From Clostridia bacterium (lineage in GTDB: Bacteria > Bacillota > Clostridia > Oscillospirales > CAG-272): a stretch of DNA of 45,561 nucleotides. The translations under genes were made by a program, and so were the position numbers. Where the stretch lies: contig JAGBTM010000029.1 of NCBI GenBank assembly GCA_017631325.1, positions 1 through 45,561 on the forward strand. Reading direction: 5' to 3'. The notes under the pieces were generated by a model. It worked only from the letters and a program-made list of their open reading frames with translations. It made no database searches and was not told the DNA's origin. This document shows, piece by piece, positions 1 to 45,561 of the stretch. Each line of letters opens with the position of its first letter. Within the stretch, counting starts at the first letter, position 1.

Positions 1-1686
1 GCTGAACAAAAGCCAACAAAGGCCAAAAAGACAAGTGAAGCTGAAAAAACGCTCGCCGAAGCCGAAAAGACGACTAAAAGGGCCGATAAGCCCAAGGCTA
101 AAAGGACGGAAAAAAAGAGTGAAAAGTCCGAGCCGACGGTCGACAAAGAGAAAGAGGGTGACGGAACGCTGTTCGCCTCCGTACCCGAGAGCGACGAGAT
201 TTTCAAGCTCACAACCATTGACGATATAGACGACACAGCGGCCATGAATATAGAGGCGGCCGCTATTGCGGCGCTCCCCCGCACCGAAGTAGACCCCGAG
301 CTTCTTATTGACGAGACGGGCTTCGAGGACACGCACGAGAGCGCTGAGGAAAGCGCAAAATACGAGGCGTATCTTGCAGATTATAAGGAAATAATGGCCA
401 AGATGCTCCGCGATGCAAAAAGCGACGAAGCGCGCGAGGCGAGAGCCGCGGCTCATACGCAAGAGGACGACGATATATCAAAGTTCATAGTCACCGACGA
501 CTTTTTTGAGGACGAGGACGAATTGTACGAGGAGGAAGAATATATTACCCCCGAGGAAATCGGCCTTACCGAAGAGGACCTTAAAAAATATGAAGGTGAG
601 CCGACACTCGCAGAGGACGAGCCCGTCCCCTCTCAGCAAACCGAAGATGAGGCCGACGAGGATTACGACGGCTTCGACGTTTCGATAGAAGCTACTACAC
701 TCACCGCGAGCGATACCGACACGAATTTGAGTGAGGACGGTGAGGGAGACGCTCTTTCTGAGTGTGTTACCGAAGCTGACGGATTTGACTCTGCCGAAGA
801 AGCCGACAGCGAGCAGGCTGACGGTGAAAAGAACGAAGAATATGCCAACACGGACAAGGACGGTTCAGTCGGTGCCGACCTTCAGGACGGTGAGCAAATA
901 CTCGCTGAGGACGGAGAGGACGCTGATAGCGAAAAGGCGTTCCCCGATATTTCACTTCGTGAATATATCCCCGGCTACTCCGACCAGCTCGTTCCCGAGG
1001 AGCCCTCGGATATTGATGAGGAGCAGGAGGACGGCAAGGAGGAAGAGGACGTCGAGGACGACGAGCTCACCGAGGACGACTACGACGGCTTAGACCAGCT
1101 GGAAATGAGCTTCGACGGTGATGCCGAAGAAGAATACGAGGACGAGCAAGAGGAGGCCTACTCCCCCGAGAAGCCACGCTTTATTGACAAGGTGTTCGAG
1201 CTCGTTGAACTGATAGCCTTTACCTTTGCGGCTATTATGATTGTTACCTCATTTTTCCTAAGGCACTCGGTCGTTGACGGACGCTCAATGCAGAATACTC
1301 TCTCCGACTCCGACGTGGTTATAATATCTGATTTTCTCTACACGCCAAAGAGAGGCGACATAGTGGTATTTGAGGACTACTCGGTAAGCAACGTCCCTCT
1401 CATCAAGAGAATAATAGGCATAGAGGGTGACACGGTAGAAATAAAAGCAGACGGCACGGTATACGTAAACGGCGTGGCACTCGTCGAGGATTACGTTCAC
1501 CTGAGCTACGGCTGGACACCGCAAGAGGCCGTATACGAAATTAAGGCAGGTCAGGTGTTCGTGCTTGGCGACCACCGAAATCTGTCTATGGACTCCGAGG
1601 ACTTCGGGCCTATAAATGCCGAAAGTATTATAGGAAAGGTGCTTTTCAGACTTTTCCCATTTGACAGCTTCGGCACGGTAGAATAA
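1..1686 (+). CDS. lepB: Signal peptidase I with very long charged N-terminal extension (5' partial)
   Basis: Type I signal peptidase, which cleaves signal peptides from exported proteins at the outer face of the membrane. The reading frame is open from base 1, so the true start lies outside the window; the first ATG inside it (244) is not a convincing start. About 561 residues are visible. The first ~60 are Lys/Ala/Glu-rich and the next ~320 are strongly acidic, low-complexity Asp/Glu sequence with no recognisable domain. A single membrane segment follows at about residues 396-417, then the catalytic domain: box B GRSMQNTL (Ser nucleophile, residue 429), KRIIGIEGD (general-base Lys, residue 469) and GDHRNLSMDSEDFG (box E). 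Normal Gram-positive enzymes are about 180 residues, so the extension is exceptional and predicted to be cytoplasmic. rbgA starts 26 bases downstream. The peptidase call is secure; the role of the extension is unknown. Confidence 0.93.
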   Translation, partial: AEQKPTKAKKTSEAEKTLAEAEKTTKRADKPKAKRTEKKSEKSEPTVDKEKEGDGTLFASVPESDEIFKLTTIDDIDDTAAMNIEAAAIAALPRTEVDPELLIDETGFEDTHESAEESAKYEAYLADYKEIMAKMLRDAKSDEAREARAAAHTQEDDDISKFIVTDDFFEDEDELYEEEEYITPEEIGLTEEDLKKYEGEPTLAEDEPVPSQQTEDEADEDYDGFDVSIEATTLTASDTDTNLSEDGEGDALSECVTEADGFDSAEEADSEQADGEKNEEYANTDKDGSVGADLQDGEQILAEDGEDADSEKAFPDISLREYIPGYSDQLVPEEPSDIDEEQEDGKEEEDVEDDELTEDDYDGLDQLEMSFDGDAEEEYEDEQEEAYSPEKPRFIDKVFELVELIAFTFAAIMIVTSFFLRHSVVDGRSMQNTLSDSDVVIISDFLYTPKRGDIVVFEDYSVSNVPLIKRIIGIEGDTVEIKADGTVYVNGVALVEDYVHLSYGWTPQEAVYEIKAGQVFVLGDHRNLSMDSEDFGPINAESIIGKVLFRLFPFDSFGTVE

Positions 1687-1712
1687 GACAACGAAACAAG
1701 GAATTTAGAACT

Positions 1713-2579
1713 ATGGGACAAAATCCTATCCAGTGGTTCCCCGGGCATATGGCGAAAACCCGCCGACTTATGCGCGAGTGCTTATCCGAGGTTGATATAG
1801 TGCTCGAGCTTGTTGACGCGCGTATTCCGTACAGCTCGAAGAACCCCGAAATAGAGGCTATGATAGGCGACAAGCCTAAGATAACCGTTCTCACAAAAAG
1901 CACTCTCGCAAACCCTGATATATCTACCGAGTGGGCTTCCTTCTATAAGAAGATGGGAAAGCGCGCTGTAATAGTGGACTCAACGGCCTCGATAGGCATA
2001 GACGCTCTTGCCGCGGCTGTACGCGAGGTGCTTCAGGAAAAAATTGCAAGATACAAGGACAAGGGTATGCAGGGCCGTAAATTAAAGGCTATGATAGTCG
2101 GTATACCTAACGTTGGAAAATCCTCTCTTATAAACCGTATCGCAGGCTCTAAAAAGGCCAAGGTTGAGGACAGACCCGGAGTTACCTTGACTAAGCAGTG
2201 GGTTCCAACCAGCATAGGCCTTGACCTGCTTGATATGCCGGGCGTTTTGTGGCCGAAGTTTGAAGACGCGCGCGTAGGCGAGAACCTCGCTATGACGGGT
2301 GCTATACGTGACGCGATACTTGATATAGAAGAGGTCGCAATGATTCTCTGCGCGCGACTTATGGAAATCGCACCGACCGATTTTATGACCAGATACAATC
2401 TGAAGCCTGAGGAATGCGAGGAGCTTGACTCCTACGACCTCTTTGAGCTTGTCGGTCGCAAGAGAGGATTTCTCGTAAGCGGCGGCGAGGTAAATCATAA
2501 AAGATGCGCCGACACGCTTCTTGACGAGTTCAGGGGCGGTAAAATCGGCAGAATTTCATTAGAGAGGCCGGACAAGTAA
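1713..2579 (+). CDS. rbgA: Ribosome biogenesis GTPase A (YlqF/RbgA), unusual G4 motif
   Basis: Circularly permuted GTPase needed in Firmicutes for late assembly of the 50S subunit. The 288 residues match the family length. The family N-terminal motif WFPGHM is at 9-14, G1 GIPNVGKSS at 130-138, and G3 DMPG at 174-177 (normally DTPG). In the permuted order, G4 precedes G1; where the family has NKAD this protein reads TKST (61-64), losing the Asn and Asp that normally read the guanine base. The remaining motifs are intact, so it is probably functional, perhaps with altered nucleotide specificity. It lies between lepB and rnhB as in many Firmicutes; the rnhB start codon comes one base after its stop, implying cotranscription and translational coupling. 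Confidence 0.93.
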   Translation: MGQNPIQWFPGHMAKTRRLMRECLSEVDIVLELVDARIPYSSKNPEIEAMIGDKPKITVLTKSTLANPDISTEWASFYKKMGKRAVIVDSTASIGIDALAAAVREVLQEKIARYKDKGMQGRKLKAMIVGIPNVGKSSLINRIAGSKKAKVEDRPGVTLTKQWVPTSIGLDLLDMPGVLWPKFEDARVGENLAMTGAIRDAILDIEEVAMILCARLMEIAPTDFMTRYNLKPEECEELDSYDLFELVGRKRGFLVSGGEVNHKRCADTLLDEFRGGKIGRISLERPDK

Positions 2580-2580
2580 T

Positions 2581-3186
2581 ATGCCAAGCTTTGAATATGA
2601 ATTGAAGCATTACGCTGAGGGCTACACCGCAGTTTGCGGCTGCGACGAGGCAGGACGTGGGCCGCTGTGCGGTCCTGTGGTAGCCGCTGCGGTAATTCTC
2701 AGAGAGGGCGATATAATCGAGGGGCTCGACGACTCAAAAAAGCTCACCGAGAAAAAACGTGAGAAGCTCTTCGACGTTATCTGCGAGCGCGCGATAGCCT
2801 ACGCGATAGCCGAGGCAAGCCCCGAGGAAATTGACGAGATAAATATACTTAATGCGTCTATGCTCGCTATGTGCCGAGCCGTTGAGGCACTACCCGTGCC
2901 TGCCGATTTTGCTCTTATAGACGGAAACTGCTCGCGAGGATTTAATATTCCTACCGAAACGGTAGTCAAAGGCGATTCGAAGAGCTACTCGATAGCCGCC
3001 GCCTCGATACTTGCAAAGGTAACGAGGGACAGACAGTGCGAGAAGCTTGACGAGCTTTACCCCGAGTATGAGATAGCGAAGCACAAGGGCTATCCCACCA
3101 AGGTACATATGGACGCTGTGAGAAAATACGGCCCCTCGCCTATTCACAGAAGAAGCTTTCTTAAGTTTCTATGCAAGGACGAATGA
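2581..3186 (+). CDS. rnhB: Ribonuclease HII
   Basis: Endonuclease that cuts the RNA strand of RNA-DNA hybrids and removes misincorporated ribonucleotides. The 201-residue protein has the type 2 signature CDEAGRGPLCGPV (residues 21-33, metal ligands Asp22 and Glu23), the DDSKKLTEKKR segment, the ALIDGN aspartate (Asp114), and the SIAAASILAKVTRDR block containing the last acidic ligand. The ATG follows the rbgA stop by a single base. The end overlaps the next gene as ATGA (3183-3186), a classical coupled stop/start. Confidence 0.96.
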   Translation: MPSFEYELKHYAEGYTAVCGCDEAGRGPLCGPVVAAAVILREGDIIEGLDDSKKLTEKKREKLFDVICERAIAYAIAEASPEEIDEINILNASMLAMCRAVEALPVPADFALIDGNCSRGFNIPTETVVKGDSKSYSIAAASILAKVTRDRQCEKLDELYPEYEIAKHKGYPTKVHMDAVRKYGPSPIHRRSFLKFLCKDE

Positions 3187-3635
3187 ATATTGGAAAGAGC
3201 TTAATGAAAATTCTCGGTATAAATACCGAGAGAAGAAAAACCGGTGACGAGGGCGAAAAGAAAGCAGCCGAATTTCTAAGAAAGTGTGGCTACAAAATTC
3301 TCGAGAAGAACTACGTTGCAAACGGGTACGAGATAGATATTATAGCCTCGAGAGGTGACACACTCGTATTCTGCGAGGTAAAGGCGAGAACTTTACGCGA
3401 GGGGGCAGCTCTCCCCTACCGTCCCTGTGAGGCAGTAACACCCCAAAAGCAGAGGAAAATTCTGCGTGCCGCAACCTACTATAAGGGGTACAGCCGCTCG
3501 GAAAAGAAAATGCGCTTCGACGTTATCGAGGTATATATCAAAAAGGCAGACGGCAAGGAAAACGAGTACGAAATAAAGCAGCTCGTCGGCGCCTTTGATA
3601 AGAACACGGCCTACCCTGTGAAATTCAGAAAATAA
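3183..3635 (+). CDS. YraN / UPF0102 family endonuclease-like protein
   Basis: Small protein of the UPF0102 family, which has a restriction-endonuclease-like fold and usually sits next to rnhB. The nuclease-like core is visible as GYEIDIIA followed by TLVFCEVKAR, the family's E-x-D ... E-V-K pattern. The start is uncertain. The ATG at 3183 overlaps the rnhB stop as ATGA and is preferred; an in-frame ATG at 3171 is further upstream, and one at 3204 has a GGAAAG ribosome binding site six bases away. Members are typically 115-130 residues; this would be 150, or 143 from 3204. Biological function is unknown; a DNA-repair or recombination role is often suggested from the fold. Confidence 0.88.
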   Translation: MNIGKSLMKILGINTERRKTGDEGEKKAAEFLRKCGYKILEKNYVANGYEIDIIASRGDTLVFCEVKARTLREGAALPYRPCEAVTPQKQRKILRAATYYKGYSRSEKKMRFDVIEVYIKKADGKENEYEIKQLVGAFDKNTAYPVKFRK

Positions 3636-3712
3636 CGAAATCAAGCCGACCTAACGGCTTTAAAAAGGCTTAAAATACAAAAAGGTGCATCGCACCCATA
3701 CGGAGAAAAACA

Positions 3713-5200
3713 ATGAAATACATCAGCACAAGAGGAAAAGACACGGTAGGCGTAAGCGCTGCCGAGGCTATAAAAAGGGGGCTTGCAGGTGATGGCGGAC
3801 TTTATATGCCTGAGAGTATACCTACTCTTACGGAAGAAGAAATAAAGGCGCTTATCCCGCTTTCATACCCCGAGAGAGCGGCGGAAATTTTGTCGCTGTT
3901 TTTGACCGATTATACTAAGGACGAGCTTCTTTCAGACGCTCGCGCTGCCTATTCCGAGGAAAAATTTATTCCCACGGCAGCGCCCGTATCAAAGCTCGGC
4001 AAAAACAGATATATGCTCGAGCTGTGGCACGGCCCGACCTCTGCGTTTAAGGATATGGCGCTTCAGATTATGCCAAGACTTTTCGTGCGCGCTCTGAAGA
4101 AGTGCGGTGAGGGGCGCGAGGCTCTGATACTCGTTGCGACCTCGGGTGACACGGGAAAGGCAGCGCTTGAGGGATACCGCGACGTCGACGGAACCAAGAT
4201 AAAGGTGTTCTACCCTATCAACGGTGTCAGCAGCGTGCAAAAAAGACAGATGCAGTCCCAAGAGGGTGCCAACGTATCAGTCGTAGGTATCGTAGGAAAC
4301 TTCGACGACGCACAGACGGGTGTTAAAAATATTTTCTCTGACAGCGAATTTGCGCACGAGCTTGACAAAAATGGAGTTTTCCTCTCGAGCGCAAACTCTA
4401 TAAACTGGGGACGCCTCGTTCCGCAGATAGTCTACTACGTTTCGGCATACTGCGACCTATGTAAATGTGGGGATATAAGCTACGGCCAAAGACTTGACGT
4501 ATGCGTTCCCACGGGCAACTTCGGCAACATTTTCGCAGGATACATAGCTAAACTCATGGGACTTCCCATTGGCAAGCTTGTGTGCGCCTCGAATAAAAAC
4601 AACGTACTCACAGACTTTCTTAAAACGGGCAGATACAACCGTCAAAGAGAGTTCTTTGCGACGATGTCACCCTCTATGGATATACTTATATCCTCAAACC
4701 TCGAAAGACTTCTTTACGTGGCACTCGGTCACCAAAAATGCGCTGAATACATGGGAAAACTTCAGGCAGACGGCGAATACACGCTAAAGCCCGATGAGCT
4801 CAAGATTATAAACGAGAGCTTCGTAGGTTACTTTACCGACGAGGCTGAATGTATGAGAACCGTCAAGAAAACGTACGAAAGCTCCCACCACCTCATAGAC
4901 ACTCATACAGCCGTTGCACTCAGCGCCGCTGACAGATATATAAGCGAATATAACGTGGAGGGAGCCGTCCTTACGGTATCAACCGCATCGCCCTACAAAT
5001 TTGCCGCCGACGTCTTTGCATCTCTTACGGGCACGAAGCCCGAGTGCGACCTTGACGCTCCCGATATGCTAGAGGGTCTCACGGGCGTTACTATGCCCTC
5101 CCCTCTTTCGCGCATTCTCAAGATGGCGCCTATTCATACCGACGTTATTGAAAAGGGCGATATGAAGAAGGAAACCTACTCCTTCGCTGTGAAGAAGTAA
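3713..5200 (+). CDS. thrC: Threonine synthase
   Basis: PLP enzyme converting O-phosphohomoserine to threonine. The 495 residues are typical of the longer bacterial form. Diagnostic features are the N-terminal STRG start of the family, GLAGDGGLYMPE at 23-34, and the PLP-lysine motif GPTSAFKD with Lys113, followed by VATSGDTGKAA. The ATG has a GGAGAA ribosome binding site seven bases upstream. The gene stands apart from yraN by 77 bases and its stop abuts the stop of a convergent small gene (5201), so it is probably monocistronic. Confidence 0.96.
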   Translation: MKYISTRGKDTVGVSAAEAIKRGLAGDGGLYMPESIPTLTEEEIKALIPLSYPERAAEILSLFLTDYTKDELLSDARAAYSEEKFIPTAAPVSKLGKNRYMLELWHGPTSAFKDMALQIMPRLFVRALKKCGEGREALILVATSGDTGKAALEGYRDVDGTKIKVFYPINGVSSVQKRQMQSQEGANVSVVGIVGNFDDAQTGVKNIFSDSEFAHELDKNGVFLSSANSINWGRLVPQIVYYVSAYCDLCKCGDISYGQRLDVCVPTGNFGNIFAGYIAKLMGLPIGKLVCASNKNNVLTDFLKTGRYNRQREFFATMSPSMDILISSNLERLLYVALGHQKCAEYMGKLQADGEYTLKPDELKIINESFVGYFTDEAECMRTVKKTYESSHHLIDTHTAVALSAADRYISEYNVEGAVLTVSTASPYKFAADVFASLTGTKPECDLDAPDMLEGLTGVTMPSPLSRILKMAPIHTDVIEKGDMKKETYSFAVKK

Positions 5201-5398
5201 TCAGCACTCCTTGGGCTTGAAGGTAGCGCAGTTGGTGTTTGCCGAGCAGCTTGCTTCTCTGGGTCCTACCGAGATAGTACCAGCGTAGCAGTCGTTCTCG
5301 CCTGCGTGATAAACGCAGTTTTTGACGTCGCAAACTACGCCCTTAATGCACTTGGTGCCTTCGTGAGAACATTCGTTGTAATTTTTTCTCTCGTTCAT
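5201..5398 (-). CDS. DUF1540 small cysteine-rich protein
   Basis: A 65-residue protein with eight cysteines in the DUF1540 arrangement: VVCDVKNCVYH, then a Cys-Tyr-Ala block (CYAGTISVG), ending TNCATF. The spacing suggests a small metal-binding or disulfide-stabilised fold; the family is common in Clostridia and has no assigned function. The ATG at 5398 is chosen because an AGGAAG ribosome binding site lies five bases upstream; a GTG at 5428 in the same frame would add ten Lys/Glu-rich residues and has no such site. It converges on thrC with no bases between the two stop codons. Confidence 0.85.
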   Translation of the reverse strand: MNERKNYNECSHEGTKCIKGVVCDVKNCVYHAGENDCYAGTISVGPREASCSANTNCATFKPKEC

Positions 5399-5502
5399 TT
5401 TTTCTTCCTCTTTCTCTGTTTTTGCCACCTTGCGGCGCGTAGGTATTATTGACCGAGAGATACTGTTTTATTCTACTTTAAAAATTTGAAAGGAGCGGTG
5501 CC

Positions 5503-6228
5503 GTGTCTTTATACACTATTGCTGACCTTCACCTTTCAACGCACTCTGAGACCAACAAATCAATGGAGGTTTTCGGTGCGAGGTGGGCGAATTACGTACA
5601 GCGTATTTCGGATAACTTCAAAAGGCTTGTAACAGACGAGGACACCGTCGTAATCCCGGGAGATATATCCTGGGCTCTCTCGCTTGAGGAGGCCGTATCG
5701 GATTTGAAATTTATCGATAGCCTTCCGGGCAAGAAGATACTCGGCAAGGGCAACCACGATTTTTGGTGGTGTACTATGAAAAAGCATGAGGCGCTCTTTG
5801 AGAGGCTTGGTATCAAAACAGTATCCTTCCTCTTCAACAACGCCCACGAGTGTGACGATTTTATTATTGCGGGAACTCGCGGCTGGTACAACGATAGCGG
5901 CGCTACGAATATTCCCGAGGGTACCGATTTTAAAAAGCTTACCGAAAGAGAACGCTTGCGTCTCAAAATGAGTCTTGACGAGGCGAAAAGGCTAAAGGAA
6001 TTATCGCCCCAAAAGGAAATCGTAGCCTTTATGCACTTCCCTCCCGTTTGGTCGGGACAGGAGTCGGAGGGGCTTGTCGATTTGCTTATTGAGTACGGGG
6101 TTGGGCGCGTATATTTCGGTCACATACACGGCAACTATTCCATAGAGCCGTCTTTTACCCATAAGGGTATAAGCATGCACCTGGTTTCAGCCGATTATCT
6201 CAAATTTGTACCGAAAATTGTGAAATGA
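5503..6228 (+). CDS. Metallophosphoesterase (calcineurin-like, COG1768-type)
   Basis: Predicted binuclear-metal phosphoesterase of 241 residues. The calcineurin-like motifs occur in order: ADLHLS (Asp8, His10), IPGDISW, GKGNHDFWW, FMHFPP and FGHIHG. The length and the motifs LPGKKI and GDISWA resemble the COG1768 group of predicted phosphohydrolases rather than nucleotidases or Mre11. The start is GTG at 5503, chosen because AGGAG lies seven bases upstream and the family N-terminus (YTIADLHLS) follows immediately. The substrate cannot be inferred. It is followed by the tig promoter, so it is separate from that cluster. Confidence 0.88.
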   Translation: MSLYTIADLHLSTHSETNKSMEVFGARWANYVQRISDNFKRLVTDEDTVVIPGDISWALSLEEAVSDLKFIDSLPGKKILGKGNHDFWWCTMKKHEALFERLGIKTVSFLFNNAHECDDFIIAGTRGWYNDSGATNIPEGTDFKKLTERERLRLKMSLDEAKRLKELSPQKEIVAFMHFPPVWSGQESEGLVDLLIEYGVGRVYFGHIHGNYSIEPSFTHKGISMHLVSADYLKFVPKIVK

Positions 6229-6260
6229 CGAAATTAGGCGCTAAAATATTAAAACAAGTA

Positions 6261-6289
6261 TTGACAAATCCTACTTTTTGTTGTAAAAT
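6261..6289 (+). promoter_or_regulatory. Predicted sigma-A promoter of tig
   Basis: TTGACA (6261-6266), 17-base spacer, TAAAAT (6284-6289). It lies 45 bases before the tig start codon, which has a GGAGG ribosome binding site. Confidence 0.8.
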
Positions 6290-6333
6290 AACATAGTTAA
6301 TTAAAATATTATATACATTTCGGAGGAAAAGAA

Positions 6334-7647
6334 ATGAGTCTTATCAAAAACGAGCTTACAGAGAAGTCCGGCTTTACTATGGAATTTTCCGTAAGCGAAG
6401 AAGCTTTTAAGAAAGCAGAAAACGAAGCCTATCTCAAGAATAGAAAATCTATAAACGTTCCCGGCTTCAGAAAGGGCAAGGCACCCAAGCACATTATCGA
6501 GACCTACTATGGCAAGGGCGTATTCTTCGAGGACGCTATCAACGCTTGCATCCCCGACGCGTTCGAGGCTGCCGTTAAGGAGGCAGGCATTACCGTTGTC
6601 GGCTCTCCCTCTTTCGACCTCGTATCCACCGAGGGCGACGTTGTTCTCAAGGCTGTCGGCTTTGTTAAACCCGAGGTTTCTATCGACGGATACAAGGGTA
6701 TCGAGGTGGAAAAGAAGGTTGACGAGGTAAATGATGCCGACGTTGACGCTGAAATCGAAAACACCAGAAAAAGAAATGCGAGAACTCTCGAGGTAACCGA
6801 CAGAGCTGCCGCTATGGACGATATAGCAAACATTGATTACGAGGGCTCTGTTGACGGTGTTCCCTTCGACGGCGGTAAGGGCGCAGGCCACGACCTCAAG
6901 CTCGGCTCGGGCAGCTTTATCCCCGGCTTCGAGGAGCAGATCGTAGGCAAGAACATCGGTGAGGAGTTCGACGTAAACGTAACCTTCCCCGAGGAGTACC
7001 ACGCACCCGAGCTTGCAGGCAAGGCTGCAGTATTCAAGACCAAGCTCAACGCACTTAAGTTTGAGGAGCTTCCCGCACTTGACGACGAATTCGCAAAGGA
7101 CGTTTCCGAATTTGACACTCTTGATGAATATAAAGCAGACGTTAAGTCTAAAATGGTAAAGAGAAACGAGGACAGAGCTGAGGCTGCTGTTGAAAACGCT
7201 CTTGCTGAAAAGGTTATGGAGCTTCTTCAGGCTGAAATTCCCGAGGCTATGTTCGTGGCAGAGGTAGAGAATCAGGTTCGTGACTACGATTCCAGACTTC
7301 GTCAGAACGGTCTTGACCTTGCTACCTACTTCAAGTACACCGGCCTTACTCTAGAGGCCCTTCGCGAGCAGATGCGTCCCAACGCACAGAAGCAGGTTAA
7401 GATGCGCCTTGCTCTTGAGAAGATAGCAGAGCTTGAGAACATCAAGGCAACCGACGAGGAAATCGAGGCTGAGTACAAGAAGATTTCCGACGCTTACAAC
7501 GTTCCTGTGGACGACGTTAAGAAGATGATCGCGGCAGAGGATCTCGCACTCGACATCGCAGTCGGCTCGGCTATGAAGCTCGTTCGTGAGAACGCAAAGA
7601 TTGCAGCGCCTAAGGCTAAGTCTAAGGCTAAGGCTAAGAAGGCTTAA
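6334..7647 (+). CDS. tig: Trigger factor
   Basis: Ribosome-associated chaperone and peptidyl-prolyl isomerase that meets nascent chains at the exit tunnel. The 437 residues contain the N-terminal ribosome-docking domain with signature GFRKGKAP (about 44-51), a central FKBP-type isomerase domain (DYEGSVDGVPFDGG at about 166-179), and the helical C-terminal chaperone domain. The protein ends in a short Lys/Ala/Ser tail (about 425-437), an addition seen in some Clostridia. The start has a GGAGG site and a near-consensus promoter upstream. The order tig-clpP-clpX is widely conserved. Confidence 0.97.
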   Translation: MSLIKNELTEKSGFTMEFSVSEEAFKKAENEAYLKNRKSINVPGFRKGKAPKHIIETYYGKGVFFEDAINACIPDAFEAAVKEAGITVVGSPSFDLVSTEGDVVLKAVGFVKPEVSIDGYKGIEVEKKVDEVNDADVDAEIENTRKRNARTLEVTDRAAAMDDIANIDYEGSVDGVPFDGGKGAGHDLKLGSGSFIPGFEEQIVGKNIGEEFDVNVTFPEEYHAPELAGKAAVFKTKLNALKFEELPALDDEFAKDVSEFDTLDEYKADVKSKMVKRNEDRAEAAVENALAEKVMELLQAEIPEAMFVAEVENQVRDYDSRLRQNGLDLATYFKYTGLTLEALREQMRPNAQKQVKMRLALEKIAELENIKATDEEIEAEYKKISDAYNVPVDDVKKMIAAEDLALDIAVGSAMKLVRENAKIAAPKAKSKAKAKKA

Positions 7648-7692
7648 CTCCATTAAAAGTATAAGCTTTTCCCTTTTGCAAAACGAAAATTT

Positions 7693-7724
7693 CAGCCGAC
7701 GGTCAGGCGACTGTCGGCTGTTTT
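7693..7724 (+). terminator. Terminator-like hairpin between tig and clpP
   Basis: An eight-base stem, CAGCCGAC (7693-7700) with GTCGGCTG (7713-7720), followed by TTTT. The short T run suggests partial termination, so clpP-clpX may be transcribed by read-through from tig. Confidence 0.65.
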
Positions 7725-7748
7725 AAAAAACTGAAAGGCGGATAAATT

Positions 7749-8336
7749 ATGGCACTTGTTCCCGTTGTCGTTGAGCAAACATCGAGAGGTGAACGCTCGT
7801 ACGATATTTATTCAAGACTTTTAAACGACAGAATTATTTTTCTCTCCGACGAGGTGAATGACGTTACCGCATCACTCGTTGTAGCGCAGATGCTCTACCT
7901 CGAGGCCCAGGACCCCGACAAAGACATATACCTTTATATCAACAGCCCCGGAGGCTCTATCACCGCGGGTATGGCAATCTACGACACTATGAATTACATC
8001 AAGTGCGACGTGTCTACTATTTGTATAGGCATGGCAGCGTCTATGGGCGCTTTCCTGCTCTCGAGCGGTGCAAAAGGCAAGAGATTTGCGCTTCCCAACT
8101 CCGAGGTTATGATACACCAGCCTCTCGGTGGTATGCAAGGTCAGGCTACCGATATTAAAATTCACGCAGACCGCATTATAGCTATCCGTTCAAAGCTCAA
8201 CAAGCTCCTCTCCGAGCAAACCGGCAAGCCCCTCAAGACTATCGAGAAGGACACCGAGAGAGATAACTTTATGACGGCAGACGAGGCTTGCGCCTACGGT
8301 CTTGTTGACAAGGTTATCACTAAGAAGGAAATGTAA
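7749..8336 (+). CDS. clpP: ATP-dependent Clp protease proteolytic subunit
   Basis: Serine protease that forms the tetradecameric ClpP barrel and degrades substrates fed by ClpX or ClpC. The 195-residue protein has the catalytic triad Ser98 (GMAASMGA), His123 (MIHQP) and Asp172 (ERDNFM), with the oxyanion strand SPGGS at 66-70. The N-terminus is short, with little or no propeptide, as is typical. The start has GAAAGGCGG upstream. clpX follows three bases after the stop. Confidence 0.97.
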
Positions 8337-8339
8337 TCC

Positions 8340-9656
8340 ATGGCTGAGAGAGAACAAAGAGCTTTGCGCAAATGCGCATTTTGTGACAGAAGCGAAAGAG
8401 AGGTCAGCTTCCTTATACCTGCGCGCGACGGCGCTACCTATATATGCGACAGCTGTATCTCGGTCTGCTCAGAGCTTATTGACGAGCAGCTTGCTCCCGC
8501 TATCAGCGAGGACACCCTTTCCTTTGAAACTCTTCCCCGCCCCATAGACATCAAGGCATCGCTCGACGAGCACGTTATAGGTCAGGACGAGGCGAAGATT
8601 GCGCTTGCAGTCGCGGTATACAATCACTACAAAAGAATACTCACGCAAAACGCTAAATCCGGCAATAAAAGGCGCAGAAGAAAAACAGATTTTCCCACAG
8701 AGGATGACGGAGTTGAGATACAGAAGTCGAACGTGCTTCTTCTCGGCCCTACGGGTGTAGGAAAGACCTACATTGCTCAAACTCTTGCAAAGAGCTTCAA
8801 GGTGCCGTTTGCAATTGCCGACGCTACCACTCTTACCGAGGCGGGCTATGTAGGCGAGGACGTTGAGAATATTCTTCTCCGTCTTATTCAGGCTGCCGAC
8901 TACGACGTTGAGAGAGCCGAAAACGGCATTATCTATATTGACGAGATAGACAAGATAGCGAGAAAGGGCGAGAACCGTTCCATCACCCGTGACGTCTCGG
9001 GCGAGGGCGTTCAGCAGGCGCTTTTGAAGATACTTGAGGGCACTACGGCAAACGTTCCTCCTCAGGGTGGAAGAAAGCACCCCAACCAAGAGTTTATACA
9101 GATTAACACAAAGAATATTCTCTTTATTTGCGGCGGTGCATTCGACGGAATTGAGGATATTATCGAAAAACGCCGCGGAAACCAGCAGATAGGCTTCAAC
9201 ACGGCAAAGAAAAGCAGCAAGGAGCGTGAGCGTGACGGAATATACAAGGATGTTATTCCTCACGACGTTGTTAAATACGGAATTATTCCCGAGCTTGTCG
9301 GTCGTCTTCCCGTAGTGGTCGCTCTTGACAACCTCGATGCCGAGGCTCTCGTCAGAATAATCAAGGAGCCCAAAAACGCAATATTCAAGCAGTATCAGAA
9401 GCTTCTCTCACTCGACGGCATAGAGCTTGAGTTTGAGGACGAAGCGTTCTGTGCAATCGCTGAGCTTGCTATCGAGAGAAACACAGGCGCCAGAGGACTT
9501 CGCTCGATTATCGAGGGAATTATGATGCGCCCGATGTTCACTCTTCCCTCTGAAAAGGACGTAAAAAAGGTTATTATCACAGCAGATTACGTCAGGGGCA
9601 CAGCGCCGCTTACGGTTATAAGAAACGAAAGCGAAACGCAAGCGTCCGATACCTAA
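8340..9656 (+). CDS. clpX: ATP-dependent Clp protease ATP-binding subunit ClpX
   Basis: AAA+ unfoldase that recognises tagged substrates and threads them into ClpP. The 438 residues comprise an N-terminal zinc-binding domain with Cys12, Cys15, Cys36 and Cys39, Walker A GPTGVGKT (136-143), Walker [12 protein letters not shown], the [19 protein letters not shown] segment, and the IGF loop (QQIGFN) that docks on ClpP. The start codon follows the clpP stop by three bases, with an AAGGA site inside the clpP end, so the two subunits are translationally linked. A strong terminator follows at 9697-9738. Confidence 0.97.
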
Positions 9657-9696
9657 AACGAAATATCAGCGTTTACTAGAAAATTTGGCGTTCATA

Positions 9697-9738
9697 ACAG
9701 CTGAGCAATGCGCATAGCGTTTTGCTCGGCTGTTTTTT
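9697..9738 (+). terminator. Rho-independent terminator after clpX
   Basis: A 12-base stem with one wobble pair: ACAGCTGAGCAA (9697-9708) with TTGCTCGGCTGT (9722-9733), followed by a run of T. It ends the tig-clpP-clpX unit and isolates the downstream micro-ORF transcript. Confidence 0.88.
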
Positions 9739-9852
9739 GTTTTCCAAAAGGCTTTGTTGTTCAAAATGTATGGTTTAATTGTCGTTTTTTATGCATTTTG
9801 CATATCATTGCAGATTTTTTTCGAAATTTATTGTTTTTTCACACAAAAGCTA

Positions 9853-9881
9853 TTGACAACAACGAAAGTTTATGGTATATT
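9853..9881 (+). promoter_or_regulatory. Strong predicted sigma-A promoter of the micro-ORF transcript
   Basis: TTGACA (9853-9858), 17-base spacer, TATATT (9876-9881). It sits in a region with no conventional gene, about 115 bases after the clpX terminator, so a dedicated transcript starting near 9888 is expected. Confidence 0.75.
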
Positions 9882-10007
9882 TAAAGTGCAAAACCGAAAG
9901 GGCAAAACGAAAATAAGATGTTTCGAAAATAAGGTGCAAACAAGTTTAAAAGGTCGTATATTCAACCTGCCCTGAGGTTTTAAAATCAAGAAAGCGAGGA
10001 CACGCCA

Positions 10008-10103
10008 ATGCAGAACACCGAAGAACCCTTCCATTTAGATACCTGCCGACAGGGACGCTGTAAAATAGCGAGAATTTTGCAGATGGCGGCGGGTATTAGC
10101 TAA
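10008..10103 (+). CDS. Possible 31-residue peptide, unit 1 of the micro-ORF transcript
   Basis: The first and longest frame in the transcript. ATG at 10008 follows hairpin GCG-AGGACA-CGC, whose loop supplies the ribosome binding site AGGA eight bases before the start. It starts M-Q-N, like unit 6, and contains two cysteines in CRQGRC near its centre and a hydrophobic-basic C-terminus ending AAGIS. I see no signal peptide and do not recognise a family. The shared translation-initiation architecture is the main reason to list it; coding is not proven. Confidence 0.35.
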   Translation: MQNTEEPFHLDTCRQGRCKIARILQMAAGIS

Positions 10104-10289
10104 AGCAATACCGTTCCTTTTTAAATCCGCAGAATTTATCTGTAATATATTTTTTCAAATACAGGACGCGAGTGTTGCTCTGACACTTCGGAAATCAGAT
10201 TTAACAGCGAAACCACTTCTCTACGATAGGTAAAAGTGTTAAATCAAACAGTTTTCCGATATGAGATTTATTATATAGAGGGCACTAAT

Positions 10290-10325
10290 ATGAAAAACAA
10301 AAGAGGCCTTGACGCCGAAAAATGA
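10290..10325 (+). CDS. Possible 11-residue peptide, unit 2 of the micro-ORF transcript
   Basis: ATG at 10290 follows hairpin TAG-AGGGCA-CTA (10276-10287). The frame begins M-K-N, sharing Asn at position 3 with units 1, 3, 4 and 6, and stops at TGA 10323-10325. It is too short to judge as a gene on its own; it is listed because it shares the unit structure. Confidence 0.2.
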   Translation: MKNKRGLDAEK

Positions 10326-10360
10326 TTTAGCTTAGGATTTATCCCAATTTCTATCTTTAA

Positions 10361-10560
10361 AAAGAGAGGATACTCCAATGTACAACTAATCTTTATAGTT
10401 TAGTTTTAAAAAAGAGAGGATACTCCAATGTACAACTAATCTTTATAGTTTAGTTTTAAAAAAGAGAGGACACTCCAGTGTACAGCTAATCTTATAGTTT
10501 AGTTTAACAAGAGAGAGGACACTCCGATGCAGAATTAATCAGAAGGATTTAGTTTATATA
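10361..10560 (+). repeat. Four tandem ~50-bp units, each with SD hairpin and three-codon ORF
   Basis: 10361-10410 and 10411-10460 are identical over 50 bases. 10461-10510 is a close copy with GTG as start, and 10511-10560 is more diverged. Each carries hairpin GAG-AGGA(T/C)A-CTC, then ATG or GTG, two codons and TAA: ATG TAC AAC TAA twice, GTG TAC AGC TAA, and ATG CAG AAT TAA. Changes in the downstream inverted repeat (AACTAA, AGCTAA or AATTAA against TTAGTT) stay pairable through G-U wobble. Confidence 0.85.
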
Positions 10561-10610
10561 ATACGCAATATTTCCTTTCAAAAATCGGCGTAAATTAAAA
10601 CTGAATATAC

Positions 10611-10636
10611 GTCGCCGTCCCTCCTTGTGCGGCGAC
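10611..10636 (+). other. Hairpin just upstream of the bidirectional terminator
   Basis: A perfect seven-base stem, GTCGCCG (10611-10617) with CGGCGAC (10630-10636), lies 12 bases before the terminator stem. It may cap the 3' part of the micro-ORF transcript. Confidence 0.5.
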
Positions 10637-10648
10637 ACGAAAAAAGTT

Positions 10649-10683
10649 CCCCTGTGAGCAGACGTCACTCACAGGGGATTTTA
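10649..10683. terminator. Bidirectional terminator between the micro-ORF transcript and the ABC operon
   Basis: A perfect ten-base stem, CCCCTGTGAG (10649-10658) with CTCACAGGGG (10668-10677). ATTTTATT follows on the plus strand, and AACTTTTTT on the minus strand. It serves both the plus-strand transcript and the minus-strand amino acid transporter operon. Confidence 0.85.
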
Positions 10684-10718
10684 TTATTGAAATCTAGCCT
10701 TAAGCTTTTTTGAAATTG

Positions 10719-11504
10719 TCAATCTTCTAATTCTTCCTTATTTATAATAGAAAGGAAGGCTTTGATTTTTTCGCTTTTCGGATTTACGAGAACGTCCTCA
10801 GGCGTTCCCTCCTCCTCGATAATACCGTCCGCAACAAATATGACCTTGTCTGCAACGTTTTTTGCAAACTCCATCTCGTGCGTTACGATAATCATAGTCC
10901 TATCCGAATCCCTAAGGCCGCGTATAACCTTTAAAACCTCGCCCGTAAGCTCGGGGTCAAGCGCCGAGGTGGGCTCGTCAAAGCAAAGGATGTCGGGGGA
11001 TAGCATCAGAGCTCTCGCGATTGCTACTCTCTGCTGCTGACCGCCGGAAAGCTGGCAGGGATATGCGTTCACCTTGTCTGTCAGGCCAACCGTTTTAAGA
11101 AGCTGCTCTGCTCTCTCCCTGATTTCCTCATGAGTTTCAGCCGTGCCCTCCGACCTCTGCCTCTTTGCACGCAGAGTGGGCGCAAGCATCAGGTTTTCAA
11201 TTACGCTATACTGAGGAAAAAGATTGAACTGCTGAAAAACCAGGCCGAACGACAGCTGCGCCTCTGGTGTGACCTCGGTTTTTTCACCGGGTACTGCGTG
11301 ATAGACGCTCTTTCCGTTTACGATAATTTCGCCCTCATCTGCCCTCTCGAGAAAGTTAAGGCAGCGAAGAAGCGTGGTTTTTCCTCCGCCGGATGCGCCG
11401 ATAATAGCCAAAACCTCGCCCTTATCAAGCGAAAGCTCTATACCCTTCAGAACCTCGTTATCACCAAAGCGTTTTCTTAAATTTTTAACTTCAAGCATTT
11501 TCAT
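10719..11504 (-). CDS. Polar amino acid ABC transporter, ATP-binding protein
   Basis: ATPase of a GlnQ/HisP-type importer, 261 residues. Walker A is GASGGGKT (36-43), the Q-loop is VFQQFNLFPQ, the signature is LSGGQQQR, Walker B is ILCFDEPTSALD, and the H-loop is VTHEM. An insertion around residues 114-125 (RAKRQRSEGTAE) is slightly longer than usual. It is the last gene of the operon binding protein-permease-ATPase, 14 bases after the permease stop, with GGAG ahead of the ATG. The substrate class (polar amino acids) follows from family resemblance; the exact amino acid cannot be told. Confidence 0.93.
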   Translation of the reverse strand: MKMLEVKNLRKRFGDNEVLKGIELSLDKGEVLAIIGASGGGKTTLLRCLNFLERADEGEIIVNGKSVYHAVPGEKTEVTPEAQLSFGLVFQQFNLFPQYSVIENLMLAPTLRAKRQRSEGTAETHEEIRERAEQLLKTVGLTDKVNAYPCQLSGGQQQRVAIARALMLSPDILCFDEPTSALDPELTGEVLKVIRGLRDSDRTMIIVTHEMEFAKNVADKVIFVADGIIEEEGTPEDVLVNPKSEKIKAFLSIINKEELED

Positions 11505-11518
11505 ACGTTAAAACTCCT

Positions 11519-12169
11519 TTACGCCTTGAAATAATCGAGCTTTTTCTCGAGCCATCTGAAAAGAAGCGTAAGAATGGCAGTGAATACCAGATAATAAACC
11601 GCAGTATAGAACAACGGCCACAGTAAACCGCCATCTTTTATATAACGCTGCGCAAAATAAATAAGCTCATAATAAGTAATGATACGGGCAAGAGAGGTAT
11701 CCTTTACAAGAGTTATTATTTCATTAGACATCGGAGCAATGATACGTTTTACCACCTGCAAAAGCACAACCTTGAAAAACGTTTCGCTCCTTGTCATACC
11801 GAGAACCTGTCCCGCCTCATACTGTCCCCCCGAAATTGACTGTATGCCGCCGCGATAAATTTCAGAGAAATAACAAGCGTAATTTATTGAAAAAGTAATA
11901 TAAACCGCTGAGTGAGAATCGAAAAGCATTTGTCCGAAAATCAATCCGGGGCCGTAATAAACTACGATAAGCTGAAGCATAAGCGGCGTTCCGCGCACTA
12001 CCCATACAGCCGCACGCGTGAGGGCTGATAGAGGCTTCCACTTTGCCATAGAACCAAAAGATATTAAAAGACCAAGCGGTAAAGCTATGGCAAGCGTTAC
12101 AAAAAATATTTTCAGCGTTTCGCCAAAGCCAACCAAAAGGTCAAGGGATATTGCCAAGAACTGTTCCAT
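11519..12169 (-). CDS. Polar amino acid ABC transporter, permease
   Basis: HisM/GlnP-type membrane subunit of 216 residues with about five hydrophobic segments. The EAA-type coupling loop reads GQVLGMTRSETFFKVVLLQ (about residues 120-138), matching this family's contact site for the ATPase. The N-terminal half carries WVVRGTPLMLQL, a hallmark of the family. It starts at an ATG with GAGG close upstream and is separated from the binding-protein gene by a hairpin that probably lowers its expression relative to that gene. Confidence 0.93.
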   Translation of the reverse strand: MEQFLAISLDLLVGFGETLKIFFVTLAIALPLGLLISFGSMAKWKPLSALTRAAVWVVRGTPLMLQLIVVYYGPGLIFGQMLFDSHSAVYITFSINYACYFSEIYRGGIQSISGGQYEAGQVLGMTRSETFFKVVLLQVVKRIIAPMSNEIITLVKDTSLARIITYYELIYFAQRYIKDGGLLWPLFYTAVYYLVFTAILTLLFRWLEKKLDYFKA

Positions 12170-12193
12170 ATTACCTCACAAATAAGCAGAAAC

Positions 12194-12218
12194 ACTCGGG
12201 GCGTTTTCCGCCCCGAGT
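12194..12218 (-). terminator. Intra-operon attenuating hairpin between binding-protein and permease genes
   Basis: A perfect ten-base stem, ACTCGGGGCG (12194-12203) with CGCCCCGAGT (12209-12218). On the minus strand it is followed by a moderately T-rich stretch rather than a pure T run. Such hairpins often stabilise the binding-protein mRNA and reduce read-through into the permease gene. Confidence 0.7.
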
Positions 12219-12228
12219 AGAATATTTA

Positions 12229-13041
12229 TTATTTTATAAGAGCCTTTGCAAGAGTCATATCAACTATTGCCGCCTCAGAAGCGCCCGAGAGAACCTCAAG
12301 AAGCGCATCGGTCTGCGCAGTTACGCTCTTAAGTCCGCCTGCAAGATCCGCATTGTCCTTGATAACCTTCTCGCCTGCGGAGCCGCCCTCTGCTGCGATT
12401 GCAAGTCCCTTGAGAGAGTCAAGACTTGTGTACTTGTCAGCATTCTTTTTGTGGATTACCGCAACCTGAGTATTGTACATATAAGGAATGGTGCAATCAG
12501 CTGCTTCCTCGATAGCATCTGTGATGGTCATACCGTTCCAGATACAGTCGATTTCCTTTGCCGCAAGAGAAATAAGCTTGTTATCCCAGTCGATTTCCTT
12601 GAACTCTGCCGTTACGCCGAGCTTTGCGCAAACTGCACGTGCGTAATCAGCATCAAAGCCAATCCACTCGCCGTTCTCACCCTTGTAGTCCATAGGCTTG
12701 TAGTCGGTAATACCGATTACGAGAGTTCCCTTCTGCTGTATGTAAGCCCAGTCGCCGCTGCCTTCGTTTGCAGCCGCTGCAGGAACGTACTCGCTCTCGC
12801 CAAGCGCTCCAACCTCATACTTAGTCGAATACTCGTCAAGCTTACCTTCCTTGATAAGCTGAAGAGTGATGTCCTCAACCTTTCTGGTCATATCAGAGCC
12901 CTCGCGGAATGCGATACCGAAGTACTCGCGCTCGAGACCGAGGTCAACAATCTTAAGATTTGAGTAGTTGTTGCCGCCGCAGGATATGAGAGATACGCAA
13001 AGCGAAGCAACAACGAGAAGCATTGCTAATAACTTTTTCAT
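12229..13041 (-). CDS. Amino acid ABC transporter substrate-binding lipoprotein, apparently circularly permuted
   Basis: Extracellular binding protein of the importer, 270 residues, with a lipoprotein signal (LISC, Cys21). The body is in a permuted order. Residues ~28-78 (EYFGIAFREGSD ... DEYSTKYEVG) correspond to what is normally the C-terminal end of SBP_bac_3 proteins such as GlnH. A linker of about 20 residues follows. The usual N-terminal start, KGTLVIGITDYKPMDY, comes only at about residue 104. The protein then stops at AAIVDMTLAKALIK, where normal members continue into that missing C-terminal segment. No frameshift is seen at either end. It leads the transporter operon, behind a strong promoter. 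Confidence 0.9.
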   Translation of the reverse strand: MKKLLAMLLVVASLCVSLISCGGNNYSNLKIVDLGLEREYFGIAFREGSDMTRKVEDITLQLIKEGKLDEYSTKYEVGALGESEYVPAAAANEGSGDWAYIQQKGTLVIGITDYKPMDYKGENGEWIGFDADYARAVCAKLGVTAEFKEIDWDNKLISLAAKEIDCIWNGMTITDAIEEAADCTIPYMYNTQVAVIHKKNADKYTSLDSLKGLAIAAEGGSAGEKVIKDNADLAGGLKSVTAQTDALLEVLSGASEAAIVDMTLAKALIK

Positions 13042-13063
13042 TTTATTTATTCCTTTCTTTCTA

Positions 13064-13083
13064 CACTTTACTTTGCTAAAGTG
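13064..13083 (-). promoter_or_regulatory. Palindrome in the 5' leader of the binding-protein gene
   Basis: CACTTTA (13064-13070) and TAAAGTG (13077-13083) form a perfect seven-base inverted repeat about 22 bases before the start codon. TAAAGTG recurs at 13123-13129, overlapping the -35 box. It may be an operator or an mRNA hairpin; the cognate protein is unknown. Confidence 0.45.
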
Positions 13084-13097
13084 ATGTTGATATATCT

Positions 13098-13126
13098 ATT
13101 ATACAACAATAATTTAGTTTTGTAAA
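13098..13126 (-). promoter_or_regulatory. Predicted sigma-A promoter of the amino acid transporter operon
   Basis: On the minus strand: TTTACA (13126-13121), 17-base spacer, perfect TATAAT (13103-13098). It is about 57 bases upstream of the binding-protein ATG, which has AGGAA as ribosome binding site. Confidence 0.82.
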
Positions 13127-13189
13127 GTGGTTTTTTAAAAATATTTATCTTTTTTTCTCTCTTTTCTGTATTCGACAGCTCTACCCCGC

Positions 13190-13219
13190 AAAAAAGCCCC
13201 CGAGCGTAGCTCGAGGGGC
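13190..13219 (-). terminator. Terminator of the AraC-family gene
   Basis: On the minus strand, GCCCCTCGAGC pairs with GCTCGGGGGC with one bulge (13196-13219), followed by six T (13195-13190). It lies 33 bases after the regulator's stop codon and separates it from the transporter operon. Confidence 0.85.
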
Positions 13220-13251
13220 AATGATGTAAAGGCTGTTACGGTTGCATGTAA

Positions 13252-14091
13252 TTAATGCTCTGTGCGTGTCTTTCTGTACGCAAGTGGGCTGGTTATCATA
13301 TACTGCTTGAATATTTTGTGGAAATAGTTAGGACCCGAGAAGCCGACTGCGTCGGAAATCTCATTTATCGGCGTGTCGGTCAGAAGAAGGAGCTTTAAGG
13401 CGTGATTTATACGAAGCGCATTGATGTAGTCTATCGGCGTTTTGCCTATACTGTCCTTGAACATCTTGGTGAAATAGTCAGGGGATACGGTTATCATGTC
13501 AGAGAGTGACTCTATGTAAATCTTCTCTGCGTAATGCTCCGAAATATATTCGATAACGGGTCTTAATCTCATAACGTTGTGGTAAATCATACGGTCAAGC
13601 TCGTCACGTGTGCCACAGTAATATCTCAAAAGCGCAGTCATTATGAGATATATATTAGCTCTTATCGGGAGCTTATAACACACGTCCTTCGACACGTACT
13701 CGTCGTATGCTACACCAATGCACTCGCGAAGTGCCGAATATACGGGGTGTCCCTCACGGAAAACGCTTATTTTATTCTTCGACTGAACGTAGAACATATA
13801 AAGAATTTCTGTGTCGAAGTTCTCCATATTTTCCTCTATAATAGAGGTGTCAAAAACCAGCGAGCGAACGGCTGACTCGCCCTCGGACGAAATAATTCTG
13901 AAAACAAAGCCCGACGGAATATAGATGAAATCACCTCGCGCAGCCTCGAGCGTATCGGTGCCTATCTGCACGCTGACCTCTCCCGAGGTTATTTCAACTA
14001 TCTCGACTGCTGTGTCGTGATAGCCCTCGCTGATTATATCCGTACCTCTTTGGCTGTACATTCTGAATGGGGATTTGGTTTCCTCTTTCAT
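13252..14091 (-). CDS. AraC family transcriptional regulator
   Basis: Predicted DNA-binding regulator of 279 residues. The N-terminal half is a cupin-like effector domain (GEVSVQIGTDTLEAARGDFIYIP and neighbours). The C-terminal ~100 residues form the paired helix-turn-helix domain, with ITVSPDYFTKMFKDSIGKTPIDY and ISDAVGFSGPNYFHKIFKQ as the two recognition units. The start at 14091 is chosen because GGAGGAAAA precedes it; an upstream in-frame GTG (14130) lies within the predicted promoter. Its target is not shown by the sequence. The adjacent amino acid transporter is one candidate, but each gene has its own promoter and terminator. Family members often control carbohydrate use. Confidence 0.92.
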   Translation of the reverse strand: MKEETKSPFRMYSQRGTDIISEGYHDTAVEIVEITSGEVSVQIGTDTLEAARGDFIYIPSGFVFRIISSEGESAVRSLVFDTSIIEENMENFDTEILYMFYVQSKNKISVFREGHPVYSALRECIGVAYDEYVSKDVCYKLPIRANIYLIMTALLRYYCGTRDELDRMIYHNVMRLRPVIEYISEHYAEKIYIESLSDMITVSPDYFTKMFKDSIGKTPIDYINALRINHALKLLLLTDTPINEISDAVGFSGPNYFHKIFKQYMITSPLAYRKTRTEH

Positions 14092-14120
14092 ATTTTCCTC
14101 CGAAAAAACGCGTTTATCTA

Positions 14121-14149
14121 AGTATACCACTTTTGGAGCAATTTGTAAA
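14121..14149 (-). promoter_or_regulatory. Predicted sigma-A promoter of the AraC-family gene
   Basis: On the minus strand: TTTACA (14149-14144), 17-base spacer, TATACT (14126-14121). Transcription would begin near 14114, just ahead of the GGAGG-linked ATG at 14091. Confidence 0.78.
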
Positions 14150-14184
14150 TAGTATTTTACGGAATAATGTAAAATTTTTAAGAA

Positions 14185-14218
14185 AAATCCCGAAAAAAGC
14201 CTGGTTTTTTCGGGATTT
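14185..14218 (-). terminator. Terminator after the CobW-like gene pair
   Basis: A perfect 14-base inverted repeat, AAATCCCGAAAAAA (14185-14198) with TTTTTTCGGGATTT (14205-14218), flanked by T-rich sequence on both strands. It lies 66 bases after the stop of the second CobW-like gene. Confidence 0.8.
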
Positions 14219-14283
14219 GTTGATTTTTTATTCTCTTTTTATTCTTGTTTTACTTTGAATTTTGCGGTTGTTCTTCTAGAAAA

Positions 14284-15225
14284 TCAATAAAAGGTTGCTA
14301 CCTCTTCAAGCGGTCTTTCAGCTCTCTCAATTTTCTTGACGGTAAGGACAGGACCGCGGCCTCTGTAAATGCGTGAGTTCTCCTCGGAAAGTATGCCCTC
14401 CACTATAACCCAATCGCGTGTTTTGAGAGAGAGGCTTCCCATTCCCTTTGCAACTACACCGCGATAGGCGATATCATCTGCACAGCAGGTCATAATATGT
14501 CTGCCTATGGCAAACTGCGTCGAGGGGAGCGATGGGTCAAGGGCGACTATGCCCTTAAATCTTACCGTTTTACCGTTGTATTTCGGAAATTCCTCGGTCA
14601 TATCGCGGTAGAAAATCGCAAAATCCTCGTCGCGTACGTCAACAACAGGGGCGTTTATATCGAAGGGCAAGGGGTCCTCGATATTATCAAACTCTATCTC
14701 TCCCATAAGGTTCTCGTAGCAAATGTTAGCCTTACGGCTGACGCCTCTGACGAGCTTGTGGAGTGCCATTTTGTCGGTATTCTCGGTTACTCTGTTGAAA
14801 ACCGCCATCTCACAGCCTGTGAGTTTGTCCACCATAAGCTGACGCATATTCTGGTTATACTGAATTGCCGTCGTTGAGTCAACGATAGCTATTTCCTGAT
14901 ACACCATCCAGTCGTTAGGCAAAGCGTTATACAGACTGTCAAGGCTCCACATTCCGTTATACTCAATTATAACTATATCGGCCTTTGCGCGCTTCTGCAT
15001 AGCGGAAAGACGGTCGGGGGTGAGCCTGTCCTCTGCGTCGAAGAAATTGACCGACACATTATCGCCAAGGTCCTCAGGATATATTTCCTCCTCGCCCTCT
15101 TCACAGAATATTATTAAGTACTTGCGCACACCGTCGTTGAAGTTCGGGTCGCGCATTGTCTCGGCTATAAAACGGGTTTTGCCCGCCTCAAGAAAGCCTG
15201 TAAACAAATATACGGCAGTTTCCAT
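14284..15225 (-). CDS. CobW-like GTPase fused to a YcgQ/DUF1980-like C-terminal domain
   Basis: A 313-residue P-loop protein. Walker A is GFLEAGKT (10-17) and the G4-like site is FNRVTEN. The CXCC metal-binding motif of canonical COG0523 proteins is absent, so this is a divergent member. The C-terminal ~100 residues do not resemble the usual CobW C-domain. FKGIVALDPS followed by AIGRHIMTCCADD (about 223-251) and ending IVEGILSEENSRIYRG resembles the C-terminal domain of YcgQ/DUF1980 proteins, whose MTCC element is distinctive. The gene has AAAGGAAAA before its ATG and is probably cotranscribed with the His-rich CobW gene upstream, suggesting a role in metal handling. The specific metal is not known. 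Confidence 0.75.
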   Translation of the reverse strand: METAVYLFTGFLEAGKTRFIAETMRDPNFNDGVRKYLIIFCEEGEEEIYPEDLGDNVSVNFFDAEDRLTPDRLSAMQKRAKADIVIIEYNGMWSLDSLYNALPNDWMVYQEIAIVDSTTAIQYNQNMRQLMVDKLTGCEMAVFNRVTENTDKMALHKLVRGVSRKANICYENLMGEIEFDNIEDPLPFDINAPVVDVRDEDFAIFYRDMTEEFPKYNGKTVRFKGIVALDPSLPSTQFAIGRHIMTCCADDIAYRGVVAKGMGSLSLKTRDWVIVEGILSEENSRIYRGRGPVLTVKKIERAERPLEEVATFY

Positions 15226-15341
15226 TTATTTTCCTTTCGCCTTGCAGAAATGATTATGTTGCGCACGGGGATTGTGTTTCTGCTCCGCTTTTTATCTCTA
15301 CTTTTGAATTTTGCGCTGTTTTCGTTTGCGAATTATGCTGA

Positions 15342-16682
15342 TTATATACCAAAGAGGGCTTTGATTTTGTCCTTATCAATTCCTGCTCCGATAACGCATA
15401 TTCTGCCGATAACCGCTGCTGAACCCTCTCGGATATCAGCCTCGCCCGGAACGTAGTCAAAGTGAAGCCACTTACCGCACTTACACTCAACTATGCCCTT
15501 GGCTCTGAGAACCATGCCGTACGCACCGTCCTCGGTAAAGGTATCGAGAATTTCGCGTATTTCTTCCTTTGAGAATTTCTTCGTAGTTTCTGCTCCGACA
15601 CTCTGAAATACGTCATCTGCGTGGTGATGGTGGTCACCGTGTCCGTGACAGCCACAGCTGCACTCTTCGTCGTGCTCGTGGTGATGCTCATGGCAGTGGC
15701 ACTCTTCGTCGTGCTCGTGGTGATGCTCGTGGCAATGGCACTCTTCGTCGTGCTCGTGGTGGTGCTCGTGGCAATGGCACTCTTCGTCGTGCTCGTGGTG
15801 GTGCTCATGGCAATGGCACTCCTCACCGTGCTCGTGGTGGTGCTCATGGCAGTGGCACTCTTCATCGTGGGCGTGGTGATGCTCATGGCAATGGCACTCT
15901 TCATCGTGGGCGTGGTGATGCTCATGGCAATGGCACTCTTCATCGTGGGCGTGGTGATGCTCATGGCAATGGCACTCCTCACCGTGCTCGTGGTGGTGCT
16001 CGTGGCAATGGCACTCCTCACCGTGCTCGTGGTGGTGCTTATGAGCCTTGTGCTCCTCTTCGAGCGCCTTTACAGCCTCCTCAAGTGTATCGCGCTTCTC
16101 TATTGCAGCGAGGATATCCTCACCGCAAAGGCTCTCCCAAGGGGTAGTTACTATAACGGCATCGGGGTTCTTCTCTCGGAGAAGAGCCACGCAGTCAAGA
16201 ATTTTATGCTCGGGAGCCGTGCCTGTATGTGAAAGGACTATGGCAGAGGCCGAAGAAATCTGGTCGTTATAGAACTCACCAAAGTTCTTCATATACATTT
16301 TGCACTTATTGACGTCGGCGACAGCGGTGTAGGAATTGAGCTTTGCTTCGGGAAGAGCTGCGCTCTCTACGGCACGGATAACGTCGGAAAGCTTGCCGAC
16401 GCCCGACGGCTCGATAACTATGCGCTCGGGGGAGAAATCCTCTACGACCTTAATGAGCGCCTTTGAAAAATCACCGACTAGCGAGCAACAGATACAGCCC
16501 GAGTTCATCTCGGTAATCTCAACACCTGCGTCCGCAAGAAATCCACCGTCTATACCAATCTCGCCAAACTCGTTTTCGATAAGAACTACCTTCTCGCCGG
16601 CGTATGCTTCCTTAATCAGCTTCTTTATAAGCGTTGTCTTTCCCGCACCGAGAAAGCCCGAAAAAATATCTATTTTAGTCAT
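15342..16682 (-). CDS. COG0523/CobW metallochaperone-like GTPase with ten His/Cys-rich repeats
   Basis: G3E-family GTPase of 446 residues implicated in metal delivery. Walker A GFLGAGKT (9-16), the ENEFGEIGID switch and the metal-binding GCICC motif (62-66) are intact, and a CobW C-terminal domain is present. Inserted between them is a low-complexity block of ten 13-residue repeats of the form HHHEHGEECHCHE, the last ending in GCHGHGDHHHH. His-rich insertions are typical of zinc- or nickel-linked COG0523 proteins. ATG 16682 is chosen over the in-frame ATG at 16730 because the predicted promoter places the transcript start at about 16729. The leader folds so that GGGAG comes near the start. 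It is first gene of a two-gene operon. The metal is inferred only as zinc or another transition metal. Confidence 0.9.
   Translation of the reverse strand: MTKIDIFSGFLGAGKTTLIKKLIKEAYAGEKVVLIENEFGEIGIDGGFLADAGVEITEMNSGCICCSLVGDFSKALIKVVEDFSPERIVIEPSGVGKLSDVIRAVESAALPEAKLNSYTAVADVNKCKMYMKNFGEFYNDQISSASAIVLSHTGTAPEHKILDCVALLREKNPDAVIVTTPWESLCGEDILAAIEKRDTLEEAVKALEEEHKAHKHHHEHGEECHCHEHHHEHGEECHCHEHHHAHDEECHCHEHHHAHDEECHCHEHHHAHDEECHCHEHHHEHGEECHCHEHHHEHDEECHCHEHHHEHDEECHCHEHHHEHDEECHCHEHHHEHDEECSCGCHGHGDHHHHADDVFQSVGAETTKKFSKEEIREILDTFTEDGAYGMVLRAKGIVECKCGKWLHFDYVPGEADIREGSAAVIGRICVIGAGIDKDKIKALFGI
15655..16044 (-). repeat. Ten tandem 39-bp repeats encoding 13-residue His/Cys units
   Basis: In-frame tandem repeats within the CobW-type gene. 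Units alternate between Glu-His-Gly, Ala-His-Asp and Glu-His-Asp versions, with similar types adjacent to one another, which suggests recent expansion by slippage or unequal crossing over. Confidence 0.9.
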
Positions 16683-16683
16683 T

Positions 16684-16720
16684 GTACAAGTCGCGACGCA
16701 TCTCGTCGCACTCCCTTTAA
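16684..16720 (-). promoter_or_regulatory. Leader with hairpin and possible eight-codon upstream ORF before the CobW gene
   Basis: The only good ribosome binding site (AAAGGGAG) is about 28 bases before the CobW ATG. A perfect six-base stem, GCGACG/CGTCGC, lies between, and folding it would bring the site to about 11 bases. Alternatively the site serves an ATG at 16701 that opens an eight-codon frame (M-R-R-D-L-Y-N-D), whose stop overlaps the CobW start. Confidence 0.45.
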
Positions 16721-16735
16721 AATATTTCATAGTTA

Positions 16736-16764
16736 ATTATAATATAATTTATATAAAAAGTCAA
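16736..16764 (-). promoter_or_regulatory. Predicted sigma-A promoter of the CobW-type gene pair
   Basis: On the minus strand: TTGACT (16764-16759), 17-base spacer, perfect TATAAT (16741-16736). The expected start near 16729 excludes the in-frame ATG at 16730. Confidence 0.8.
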
Positions 16765-16808
16765 TACACACACCTCGCTAATTTATGGAAAATAATTTCA
16801 AAAAGGAC

Positions 16809-16837
16809 TTGACACACGCTCATCTATATGGTAAAAT
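16809..16837 (+). promoter_or_regulatory. Predicted sigma-A promoter of the lysine riboswitch/dapA operon
   Basis: TTGACA (16809-16814), 17-base spacer, TAAAAT (16832-16837). Transcription would begin close to the first helix of the riboswitch and diverges from the CobW promoter 45 bases away. Confidence 0.82.
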
Positions 16838-16852
16838 TAGTGTATAAAAACA

Positions 16853-17087
16853 GATAGAGGCGCACTGCACGAAGATTACCGTATCAAGTAAAGCCGCCAA
16901 GGCGATATGGGAAAGGCGTGGGTGCCGAAGCGGATACTGTGGCAGGTATCTTGGCTGGCAGCTCGGAGAATATCCGTTCTGCTGTCGCAGAAATGCGGGG
17001 AGCTATCGAAAATTCAGGGTATTTGGGACGTTTTAGTTATAGTCCTTTTCCCGTGTATTTTGAGGTAGCCCTGTGGCTATCTTTTTT
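16853..17087 (+). promoter_or_regulatory. Lysine riboswitch (L box) with terminator, upstream of dapA
   Basis: The aptamer runs from GATAGAGGCGC (closing strand GATAG, 16853-16857) to GAGCTATC (closing strand CTATC, 17003-17007). Conserved L-box segments in between are GGGAAAGGCGT, GCCGAAG, CTTGGCTGGCAG and AATATCCGTTCTGCTGTCG. The expression platform is a terminator hairpin, GGTAGCC (17064-17070) with GGCTATC (17075-17081), plus six T (17082-17087). Lysine binding should favour termination, lowering expression of dapA and probably the downstream dap/lys genes. Class assignment rests on conserved motifs read by eye. Confidence 0.92.
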
Positions 17088-17130
17088 GTTTTAATACGCC
17101 AAAGGGATTATAATTTTAAGGAGATAAAAA

Positions 17131-18015
17131 ATGAAGAACACAATTTTTGAAGGAGCGGCTACCGCTATCGTTACACCTCTCACCAAGGACGGAATTGACT
17201 ACGAGGCGTTTGGCCGTCTTATAGACTGGCAGATTAACGAGGGTATTGACGCTATCGTTGCAGTTGGTACCACGGGTGAGGGCTCTACCCTTTCCGACGC
17301 TGAGCACAAGGAAGCTATCAAATTCTGCGTCGAGAGAGTTGCGGGCAGAGTTCCCGTTATAGCGGGAACGGGCTCCAACGACACGGCATACGCTATTGAT
17401 TTGACAAAATATGCGTGCGAGGTAGGAGCTGACGCTATGCTCCTCGTTACTCCCTACTACAACAAGGCTACGCAAAAGGGACTTTACGAGTCCTTCGTTG
17501 CAGTTGCCGATATTTCGACAAAGCCCTGCATACTCTACAACGTACCCAGCCGTACCGGCTGTAATCTTCAGCCCTCTACTATGGCGCGTCTGGCCGAGCA
17601 CCCCAACATCGTCGCTATCAAGGAGGCGTCGGGAAATCTCTCTCAGATTGCCGAAATAATTAATCTGTGCGGTGACAAGGTTGATATTTACTCAGGAAAC
17701 GACGACCAGATAGTTCCTATTATGTCGCTCGGCGGCAAGGGTGTTATCTCGGTTCTCTCGAACCTTATGCCTCGTGAAACGAGCAAGATGTGCAAGGATT
17801 ATCTTAACGGTGACGTCAAGTCGGCTCGCGACGAGCAGATACGTCTTATCCCTCTCATAAACGCTCTATTCTCGGAGGTTAACCCAATACCCGTAAAGGC
17901 TGCTATGGCCGCTATGGGCTACTGCGAAAACTATTTGCGTCTGCCCCTTACCACAATGGAGGAGGCAAACGAGAAGAAGCTTCTCGCTCTTATGAAGGCA
18001 GAGGGACTTATCTGA
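17131..18015 (+). CDS. dapA: 4-hydroxy-tetrahydrodipicolinate synthase
   Basis: First committed enzyme of the diaminopimelate/lysine pathway; condenses pyruvate with aspartate semialdehyde. The 294 residues include GTTGEG (about 46-51), the YNVPSRTG segment carrying the catalytic tyrosine, and the Schiff-base lysine in AIKEASGN. An AAGGAG site precedes the ATG. It sits directly behind the lysine riboswitch, so its product pathway controls it. Confidence 0.97.
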   Translation: MKNTIFEGAATAIVTPLTKDGIDYEAFGRLIDWQINEGIDAIVAVGTTGEGSTLSDAEHKEAIKFCVERVAGRVPVIAGTGSNDTAYAIDLTKYACEVGADAMLLVTPYYNKATQKGLYESFVAVADISTKPCILYNVPSRTGCNLQPSTMARLAEHPNIVAIKEASGNLSQIAEIINLCGDKVDIYSGNDDQIVPIMSLGGKGVISVLSNLMPRETSKMCKDYLNGDVKSARDEQIRLIPLINALFSEVNPIPVKAAMAAMGYCENYLRLPLTTMEEANEKKLLALMKAEGLI

Positions 18016-18171
18016 TAGTTTTCGGCACTCAAAAAGCATTTTTAACGTACAAAACGCTATTTAAAGGCTAAAAGCCTTATTTGGTGCTGTTTGCCACGTA
18101 GAAACAAAAGACCAATTTGATACTATTTGATACATAAAAGCCTTATTTAATACATAAAAGAAGGATTTCCT

Positions 18172-18939
18172 ATGAGAATACTTATTAACGGAATTTTAGG
18201 CCACATGGGACGCGAGGTTGAAAAGCTCGCGCTCGCGGGATACAGAGGCGCAGCTCTTGCTCTCGGCGTAGATATAGGTGCTGACGGCTCGTCGGACACG
18301 GTTTATCCGAGCTTTGACGCAGTTTCTGCCCCGTCGCAAATCGACTGCATTGTTGATTTTTCTCATCACTCGGCCGTCTGCGATATGCTTGATTTCGCTA
18401 CCAAAAATTCGATACCTACGGTTGTGGCTACGACAGGTCACACCGAGGAGGAAAAGGCGTGTATCATTCGCGCATCGGAGAAAATTCCCGTGTTCTACTC
18501 AGGAAATATGTCGCTCGGAATAGCCCTTCTCATCGAGCTTGCGAAAATCACGGCTCTCGCTATGCCCGAGGCCGAAATTGAGATAATTGAAAGCCATCAC
18601 AACAGAAAGCTCGATGCTCCCAGCGGCACGGCGCTTATGATAGCCGATGCAATTCACGACGTAAGACCCTCATCATACAATAACGTTGGCAGGGGCGGTC
18701 ACGGAAAGCGTACTCCCGACGAAATAGGTATACATTCGGTAAGAATGGGTAACATCGTAGGTATACACGAGGTTATCGTCGGAACGGCTAACCAGACGAT
18801 TACCTTAAAGCACGAAGCGCACGACAGAGCGCTGTTTGCAGAGGGCGCTTTGGCAGCGGCAGCGTTTATAGTAGGTCGCGAGGCAGCGCTTTACGACATG
18901 TCAAGCCTCGTTGACAACACTTCTCACACGGAAAATTAG
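18172..18939 (+). CDS. dapB: 4-hydroxy-tetrahydrodipicolinate reductase
   Basis: NAD(P)H-dependent reductase, second step of the pathway. The 255 residues start with the dinucleotide-binding motif NGILGHMGRE (6-15) and contain the family signature ESHHNRKLDAPSGTA, with catalytic His and Lys. AAGGA lies upstream of the ATG. It is separated from dapA by 156 AT-rich bases without an obvious terminator, so cotranscription is likely but not certain. Confidence 0.96.
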   Translation: MRILINGILGHMGREVEKLALAGYRGAALALGVDIGADGSSDTVYPSFDAVSAPSQIDCIVDFSHHSAVCDMLDFATKNSIPTVVATTGHTEEEKACIIRASEKIPVFYSGNMSLGIALLIELAKITALAMPEAEIEIIESHHNRKLDAPSGTALMIADAIHDVRPSSYNNVGRGGHGKRTPDEIGIHSVRMGNIVGIHEVIVGTANQTITLKHEAHDRALFAEGALAAAAFIVGREAALYDMSSLVDNTSHTEN

Positions 18940-18990
18940 TTTTACCAGCGCTACTCTGCGCGCCCTAAATAGAATAATAAAGGATAGAAT

Positions 18991-19968
18991 ATGAAAATTG
19001 CAATTTACGGCTACGGCAACCTTGGCAAAGGTATAGAGGCCGCTATAAAGTATAATCCCGATATGGAGCTTTCCTGCGTTTTCACAAGAAGAGCGCCCGA
19101 TACGGTAAAAACTCTTACGGGTGTGCCCGTATTCTCGGCTGAGAGGGTTTTGGATTTTAAGGACAAAATAGACGTGCTTATAATCTGTGGCGGAAGCGCT
19201 ACCGACCTTCCCGAGATGACACCTGCTTTGGCAAAGAGCTTCAACGTCATAGACAGCTTTGATACTCACAAGCGTATTCCCGAGCATTTTGCGAGCGTTG
19301 ACGCCGCGGCACGCGAAGGTGGTAAGCTTGCTCTTATCTCGTGTGGCTGGGACCCGGGTCTTTTCTCAATAGCGAGACTCTATGCCTCGGCAGCTCTCCC
19401 ATCGGGCGAGGATTACACGTTCTGGGGCAGAGGCGTAAGCCAGGGACACTCCGACGCTATAAGACGCATTGACGGAGTGCTTGACGCAAGGCAGTACACA
19501 GTACCGATAGACGATGCACTCAGCTGCGTCAGACGTGGCGAATGCCCTCAGCTTACTACTGCCGAGAAGCACAAAAGAGAGTGCTACGTCGTAGCAGAGG
19601 CGGGCGCTGACAAGGCTCTTATCGAAAAAACGATTAAAGAGATGCCAAACTACTTTGCCGACTACGAAACGTCGGTTGAGTTTATAACTCTCGACGAGCT
19701 TCGGGCAAAGCACTCCGGTATGCCTCACGGCGGCTCGGTTATAAGAAACGGTGTAACCGGTCTTTCGGGCGAGAGTGTAAATACTATTGAATTCTCCTTG
19801 AAGCTCGACTCAAATCCCGAGTTTACAGCGAGCGTGCTCGTAGCTTATGCGAGGGCTATCGCAAGACTTGCGGCAAGGGGCGAGATAGGTGCAAAAACAG
19901 TCTTTGATATTGCACCCGCAGACCTCTCTCCAAAATCCAGCGACGAGCTTCGCGCACATCTGCTCTGA
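18991..19968 (+). CDS. ddh: meso-Diaminopimelate dehydrogenase
   Basis: NADP-dependent enzyme making meso-diaminopimelate directly from tetrahydrodipicolinate, replacing the succinylase/acetylase or aminotransferase routes. The 325 residues carry the Rossmann motif IYGYGNLGKG (about 4-13), SFDTHKRIP, the CGWDPGLFS segment, and WGRGVSQGHSDA, all distinctive of Ddh. Its place between dapB and lysA completes a four-gene lysine route. The start is preceded by AAAGGAT. Confidence 0.95.
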   Translation: MKIAIYGYGNLGKGIEAAIKYNPDMELSCVFTRRAPDTVKTLTGVPVFSAERVLDFKDKIDVLIICGGSATDLPEMTPALAKSFNVIDSFDTHKRIPEHFASVDAAAREGGKLALISCGWDPGLFSIARLYASAALPSGEDYTFWGRGVSQGHSDAIRRIDGVLDARQYTVPIDDALSCVRRGECPQLTTAEKHKRECYVVAEAGADKALIEKTIKEMPNYFADYETSVEFITLDELRAKHSGMPHGGSVIRNGVTGLSGESVNTIEFSLKLDSNPEFTASVLVAYARAIARLAARGEIGAKTVFDIAPADLSPKSSDELRAHLL

Positions 19969-20021
19969 TTTATATACCAAAAAACAAATTTTACGGCATT
20001 TTTATGCCAAAGGATAAAAAA

Positions 20022-21353
20022 GTGGCTACTATTTTAAACAATGAAATTTTAGATATGCTTTGTGACAATATAGCGAGAAATGGCGAGGGCACTCTCACTC
20101 TTGCAGGGGTGAATTTAGCCTCTCTTGCAAAGAAATACGGCACTCCCCTTTATCTTTACGACGAGGGAAAAATCCGTGAAAAGTGCCGCGCTTATATCTC
20201 GGCCGCAAATGAACTTTTCGACGGTGGGGCGCGCGTGATGTACGCATCAAAGGCGGCCTCGTTCAAAAGACTTTACGAGATTATGCGTGAGGAGGGCATG
20301 GGAATTGACGTGGTGTCGGTTGGCGAAATCTACACGGCCTCTGCCGCAGGCTTCCCTCTCGAGCACGCGTATTTCCACTCCAACAACAAGACCGACCATG
20401 ACGTTGAATATGCAATTAAATCAGGTGTCGGATATTTCGTTGTAGATAACGTCGAGGAGCTGTACTCTATCGACAGAATTGCAAAAGAGCTGGGCATAAG
20501 ACAAAGAGTGCTTCTGCGCATTACCCCAGGTATAGACCCTCACACCTACGAGGCTGTCGCTACCGGCAGAGTTGACTCAAAGTTTGGCTCTGCGATAGAG
20601 ACGGGACAGGCTATGGATATTACGGCCGTGGCACTCTCGCTCGAGTCGGTTGAGCTGTGTGGCTTCCACTGTCACGTCGGCTCGCAGATATTCGATGCCG
20701 AGGTGTATATTGCGGCATCTCGCGTTATGCTCAGATTTATAAAGGACGTCAAGCTATCGCTTGGCTTTGAGGCCTCTATTCTCGATATAGGTGGCGGCCT
20801 CGGTGTAAGATACGTCGAGAGTGACCCCTACCTTGATATAAGAGCTACTCTCTCCGAGGTTGCTGCTGCTATGAAGAAGCACGCGCGCGAGCTTGAAATA
20901 AATCTGCCCGAGATAGGCTTCGAGCCCGGAAGAAGCATCGTTGCCGATGCGGGACTTACCCTCTACACCGTCGGTACGGTTAAAAGAATACCGGGCTACA
21001 AAACCTACGTTTCGGTTGACGGCAGTATGGCAGATAACCCCCGCCACGCTCTCTACGGCTCGCCCTACACCATTCTCCCCGTATCGCGCGAGCTTCCCGC
21101 CGATACCGAAATTTGCTCGGTGGTCGGCAGATGCTGTGAGAGTGGCGATATTCTTGCTGAAAACGTTCCCGTACCTCAGGATATTAAAAGAGGCGAGCTT
21201 CTCGCCTGCCTCACCACAGGCGCGTACCACTACTCAATGGCCTCTAACTACAACCGTCTGACAAGACCCGCGGTTGTTATGCTACGCGACGGCGAGGACT
21301 ACGTTGCCGTCAAGCGCGAGACCCTCGAGGACCTCACAAGACTTGACGTGTAA
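20022..21353 (+). CDS. lysA: Diaminopimelate decarboxylase
   Basis: PLP enzyme that decarboxylates meso-diaminopimelate to lysine, the last pathway step. Evidence: the PLP lysine in MYASKAASFK, HSNNKTDHDVEYA, GFHCHVGSQ, LDIGGGLG, the EPGRSIVADAG phosphate loop and CESGD. The GTG at 20022 is preferred because AAAGGAT lies six bases upstream; an in-frame ATG at 20004 has no ribosome binding site. The protein would be 443 residues, slightly longer than average. A terminator follows at 21371. Confidence 0.95.
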   Translation: MATILNNEILDMLCDNIARNGEGTLTLAGVNLASLAKKYGTPLYLYDEGKIREKCRAYISAANELFDGGARVMYASKAASFKRLYEIMREEGMGIDVVSVGEIYTASAAGFPLEHAYFHSNNKTDHDVEYAIKSGVGYFVVDNVEELYSIDRIAKELGIRQRVLLRITPGIDPHTYEAVATGRVDSKFGSAIETGQAMDITAVALSLESVELCGFHCHVGSQIFDAEVYIAASRVMLRFIKDVKLSLGFEASILDIGGGLGVRYVESDPYLDIRATLSEVAAAMKKHARELEINLPEIGFEPGRSIVADAGLTLYTVGTVKRIPGYKTYVSVDGSMADNPRHALYGSPYTILPVSRELPADTEICSVVGRCCESGDILAENVPVPQDIKRGELLACLTTGAYHYSMASNYNRLTRPAVVMLRDGEDYVAVKRETLEDLTRLDV

Positions 21354-21370
21354 GTTGCGTTATATAAAAA

Positions 21371-21401
21371 GGCGTGAATGACAAGCATTCACGCCTTTTT
21401 T
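21371..21401 (+). terminator. Terminator after lysA, identical to the one ending the SLOG gene
   Basis: GGCGTGAATG (21371-21380), loop ACAAG, CATTCACGCC (21386-21395), then a T run. The same hairpin recurs exactly at 22309-22333, where it contains the stop codon of the SLOG-like gene. This copy may therefore be the remnant of an earlier module rather than the native lysA terminator. Confidence 0.9.
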
Positions 21402-21431
21402 ATTTACATTATACTATTTCAAATTTACTGA

Positions 21432-21460
21432 TTGACAAATACCATAAAAAGTGGTAAAAT
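21432..21460 (+). promoter_or_regulatory. Promoter of structured RNA A
   Basis: TTGACA (21432-21437), 17-base spacer, TAAAAT (21455-21460). The spacer ends AAAAGTGG, as in the second module. Confidence 0.82.
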
Positions 21461-21466
21461 GTATAT

Positions 21467-21605
21467 GCGACACATTTGAATATTTCCACTATCAAGGGAG
21501 TACTATAGGTAAAAATGTACTCTCTCGCCCTTGTATATAGTGGAAAATGTGTCGCAACATTGAGGGAGACATTTTTCGTGCGCCACTTCTGTTGGCGCAC
21601 TTTTT
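21467..21605 (+). ncRNA. Structured RNA A (module whose gene is lost)
   Basis: A predicted ~139-nt RNA. Nested helices: closing GCGACACATT (21467-21476) with AATGTGTCGC (21546-21555); CCACTAT (21486-21492) with ATAGTGG (21537-21543); CAAGGG with CCCTTG; AGTAC with GTACT. The apical loop contains GGTAAAA, and the internal loop contains AATATTT (21479-21485). A terminator follows, GTGCGCCA (21578-21585) with TGGCGCAC (21593-21600) plus TTTTT. The closing helix begins at the predicted transcription start, so the 5' end is base-paired. After the terminator an AGGAG (21612-21616) remains, but the start codon and gene present in the next module are missing. Confidence 0.75.
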
Positions 21606-21633
21606 GTTTTTAGGAGTTTTTTGGTTTTACAGA

Positions 21634-21662
21634 TTGACAAATACCGCGAAAAGTGGTAAAAT
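21634..21662 (+). promoter_or_regulatory. Promoter of structured RNA B
   Basis: TTGACA (21634-21639), 17-base spacer, TAAAAT (21657-21662). The 29 bases differ from the RNA A promoter at only three or so positions. Confidence 0.82.
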
Positions 21663-21668
21663 ATAGTC

Positions 21669-21824
21669 GTCACACAATCTAATATTTTTACTTGTTGGCG
21701 GGAAACTATCCTTGGTAAAAGGTGTTTCCTTTTTTCCTCATACCCGCTAACAAAGGTAAGAGATTGTGTGACAACAATGAAGGAAGCGCTTTTTCGTGCG
21801 CTGACTTCGGTTGGCGCACTTTTT
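21669..21824 (+). ncRNA. Structured RNA B (module with intact SLOG-like gene)
   Basis: A paralogue of RNA A with the same architecture but different helix sequences. Closing helix GTCACACAATCT (21669-21680) with AGATTGTGTGAC (21761-21772); TTACTT with AGGTAA; GTTGGCGGG (21694-21702) with CCCGCTAAC (21743-21751); AAAC with GTTT at the tip. The internal AATATTT (21681-21687) and apical GGTAAAA (21714-21720) are unchanged. The linker and terminator are close in sequence, with GTGCGCTGAC (21796-21805), a TTCG loop, GTTGGCGCAC (21810-21819) and TTTTT. Helices that change while pairing is kept, with conserved unpaired motifs, is the signature of a selected RNA structure. The SLOG-like gene begins 19 bases after the T run. 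It could be a trans-acting RNA or a cis-acting attenuator; the class is not recognised. Confidence 0.78.
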
Positions 21825-21842
21825 ATTTTTAGGAGCTTTTAT

Positions 21843-22319
21843 ATGGTAGTTACCTTTCACGGCGACGATAATTTTACTCCAAGTCAAAAATACAAAACCG
21901 CTATGCTGGAGTTTTTCAGAAAGCTATCAGGTGGCAAGCCACTAACCTTTTTAGTCAATTATGAGCTTCCGTTCATGCTTTTCGCCATTGACTGTATAAA
22001 GGAATACAAAACGGTAAACGGAGCTAAAACTGTTTTCGTGTCCCCTTACTCAAAATATCACTATGACAAATTTGAACTTGAACATCTTTTTGATAAATTT
22101 GACGAGGTTGTATTTTCAAATACCAACCACCTCCACGGTGAATTTCTAAAAGGTCAATGCAACGCTCACATGATGCGCGACGCAGACTGTACAGTTGCTT
22201 ATATCGACAGCGACGAGAGCCAAACGCACGTTTTGTGCCGTAGCACCATAGCATACGGTAAATCCGTATACTATCTCAGCGAGTGCGGTGTTAAAGAATA
22301 TAATTTTAGGCGTGAATGA
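21843..22319 (+). CDS. SLOG-superfamily protein (DUF1273/YpsA-like)
   Basis: A 158-residue protein. N-terminal VVTFHGDD matches the position of the TVTFIGHR strand-loop in DUF1273 proteins. FLVNYELPFMLFAIDCIKEYK and KTVFVSPY follow, then FDEVVF and the block NAHMMRDADCTVAYIDSDES ... AYGKSVYYLSE, which matches the Rossmann-like ligand site of SLOG folds. The usual Gly-Gly-Thr is replaced by Ser-Gln-Thr. SLOG proteins bind or process nucleotide-derived ligands, and some serve antiphage signalling; no specific activity can be claimed here. The ATG 21843 has AGGAG seven bases upstream. The stop codon lies within the downstream terminator. Expression probably depends on read-through of RNA B's terminator. 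Confidence 0.7.
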   Translation: MVVTFHGDDNFTPSQKYKTAMLEFFRKLSGGKPLTFLVNYELPFMLFAIDCIKEYKTVNGAKTVFVSPYSKYHYDKFELEHLFDKFDEVVFSNTNHLHGEFLKGQCNAHMMRDADCTVAYIDSDESQTHVLCRSTIAYGKSVYYLSECGVKEYNFRRE

Positions 22320-22339
22320 CAAGCATTCACGCCTTTTTT
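22309..22339 (+). terminator. Terminator of the SLOG-like gene
   Basis: GGCGTGAATG (22309-22318), ACAAG loop, CATTCACGCC (22324-22333), six T. The TGA stop of the gene (22317-22319) is inside the hairpin, so ribosomes finishing translation would cover its left arm. Confidence 0.9.
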
Positions 22340-22367
22340 ATGAAGAATTGTTTTCAATTTTAGGTTA

Positions 22368-22396
22368 TTGACAAATAACCGAGCATAACTAAAAAC
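22368..22396 (+). other. Decayed third module promoter
   Basis: TTGACAAATA (22368-22377) repeats the start of both module promoters at a similar distance after the terminator, but no -10 box remains at the expected place (AAAAAC at 22391-22396). It is interpreted as the remnant of a third module copy. Confidence 0.45.
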
Positions 22397-22444
22397 AGCC
22401 TAGTGAAGCTCAAAAGTCCTTTGTTATGGATTTTTGAATCTCCA

Positions 22445-23740
22445 TTATTTATGATACGACGAGCCCATAACGAACCTCTCGTAGTCCTCGTCGGTGACGC
22501 CCTTGTTTTTGATAATAGCCGAGTAAAGCCGTCCGCTATCCTTGACGGTGCGTGTCTGGGTTTCGTAGTTGCAGTGGACTATACCGAAGCGTGCCGCCTC
22601 ACCCTCGCGCCACTCAAAGTTGTCGATAAAGCTCCAATGGTAGTAGCGCTCGATACGGTTATCGGTTTCGGATATGAGCTTCAGCTGGTCGTATATAAAG
22701 CGGGAACGGAAGCTATCGGTGTTATCGCAGGTGCCGTTCTCGGTGACGAATATGGGATATTCCCTGCCATATTTACAGGACAGCCCCTCGCACAGACGGA
22801 TAAGGCCCTCATGGTAAATTTCCCAGCCGAGGTCGTTTATATCCGAGCCCTCTTTCACACCGTCGGCAATACCCTCGCAGGTACTTCTCGTGTAATAGTT
22901 GATGCCGATAAAGTCGTAGTACTTGCCACGCTTAACGCCGCGTCTTTTGAGTACGGGGAAACGGCACCTACCCGTCATCATAGCCTCGGTTACGGCAGAC
23001 TGGAATAGGTACTCGGTGAGGCGTGCGGCACATTTATGCCATAGGTTTTTCTCGTTTTTAGGCTCGAACACGCGCAGGTGATTTGCAAAGGAAACGAGGG
23101 TTTCTTCTTTTGATTTACCGAGCTCCTTGCGCTTTTTGTGGATAAGCTCGTAGGCCTTGATATGCGCCTCGGTCATATTTGAAAATGCGCTGACGAGCGC
23201 GCCTATCGACTTCTTCTCGGGCGGCCAGATGCCATAGAAAAGGCTGTTCGTGACGTATACGTTAGGCTCGTTGATGGTGATATAATCGTCGACTATATCG
23301 CCGACCGTATCGAGCATCTTGTCTACGAAGGAGAGAAATATATTCGCCGCGTCCTTATTACACCAAGCGCCCATATCCTCAAACCAAAGAGGATTTGTGA
23401 AATGGTGAAGAGTGAGCAAGGGGCGAATACCCTTTGAAATCATATACTCAATTTCCTCACGGTAATGAGCGAGCGCCTCGTCGGAATACACACCGCGCTC
23501 GGGCTCAATTCTGCTCCACTCCACGCCAAAGCGATATATTTCAAGGCCCATATCGGCCATAAGGTCGATATCCTCACGGAAACGGTTGTAGTGGTCGTTT
23601 GCTCTTGTAGGGCTGGTACCGTCGTCAACCTTGCCCTCACTCGCAAATCGCGCCCAGTTATTGTTCACGTCACCGCCCTCTATCTGAGTTGCGGCAGTTG
23701 CTGTACCGAGAAGAAGATTTTCTTTAAGCCTGAATTTCAT
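22445..23740 (-). CDS. Glycoside hydrolase family 1 (beta-glucosidase-like)
   Basis: Predicted cytoplasmic beta-glycosidase of 431 residues. The GH1 acid/base is in TINEPN (155-160, Glu158) and the nucleophile is in VTENG (about two thirds along). The N-terminal TATAATQIEGG and HHFTNPLWF match the family. There is no signal peptide. Substrate may be a beta-glucoside, phospho- or not; the sequence does not decide. Its start overlaps the end of the transporter gene by 17 bases, showing that it is the last gene of the sugar operon. Confidence 0.93.
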   Translation of the reverse strand: MKFRLKENLLLGTATAATQIEGGDVNNNWARFASEGKVDDGTSPTRANDHYNRFREDIDLMADMGLEIYRFGVEWSRIEPERGVYSDEALAHYREEIEYMISKGIRPLLTLHHFTNPLWFEDMGAWCNKDAANIFLSFVDKMLDTVGDIVDDYITINEPNVYVTNSLFYGIWPPEKKSIGALVSAFSNMTEAHIKAYELIHKKRKELGKSKEETLVSFANHLRVFEPKNEKNLWHKCAARLTEYLFQSAVTEAMMTGRCRFPVLKRRGVKRGKYYDFIGINYYTRSTCEGIADGVKEGSDINDLGWEIYHEGLIRLCEGLSCKYGREYPIFVTENGTCDNTDSFRSRFIYDQLKLISETDNRIERYYHWSFIDNFEWREGEAARFGIVHCNYETQTRTVKDSGRLYSAIIKNKGVTDEDYERFVMGSSYHK

Positions 23741-25211
23741 TTTTCTCTACCTCAAATTCTACACCGACGCCATCGAGCGTTTCCTCTCTTTTTTCTGCGT
23801 TTGCAGAGGCCTCGCGCTCCTCAAGGTCGGATATAATTTTAGCATACATTTCTTCGTCAATTTTGAACTTCTTCTGATAAAGAATGAAGCCGACGAGTAT
23901 GCAGATAAGGGGCAGTATCATCATGGATATTTTCATAATCCAGACGGCAGAGGGGTCCATCGCACTGATTATGTTCTCATACTCAGCGCTTCCGGGCTCG
24001 TAGGGTGCGAGCGAGTTCGCTATCATATTAATACCCGAGATAATAAGGGTAAATGATACGACACCCTTGCTGACAGCACCGCCAAACTGATTAATAAAGG
24101 GCTGAACGGCAAAGCTTGCTGCCTCGTTTCTCTTACCGAGCTTCCACTCACCGTACTCGACGGCATCTGCAAGGAACAGAAGCATAAGAAGCTGAATAAA
24201 CGCCTGAGCGAAGAAGAGGCCAAGGCCTGCAATAACTATAAGAGGAAGCCACTCAAACGAAAGGAAGAACACAATGTACGAAACAGCAACGGCTATCATA
24301 GAACCGGTATATAGCTGCTTGCGTGTGAATTTCTTTCTGAAAAGAGGAAATACCGAGAGCGCCGTGAGCTGTGCAACCGCAAGAACTGCGGCGAATACCA
24401 TATACACGCCCTCGTCACCGTATGCGTACTTAAAGTAGTAGGTACCAAAGCCCGTGGTTGTGCAGTATCCTATCATAAACAGCGCCATGGAAACGGCTGT
24501 TACGAGAAGCTGGTCGTTGCCGACGAGCGCTCTGAAAAGGTCCTTGAGGCTCGTGCGCTTGTCCATGGCGAGATGAGTTCTGTCCTCCTTTACGCCAAAT
24601 AACGTTATCGATTGGAATGCCCACATTATAACGGCTATGATTATAGCGAATACGAAATAGGCGTCGCGCGAGTTAAGTCCAAGACCTGCAAAAAGGTCGG
24701 GCACGGAAAGGTAAATAAGCACCATCGCGAACATACCTATATTTGCGCAAATTCTGGCAAATGCACCAACACCCTCTCTGACCTTCTGGTCCTTGGATAT
24801 TGCGGGCATGAGCGACCAATACGCGATATCGTTAAGCGAGAAGAAAATGCTGAAAAGAAGATAGGTAACCGCCAAAAGCACGATATGTGCCGTCTCGTCC
24901 ATATTAAAGTTATGGAACATAAGAACGGTAAGCGCGCCCGTGCCTATCATACCTATGAAAATCCAGGGCTTGAATTTACCCCATCTGGTTTTAGTATTAT
25001 CGACTATCGCACCGACGAACGGGTCGATTACAGCGTCGAAAATACCGAAAAGCGTGAGCATAATACCGATAGCGGCAAGACCGCCGTCCGAAAATCCTAC
25101 GACGTCGGTAAGATGCACGAGAAGATACATACTGACGAGCGAATAAAGCGCGTCACGGCCTACCGTACCAAGACCGAAGCAAAATTTATTTAGCTTTGTT
25201 TGTCTGTCCAT
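23724..25211 (-). CDS. GPH-family sugar:cation symporter (MFS)
   Basis: Membrane transporter of 495 residues with about 12 hydrophobic segments, resembling MelB/XynB-type glycoside-pentoside-hexuronide carriers. DPFVGAIVDNTKTRWGKFKPWI is the classic GPH loop 2-3 signature. The ATG at 25211 is chosen because AAGGAG lies six bases upstream; a TTG 15 bases earlier is possible. The start overlaps the end of the GH36 gene by 26 bases. Import of a galactoside or glucoside oligosaccharide is inferred from the neighbouring alpha-galactosidase, alpha-glucosidase and beta-glucosidase. Confidence 0.92.
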   Translation of the reverse strand: MDRQTKLNKFCFGLGTVGRDALYSLVSMYLLVHLTDVVGFSDGGLAAIGIMLTLFGIFDAVIDPFVGAIVDNTKTRWGKFKPWIFIGMIGTGALTVLMFHNFNMDETAHIVLLAVTYLLFSIFFSLNDIAYWSLMPAISKDQKVREGVGAFARICANIGMFAMVLIYLSVPDLFAGLGLNSRDAYFVFAIIIAVIMWAFQSITLFGVKEDRTHLAMDKRTSLKDLFRALVGNDQLLVTAVSMALFMIGYCTTTGFGTYYFKYAYGDEGVYMVFAAVLAVAQLTALSVFPLFRKKFTRKQLYTGSMIAVAVSYIVFFLSFEWLPLIVIAGLGLFFAQAFIQLLMLLFLADAVEYGEWKLGKRNEAASFAVQPFINQFGGAVSKGVVSFTLIISGINMIANSLAPYEPGSAEYENIISAMDPSAVWIMKISMMILPLICILVGFILYQKKFKIDEEMYAKIISDLEEREASANAEKREETLDGVGVEFEVEKNEIQA

Positions 25212-27543
25212 TTTGTTCTCCTTCAAGTTCTCTTATATGATAAATATTTGAGCCATAGTCACCGAGAATACGGAGCTTGTCATTATAGCCCGTGCCCTCG
25301 TACTGCATAGCGAGGCTTATGCCTGAGCTGAGCGCCCTGCCCGACGATTTGTAGAACTCTTTGCCGTCGGTCATAGCAAAATGACGGTCAACCGTCCTGA
25401 CGATAAAGCCGTCTGCACGAAGCTCTATCGGTGTTATGTGTTTAATAAGTGAGCCGAAGCGTCCGATACGCAAATACTGCTTGACAGTCTGCACAGAGTA
25501 CTCCCTGTCGCTCTCGCAAAGAGGCACTCTGAGGGTGTCCCTCTCGGGACAGGAGGACGAGTGTTTTTGGAAAAGTCCTGCGAAAATCTCTCCTTCGCCC
25601 TTAATCTGCCAAGAAATTTGGTTGGGTTTTGGCGTTTTTACAAAATACAGTCTACCGTACTGGAATGCTTTGCGATGTTTTTTATAGAAAGCTATCTCTT
25701 CGGCTATTTCCCTACGCTCGTGTGGTGTAAGCTCTCCAAAATCAAGCTCGTAGCCAAGAACACCAAAGGCGGCGACGTTAAATCTCGTAGAGAGAGGAGT
25801 GCTTCTGAGCGTCTGCTGATGCGGTGCCATTGAGACGTGAGCCGACACCGTTGACTGAGGATAGAGGCAGTATATACCGCCCTGAATATCAAGTCTCTCA
25901 ATAGGGTCGGTGTTGTCCGAGGTCCATATCTGCGGGGAGTAGCACAGCATACCGAGGTCAAATCGGTTGCCACCCGACGAGCAGCTCTCAAAGAGAATAT
26001 TCGGGTGCTTCTCGTGGAAAATTCTTTGAAGAACTGAGTAAAGTCCTAAAATATATCTGTGGTAAAATTCACCCTGATTTTTTAAGGTGGGCGAGTAGGC
26101 GTCGCTTATGTGACGGTTATAGTCCCACTTGACGTACTCAATATTTGCAGAGGATAAAACTCTGTCTACCGCGTCTACGATATAGTCCTGCACCTCTGTG
26201 CGAGTGAGGTCGAGGACGTACTGATTTCGTCCGACGCTCCCCTCTCTGTCAGGCACCTTGATAATCCAGTCGGGGTGCGCTCGGAAAAGGTCGCTGTCCT
26301 CGTTCACGCATTCGGGCTCAAACCAAAGTCCGAATTTCATGCCCATTTTATTTATTTTCTTGGCAAGTGCTCTGATACCGCCGGGAAGCTTTTTAGTATT
26401 CACACACCAGTCGCCAAGACCTGCTCTGTCGTTGTTTCTCGCTCCGAACCAGCCGTCGTCGAGAACGAACATTTCCACTCCAAGCTTTTTAGCCTTGCCT
26501 GCAAGGGAGTGGAGCTTGCGGCAGTTAAAATTGAAGAAATGCGCTTCCCAGTTATTTAAAACGACAGGTCTGTCAGCGCCCTTATGCTCGCCTCTTACTA
26601 TATGCTCATTTACAAAGGCGTGCATATTTTCCATAACGGAATTGTAGCCGCTCTCACCGAGCGTCATTACGGCCTCGGGTGTAGAGAAGCTCTCGCCACT
26701 CTTCAGCTTCCAGAGGAAGCAGTGCGGATTTATACCGCTCATTACTCGGACGGTGCCAAACGGACCCTTTTCAACTGCGCTGTAATGATTTCCGCTATAC
26801 ACGAGGTTGAAGCCGTATACTCTGCCTCGCTCCTCGTCTGCGTCACTCGCAGCGAGAAGAAAGCCCGGGTTGTGTCTGTTTGAGGACGAGCCGGTAGTCG
26901 AGTCGTTTACAAGTATGCCCTCCTCTACTCTGCGCCTGTGGAGATGTGCCTCGCGCGCCCAAGTGCCGTCAAAGGTTATCATATCGTAGGGCGCGGCAGG
27001 GATATCAAGCATAAAGCTCATAAGCTTGCGAATAATTACCTCACCGTGAGAGCCGTTTACAAGCTCTGTCGCGCGGCAGATTACGTTGCACTCCTCAAAG
27101 ACGGTATAGATGCTTTTGAGTACTATATCCCCATACTTTTTGTCCTTATACTCGACTGTGAGGGTCTGTGACGGACCGTAGGCCGTCGGAAGCGCGTCGC
27201 ACTCGTATGCGCCATCGCTCAGCGCATATCCCGAATAGACGAAATCGGTAACGAAGCTGCCGTCGGGCATAATTATCTCTATGGGGCTATGACGGAAATC
27301 GCCCTTACCGATACCCGAATATTCAAGCAGAACGTTGTCAAGCGAATACGACGGAGTCGTGGGGAGGTAGTCCACAGACGAGCCGAGCATTACTGTATTC
27401 TTCATTCGGAGCGCCTCTATATCGCACTCCTCTACCCTCGGGCCGTAAAAGATATGCTCGGGGTGGCCCATAGCGGTGGGCGAGAATATATACGACGTTT
27501 TCTCGGTTTCGAGAAAAAACACGCCGTCTTTTACTTTAATCAT
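25186..27543 (-). CDS. Alpha-galactosidase, glycoside hydrolase family 36
   Basis: A 785-residue enzyme that removes terminal alpha-galactose from raffinose-type sugars or melibiose. GH36 features: an N-terminal beta-rich domain, NNWEAHFFNF, MFVLDDGWFG, the nucleophile in KWDYNR, and the acid/base in WTSDNTDP, with CSSGGNRFD between. There is no signal peptide, so it acts on imported sugar. GAGGTGA precedes the ATG. The gene lies between the GH13 gene (3 bases away) and the transporter. Confidence 0.95.
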   Translation of the reverse strand: MIKVKDGVFFLETEKTSYIFSPTAMGHPEHIFYGPRVEECDIEALRMKNTVMLGSSVDYLPTTPSYSLDNVLLEYSGIGKGDFRHSPIEIIMPDGSFVTDFVYSGYALSDGAYECDALPTAYGPSQTLTVEYKDKKYGDIVLKSIYTVFEECNVICRATELVNGSHGEVIIRKLMSFMLDIPAAPYDMITFDGTWAREAHLHRRRVEEGILVNDSTTGSSSNRHNPGFLLAASDADEERGRVYGFNLVYSGNHYSAVEKGPFGTVRVMSGINPHCFLWKLKSGESFSTPEAVMTLGESGYNSVMENMHAFVNEHIVRGEHKGADRPVVLNNWEAHFFNFNCRKLHSLAGKAKKLGVEMFVLDDGWFGARNNDRAGLGDWCVNTKKLPGGIRALAKKINKMGMKFGLWFEPECVNEDSDLFRAHPDWIIKVPDREGSVGRNQYVLDLTRTEVQDYIVDAVDRVLSSANIEYVKWDYNRHISDAYSPTLKNQGEFYHRYILGLYSVLQRIFHEKHPNILFESCSSGGNRFDLGMLCYSPQIWTSDNTDPIERLDIQGGIYCLYPQSTVSAHVSMAPHQQTLRSTPLSTRFNVAAFGVLGYELDFGELTPHERREIAEEIAFYKKHRKAFQYGRLYFVKTPKPNQISWQIKGEGEIFAGLFQKHSSSCPERDTLRVPLCESDREYSVQTVKQYLRIGRFGSLIKHITPIELRADGFIVRTVDRHFAMTDGKEFYKSSGRALSSGISLAMQYEGTGYNDKLRILGDYGSNIYHIRELEGEQNGQTNKAK

Positions 27544-27546
27544 AGA

Positions 27547-29175
27547 TTATTTCACCTCTTTATAAAGACGGTATTCGTAGGGGCGAAGAGCCGAAGCATT
27601 ATCGCACTCGTTGTAGTTAGATATAACAATCTCTCCGAAAACGCCCTCCGGAAGCTTTGAATTTTTCGTCGAGAAGTTGCACACGGCAATAAGGCGCTCG
27701 CCATCAAGCTCTCGCGCAAATGCATAGACGTACTTGCCTGCGTGAATTTCGGCAAAGGAGCCATTCTTAAGCGTCTCGGACGATTTTTTGTAGGAGTTTA
27801 TTTTCTTGAAGAAGCTAATAACTCCATCGGGATTTTTTAGGTCACGCTCTACGTTGACCTCCTTATAATTCGGGTGGATTTTGAGCCAAGGCTTGCCACT
27901 CGTAAAGCCCGCGCCCTCCTCTGCGTTCCACTGCATCGGAGTTCTCGCGTTGTCACGCGAGGTAGCTTTTATCATTTTCCAGCGCAGAGGATTAAATATA
28001 CCGAGGGTTTTTGCCATTTTATCGACGTTATGGCTCTCTATATCCACTATCTCGTCAAGGCTGTCAAACGCGCCGTTGGTCATACCTATTTCCTGCCCCT
28101 CGTAAACGTAGGTCGTACCGCGCAGTGAGAAAAGCAGGCCGAGAAGCATCTTTGCGCCTATCTCTCGGAATTTGCCACCCTCGGTAAATCTCGTAACCGA
28201 GCGAGGCTGGTCGTGGTTCTCAAAATAGCAGGTGTTCCAGTCAAGTCCCGTCTGCCACTTGGTGAGGATTTTCATAAGTCTCTGCGGCTTGAATTTGGTC
28301 TTGAACCACTTGATGCCCACCTGGTCACACTCCATGTGCTCAAAGGCGAACACCATATCAAGCTCTCCGCGTGACACATCACACAAATCGCGCGCCATAT
28401 CCACGTCAACCATAACCGTTTCACCTACGGTGAACGCATCATAATTACTCATTACGTCACGGCGAAGCGAGGAAAGTATTCTGTGCGTTCCCTCGGTCGA
28501 GATATAATGCTCCTTACCCGTGAGAGCAAGCCTCTTTTTGCCGTCGGCAAAGGACTTCTTGTGAATGATGTTTATAACGTCACAGCGGAAGCCTGCAACA
28601 CCCTTATCAAGCCAGAAGCGCATAATATCACATATCTCACGGTAAACCTCGGGGTTGTACCAGTTGAGGTCGGGCTGCTTCTTTGAGAAAAGGTGGAGAT
28701 AGTATTCCTCGTTCTTCGGGTCGCCAAAGGGCTCCCAAGGGCAGTCGGCAAAGAAGTTGCCCCAGTTGTTCGGGAGCTTACCGTTTTTGCCCTTCTTGAT
28801 TACGTAATAGTTCTTGTATTTTTCCTCACCTGCGAGAGCGCGCCTAAACCACTCGTGCTCGTCTGAGGTGTGGTTGATAACGAGGTCCATAATAATGGAA
28901 ATTCCTCGGGATTTAGCCTCCGAAAGAAGCTCGTCAAAATCAGCCATGGTGCCAAACTCGGGCTGAATATCTCTGTAATCGGATATATCGTAGCCGTTGT
29001 CGTCGTTAGGGCTCTTGTAAACGGGCGAGAGCCAAATAACATCGACCCCCAAATCACGAAGATAGTCGAGCTTTGAAATTATACCTCGGATATCTCCTAC
29101 GCCGTCCCCGTCCGTGTCACAAAACGAGCGAGGATATATCTGATATATTGTTGAAGATTTATATTTTTCGTTCAT
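27547..29175 (-). CDS. Alpha-glucosidase / oligo-1,6-glucosidase, glycoside hydrolase family 13
   Basis: A 542-residue cytoplasmic enzyme. The four GH13 regions are DLVINHTS, GFRCDVIN (nucleophile Asp), VGETV (acid/base Glu) and FENHDQPR. QIYPRSFCDTDGDGVGDIRGI near the N-terminus and the overall length place it with oligo-1,6-glucosidase, sucrase-isomaltase-like and trehalose-6-phosphate hydrolase enzymes. The exact substrate is uncertain. AAGGAAGG precedes the ATG. It is the first gene of a four-gene minus-strand sugar operon. Confidence 0.94.
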   Translation of the reverse strand: MNEKYKSSTIYQIYPRSFCDTDGDGVGDIRGIISKLDYLRDLGVDVIWLSPVYKSPNDDNGYDISDYRDIQPEFGTMADFDELLSEAKSRGISIIMDLVINHTSDEHEWFRRALAGEEKYKNYYVIKKGKNGKLPNNWGNFFADCPWEPFGDPKNEEYYLHLFSKKQPDLNWYNPEVYREICDIMRFWLDKGVAGFRCDVINIIHKKSFADGKKRLALTGKEHYISTEGTHRILSSLRRDVMSNYDAFTVGETVMVDVDMARDLCDVSRGELDMVFAFEHMECDQVGIKWFKTKFKPQRLMKILTKWQTGLDWNTCYFENHDQPRSVTRFTEGGKFREIGAKMLLGLLFSLRGTTYVYEGQEIGMTNGAFDSLDEIVDIESHNVDKMAKTLGIFNPLRWKMIKATSRDNARTPMQWNAEEGAGFTSGKPWLKIHPNYKEVNVERDLKNPDGVISFFKKINSYKKSSETLKNGSFAEIHAGKYVYAFARELDGERLIAVCNFSTKNSKLPEGVFGEIVISNYNECDNASALRPYEYRLYKEVK

Positions 29176-29254
29176 AATACCTTCCTTTTAACTACGCACA
29201 GGCGCGAAGTTATAGCTTGCTTTGCAAAATATTTGAAAAGGGGCTCTCTCCGTA

Positions 29255-29776
29255 TTAAACCTCAGGGCTCTCCTTAAGAATTTCGAAGAGGAGCGCACTA
29301 AACGAGCTCTCGGCCTCCTTTATGGTCCTGTCGTTCATAAAATAGTAATCGTACTTATAATTTTCAACGCAGTCGTCTGCCGCGTTTCCGTAGTGGCTCT
29401 TCTTCATTCTCTCACCGCCGCGGACAAGAAGCGCCTTGGCAAAGCCGTCGGTCGCGTCAATGAATTTCTTGATTTCCTCGGGCTCGCGGATATGGACGAA
29501 TAGCACCTGCTCGTCGCTCTTTAAAAACTCCTTGAAAATATTAAGCGCCCACTTGGTTGGAAAGTCGTTATATGCGACGGTCAGCTGCTTCATATCGGCT
29601 AAGAACTTGCGCGATTTGTCGTCCTTGGAACCGTTCCAGCCACACATTTTAGCTATATCCTTGATGGGCGTGATGGTGGAAATATTTCTTGTTTTGATAT
29701 GCTTTTCGGCAAGGTTGCAAAGAGTGTCCTTACCTACTCCGCCTGCTCCGTTGATTACAAGTACAGCTTTTTTCAT
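29255..29776 (-). CDS. Small P-loop kinase (nucleotide-kinase-like)
   Basis: A 173-residue protein with Walker A GAGGVGKD (10-17) and a lid/base-binding segment FVHIREPEEIKKF, resembling deoxynucleotide or adenylylsulfate kinase-like P-loop proteins. The second half (YKYDYYFMNDRTIKEAE) fits the usual C-terminal helix of such kinases. The substrate is unknown. It has its own promoter and is the only gene of its unit, in the same direction as the sugar operon 79 bases further on. Confidence 0.75.
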   Translation of the reverse strand: MKKAVLVINGAGGVGKDTLCNLAEKHIKTRNISTITPIKDIAKMCGWNGSKDDKSRKFLADMKQLTVAYNDFPTKWALNIFKEFLKSDEQVLFVHIREPEEIKKFIDATDGFAKALLVRGGERMKKSHYGNAADDCVENYKYDYYFMNDRTIKEAESSFSALLFEILKESPEV

Positions 29777-29815
29777 TATAAAGTCCTCACAAGGTAATAA
29801 ATATTTTACTCATCT

Positions 29816-29844
29816 ATAATAACATATTTTTATAAAAAAGTCAA
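29816..29844 (-). promoter_or_regulatory. Predicted sigma-A promoter of the P-loop kinase gene
   Basis: On the minus strand: TTGACT (29844-29839), 17-base spacer, TATTAT (29821-29816). Confidence 0.75.
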
Positions 29845-29917
29845 TAAAAGTTATGTTTTTAGCTGCTTTTTTGTTGAATTTTAATAAATTTTTAATTTAT
29901 TAATTAACAAAAATCCA

Positions 29918-29955
29918 TAAAAAGATGGCGAGGACGCACCGCTTTTGCCCTCGCC
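29918..29955 (-). terminator. Terminator after ridA
   Basis: On the minus strand, GGCGAGG (29955-29949) pairs with CCTCGCC (29933-29927), followed by ATCTTTTTAT. It lies 21 bases after the ridA stop. Confidence 0.78.
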
Positions 29956-29975
29956 GTAAATTTTTGTTTTTAATT

Positions 29976-30347
29976 TTATATCTCGGCTATTGCCTCTACC
30001 TCGCAAAGCACGCCCTTGGGAAGAGACTTAACTGCAACGCAGCTGCGCGCGGGCTTTTCGGTAAAGTAGCGTGCGTACACCTCGTTGAATATGGCAAAAT
30101 CCGCCATATCCGAGAGGAAGCAGGTGGTTTTGAGCGTCTTTTCGTAGGACGAGCCGGCAGCCTGGAGTACTGCACCAAGGTTCTTCATAACCCGCTCTGC
30201 CTGAGTCTCTATTCCCTCTGCATCTATATTACCGCTTTCGGGATTAATCGGAATTTGTCCTGAGGTGAATACTATATTACCAAGCACGGTTGCCTGACTG
30301 TACGGGCCTATTGCCGCGGGGGCCTTGTCGGTGGATATTTTTTTCAT
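29976..30347 (-). CDS. ridA: RidA family reactive intermediate deaminase
   Basis: A 123-residue enzyme that hydrolyses reactive enamine/imine intermediates formed by PLP enzymes such as threonine dehydratase. The family pattern is clear: AAIGPYSQA at 11-19, FTSGQIPINP, and the catalytic arginine in ARSCVAVKSLPKG near residue 104. It follows the polysaccharide deacetylase gene by 46 bases, with AAAGGAGCA upstream of its ATG, and ends at a terminator. Confidence 0.95.
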   Translation of the reverse strand: MKKISTDKAPAAIGPYSQATVLGNIVFTSGQIPINPESGNIDAEGIETQAERVMKNLGAVLQAAGSSYEKTLKTTCFLSDMADFAIFNEVYARYFTEKPARSCVAVKSLPKGVLCEVEAIAEI

Positions 30348-30393
30348 TTGTTTGCTCCTTTTAATATCTTATCTCTATTATCGCGCGGTGGTT

Positions 30394-31260
30394 CTACTCC
30401 TTTGGAGGCAGAACGAGAAGCTCGCCCGATTTTACGCTGTATATATTGCCTCTCATATAGAACCAAACCGTAGTGAGGGTGGGGTTATATGCTTTAAGAC
30501 CGTCGGCGCTCCAAACAAGTGAATTATAGGCGTTTACGTAATCGTAGATTTCCATATTAGTAGCGTACCACACGTCCTCTCTGCCGCCGAGGCTGTCGCA
30601 AATTTTATCGAGCAAATCCCAGTTGTCGTGTCTGTCAAATTCGTAGCTGTGCCCCCAAAGATAGAAAAGTCTTGGCCACTTTCCAGAGCCGTAAAGCTTA
30701 TCAAAATCCAAAGAAGTGAACTTATCTATGTATTCAAAGAGATTTTTGTTCTCGTGGTGTGCTGTGGGCATCCAGGCGTGAAAATCCTCGGGCAGCTTAA
30801 AAAGGTCGTTATCTCCCGCAAGAGTTCTCGCATAAACGATGTCGAGAGATTTAAGAGTGCTTTTAACGTTCTCGTATGAGTTGCCGTTATGCATATTTCT
30901 GATGCCGGAATCGGGATACGCCATGCCGCGAACAATAATGTCAAACTCACTTTCAAGCTCCAAGCGACATTCGAGTGCATCTCTGACAGTGTCAATAGGA
31001 CGCGCGGCTCCGGATGCGATATGATGCTTGCCGTGTATTGCAACCTCGTGTCCCCTATCAAGTATGTACTCGCGTATTTCCTCTTTCGAAAGCCTGTATT
31101 CATTAGCTGAAATAAATCCCGAGTTTATGTTAAAGGTGCATTTAAGTCCCGCCTTGGTTATTCTGTCGGAGAACCTGATATCAGCGTGTATACCGTCGTC
31201 GTAGCTGAGTGTTACCGCCTTTCCTTTTCCCTCGGGAAACCTGAGATACCTGTATTCCAT
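30394..31260 (-). CDS. Polysaccharide deacetylase-like protein (CE4/NodB fold)
   Basis: Predicted metal-dependent deacetylase of 288 residues. The catalytic base motif is SYDDG (19-23) and the metal-binding His pair is HGKHH (His76, His80). RGMAYPDSGIRN near the middle resembles the motif-3 Arg/Pro loop. No signal peptide or membrane segment is visible, so it may act on a cytoplasmic or unusual substrate rather than peptidoglycan. AAGGAG lies upstream of the ATG. It probably shares a transcript with ridA. Confidence 0.85.
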   Translation of the reverse strand: MEYRYLRFPEGKGKAVTLSYDDGIHADIRFSDRITKAGLKCTFNINSGFISANEYRLSKEEIREYILDRGHEVAIHGKHHIASGAARPIDTVRDALECRLELESEFDIIVRGMAYPDSGIRNMHNGNSYENVKSTLKSLDIVYARTLAGDNDLFKLPEDFHAWMPTAHHENKNLFEYIDKFTSLDFDKLYGSGKWPRLFYLWGHSYEFDRHDNWDLLDKICDSLGGREDVWYATNMEIYDYVNAYNSLVWSADGLKAYNPTLTTVWFYMRGNIYSVKSGELLVLPPKE

Positions 31261-31457
31261 AATTTTAGCTCCTTGTATTCCGATGATTCTGCCCTAATTT
31301 ATCATAGAAAAATTTGATTTTAAGCATTTTGTATTGTTTTGTCTCTATCATATCAGATATACACAATCCCATACAATTAAAATATTATCACAATCGGGCG
31401 CCTTTTGCAATAGCTTTTATAAATTTTCGAAAAATAAAATTTTTATCTTTCGGTTAC

Positions 31458-31486
31458 TTTACTTTTGGATAGAGATGATTTATAAT
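31458..31486 (+). promoter_or_regulatory. Predicted sigma-A promoter of galM
   Basis: TTTACT (31458-31463), 17-base spacer, perfect TATAAT (31481-31486), 33 bases before the ATG. Confidence 0.78.
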
Positions 31487-31518
31487 AGAATAGTAGAAAA
31501 TACTGGGGGAAATTCAAT

Positions 31519-32523
31519 ATGAAAAGAACTTTTGGCACTCTCGCATCAGGCGAGGCAGTTGATATATATACTCTCCACTCGGGCGAGGCTGTGGCCGAGG
31601 TTACTACCTACGGCGCGACGCTCGTTTCCTTTAAGCCCTTTGGCGACGTGAATATCATAGGCGGCTACGACGAGCTTTCGTCATACGTCACCGATACCTC
31701 AAATCAGGGTGCAATTATAGCCAGAGTTACCAACAGAATAGAGGACGCCACCATCACGATAGACGGCGCAATATATATGCTTACCGCAAATCAGAACGGA
31801 AACTGTCTGCACGGCGGTATGCTTATAAATAATCAGGTATGGAGCGTAGAAAATGCGACCGATAGCAGTATTACTCTCTCCTACTACTCGCCCGACGGTG
31901 AGGAGGGATTTCCTCACGGACTGCTTATTAAGGTTACCTACTCGCTCGTCGGCTCAGCCCTCGCTATAAGCTACAAGGCATATCCCGAGGGAAAGACACC
32001 CATCTCTATGACCAACCACGCGTATTTTAACCTTGACGGTATGGGCTCGGATATAAAGAACCACGAGCTCAAGGTGTACGCAGACAGCTATACCGCCGTT
32101 GACCAAAGACTTATTCCGACAGGTGAGCACCTAAGCGTTGTCGGTACTCCGTACGACTTTAGGAGCTCTAGAAAAATAGGCGAATTTATAGACGATAACC
32201 TTAAGGGGTACGACACAAATTTCATAATCTGCCCCGAAATATATAAGGAATTTGAGAATAAAAAGCTTGTGCTTGCCGCTGTCGCAACGAATGGCAAAAT
32301 TACCCTCAAGGCATACACCGACCGTCCCTGCATACATCTTTACACTCCTGTCACAATGAAAAGCGAGCCTCATTTTTCAGGGGAGGTTCCAAGGTGCGCT
32401 CTCTGTGGTTTCTGTCTTGAAGCACAGATAGAGCCGAATGCCGTAAAGCACGGTGTGGGATTATACGACGCAGGCGAAGTTTACACTCAGCTGACGGTAT
32501 ACGAAGCGGAAAAAGTAAAATAA
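31519..32523 (+). CDS. galM: Aldose 1-epimerase (mutarotase)
   Basis: Interconverts alpha and beta anomers of galactose or glucose. The 334 residues show the galactose mutarotase pattern: GATLVSF near the N-terminus, NRIEDATI, NCLHGG, the catalytic His in MTNHAYFNLDG, and GYDTNFI. Its proximity to a sugar operon with alpha-galactosidase fits release of galactose, but it is on the opposite strand with its own promoter. GGGGGA precedes the ATG. Confidence 0.93.
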   Translation: MKRTFGTLASGEAVDIYTLHSGEAVAEVTTYGATLVSFKPFGDVNIIGGYDELSSYVTDTSNQGAIIARVTNRIEDATITIDGAIYMLTANQNGNCLHGGMLINNQVWSVENATDSSITLSYYSPDGEEGFPHGLLIKVTYSLVGSALAISYKAYPEGKTPISMTNHAYFNLDGMGSDIKNHELKVYADSYTAVDQRLIPTGEHLSVVGTPYDFRSSRKIGEFIDDNLKGYDTNFIICPEIYKEFENKKLVLAAVATNGKITLKAYTDRPCIHLYTPVTMKSEPHFSGEVPRCALCGFCLEAQIEPNAVKHGVGLYDAGEVYTQLTVYEAEKVK

Positions 32524-32546
32524 TTTATTATTTTAGAAAATCTTGC

Positions 32547-32575
32547 TTGACTTTTCTAGGATTTTATTGTAGAAT
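32547..32575 (+). promoter_or_regulatory. Predicted sigma-A promoter of the tyrS T-box leader
   Basis: TTGACT (32547-32552), 17-base spacer, TAGAAT (32570-32575). Confidence 0.78.
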
Positions 32576-32629
32576 ATATACGTTGGTTTGATTTAGTGCT
32601 TTTGCGCTGTCAAATTCTAATAAAAAAGC

Positions 32630-32872
32630 TATGATAAGAAGAAGTAGCAGGACGAGAGCCTGACAGAAAGCAGCCGGCTGATGAGAGGCGCGTGCGCTGT
32701 CCCCTGTGAATACGTCTTTGAGTGCGTACCGAACCCACATGGCAGTAGGCTACGACGGCTCGCGCCCGTTACAGCGCTTCCCCGCTCGCTCGGGGTACGA
32801 GGCCGATTTTTTCGGTAAATCAAGGTGGTACCACGCTTTCGCGTCCTTGGGCTGTGCCCGAGGACTTTTTTT
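32630..32872 (+). promoter_or_regulatory. T-box leader (tyrosine) of tyrS
   Basis: The leader has AGTAGCAGGACGAGAGCC near its start (stem I region), the conserved T-box AAGGTGGTACCACGC (32820-32835 area), and a terminator, GTCCTTGGGC (32843-32852) with GCCCGAGGAC (32856-32865) plus seven T. A TAC at 32711-32713 in GAATACG is the likely specifier, matching tRNA-Tyr. Uncharged tRNA-Tyr should stabilise the antiterminator and raise tyrS expression. Confidence 0.9.
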
Positions 32873-32950
32873 GTTTTTCGAGCCAACTCTTACGGTACCG
32901 AAATCATTTTTACGGTTAAAAAATACGGATATATAAAGTGAGGATTTAAG

Positions 32951-34171
32951 ATGAAAATTTACGACGAACTCGTCGCGCGCGGACTTATTGCGCAGGTAAC
33001 CGACGAGAAAGAAATCAAGGAGCTTATAAACGAGGGCCGCGCTACGTTCTATATAGGCTTCGACCCGACGGCTGACAGCCTTCACGTTGGTCACTTTATG
33101 GCGCTTTGCCTTATGAAGCGTCTTCAGATGGCAGGCAACCGTCCGATAGTTCTTATCGGTGGCGGTACGGGACACATAGGTGACCCCTCGGGCAGAACCG
33201 ATATGCGCTCTATGATGACGAGCGAAACAATTCAGCACAACTGCGACTGCTTCAAGGCTCAAATGGAGAGATTTATCGAGTTTGGCGAGGGCAAGGCTAT
33301 TATGGTAAACAATGCCGACTGGCTTCTCGACATAAAGTACGTCGACATGCTTCGTGAGGTTGGTGCGTGCTTCTCCGTCAACCGTATGCTTACTGCCGAG
33401 TGCTACAAGCAGAGAATGGAAAAGGGCCTTTCATTCCTTGAATTTAACTATATGATTATGCAGTCCTACGACTTCTACCATCTTTTCAAGGAGTACGGCT
33501 GTAATATGCAGTTCGGCGGTGATGACCAGTGGTCTAACATGCTTGGCGGTACCGAGCTTATCAGACGTAAGCTTGGCAAGGACGCTTACGCTATGACTAT
33601 CACTCTTCTTCTCAATTCCGAGGGCAAGAAGATGGGTAAGACCGCAAGCGGTGCGGTTTGGCTTGACCCCAAGAAGACCTCACCCTACGATTTCTACCAG
33701 TATTGGAGAAACGTCGGTGACAAGGACGTTCTTAAGTGCATCAGAATGCTCACCTTCCTTCCTCTTGAGGAAATCGACAAGATGGACACCTGGGAGGGCG
33801 CACAGCTCAACGAGGCAAAGGATATTCTCGCATACGAGCTCACCAAGCTCGTTCACGGCGAGGACGAGGCAAATAAAGCAAGAGAAGCGTCGAAGGCTCT
33901 GTTCGGTGCGGGAGATGCTTCTATGACACCCGTTGTTGAGGTTGGCTCCGATATGCTCATTGACGGCAAAATCGACGTAAACGGACTGCTCGTTCTCGGT
34001 AAGATGGTTCCTTCAAAGTCTGAGGGAAGACGCGCTATCGAGCAGGGCGGCGTATCGGTTGACGGTGAAAAGGTTACCGACGTCAAAGCAACGGTATCGG
34101 CAGAAGCGCTCACCGCCGGAGTACTTATCAAGAGAGGCAAAAAGAGCTTTAATAAGTTCATTCTTAAATAA
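32951..34171 (+). CDS. tyrS: Tyrosyl-tRNA synthetase
   Basis: Class I synthetase of 406 residues. HIGH-like motif HVGHF in [12 protein letters not shown], the KMSKS-like KKMGKT, and the active-site region [10 protein letters not shown]. The C-terminal ~65 residues form an S4-type RNA-binding domain ([27 protein letters not shown]). GAGGAT precedes the ATG. It is controlled by the T-box upstream. Confidence 0.97.
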
Positions 34172-34226
34172 GACTTCAAACAAGCGCTAGCATTTTTCAA
34201 CATGAAGCGACGATTGTTCAAAAGAT

Positions 34227-34263
34227 CGGAAGCGGCTTTCCCTTTCCGCTCTTTTATCTTTTT
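34227..34263 (+). terminator. Weak terminator-like hairpin after tyrS
   Basis: AGCGG (34231-34235) with CCGCT (34246-34250), followed by CTTTTATCTTTTT. The stem is short, so this is a tentative call. The rest of 34172-34449 holds the next promoter and nothing else evident. Confidence 0.4.
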
Positions 34264-34383
34264 GAAATAAAATATAATTTGTTTAGCTTATCATAACTAT
34301 AAAGCAAACAAAAAATCCCGACACAAGAAGTGTAAAATCTCTCCGTCTTTTTTATACGCCAAGCGAGTAAGAGTGAAACGAGC

Positions 34384-34412
34384 TTGACAATGTTCACAAA
34401 GTAACTTGTAAT
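34384..34412 (+). promoter_or_regulatory. Predicted sigma-A promoter of the AEC transporter gene
   Basis: TTGACA (34384-34389), 17-base spacer, TGTAAT (34407-34412), 37 bases before the start codon. Confidence 0.75.
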
Positions 34413-34449
34413 ATCAAATAATAAATAAGCACCGAAAAAGGAGACCCGT

Positions 34450-35460
34450 ATGGAAGCTATTTTATTTGCTCTAAATGCAACAATGCCCATTGTCTTTACA
34501 GTAGCCGTCGGATACGTTCTCAAGATGGTGGGTATCATGAGCCTTGATTTTGCCAAAATGGCAAACAAGCTCGTTTTTAAAATATTCTTACCCGTTATGC
34601 TTTTTATGAATGTGTACAGCATAACCGATATATCGACAGTCGATTTTGACTACGTAATATACACGTCCACCGTGATAATCGCGATATTCTGCCTCGGAAT
34701 TCCCGCCGTTATGCTTATAACCAAAAAAGGCGAGAAACGAGGTGTGCTCTTGCAGGCGTTTTTCCGTTCAAACAATGCTCTGATAGGTATTCCCCTCGCG
34801 GAAATGCTATTTGGCACAGAGGGCATTATCGTTGCCACGGTACTCACCGCATTCATCATTCCCTTATTCAACATTTTCGGCGTTATCTCGCTGTGCATAT
34901 TTAAAAAAGACGGAGATGACGCCGAAAACGGCAAGGGTTCCGCCTTTTATACAAAAAGGATACTGCTTGGAATAGCCAAAAACCCACTCATCTGGGGTAT
35001 AACTCTTGGATTTGTCGCCATCGGCATCAGGGTGGTATTCGTCAGTGCAAATATAGCCTTCCGCCTTTCAGACGTAACGATGCTATGGACAACAATGAAG
35101 CATCTATCGGGACTCGCAACGCCTTTAGCTCTGATTGCCCTTGGTGGGCAGTTTGAGTTTTCAGTGATAAAGGAGCTTCGACGCGAAATCGCCGCAGGCA
35201 CTCTCGTCAGAGTGCTGATAGCACCGCTCGTTTCTCTATCCATCGCACTCCTTATCTTCCGTGACAGCTTCAACGGAGCAAAATTTGCCGCCATGGTAGC
35301 CGTGCTCTGCACTCCGGTCGCGGTTTCCAGCGTACCTATGGCACAGGAGATGGGCGGCGATTCCAAGCTTGCGGGACAACTTGTTGTGTTTACCACGCTG
35401 TTCTCTCCTCTTATCATCTTCGGTGTGTCATTCACCCTCAAATTGTTGGGAATTTTTTAA
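34450..35460 (+). CDS. AEC family transporter (auxin efflux carrier/malate permease type)
   Basis: An integral membrane protein of 336 residues with about ten hydrophobic segments in two five-helix halves, as in the AEC family. PIVFTVAVGYVLKMVGIMS at the N-terminus and FRSNNALIGIPLA match the first repeat; LALIALGGQFEF begins the second half. Bacterial members transport organic acids such as malate or malonate; the substrate here is unknown. AAAGGAGAC precedes the ATG. It appears monocistronic. Confidence 0.9.
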   Translation: MEAILFALNATMPIVFTVAVGYVLKMVGIMSLDFAKMANKLVFKIFLPVMLFMNVYSITDISTVDFDYVIYTSTVIIAIFCLGIPAVMLITKKGEKRGVLLQAFFRSNNALIGIPLAEMLFGTEGIIVATVLTAFIIPLFNIFGVISLCIFKKDGDDAENGKGSAFYTKRILLGIAKNPLIWGITLGFVAIGIRVVFVSANIAFRLSDVTMLWTTMKHLSGLATPLALIALGGQFEFSVIKELRREIAAGTLVRVLIAPLVSLSIALLIFRDSFNGAKFAAMVAVLCTPVAVSSVPMAQEMGGDSKLAGQLVVFTTLFSPLIIFGVSFTLKLLGIF

Positions 35461-35578
35461 CTTGAATCATTACGCACACCGTATAAGAGGTTAAAACCCT
35501 CACTGAACTTGCGGAAGGCTCACGTTACGAGCGAGATTTACTATTCCGAAGCGGACGCAAAATGCAGAGCACAACGAG

Positions 35579-35968
35579 GGTGCTCCTCGGGAGAATTTGC
35601 GCCCGATGGCCGTTTGAATAGCGCGTTGACGATAAGGTATCGGGCCATGTTGTCTCGCTCTGCGAGACGGGACGCAATATCTCGAACTCCACGCTCTCTT
35701 TGAGAGCTGGGAGCCGATTTGAAGCAGGAGAAGCAAAAAGAGTGGCGCACCACGAGGGTGCTCCACTCTTTTTGGTGCTCCTCGGGAGAATTTGCGCCCG
35801 ATGGCCATTCGAATAGCGCGTAGCCGATAAGGTATCGGACCATGTTGTCTCGCTCTGCGAGACGGGGCGCAATGCTTCGAACTCCACGCTCTCTTTGAGA
35901 GCTGGGAGCCGATTTGAAGCAGGAGAAGCAAAAAGAGTGGTGCACCACGAGGGTGCTCCACTCTTTTT
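35579..35968. repeat. Two tandem 195-bp repeats abutting the tRNA-Lys 3' end
   Basis: Copy 1 is 35579-35773 and copy 2 is 35774-35968, about 95% identical by eye (roughly ten differences). The unit begins GGTGCTCCT, the complement of the tRNA-Lys 3' end, so tRNA-Lys itself starts what looks like a third copy at 35969. Each unit is dense in hairpins: GTCTCGC/GCGAGAC, CCGATA/TATCGG, CTCTC/GAGAG and AAAAAGAGTGG/CCACTCTTTTT. All three minus-strand frames are open across the array because 195 is a multiple of three and the unit lacks stops. I do not regard these as genes. The stretch 35461-35578 holds nothing I can identify. Confidence 0.9.
35930..35968 (-). terminator. Terminator of tRNA-Lys (part of the 195-bp repeat)
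   Basis: AAAAAGAGTGG (35930-35940) with CCACTCTTTTT (35958-35968), inner stem GCACC/GGTGC. It starts right at the tRNA 3' end and works in either direction. The same hairpin occurs in repeat copy 1. Confidence 0.8.
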
Positions 35969-36043
35969 GGTGCTCCTGCGGAGAATCGAACTCCGGACAC
36001 CTTGATTAAAAGTCAAGTGCTCTACCAGCTGAGCTACAGGGGC
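35968..36043 (-). tRNA. tRNA-Lys (anticodon UUU)
   Basis: A 76-nt cloverleaf with encoded CCA. D arm GCTC/GAGC; anticodon stem CTTGA/TCAAG with loop CTTTTAA, giving anticodon TTT; T arm CGGAG/CTCCG with loop TTCGATT. The acceptor strands GCCCCTG and CAGGAGC pair except at position 3-70, a C-A mismatch. The 3' terminus is duplicated in the adjacent 195-bp repeats. A dedicated promoter lies upstream. Confidence 0.95.
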
Positions 36044-36087
36044 TTATTAAATTGTGCTTTTCTCTGCGCAGTAAATCACGCTCAAAT

Positions 36088-36116
36088 ATAATAACACATT
36101 CTACACGGTTTGTCAA
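36088..36116 (-). promoter_or_regulatory. Predicted sigma-A promoter of tRNA-Lys
   Basis: On the minus strand: TTGACA (36116-36111), 17-base spacer, TATTAT (36093-36088), about 45 bases upstream of the tRNA 5' end. Confidence 0.8.
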
Positions 36117-36189
36117 TACCTTTTTGCCAAAACTTTGCGTTTTTTTAGTAAAAATTCAATTTTTTATATTCAATTTTAAAAAAATTATG

Positions 36190-36218
36190 TTGACATTTAT
36201 ATTCATTTATGATAACAT
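36190..36218 (+). promoter_or_regulatory. Predicted sigma-A promoter of the thrS T-box leader
   Basis: TTGACA (36190-36195), 17-base spacer, TAACAT (36213-36218). Confidence 0.75.
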
Positions 36219-36224
36219 ATTTAC

Positions 36225-36449
36225 ATTGGAACACGTCCTGTTGATACGAAATGCACAGAGAGCCGTCGTTTGCTGAAAGACGGACTTTTCGCCATCAGGG
36301 TACCACCCATGCGATGCATCGGATTTATATAGATTCCGGAGCACGCCTATTTAAATATTCAATGAGTTAAACGCTCGGGTGGAACCGTGCGGGACTTTCG
36401 TCCTCACCCCGAAGACAGACGACGCTGTCTTTGTGGTTAGGGCTTTTTT
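36225..36449 (+). promoter_or_regulatory. T-box leader (threonine) of thrS
   Basis: The T-box core CGGGTGGAACCGTGCGGG is at about 36376-36393, followed by TTTCGTCCTC, as in T-box antiterminators. The terminator is AAGACAG (36412-36418) with CTGTCTT (36425-36431), extended by an outer ACC/GGT and CCT/AGG helix and ending in six T (36444-36449). The threonine specifier is probably an ACC in GGTACCACCC near 36300, which I cannot fix precisely. 36450-36603 holds only the spacer to thrS. Confidence 0.85.
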
Positions 36450-36603
36450 ATTTTTAAGTAATGACGCTCCGACTGATACGTTAAGCCTCGAGAATTTCGC
36501 GAAATGGGCTTCAGCTATCAGACACGGAGATTTACACCATACGGCGAGCCTTATTTAAATTATTTTGGTTAATAAAATTTTCATTATACAAGGAGTCATA
36601 AAA

Positions 36604-38550
36604 ATGGCAAAAATTAAGTTTTCAGACGGTATGATTTTTGAATCTGCCGAGCCTATCTCGGTATACGAGGCGGCAAAGAGCGCATACGGCTCTGTTTCAC
36701 GAGAGGTGCTTGCGGCTTCGGTTAACGGAGCTGCTACCGAGCTTTCGCACGTTATTGACGGTGACGCTGAAGTTAAGCTTCTTACCTTCGCTGACGACGA
36801 GGGCAAGAAAGTGTTCAGACACACCGCAGCGCACATTATGGCGCAGGCTGTAAAGCGCCTGTACCCCTCCACCAAGCAGACGATAGGTCCTGCTACCGAT
36901 ACGGGATATTTCCAGGACTTTGACGCGGAGATTTCCTTTACACCCGATATTCTTAAGAATATCGAGGCTGAAATGAAGAAGATAGTCAAGGAAAATCTTC
37001 TTATTGAGAGAAGCGTTCTTTCAAAGAGCGATGCGCTCAAGCTTATGACCGATCTTGACGAGCCCTACAAGGTTGAGAGAATTGAACAGCTCCCCGAGGA
37101 CGCGGAGATTTCCATTTACAAGCAGGGCGAGTACGTCGACCTTTGCGCAGGTCCTCACCTTCATTCTACGGGTGCTGTAAAGGCGTTCAAGCTTACTCAG
37201 TGCACCGGTGCGTACTACAAGGGTGACCAGAATAACAAGATGCTTCAGCGCGTTTACGGTATAGCATTCCCCTCTAAAGACGAGCTTAACGAGTACGTAA
37301 CGAAGCAGGAGGAAGCACTTAAGCGCGACCACAACAAAGTCGGCCGCGAGCTTGAGTACTTCACTACCGTTGATTCTATCGGTCAGGGACTTCCTATTCT
37401 TCTTCCCAAGGGCGCAAGAGTTATACAGCTTCTCCAGAGATGGATAGAGGACGAGGAGCAGAAGAGAGGATATCTTCTCACCAAGACTCCTCTTATGGCA
37501 AAGAGAGAGCTCTATAAGATTTCGGGTCACTGGGACCACTACCTTGACGGTATGTTCGTTATGGGCGACCCTGAGGATTACACCAAGGAGTGCTTTGCGC
37601 TTCGTCCTATGACCTGCCCATTCCAGTATCAGGTTTTCCTTAACAAAAAGCGCTCTTACAGAGAGCTTCCTATGCGCCTTGGCGAAACCTCTACTCTTTT
37701 CAGAAACGAGGAGTCGGGCGAGATGCACGGACTTATCCGTGTCCGTCAGTTCACCATTTCCGAGGGACACCTTATTCTTCGTCCCGAGCAGCTCGCAGAG
37801 GAGTTCAAGGGCTGTCTTGACCTTGCAAAGCACGTTCTCGAGACGGTTGGACTTTGGGAGGACTGCTCCTTCCGTTTCTCACAGTGGGACCCGAACAGAA
37901 CTGACAAGTACGAGGGCACTGCCGAGCAGTGGAACGAGGCTCAAAGCATAATGGGCGAGCTTCTTGACACCTACCTTGGCCGCGATAACTATGTTATCGG
38001 TATTGACGAGGCAGCCTTTTACGGACCTAAGCTCGACATTCAGTGCAAGAACGTATTCGGCAAGGAGGATACCATAGTTACCATTCAGGTCGATATGCTT
38101 CTGGCTAAAAAGTTCGGTATGGAATACACCGACCGCGACAACACCATGAAGACACCCTATATCATTCACAGAACGAGTCTTGGCTGCTACGAGAGAACTC
38201 TCGCGCTTATTCTTGAAAAGTATGCAGGCGCACTTCCCCTCTGGCTCTCGCCCACTCAGGTTACGGTTATCCCCGTAGTAGCTGATTTCGCAGACTACGC
38301 GGCAGAGGTCGTAAATAAGATGAAGGCTCAGGGCATTCGTGCAGAGCTTGACGACAGAAATGAGAAGCTCGGTTACAGAATACGCGAGGCTCAGCTCTCC
38401 AAGGTTCCCTATATGATAGTCGTAGGCGAGGACGAAACGACCTCAGGCTCGGTAACCGTCAGAGCACGCACCGAGGGTGAAGGCGGCAAGTTTACAACCG
38501 ACGAGTTTATCGAAAAGGTTATACGCGAGATTGAAACCAAAAAGCACTGA
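36604..38550 (+). CDS. thrS: Threonyl-tRNA synthetase
   Basis: Class II synthetase of 648 residues: N-terminal TGS domain (1-60), an editing domain with the HTAAHIMAQAV motif and CAGPHLHSTG, and the catalytic core with MTCPFQYQVF (zinc Cys), RNEESGEMHGL, FYGPKLDIQ and IIHRTSLGCYER, then the anticodon-binding domain. The ATG at 36604 has AAGGAG eight bases upstream; an in-frame ATG at 36565 would add 13 residues without a ribosome binding site. Regulated by the T-box. Confidence 0.97.
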   Translation: MAKIKFSDGMIFESAEPISVYEAAKSAYGSVSREVLAASVNGAATELSHVIDGDAEVKLLTFADDEGKKVFRHTAAHIMAQAVKRLYPSTKQTIGPATDTGYFQDFDAEISFTPDILKNIEAEMKKIVKENLLIERSVLSKSDALKLMTDLDEPYKVERIEQLPEDAEISIYKQGEYVDLCAGPHLHSTGAVKAFKLTQCTGAYYKGDQNNKMLQRVYGIAFPSKDELNEYVTKQEEALKRDHNKVGRELEYFTTVDSIGQGLPILLPKGARVIQLLQRWIEDEEQKRGYLLTKTPLMAKRELYKISGHWDHYLDGMFVMGDPEDYTKECFALRPMTCPFQYQVFLNKKRSYRELPMRLGETSTLFRNEESGEMHGLIRVRQFTISEGHLILRPEQLAEEFKGCLDLAKHVLETVGLWEDCSFRFSQWDPNRTDKYEGTAEQWNEAQSIMGELLDTYLGRDNYVIGIDEAAFYGPKLDIQCKNVFGKEDTIVTIQVDMLLAKKFGMEYTDRDNTMKTPYIIHRTSLGCYERTLALILEKYAGALPLWLSPTQVTVIPVVADFADYAAEVVNKMKAQGIRAELDDRNEKLGYRIREAQLSKVPYMIVVGEDETTSGSVTVRARTEGEGGKFTTDEFIEKVIREIETKKH

Positions 38551-38561
38551 TAGGTGACGGT

Positions 38562-39428
38562 ATGATTTACGAAATCAAAAGCACAAATCTTGTAGCGAAA
38601 ATCGACACACTCGGCGCAGAGCTTAAGAGTGTTACAAAATCAGCAAACGAATATATGTGGTCCGGCGACGAGAGGTATTGGGACGATATTGCTCCTATAC
38701 TTTTCCCCATCTGCGGACGTCTTCTCGACAGCAAATACAGCTTTGGCGGCAAAACGTATGAAATGGACGCTCACGGCTTCCTTAAATTTTCCGAATTCAC
38801 TCCTACACTCGTTGCTGAAAACAGACTCACGCTCACCCTTTCGGCAAACGAAACGACGAGAGCTATCTATCCCTTTGACTTTGAATTCGTGGCCGATTTT
38901 ACCGTAGCTGGCAATACGCTAGAGCTTCAGCTCACGGTAAAGAATACGGGCGATGGCACGCTTCCCTACATGGTTGGCTGGCACCCGGGATTTGTACTGT
39001 CATCAGATGGCGAGATAAACAATTTTTCACTCGAGTTCGGTGGCGTCGATAAGCTAATCTGGCACCCTCTTCAGAATGGCTGCTTTGTGAATCCAAATGG
39101 CAAAGACTACGCTCTCGTTAACGGAAAATATCAGTTTAACGAGGACGAAATATACTCAAACGACACTCTCGTTTTTTGCGGAACAAACGAGCGCGCGCTC
39201 CTTTCTTCCCCAAACACAAGCATGGCCGTTGAAATGAAGTACAGCAAGAATTTGCCTTATTTCTGCATCTGGAAGGAAACCGACTCAAATGCACGCTTTA
39301 TTTGTCTTGAGCCCTGGTCCGACGTTCCCTCTACGGGTGATGAGCCGGAGATTTTCGAGACGCGCAGGATGTCAAGGCTTCCCGCAAAGAAGAGCGAAAC
39401 CTACTCATATTCCGTAAAATTTATTTAA
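38562..39428 (+). CDS. Aldose 1-epimerase family protein (LacX-like)
   Basis: A 288-residue mutarotase-fold protein of the LacX/YeaD-like branch, distinct from the canonical galM upstream. Features: IDTLGAELKSV (a variant of the GAxLxS start), ILFPICGRL, DAHGFLKFSEF with the conserved His, and VGWHPGFVLSS. The specific sugar is unknown. It starts 11 bases after thrS and may be cotranscribed with it. Confidence 0.88.
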   Translation: MIYEIKSTNLVAKIDTLGAELKSVTKSANEYMWSGDERYWDDIAPILFPICGRLLDSKYSFGGKTYEMDAHGFLKFSEFTPTLVAENRLTLTLSANETTRAIYPFDFEFVADFTVAGNTLELQLTVKNTGDGTLPYMVGWHPGFVLSSDGEINNFSLEFGGVDKLIWHPLQNGCFVNPNGKDYALVNGKYQFNEDEIYSNDTLVFCGTNERALLSSPNTSMAVEMKYSKNLPYFCIWKETDSNARFICLEPWSDVPSTGDEPEIFETRRMSRLPAKKSETYSYSVKFI

Positions 39429-39442
39429 TTCAAACTACATTT

Positions 39443-39506
39443 AGGCGGGGGGCGTGTTAAATTTCAAAGCTGAAATCCCAAGTTGCGCCCCCTATATTCT
39501 TTTTGA
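39443..39506 (+). terminator. Probable terminator before the ABC exporter genes
   Basis: A G-rich arm (39443-39454, AGGCGGGGGGCG) pairs with GCGCCCCCT (39485-39493), enclosing a TTTC/GAAA stem, and is followed by ATATTCTTTTTG. The loop is long, so efficiency is uncertain. Confidence 0.6.
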
Positions 39507-39542
39507 GTACTATTTTCTATATATCAAATTTTGGAGATAGAC

Positions 39543-41258
39543 GTGAAAAAATTTCTTGAATATTTAAAGCCTTATACAAAGGAAAGCATTCTCGGTCCTA
39601 TCGGTAAGCTTTGCGAGGCAACGCTTGAGCTTATCGTTCCGCTCGTAATAGCGTCTATTATTGATAACGGCATTTCAAAGGGCGACACAACGCATACGGT
39701 AAGTATGGTCGCGCTGCTCATTCTCCTTGGCGTTTTGGGACTTGGCTTCTCGGTTTTGGCTCAGTATTTTTCGGCTAAGGCAGCCGTAGGGTTCGTTACC
39801 TCGGCGCGTCACAGCCTGTATTCTCATATACAAACGCTATCCTATTCGGACCTTGACAGACTTGGAACTTCTAATATGATAGCGCTTATGACAAACGACA
39901 CCTCTAGGGTGCAGTCGGGCATAAATTTGGCTCTCAGACTTCTTTTACGCTCACCGTTTGTCGTTTTTGGCTCTATGATTATGGCATTTACAATTGACGC
40001 TGAGGCGGGTGGTGTATTTGCTATAACCATTCCTCTTCTAGCCATCGTTATTTTTGGAATTATGTTCATTACCACCCCGATGCACAAGCGCGTGCAGAGC
40101 GGCGTTGACAAAATTTTAAAAAGAACTAGAGCGAACCTTTCCGGAGTGCGTGTTATACGCGCCTTTGGTAACGAGGAGCGCGAGCTTGAATTTTTTACTA
40201 AAGAAAACTCGGTTCTAACGAGCGAGCAAAAGAGAACGGGACGCGTCTCCTCTCTTCTCAACCCTCTGACTTACGTTATCATAAACCTCGGCGTCATTTT
40301 GCTTATATACGTCGGTGCTATAAAGGTAGATACGGGCACTCTTACTCAGGGTGAGGTAGTGGCGCTTTATAACTACACGGCGCAGATACTCGTTGAGCTT
40401 ATAAAGCTCGCCAATATGATAATAAGCATATCAAAGGCGCTCGCCTCGTGGTCAAGAATTGCCTCGGTGTTTGAAATCAAAAGCTCTCAGGTGTTCGGTG
40501 AAAGAGTTATCGGTGAGGGTGGCGAGTGCGCTATCGAGTTTCGCGGCGTTTCCCTCAAATACGCTCAGAGCTCGGACAATTCACTTGAAAATCTTAATTT
40601 CAAGGTCCTTCGCGGGCAAACCGTGGGTATTATAGGCGGCACAGGCTCGGGCAAAACCTCGCTTGCGAATCTCATACCGCGCTTTTACGATGCGACAGAG
40701 GGTGAAATTGTGCTTGACGGCATACCCGTGTCAAATTATTCAAAGGAAGCTCTTGCAATTAAGATAGGCGTCGTGCCACAAAAGGCAACCCTCATCAGCG
40801 GTACTGTAAGAGAAAATCTTCTCTTTGGCAGCGAGACCACGGACGATGAGCTGTGGCATGCGCTCGCCATAGCGCAGGCTGACGGCTTTATTGCCGAAAA
40901 GGGTGGTCTTGACATAAAGGTCGAGGCAGGTGGTGAGAATTTTTCAGGCGGTCAGCGTCAGCGCCTTACCATAGCGCGAGCGCTGGTCAGAAATCCCGAG
41001 ATACTTATACTCGACGATTGCGCCTCGGCTCTTGACTTTGCCACCGACGCAGCACTCCGCTCAGCGCTGAAATCAGCCTCGGAAAACACGACCACGCTGA
41101 TAATATCACAAAGAGCCGCCTCGGTCATGAACGCTGATAACATTCTCGTTCTTGACGACGGAAAAATCGCAAATACAGGCACTCACGACGAGCTTCTTCA
41201 AAGCTCAGTAATCTATCGTGAGATATACGAATCCCAATTTAAAGGAGGGAGCGTATAA
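39543..41258 (+). CDS. ABC exporter half-transporter, degenerate-site subunit
   Basis: A 571-residue fusion of a six-helix membrane domain and an ATPase domain. Walker A GGTGSGKT, signature FSGGQRQR, but Walker B ends ILDDCASALD with Asp where the catalytic Glu should be, and the H-loop reads ISQRAAS with Gln replacing His. These substitutions define the degenerate site of heterodimeric exporters such as BmrC/BmrD and TM287/288. The GTG at 39543 has GGAG six bases upstream; a TTG at 39531 is the alternative. Its stop overlaps the next start by one base. Confidence 0.93.
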   Translation: MKKFLEYLKPYTKESILGPIGKLCEATLELIVPLVIASIIDNGISKGDTTHTVSMVALLILLGVLGLGFSVLAQYFSAKAAVGFVTSARHSLYSHIQTLSYSDLDRLGTSNMIALMTNDTSRVQSGINLALRLLLRSPFVVFGSMIMAFTIDAEAGGVFAITIPLLAIVIFGIMFITTPMHKRVQSGVDKILKRTRANLSGVRVIRAFGNEERELEFFTKENSVLTSEQKRTGRVSSLLNPLTYVIINLGVILLIYVGAIKVDTGTLTQGEVVALYNYTAQILVELIKLANMIISISKALASWSRIASVFEIKSSQVFGERVIGEGGECAIEFRGVSLKYAQSSDNSLENLNFKVLRGQTVGIIGGTGSGKTSLANLIPRFYDATEGEIVLDGIPVSNYSKEALAIKIGVVPQKATLISGTVRENLLFGSETTDDELWHALAIAQADGFIAEKGGLDIKVEAGGENFSGGQRQRLTIARALVRNPEILILDDCASALDFATDAALRSALKSASENTTTLIISQRAASVMNADNILVLDDGKIANTGTHDELLQSSVIYREIYESQFKGGSV

Positions 41259-43012
41259 TGAAAAAAGGTAACAAAAAAAGCACCGTCTCACGCGTGCTCG
41301 GGTATATAGGAAAGCATAAATACCTACTACCCGTGTCGTTTTTTCTCGCATTTATATACACCTTTGTTTCGCTTGCTATTCCCTATTTTATAGGCGAGGC
41401 GATAGACTGTATCGTAGGAGTAGGCAGTGTCGATTTTGAAAAAATAAGCGGTATTCTTCTTCTTTGCATACTCCTTACAGCCCTTGCTGCAATATCGAGC
41501 TTCTTCGTTTCGGTTATCAACAACCGCATAGCATATTCAGTAACTCGCGATATGCGTGCTGAAGCGTTCAAAAAAATACAGAAGCTTCCCCTTGCCTATA
41601 TCGATACAACCTCTCACGGAGACACCGTAAACCGTATCATCAATGACACCGACCGTTTTTCTGAGGGACTTCTTCTTGGATTTACGCAGGTGTTCACGGG
41701 CATACTGACAATTTTCGGCACTCTCTTATTTATGTTTATGCTAAGCTGGCAGATAGCAATCGTTGTCGTGGTTCTGACGCCACTTTCGATTTTTATTGCC
41801 AAGTTTATAGGCAGCAAAACGTACAGTATGTTCATTAAACGCTCCGAGGACGAGGCCGAGGCCGCTGCCTTTATAAGCGAGATGGTAGAAAATCAGAAGC
41901 TTATAAGAGCGTTTAACAAGGAGGAAAGCTCAAAGGAGCGGTTTTTTGGAATTGGCAAAAGACTTGAAAAGAGCACCCTTAACGCTATATTTCTGTCCTC
42001 TCTTACCAACCCTACCACAAGATTTGTGAACAGCATCGTTTACGCGGCAGTCGTGCTTGTCGGTGCAATACTGATAATTTCGGGTGACCCGATGGGAGCC
42101 GTTTTAACTATAGGCGAGTTCTCCATACTTCTCTCGTACACCAACCAGTATACGAAGCCTTTTAATGAGATTTCGGGAATTATTGCGGAGTTTCAGGGAG
42201 CTTTAGCTTCTGCGGCCAGAGTTTTCGACCTTATCGAGCAGGAGAACGAGTCCGAGGACGGCACAATAGTTATTCAAAATGCTGACGGTGAGGTTTTGCT
42301 TAAGGACGTATCCTTTTCCTACAGCGACGACAAGCCGCTTATCGACGCCTTAAATCTGTCTGTAAGCCGAGGTGAGCGAATTGCTATCGTAGGGCCTACG
42401 GGTTGTGGAAAAACTACGCTTATCAACCTGCTTATGCGCTTTTATGACGCTAAGAGCGGTCAAATTTCGCTCGACGGCCACGAGTTGCGCTCTCTCACAA
42501 GACACAGTCTGCGTTCCTGCTACGGAATGGTTCTTCAAGACACCTGGCTAACGGCAGGAAGCGTAAAAGACAATATAGCATTCGGCAAGCCCGATGCTAC
42601 CGATGAGGAAATCGTAAATGCGGCAAAATCCGCACACGCCCACAGCTTTATAAAGAGGCTGGAGCACGGATACGACACTATACTTGGCGAGGGCGGCGAC
42701 GGACTTTCCGCAGGACAAAAGCAGCTGATTTGCATAGCTCGAATTATGCTCACCTCACCGAACATGCTTATTCTTGATGAGGCAACCTCATCGATAGACA
42801 CGCGCACTGAGATGAAAATCCAAAGCGTCTTTGCGCAAATTATGACAGGACGCACCAGCTTCATAGTAGCGCACAGGCTTTCCACCGTCAGAGAGGCCGA
42901 CCTGATACTCGTTATGAGAGATGGTAAAATCATAGAAACAGGAAAGCACGAGCAGCTTCTCTCTCGAGGAGGATTTTATTCTCAGCTATATAACAGTCAG
43001 TTTGCGCATTAA
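41258..43012 (+). CDS. ABC exporter half-transporter, catalytic subunit
   Basis: A 584-residue partner of the preceding protein. Walker A GPTGCGKT, Walker B ILDEATSSID with the catalytic Glu, and the H-loop VAHRLST are canonical, but the signature is LSAGQKQ instead of LSGGQ. That signature faces the partner's degenerate Walker site, so the pair has one working and one degenerate ATP site. Substrate may be a drug, lipid or peptide; neighbours do not say. AAAGGAGG precedes the ATG. Confidence 0.93.
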   Translation: MKKGNKKSTVSRVLGYIGKHKYLLPVSFFLAFIYTFVSLAIPYFIGEAIDCIVGVGSVDFEKISGILLLCILLTALAAISSFFVSVINNRIAYSVTRDMRAEAFKKIQKLPLAYIDTTSHGDTVNRIINDTDRFSEGLLLGFTQVFTGILTIFGTLLFMFMLSWQIAIVVVVLTPLSIFIAKFIGSKTYSMFIKRSEDEAEAAAFISEMVENQKLIRAFNKEESSKERFFGIGKRLEKSTLNAIFLSSLTNPTTRFVNSIVYAAVVLVGAILIISGDPMGAVLTIGEFSILLSYTNQYTKPFNEISGIIAEFQGALASAARVFDLIEQENESEDGTIVIQNADGEVLLKDVSFSYSDDKPLIDALNLSVSRGERIAIVGPTGCGKTTLINLLMRFYDAKSGQISLDGHELRSLTRHSLRSCYGMVLQDTWLTAGSVKDNIAFGKPDATDEEIVNAAKSAHAHSFIKRLEHGYDTILGEGGDGLSAGQKQLICIARIMLTSPNMLILDEATSSIDTRTEMKIQSVFAQIMTGRTSFIVAHRLSTVREADLILVMRDGKIIETGKHEQLLSRGGFYSQLYNSQFAH

Positions 43013-43020
43013 CAAAATTT

Positions 43021-43050
43021 ACCGAGCTCACAACGTGGGCTCGGTTTTTT
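43021..43050 (+). terminator. Terminator after the ABC exporter
   Basis: CCGAGC (43022-43027) with GCTCGG (43039-43044), extended by CAC/GTG inside, then six T. Confidence 0.88.
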
Positions 43051-43212
43051 ATTTCACTCGCCAAAGCAATACACTTAAACGAGATTTTATTTCAGTAGGC
43101 ACGGTAATGCGCCTGAACGAGATTTTATTTCACCTGATAAAACGATGTAATTGAACAAGATTTTATTATACTCGCAAAAGCAACGTATTCGCAAGGTTTT
43201 TATTCCACATCC
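43043..43212. repeat. Degenerate 38-bp tandem repeats
   Basis: About four to five copies at 38-base spacing, anchored on AACGAGATTTTATTTCA-like segments at about 43043, 43081, 43119, 43157 and 43193 (the last spacing is 36). The intervening ~21 bases also resemble each other (CTCGC-AAAGCAA), unlike CRISPR spacers. They end just before the promoter of the Mrr-type gene. Confidence 0.7.
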
Positions 43213-43214
43213 AC

Positions 43215-43243
43215 TTGCAAAAATGAGCTGTTTATGATAAAAT
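43215..43243 (+). promoter_or_regulatory. Predicted sigma-A promoter of the Mrr-type nuclease gene
   Basis: TTGCAA (43215-43220), 17-base spacer, TAAAAT (43238-43243), immediately after the 38-bp repeats. Confidence 0.7.
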
Positions 43244-43268
43244 GTAGATAGAAAGGATTGGTGGCGGT

Positions 43269-44258
43269 ATGTCAATTACACCTGGACACTCAAAAATATA
43301 TAAGCAAATAGTCACTCTCCTCGAGCGAGTAAGACTAAGCAGGCAGGATATTATTCTAAGCTGTATACGAAGCGCGGGACTTCTAGAAAACGAAGGCGAT
43401 GCTCACGCGATAGGCAGCGCACACAACAGGCTCAGAAGCAACGTAGGCGCGGTTTTAAACGAGATGGAGGCGCGCGACCTTATTGCTACCGATACAGGCG
43501 GTCTTTATTATCTCGTTTCGGCAAAGCCCGTCATTATCCGTATAGAGAAATGCGAAAATGAAATTATAAAGTCTCTGACAGCCTCCCCTTTAACAAAGCG
43601 TGAGCTTCGCGATAAGCTGAAGAATGTTTTTGGCACCGATAAGACCGCGACGACCAGAGACGACGAAACACTCTTTTCGTTTATGGGTCAGGTTCTTAAG
43701 AAGCTCCAGACTCTCGGTATAATAAGCCTTAGTGGAGATGTCTACTCACTTACAAAATCCGCATCGGCAAAGGCAGACGATATCAACGCTATGCTTTCGC
43801 TCAAGAGCGATTTTCTCTCAAAAATTCACATGCGTGGCGGCGAGTTTTTCGAAAATTATTTTCTCGCTCTGCTCTCAAAATACTCACAAAAGCACGGCAG
43901 AAAAATACTTGAGTGCTACGTTACCGGCGGAGCGGCAGACGGTGGTATTGACGGGGTTATGAGAACCGAGGACTCACTCGGCTTCCTTGAAACCACGATG
44001 GTGCAGACAAAAAACCGAAATGAAATAGTCAGCGAAACTGACGTGCGCGGATTTTACGGAGCAGTATGCGCAAAGCGTGGTTCAAGAGGAATTTTTGCAA
44101 CGACGTCAGATTTTCACTCGGGCGCCCAGAGCTTTTTGGACAGCCTTGACGACTGCGTGGGCATAAACGGAGAGCGCCTATTCAAGATGGCGCTTGAATG
44201 TCAATACGGCATAAAAAAATCGGCCGGCAAGCTTGTCGTAGACACCAAAATTATATAG
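43269..44258 (+). CDS. Mrr-type restriction endonuclease-like protein
   Basis: A 329-residue protein. The N-terminal ~170 residues are winged-helix-like, consistent with DNA binding (VLNEMEARDLIATD, VLKKLQTLGIISLSG). The C-terminal part is a PD-(D/E)XK Mrr catalytic domain: GGEFFENYF (191-198), DGGIDG (224-229), QTK (246-248), and RGIFATTSDFHSGAQSF. Mrr enzymes cut methylated DNA or act in defence, so a solitary copy without methyltransferase is compatible with a type IV system. The start follows GGTGGCGG; AAAGGA lies a little farther. No partner gene is adjacent. Confidence 0.85.
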   Translation: MSITPGHSKIYKQIVTLLERVRLSRQDIILSCIRSAGLLENEGDAHAIGSAHNRLRSNVGAVLNEMEARDLIATDTGGLYYLVSAKPVIIRIEKCENEIIKSLTASPLTKRELRDKLKNVFGTDKTATTRDDETLFSFMGQVLKKLQTLGIISLSGDVYSLTKSASAKADDINAMLSLKSDFLSKIHMRGGEFFENYFLALLSKYSQKHGRKILECYVTGGAADGGIDGVMRTEDSLGFLETTMVQTKNRNEIVSETDVRGFYGAVCAKRGSRGIFATTSDFHSGAQSFLDSLDDCVGINGERLFKMALECQYGIKKSAGKLVVDTKII

Positions 44259-44320
44259 TAGCGTTAAATCAAACCTAAGCTTATCAAAACAGCCGACAAT
44301 CTCACCTCTAGAAAATAAAT

Positions 44321-44358
44321 GCGCACAGCTTGTGCGCAGCGCAAAACCACGCTGTTTT
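44321..44358 (+). terminator. Terminator-like tandem hairpins after the Mrr-type gene
   Basis: GCGCACA (44321-44327) with TGTGCGC (44331-44337), then AGCG with CGCT followed by GTTTTTC. They lie 63 bases after the stop. The remainder of 44259-44453 is AT-rich with no other clear signal. Confidence 0.55.
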
Positions 44359-44453
44359 TCACTTCTTTTTCAAAATGTCAGACGGAAATTTTAAAGCAAA
44401 TTTTGATAGCAAATGTTCTATTTTGCAAATAATAATTTACAAAATGAGGGTTT

Positions 44454-44657
44454 ATGGACTTTTCTAAATACGGATATAAGCACAAAGCAAGCTGTGAAAG
44501 CTGTGAATTTTACGAATACGATGAATACGACGACAGTTATAACTGCAACATGAGTCTTGACGAGGATGAGATGGTTTCCGTGCTTTCAGGCATGAAGCGC
44601 GAATGTCCCTATTACAGATATTACGATGAGTATAAAAGCACACAAAAGCAAATTTAA
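44454..44657 (+). CDS. Small Cys-rich acidic protein (DUF6472-like)
   Basis: A 67-residue protein with four cysteines (CESCEFYEY, YNCNMS, ECPYY) embedded in Tyr/Asp/Glu-rich sequence, ending in a basic tail. It resembles the DUF6472-like proteins of Clostridia, a family without known function; the cysteine pattern suggests a single metal ion. GAGGG lies just before the ATG. Confidence 0.75.
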   Translation: MDFSKYGYKHKASCESCEFYEYDEYDDSYNCNMSLDEDEMVSVLSGMKRECPYYRYYDEYKSTQKQI

Positions 44658-44773
44658 CAAGGCGCTAAAACTACGCATTTATGAATATTTCACCCCTTTT
44701 AGCACATAATAACACTAACAAACAAAACGCGAAGCTTCAGCTTCGCACGGCGCACTATCAAAGAGGAGATATT

Positions 44774-45145
44774 ATGAGCGATAAGAAATACTATTTTTGT
44801 GAGCATTGTGGAAATCTCGTAGATTTTCACGAGAAGGAAGCTAACTGCTGCGGCAAAAAAATGAAGCAGATTTTAGACGGTGTCGAAGGCGCTTCAAAGG
44901 AAAAGCATGCGCCATCCGTTACCATTAACGGCAACTCGGTCACTGTATCCGTCGGAAACGGTACACACCCTATGACCAAAGAGCACTTGATAGAATGGGT
45001 ATATCTGAAAACTGACAATGGCAGATATATAAAATATCTCGACATTGATAAAAAGCCAAGTGTTACCTTCTCTATAAAGGATGAAAAGCCTCTTGAGGTC
45101 TGCGCCTACTGTAACCAGCACGGCCTCTGGAAAGCAGAAATGTAA
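44774..45145 (+). CDS. Superoxide reductase (desulfoferrodoxin)
   Basis: A 123-residue non-haem iron enzyme that reduces superoxide to peroxide, typical of anaerobes. The N-terminal desulforedoxin-like domain has Cys9, Cys12, Cys25 and Cys26. The catalytic iron site is complete: EKH (Glu43, Lys44, His45), GTHPMTKEH (His65, His71) and CNQH (Cys113, His116). The ATG at 44774 has GAGGAG upstream; an earlier in-frame ATG at 44681 has no such site. A terminator follows. Confidence 0.93.
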   Translation: MSDKKYYFCEHCGNLVDFHEKEANCCGKKMKQILDGVEGASKEKHAPSVTINGNSVTVSVGNGTHPMTKEHLIEWVYLKTDNGRYIKYLDIDKKPSVTFSIKDEKPLEVCAYCNQHGLWKAEM

Positions 45146-45171
45146 TTTACAGTACAACTTAATAAGCAAAA

Positions 45172-45212
45172 AGCAACCGTAGGTCAAAACAAAGACGTAC
45201 GGTTGCTTTTTT
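45172..45212 (+). terminator. Terminator after superoxide reductase
   Basis: AGCAACCGTA (45172-45181) with TACGGTTGCT (45198-45207), then a T run to 45212. Confidence 0.88.
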
Positions 45213-45561
45213 AGTAATTTGTTCTTTGCGATCAAAAAACCATAAAACACGCATATAGATAAACAAAAAAATAAATGGTCAAATAGATATATACATATAT
45301 AAATACATAGATAGATACATTGATACATCGATAGATAGAAAAAAAGATAATAGGTAGAATTGAAAACTTAACACGTGGCAAGGTTTAAAAATAAAAAATA
45401 CGAAAATCCTATCTAATCTGAAAAAGAAAAAAAGCCTTGCAGTAGCAAGACTCTGGAAAAAAGGAGAATATAGAAGATATTTGAGTTATCAAATATTCAC
45501 AGAAAACCGAATAAATTAAGAAACGGAAGCAAGTAAATGTGCTGCCTGTCTGTTGAGAATA
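45213..45561. other. AT-rich gene-free end of window
   Basis: No coding region is supported. It contains a low-complexity stretch of GATA/ATAC units (about 45285-45340), a CTTGC/GCAAG hairpin near 45436-45449, and an ATATTTGA/TCAAATAT hairpin (45477-45496). AAAAAAGGAG at about 45457 precedes no clear start. It may be the upstream region of a gene beyond the window. Confidence 0.5.

Follow-up and report, generated by a model that had tools for sequence, protein, structure and literature searches.

Upstream of a lone gene for a SLOG-type protein, within a stretch of 45,561 nucleotides from a Clostridia bacterium (referred to here as the window), lie two structured RNAs, each with its own promoter and terminator. 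The question raised by this locus is what such RNAs do, and whether they belong with the gene that follows them. A prediction made from the sequence alone had seen in them a tandemly amplified, partly decayed RNA-plus-SLOG system, possibly selfish or defensive, with a layout like that of type III toxin-antitoxin loci. Our analysis points instead to a large family of RNAs that very probably act in cis as transcription attenuators of many different genes.

The cassettes of the window

Both predicted promoter-RNA-terminator cassettes are present, with small corrections of their coordinates (Table 1). Their folds were compared with dinucleotide shuffles, none of 200 of which equalled either fold (z −7.4 for 21467–21563 and −6.0 for 21667–21785), and GGTAAAA is retained by both RNAs. 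Before the terminator, RNA1 and RNA2 are identical in 77 of 128 aligned columns, as against 26 of 29 within it, and the same upstream part of RNA1 matches a copy from another genome of the genus (L212) in 102 of 112 columns. RNA1 is best explained as a mosaic or recombined copy that has lost its antiterminator and would be locked towards termination; judged from these alignments, the likeness of the two RNAs is partly due to this mosaic origin. The AGGAG behind RNA1 is followed by a 12-codon TTG frame. The view of the locus as an array with a decayed copy holds. RNA2, judged by its predicted pairings, is intact and has kept every part.

Table 1. Features of the RNA1/RNA2 locus, in coordinates of the window
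Feature	Position	Strand	Remark
Terminator-like inverted repeat 3′ of lysA	21370..21403	+	First copy of exact 34-bp repeat
RNA1 promoter, TTGACA, 17 nt, TAAAAT	21432..21460	+	Position rule, 141/146 copies
RNA1, short-class leader, putative mosaic, without gene behind	21467..21605	+	R2 E 9.3e-19
RNA1 P1	21467–21477 paired with 21545–21555		
RNA1 strand Y, GAGTAC	21498..21503	+	Pairs with X as local hairpin
RNA1 conserved loop GGTAAAA and strand X	21508..21526	+	
RNA1 tail X′	21562..21576	+	About −17.7 kcal/mol when paired with X, only −6.6 as antiterminator
RNA1 terminator hairpin	21578..21600	+	
AGGAG after RNA1, no gene behind	21612..21616	+	
RNA2 promoter	21634..21662	+	
RNA2, apparently intact short-class leader of SLOG-type gene	21669..21824	+	R2 E 9.6e-22
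RNA2 P1	21669–21680 paired with 21761–21772		
RNA2 strand Y, GGGAAAC	21700..21706	+	
RNA2 conserved loop GGTAAAA and strand X	21714..21731	+	
RNA2 tail X′	21774..21794	+	−19.2 in the pseudoknot with X, −18.3 in the alternative pairing with the terminator (antiterminator)
RNA2 terminator hairpin	21796..21819	+	−15.1
Ribosome binding site AGGAG of SLOG-type gene	21831..21835	+	
Divergent SLOG-type protein (putative), 158 aa	21843..22319	+	
34-bp terminator repeat, second copy	22308..22341	+	
TTGACAAATA, probable promoter remnant of lost further unit	22368..22377	+	

The predicted terminator repeat and the remnant at 22368 were also found. The two copies of the 34-bp repeat are exact, and a pattern with its 25-bp core hits these two places only in the whole genome; TTGACAAATA occurs in the window at 21432, 21634 and 22368 only. 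Together, the repeat and the TTGACAAATA that follows its second copy suggest a tandem unit whose right-hand part has since been lost.

Among 30 genomes of the genus, the lysA gene was found in 24. It adjoins the RNA in 2 of the 23 of these loci that were searched, namely in the window's own genome and in G012, where the RNA is on the other strand. In one genome (G011), lysA and a glucosidase gene are separated by about 44 nt, with a single terminator and without the module, and the remaining lysA loci have different neighbours within 1.5 kb. A mobile or recombining cassette, in which the folded DNA would be the functional thing, might account for this empty site as well as for the direct repeat flanking the module and the mosaics (RNA1 and the chimeric L019_1724, described below). 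The sole empty-site comparison, however, is with one distant genome (lysA 69% identical), and fixed promoter spacing, terminator and antiterminator are sensible only as RNA, so that we hold this reading to be very improbable.

Size, spread and anatomy of the family

A BLAST search of the window's own genome with the module gave five further places, and from the alignment of their copies came a covariance model of four long copies (R1); a second model was built from 22 short copies (R2). In the own genome R1 gave 16 matches at E < 1e-4, one of them an antisense shadow, which leaves 15 places, 13 of them outside the window. Of 40 genomes drawn from the genus, 33 had R1 matches at E ≤ 0.1 (up to 18 in one genome), and R2 likewise matched 33 of the 40; R1 gave none in G007, G008, G023 and G036, which are 92–98% complete. 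In wider draws R1 matched 116 of 196 genomes of the family (55 of 71 genera; E ≤ 1e-4), 68 of 197 of the order (E ≤ 1e-6), 61 of 245 of the class and, phylum-wide, 1 of 249, the window's own; draws of more than 40 genomes were searched under stricter filters, and these counts are lower bounds. An exact tail pattern was found in 91 stretches of the genome collection searched. The 80 listed of these are from metagenome-assembled Clostridia, Oscillospiraceae, Clostridiales, Eubacteriales, Firmicutes or uncultured bacteria, mostly of ruminant and deer gut.

Altogether 231 distinct copies were collected, of which 224 could be parsed and 7 could not. They fall into a long class (about 200–220 nt) and a short class (about 135–185 nt), to which both RNAs of the window belong. 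The copy at L019:1724–1940 (−) is chimeric, its first half being of the long class and its tail of the short class. Tandem copies less than 600 nt apart occur in eight loci beside the window (L038, L019, L110, L092, L112, L101, L126 and L208), with four copies in L126 and three in L208. The four at L126:887–1666 (−) are 55 nt apart, each with a promoter, and a clear gene follows the last only.

For these RNAs no Rfam 15 family reached its gathering threshold, whether in the window, in 20 loci or in 20 class-level loci, the sub-threshold matches including manA-II (25 bits, threshold 100) and SR1 (27.6 bits, threshold 45). A known RNA family was therefore rejected, and this check proposed with the original prediction came out in favour of the RNA. 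In the parts of the literature consulted (PMC8040213, PMC6429828, PMC11109978) the RNA is not described, and a candidate motif may stand in supplementary material. By the covariance searches this is apparently a large, class-wide RNA family of Clostridia, so far unlisted. At one locus a Gut-1 RNA (RF01706; L209:2783–2861, +) lies about 130 nt from a copy on the other strand.

From 5′ to 3′ the parts are the 5′ strand of P1, an A-rich loop (usually GGTAAAA) with strand X, the end of P1, the tail X′ and the terminator. In 141 of 146 copies a −10 box ends 6–7 nt before P1, whereas a control position had one in 8 of the 146, and this fixed position of the box indicates that P1 is the 5′ end of the RNA. 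A joint −35/−10 scan was scarcely above shuffled upstream DNA, although the fixed-place −10 test did exceed its control. An AATA is found in 125 of 147 copies and the loop motif, by a loose pattern, in 141 of 147; some short copies (for example L190, L194, L203 and L204) are without the A-rich loop and retain the tail pairings. Unlike many small-molecule riboswitches, the family has few strictly conserved unpaired bases. An open reading frame of at least 8 codons with a Shine-Dalgarno (SD) sequence lies inside the RNA in only 7 of 147 copies, and attenuation by a leader peptide was rejected on this ground.

Competing pairings of the tail

The tail X′ is complementary to the loop strand X, with which it would form a pseudoknot that leaves the terminator free. 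It is also complementary to the terminator, namely to its 5′ strand, its loop and some of its 3′ strand, clearly so in RNA2 and hardly in RNA1. Both complementarities had been overlooked in the original prediction, as had the further copies in the own genome.

Matched partners paired better than mismatched ones throughout. For X:X′ the energies were −19.4 versus −17.8 kcal/mol in 69 copies not fetched by pattern, −16.9 versus −12.6 in 42 short-class copies and −16.5 versus −13.7 in 18 copies that belong to other families within the class (two of the 20 fetched, a fragment or weak match, were left out). The values for X′ with the terminator were −18.1 versus −16.5, −16.8 versus −11.3 and −17.3 versus −14.2 in the same sets. 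In most copies of the short and class-level set (51 of 60), strand Y pairs with X (−11.7 versus −6.8 mismatched), the pairing being weak in long copies (−4.8 versus −3.9). For X:X′, for X′ with the terminator and for Y:X in the short and class-level set, none of 10000 permutations, which ignore the relatedness of the copies, was as low.

Covariation was studied in 105 long copies aligned to R1, a model from which the pseudoknot pairing is absent. In this fitted alignment, 9 of 12 pairs of P1 and 8 of 9 of the terminator had changed on both sides. So had 8 of the 15 pseudoknot pairs, with a covariation of 0.355 against at most 0.068 when the strands were slid. For the antiterminator, 7 of 10 tested pairs had both-side changes and the covariation was 0.240 against at most 0.103 slid; the gain over shuffles, which ignore the relatedness of copies, was modest (0.240 versus 0.192), and since antiterminator and terminator have columns in common, their covariation is not independent. 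These homologues with compensatory changes, together with the folds in the window, bear out the predicted covarying structured RNAs.

Both pairings reach −10 kcal/mol or better in 143 of the 147 parsed copies that were not fetched by the tail pattern, and 179 of the 224 parsed copies have an antiterminator that outweighs their terminator in strength. From energies and covariation we conclude that two covarying, mutually exclusive pairings of X′ exist in this family. It could be supposed that copies without a gene have decayed in general, but this was not borne out by the 32 parsed copies that have enough downstream DNA and no clear gene (antiterminators −16.7 versus −17.8, p 0.43; pseudoknot p 0.047). 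Only RNA1 and L016_1501 stand out by a weak antiterminator, RNA1 having the second weakest of the 224 copies and L016_1501 the weakest.

Downstream genes and proposed function

The original prediction distinguished a role in cis, with RNAs always preceding SLOG genes, from stand-alone RNAs acting in trans. The association with a gene held, without a restriction to SLOG: genes of many kinds follow the RNA, and a minority of copies stand alone. Downstream DNA of 200 nt or more was available for 225 copies. Of these, 192 are followed by an SD-preceded open reading frame of at least 40 aa, a count preferred to 208 of 225, which includes chance frames, that of RNA1 among them; with all frames taken, the median distance from terminator to start is 23 nt. 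Pfam assigned 64 families among 127 downstream proteins, the commonest being zinc ribbons (8), LRR_5 (7), SHOCT (7), DUF6809 (6) and MazE-like proteins (6), with YpsA in 2 and TnpV in 1. A small Cys-rich protein with a DITG motif (IDITG...CCCDECDYF) accounts for 19 of 192 targets; it stands behind the RNA at L140, L152, L195, L201 and others, and several of these look truncated. By crude patterns, 53 of 174 targets are lipoprotein-like, compared with 28 of 491 other genes of the same loci (odds ratio 7.2), and 104 of 174 versus 144 of 491 are envelope proteins. No coherent pathway is seen among the target genes. On these sequence assignments the targets are of many kinds, with lipoprotein-like proteins over-represented and SLOG genes in the minority.

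The protein encoded behind RNA2 (the window protein) is probably a divergent SLOG-type protein. An alignment profile of it and eight SLOG-like proteins encoded next to other copies matched YpsA (2nx2, E 1.1e-5) and DprA (2e-4), in keeping with the predicted gene type; the protein alone had no match in Pfam (E up to 1), NCBIfam or PADLOC, and tblastn against whole-genome contigs found no relatives. These nine proteins, picked by eye, align, and a tenth begins behind L264; the window's protein lacks the GHR motif found in its relatives. The downstream protein of L012 was a false pattern match for SLOG and is actually a zinc ribbon.

In type III toxin-antitoxin loci the order is RNA, terminator, gene. 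A unit of this kind, or a defensive RNA-protein pair, would have in its favour the similar order of promoter, RNA, terminator and gene in the window, the patchy distribution (the four genomes of the genus without an R1 match) and the PADLOC models matched by some downstream proteins (24 families among the 127 proteins, the best match being PDC-S30 at 4.2e-94). The diversity of the downstream genes, the window protein without a match, and the attenuator pairings argue against it. A ToxN/TenpN/CptN-type toxin was found neither in the window protein nor among the 25 listed of the 64 families of the 127 downstream proteins. Neither RNA is an array of short repeats (RNA1 has one 15-nt pair at 80%, RNA2 has none), and viral contigs held no exact match to one tail pattern, a narrow test. 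We regard a selfish, defensive or toxin-antitoxin role as extremely improbable.

The explanation that we favour, and consider highly probable, is that the RNA is a 5′ leader acting in cis by transcription attenuation, in the manner of a riboswitch. It is predicted to be transcribed upstream of and together with the gene (from the promoter position and the SD-preceded frames), and it has an intrinsic terminator and a mutually exclusive antiterminator, as seen in the energies and covariation. The RNA would start at P1 and offer four strands. In the OFF state X′ would pair with X, the terminator would be free and only a leader of about 140–210 nt would be made; in the ON state Y would hold X in its hairpin, and the freed X′ would pair with the 5′ strand and loop of the terminator, so that polymerase continues into the gene. 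A ligand or protein may gate X, perhaps by contacting the GGTAAAA loop and the AATA bulge in P1. The family, the promoter position, both alternative pairings, the Y:X hairpin, the terminator and the gene behind can be read, as predictions, from the sequences; switching between the pairings in the cell, and which state is the default, we infer. The SLOG gene of the window would be one target of many.

Attenuating riboswitches and leaders have the same layout of 5′ leader, terminator, competing antiterminator, SD and reading frame. The present family differs from them in that X′ is common to the upstream loop and the terminator, and in that one family, without an Rfam match, precedes many unrelated genes. 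The c-di-GMP riboswitches of Clostridia are similar in that a genome carries many of them and that they stand before surface and signalling genes; the new family differs in fold and has no match at threshold to those Rfam families in 40 loci and the window.

Would a free-standing small RNA acting in trans explain the data as well? Its terminated product of about 140–210 nt would be the functional one, and the gene behind would be reached by leakage. The RNA's own promoter and strong terminator suit this, as do the gene-less tandem copies (L126, L208, L092) and the 32 parsed copies that retain both pairings without a clear gene; since the antiterminators of such copies are not weaker as a group, there is room for a role in trans. 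A covarying antiterminator would, however, be purposeless in a plain small RNA, and the frequency and closeness of the SD-preceded frames also speak for attenuation, so that we consider a trans-acting RNA unlikely as the general explanation.

As to what the attenuator senses, its targets are biased to lipoproteins and membrane proteins, which suggests that the signal concerns the envelope or the surroundings. We put forward, tentatively, that one signal acts through up to 18 leaders per genome, the four-strand relay setting variable lipoprotein, membrane and accessory genes and with them the cell surface that these bacteria present in the gut. A serious possibility is that the same attenuator is gated by an RNA-binding protein, by temperature or by Mg2+ rather than by a small molecule; the few conserved unpaired positions and the freely varying helix sequences are consistent with this, but the relay itself is uninformative on the sensor.

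If the attenuator reading is correct, about a quarter of the sampled genomes of this major class of gut bacteria (61 of 245) have an undescribed regulatory RNA, often in several copies, that precedes surface genes and accessory genes whose function is unknown. Such an RNA would be a new orphan switch and would give access to a regulon of bacteria that are mostly uncultured, as well as being a clear case of terminator, antiterminator and pseudoknot strands that co-evolve and recombine.

Elsewhere in the window, a lysine riboswitch (Rfam RF00168, 84.8 bits; 16847–17013, +) lies before a dapA-like reading frame. The reading frame at 15342–16730 (−), which we take to be CobW/P47K-like, contains roughly ten His/Cys-rich units in tandem, for example EHHHEHDEECHCH.
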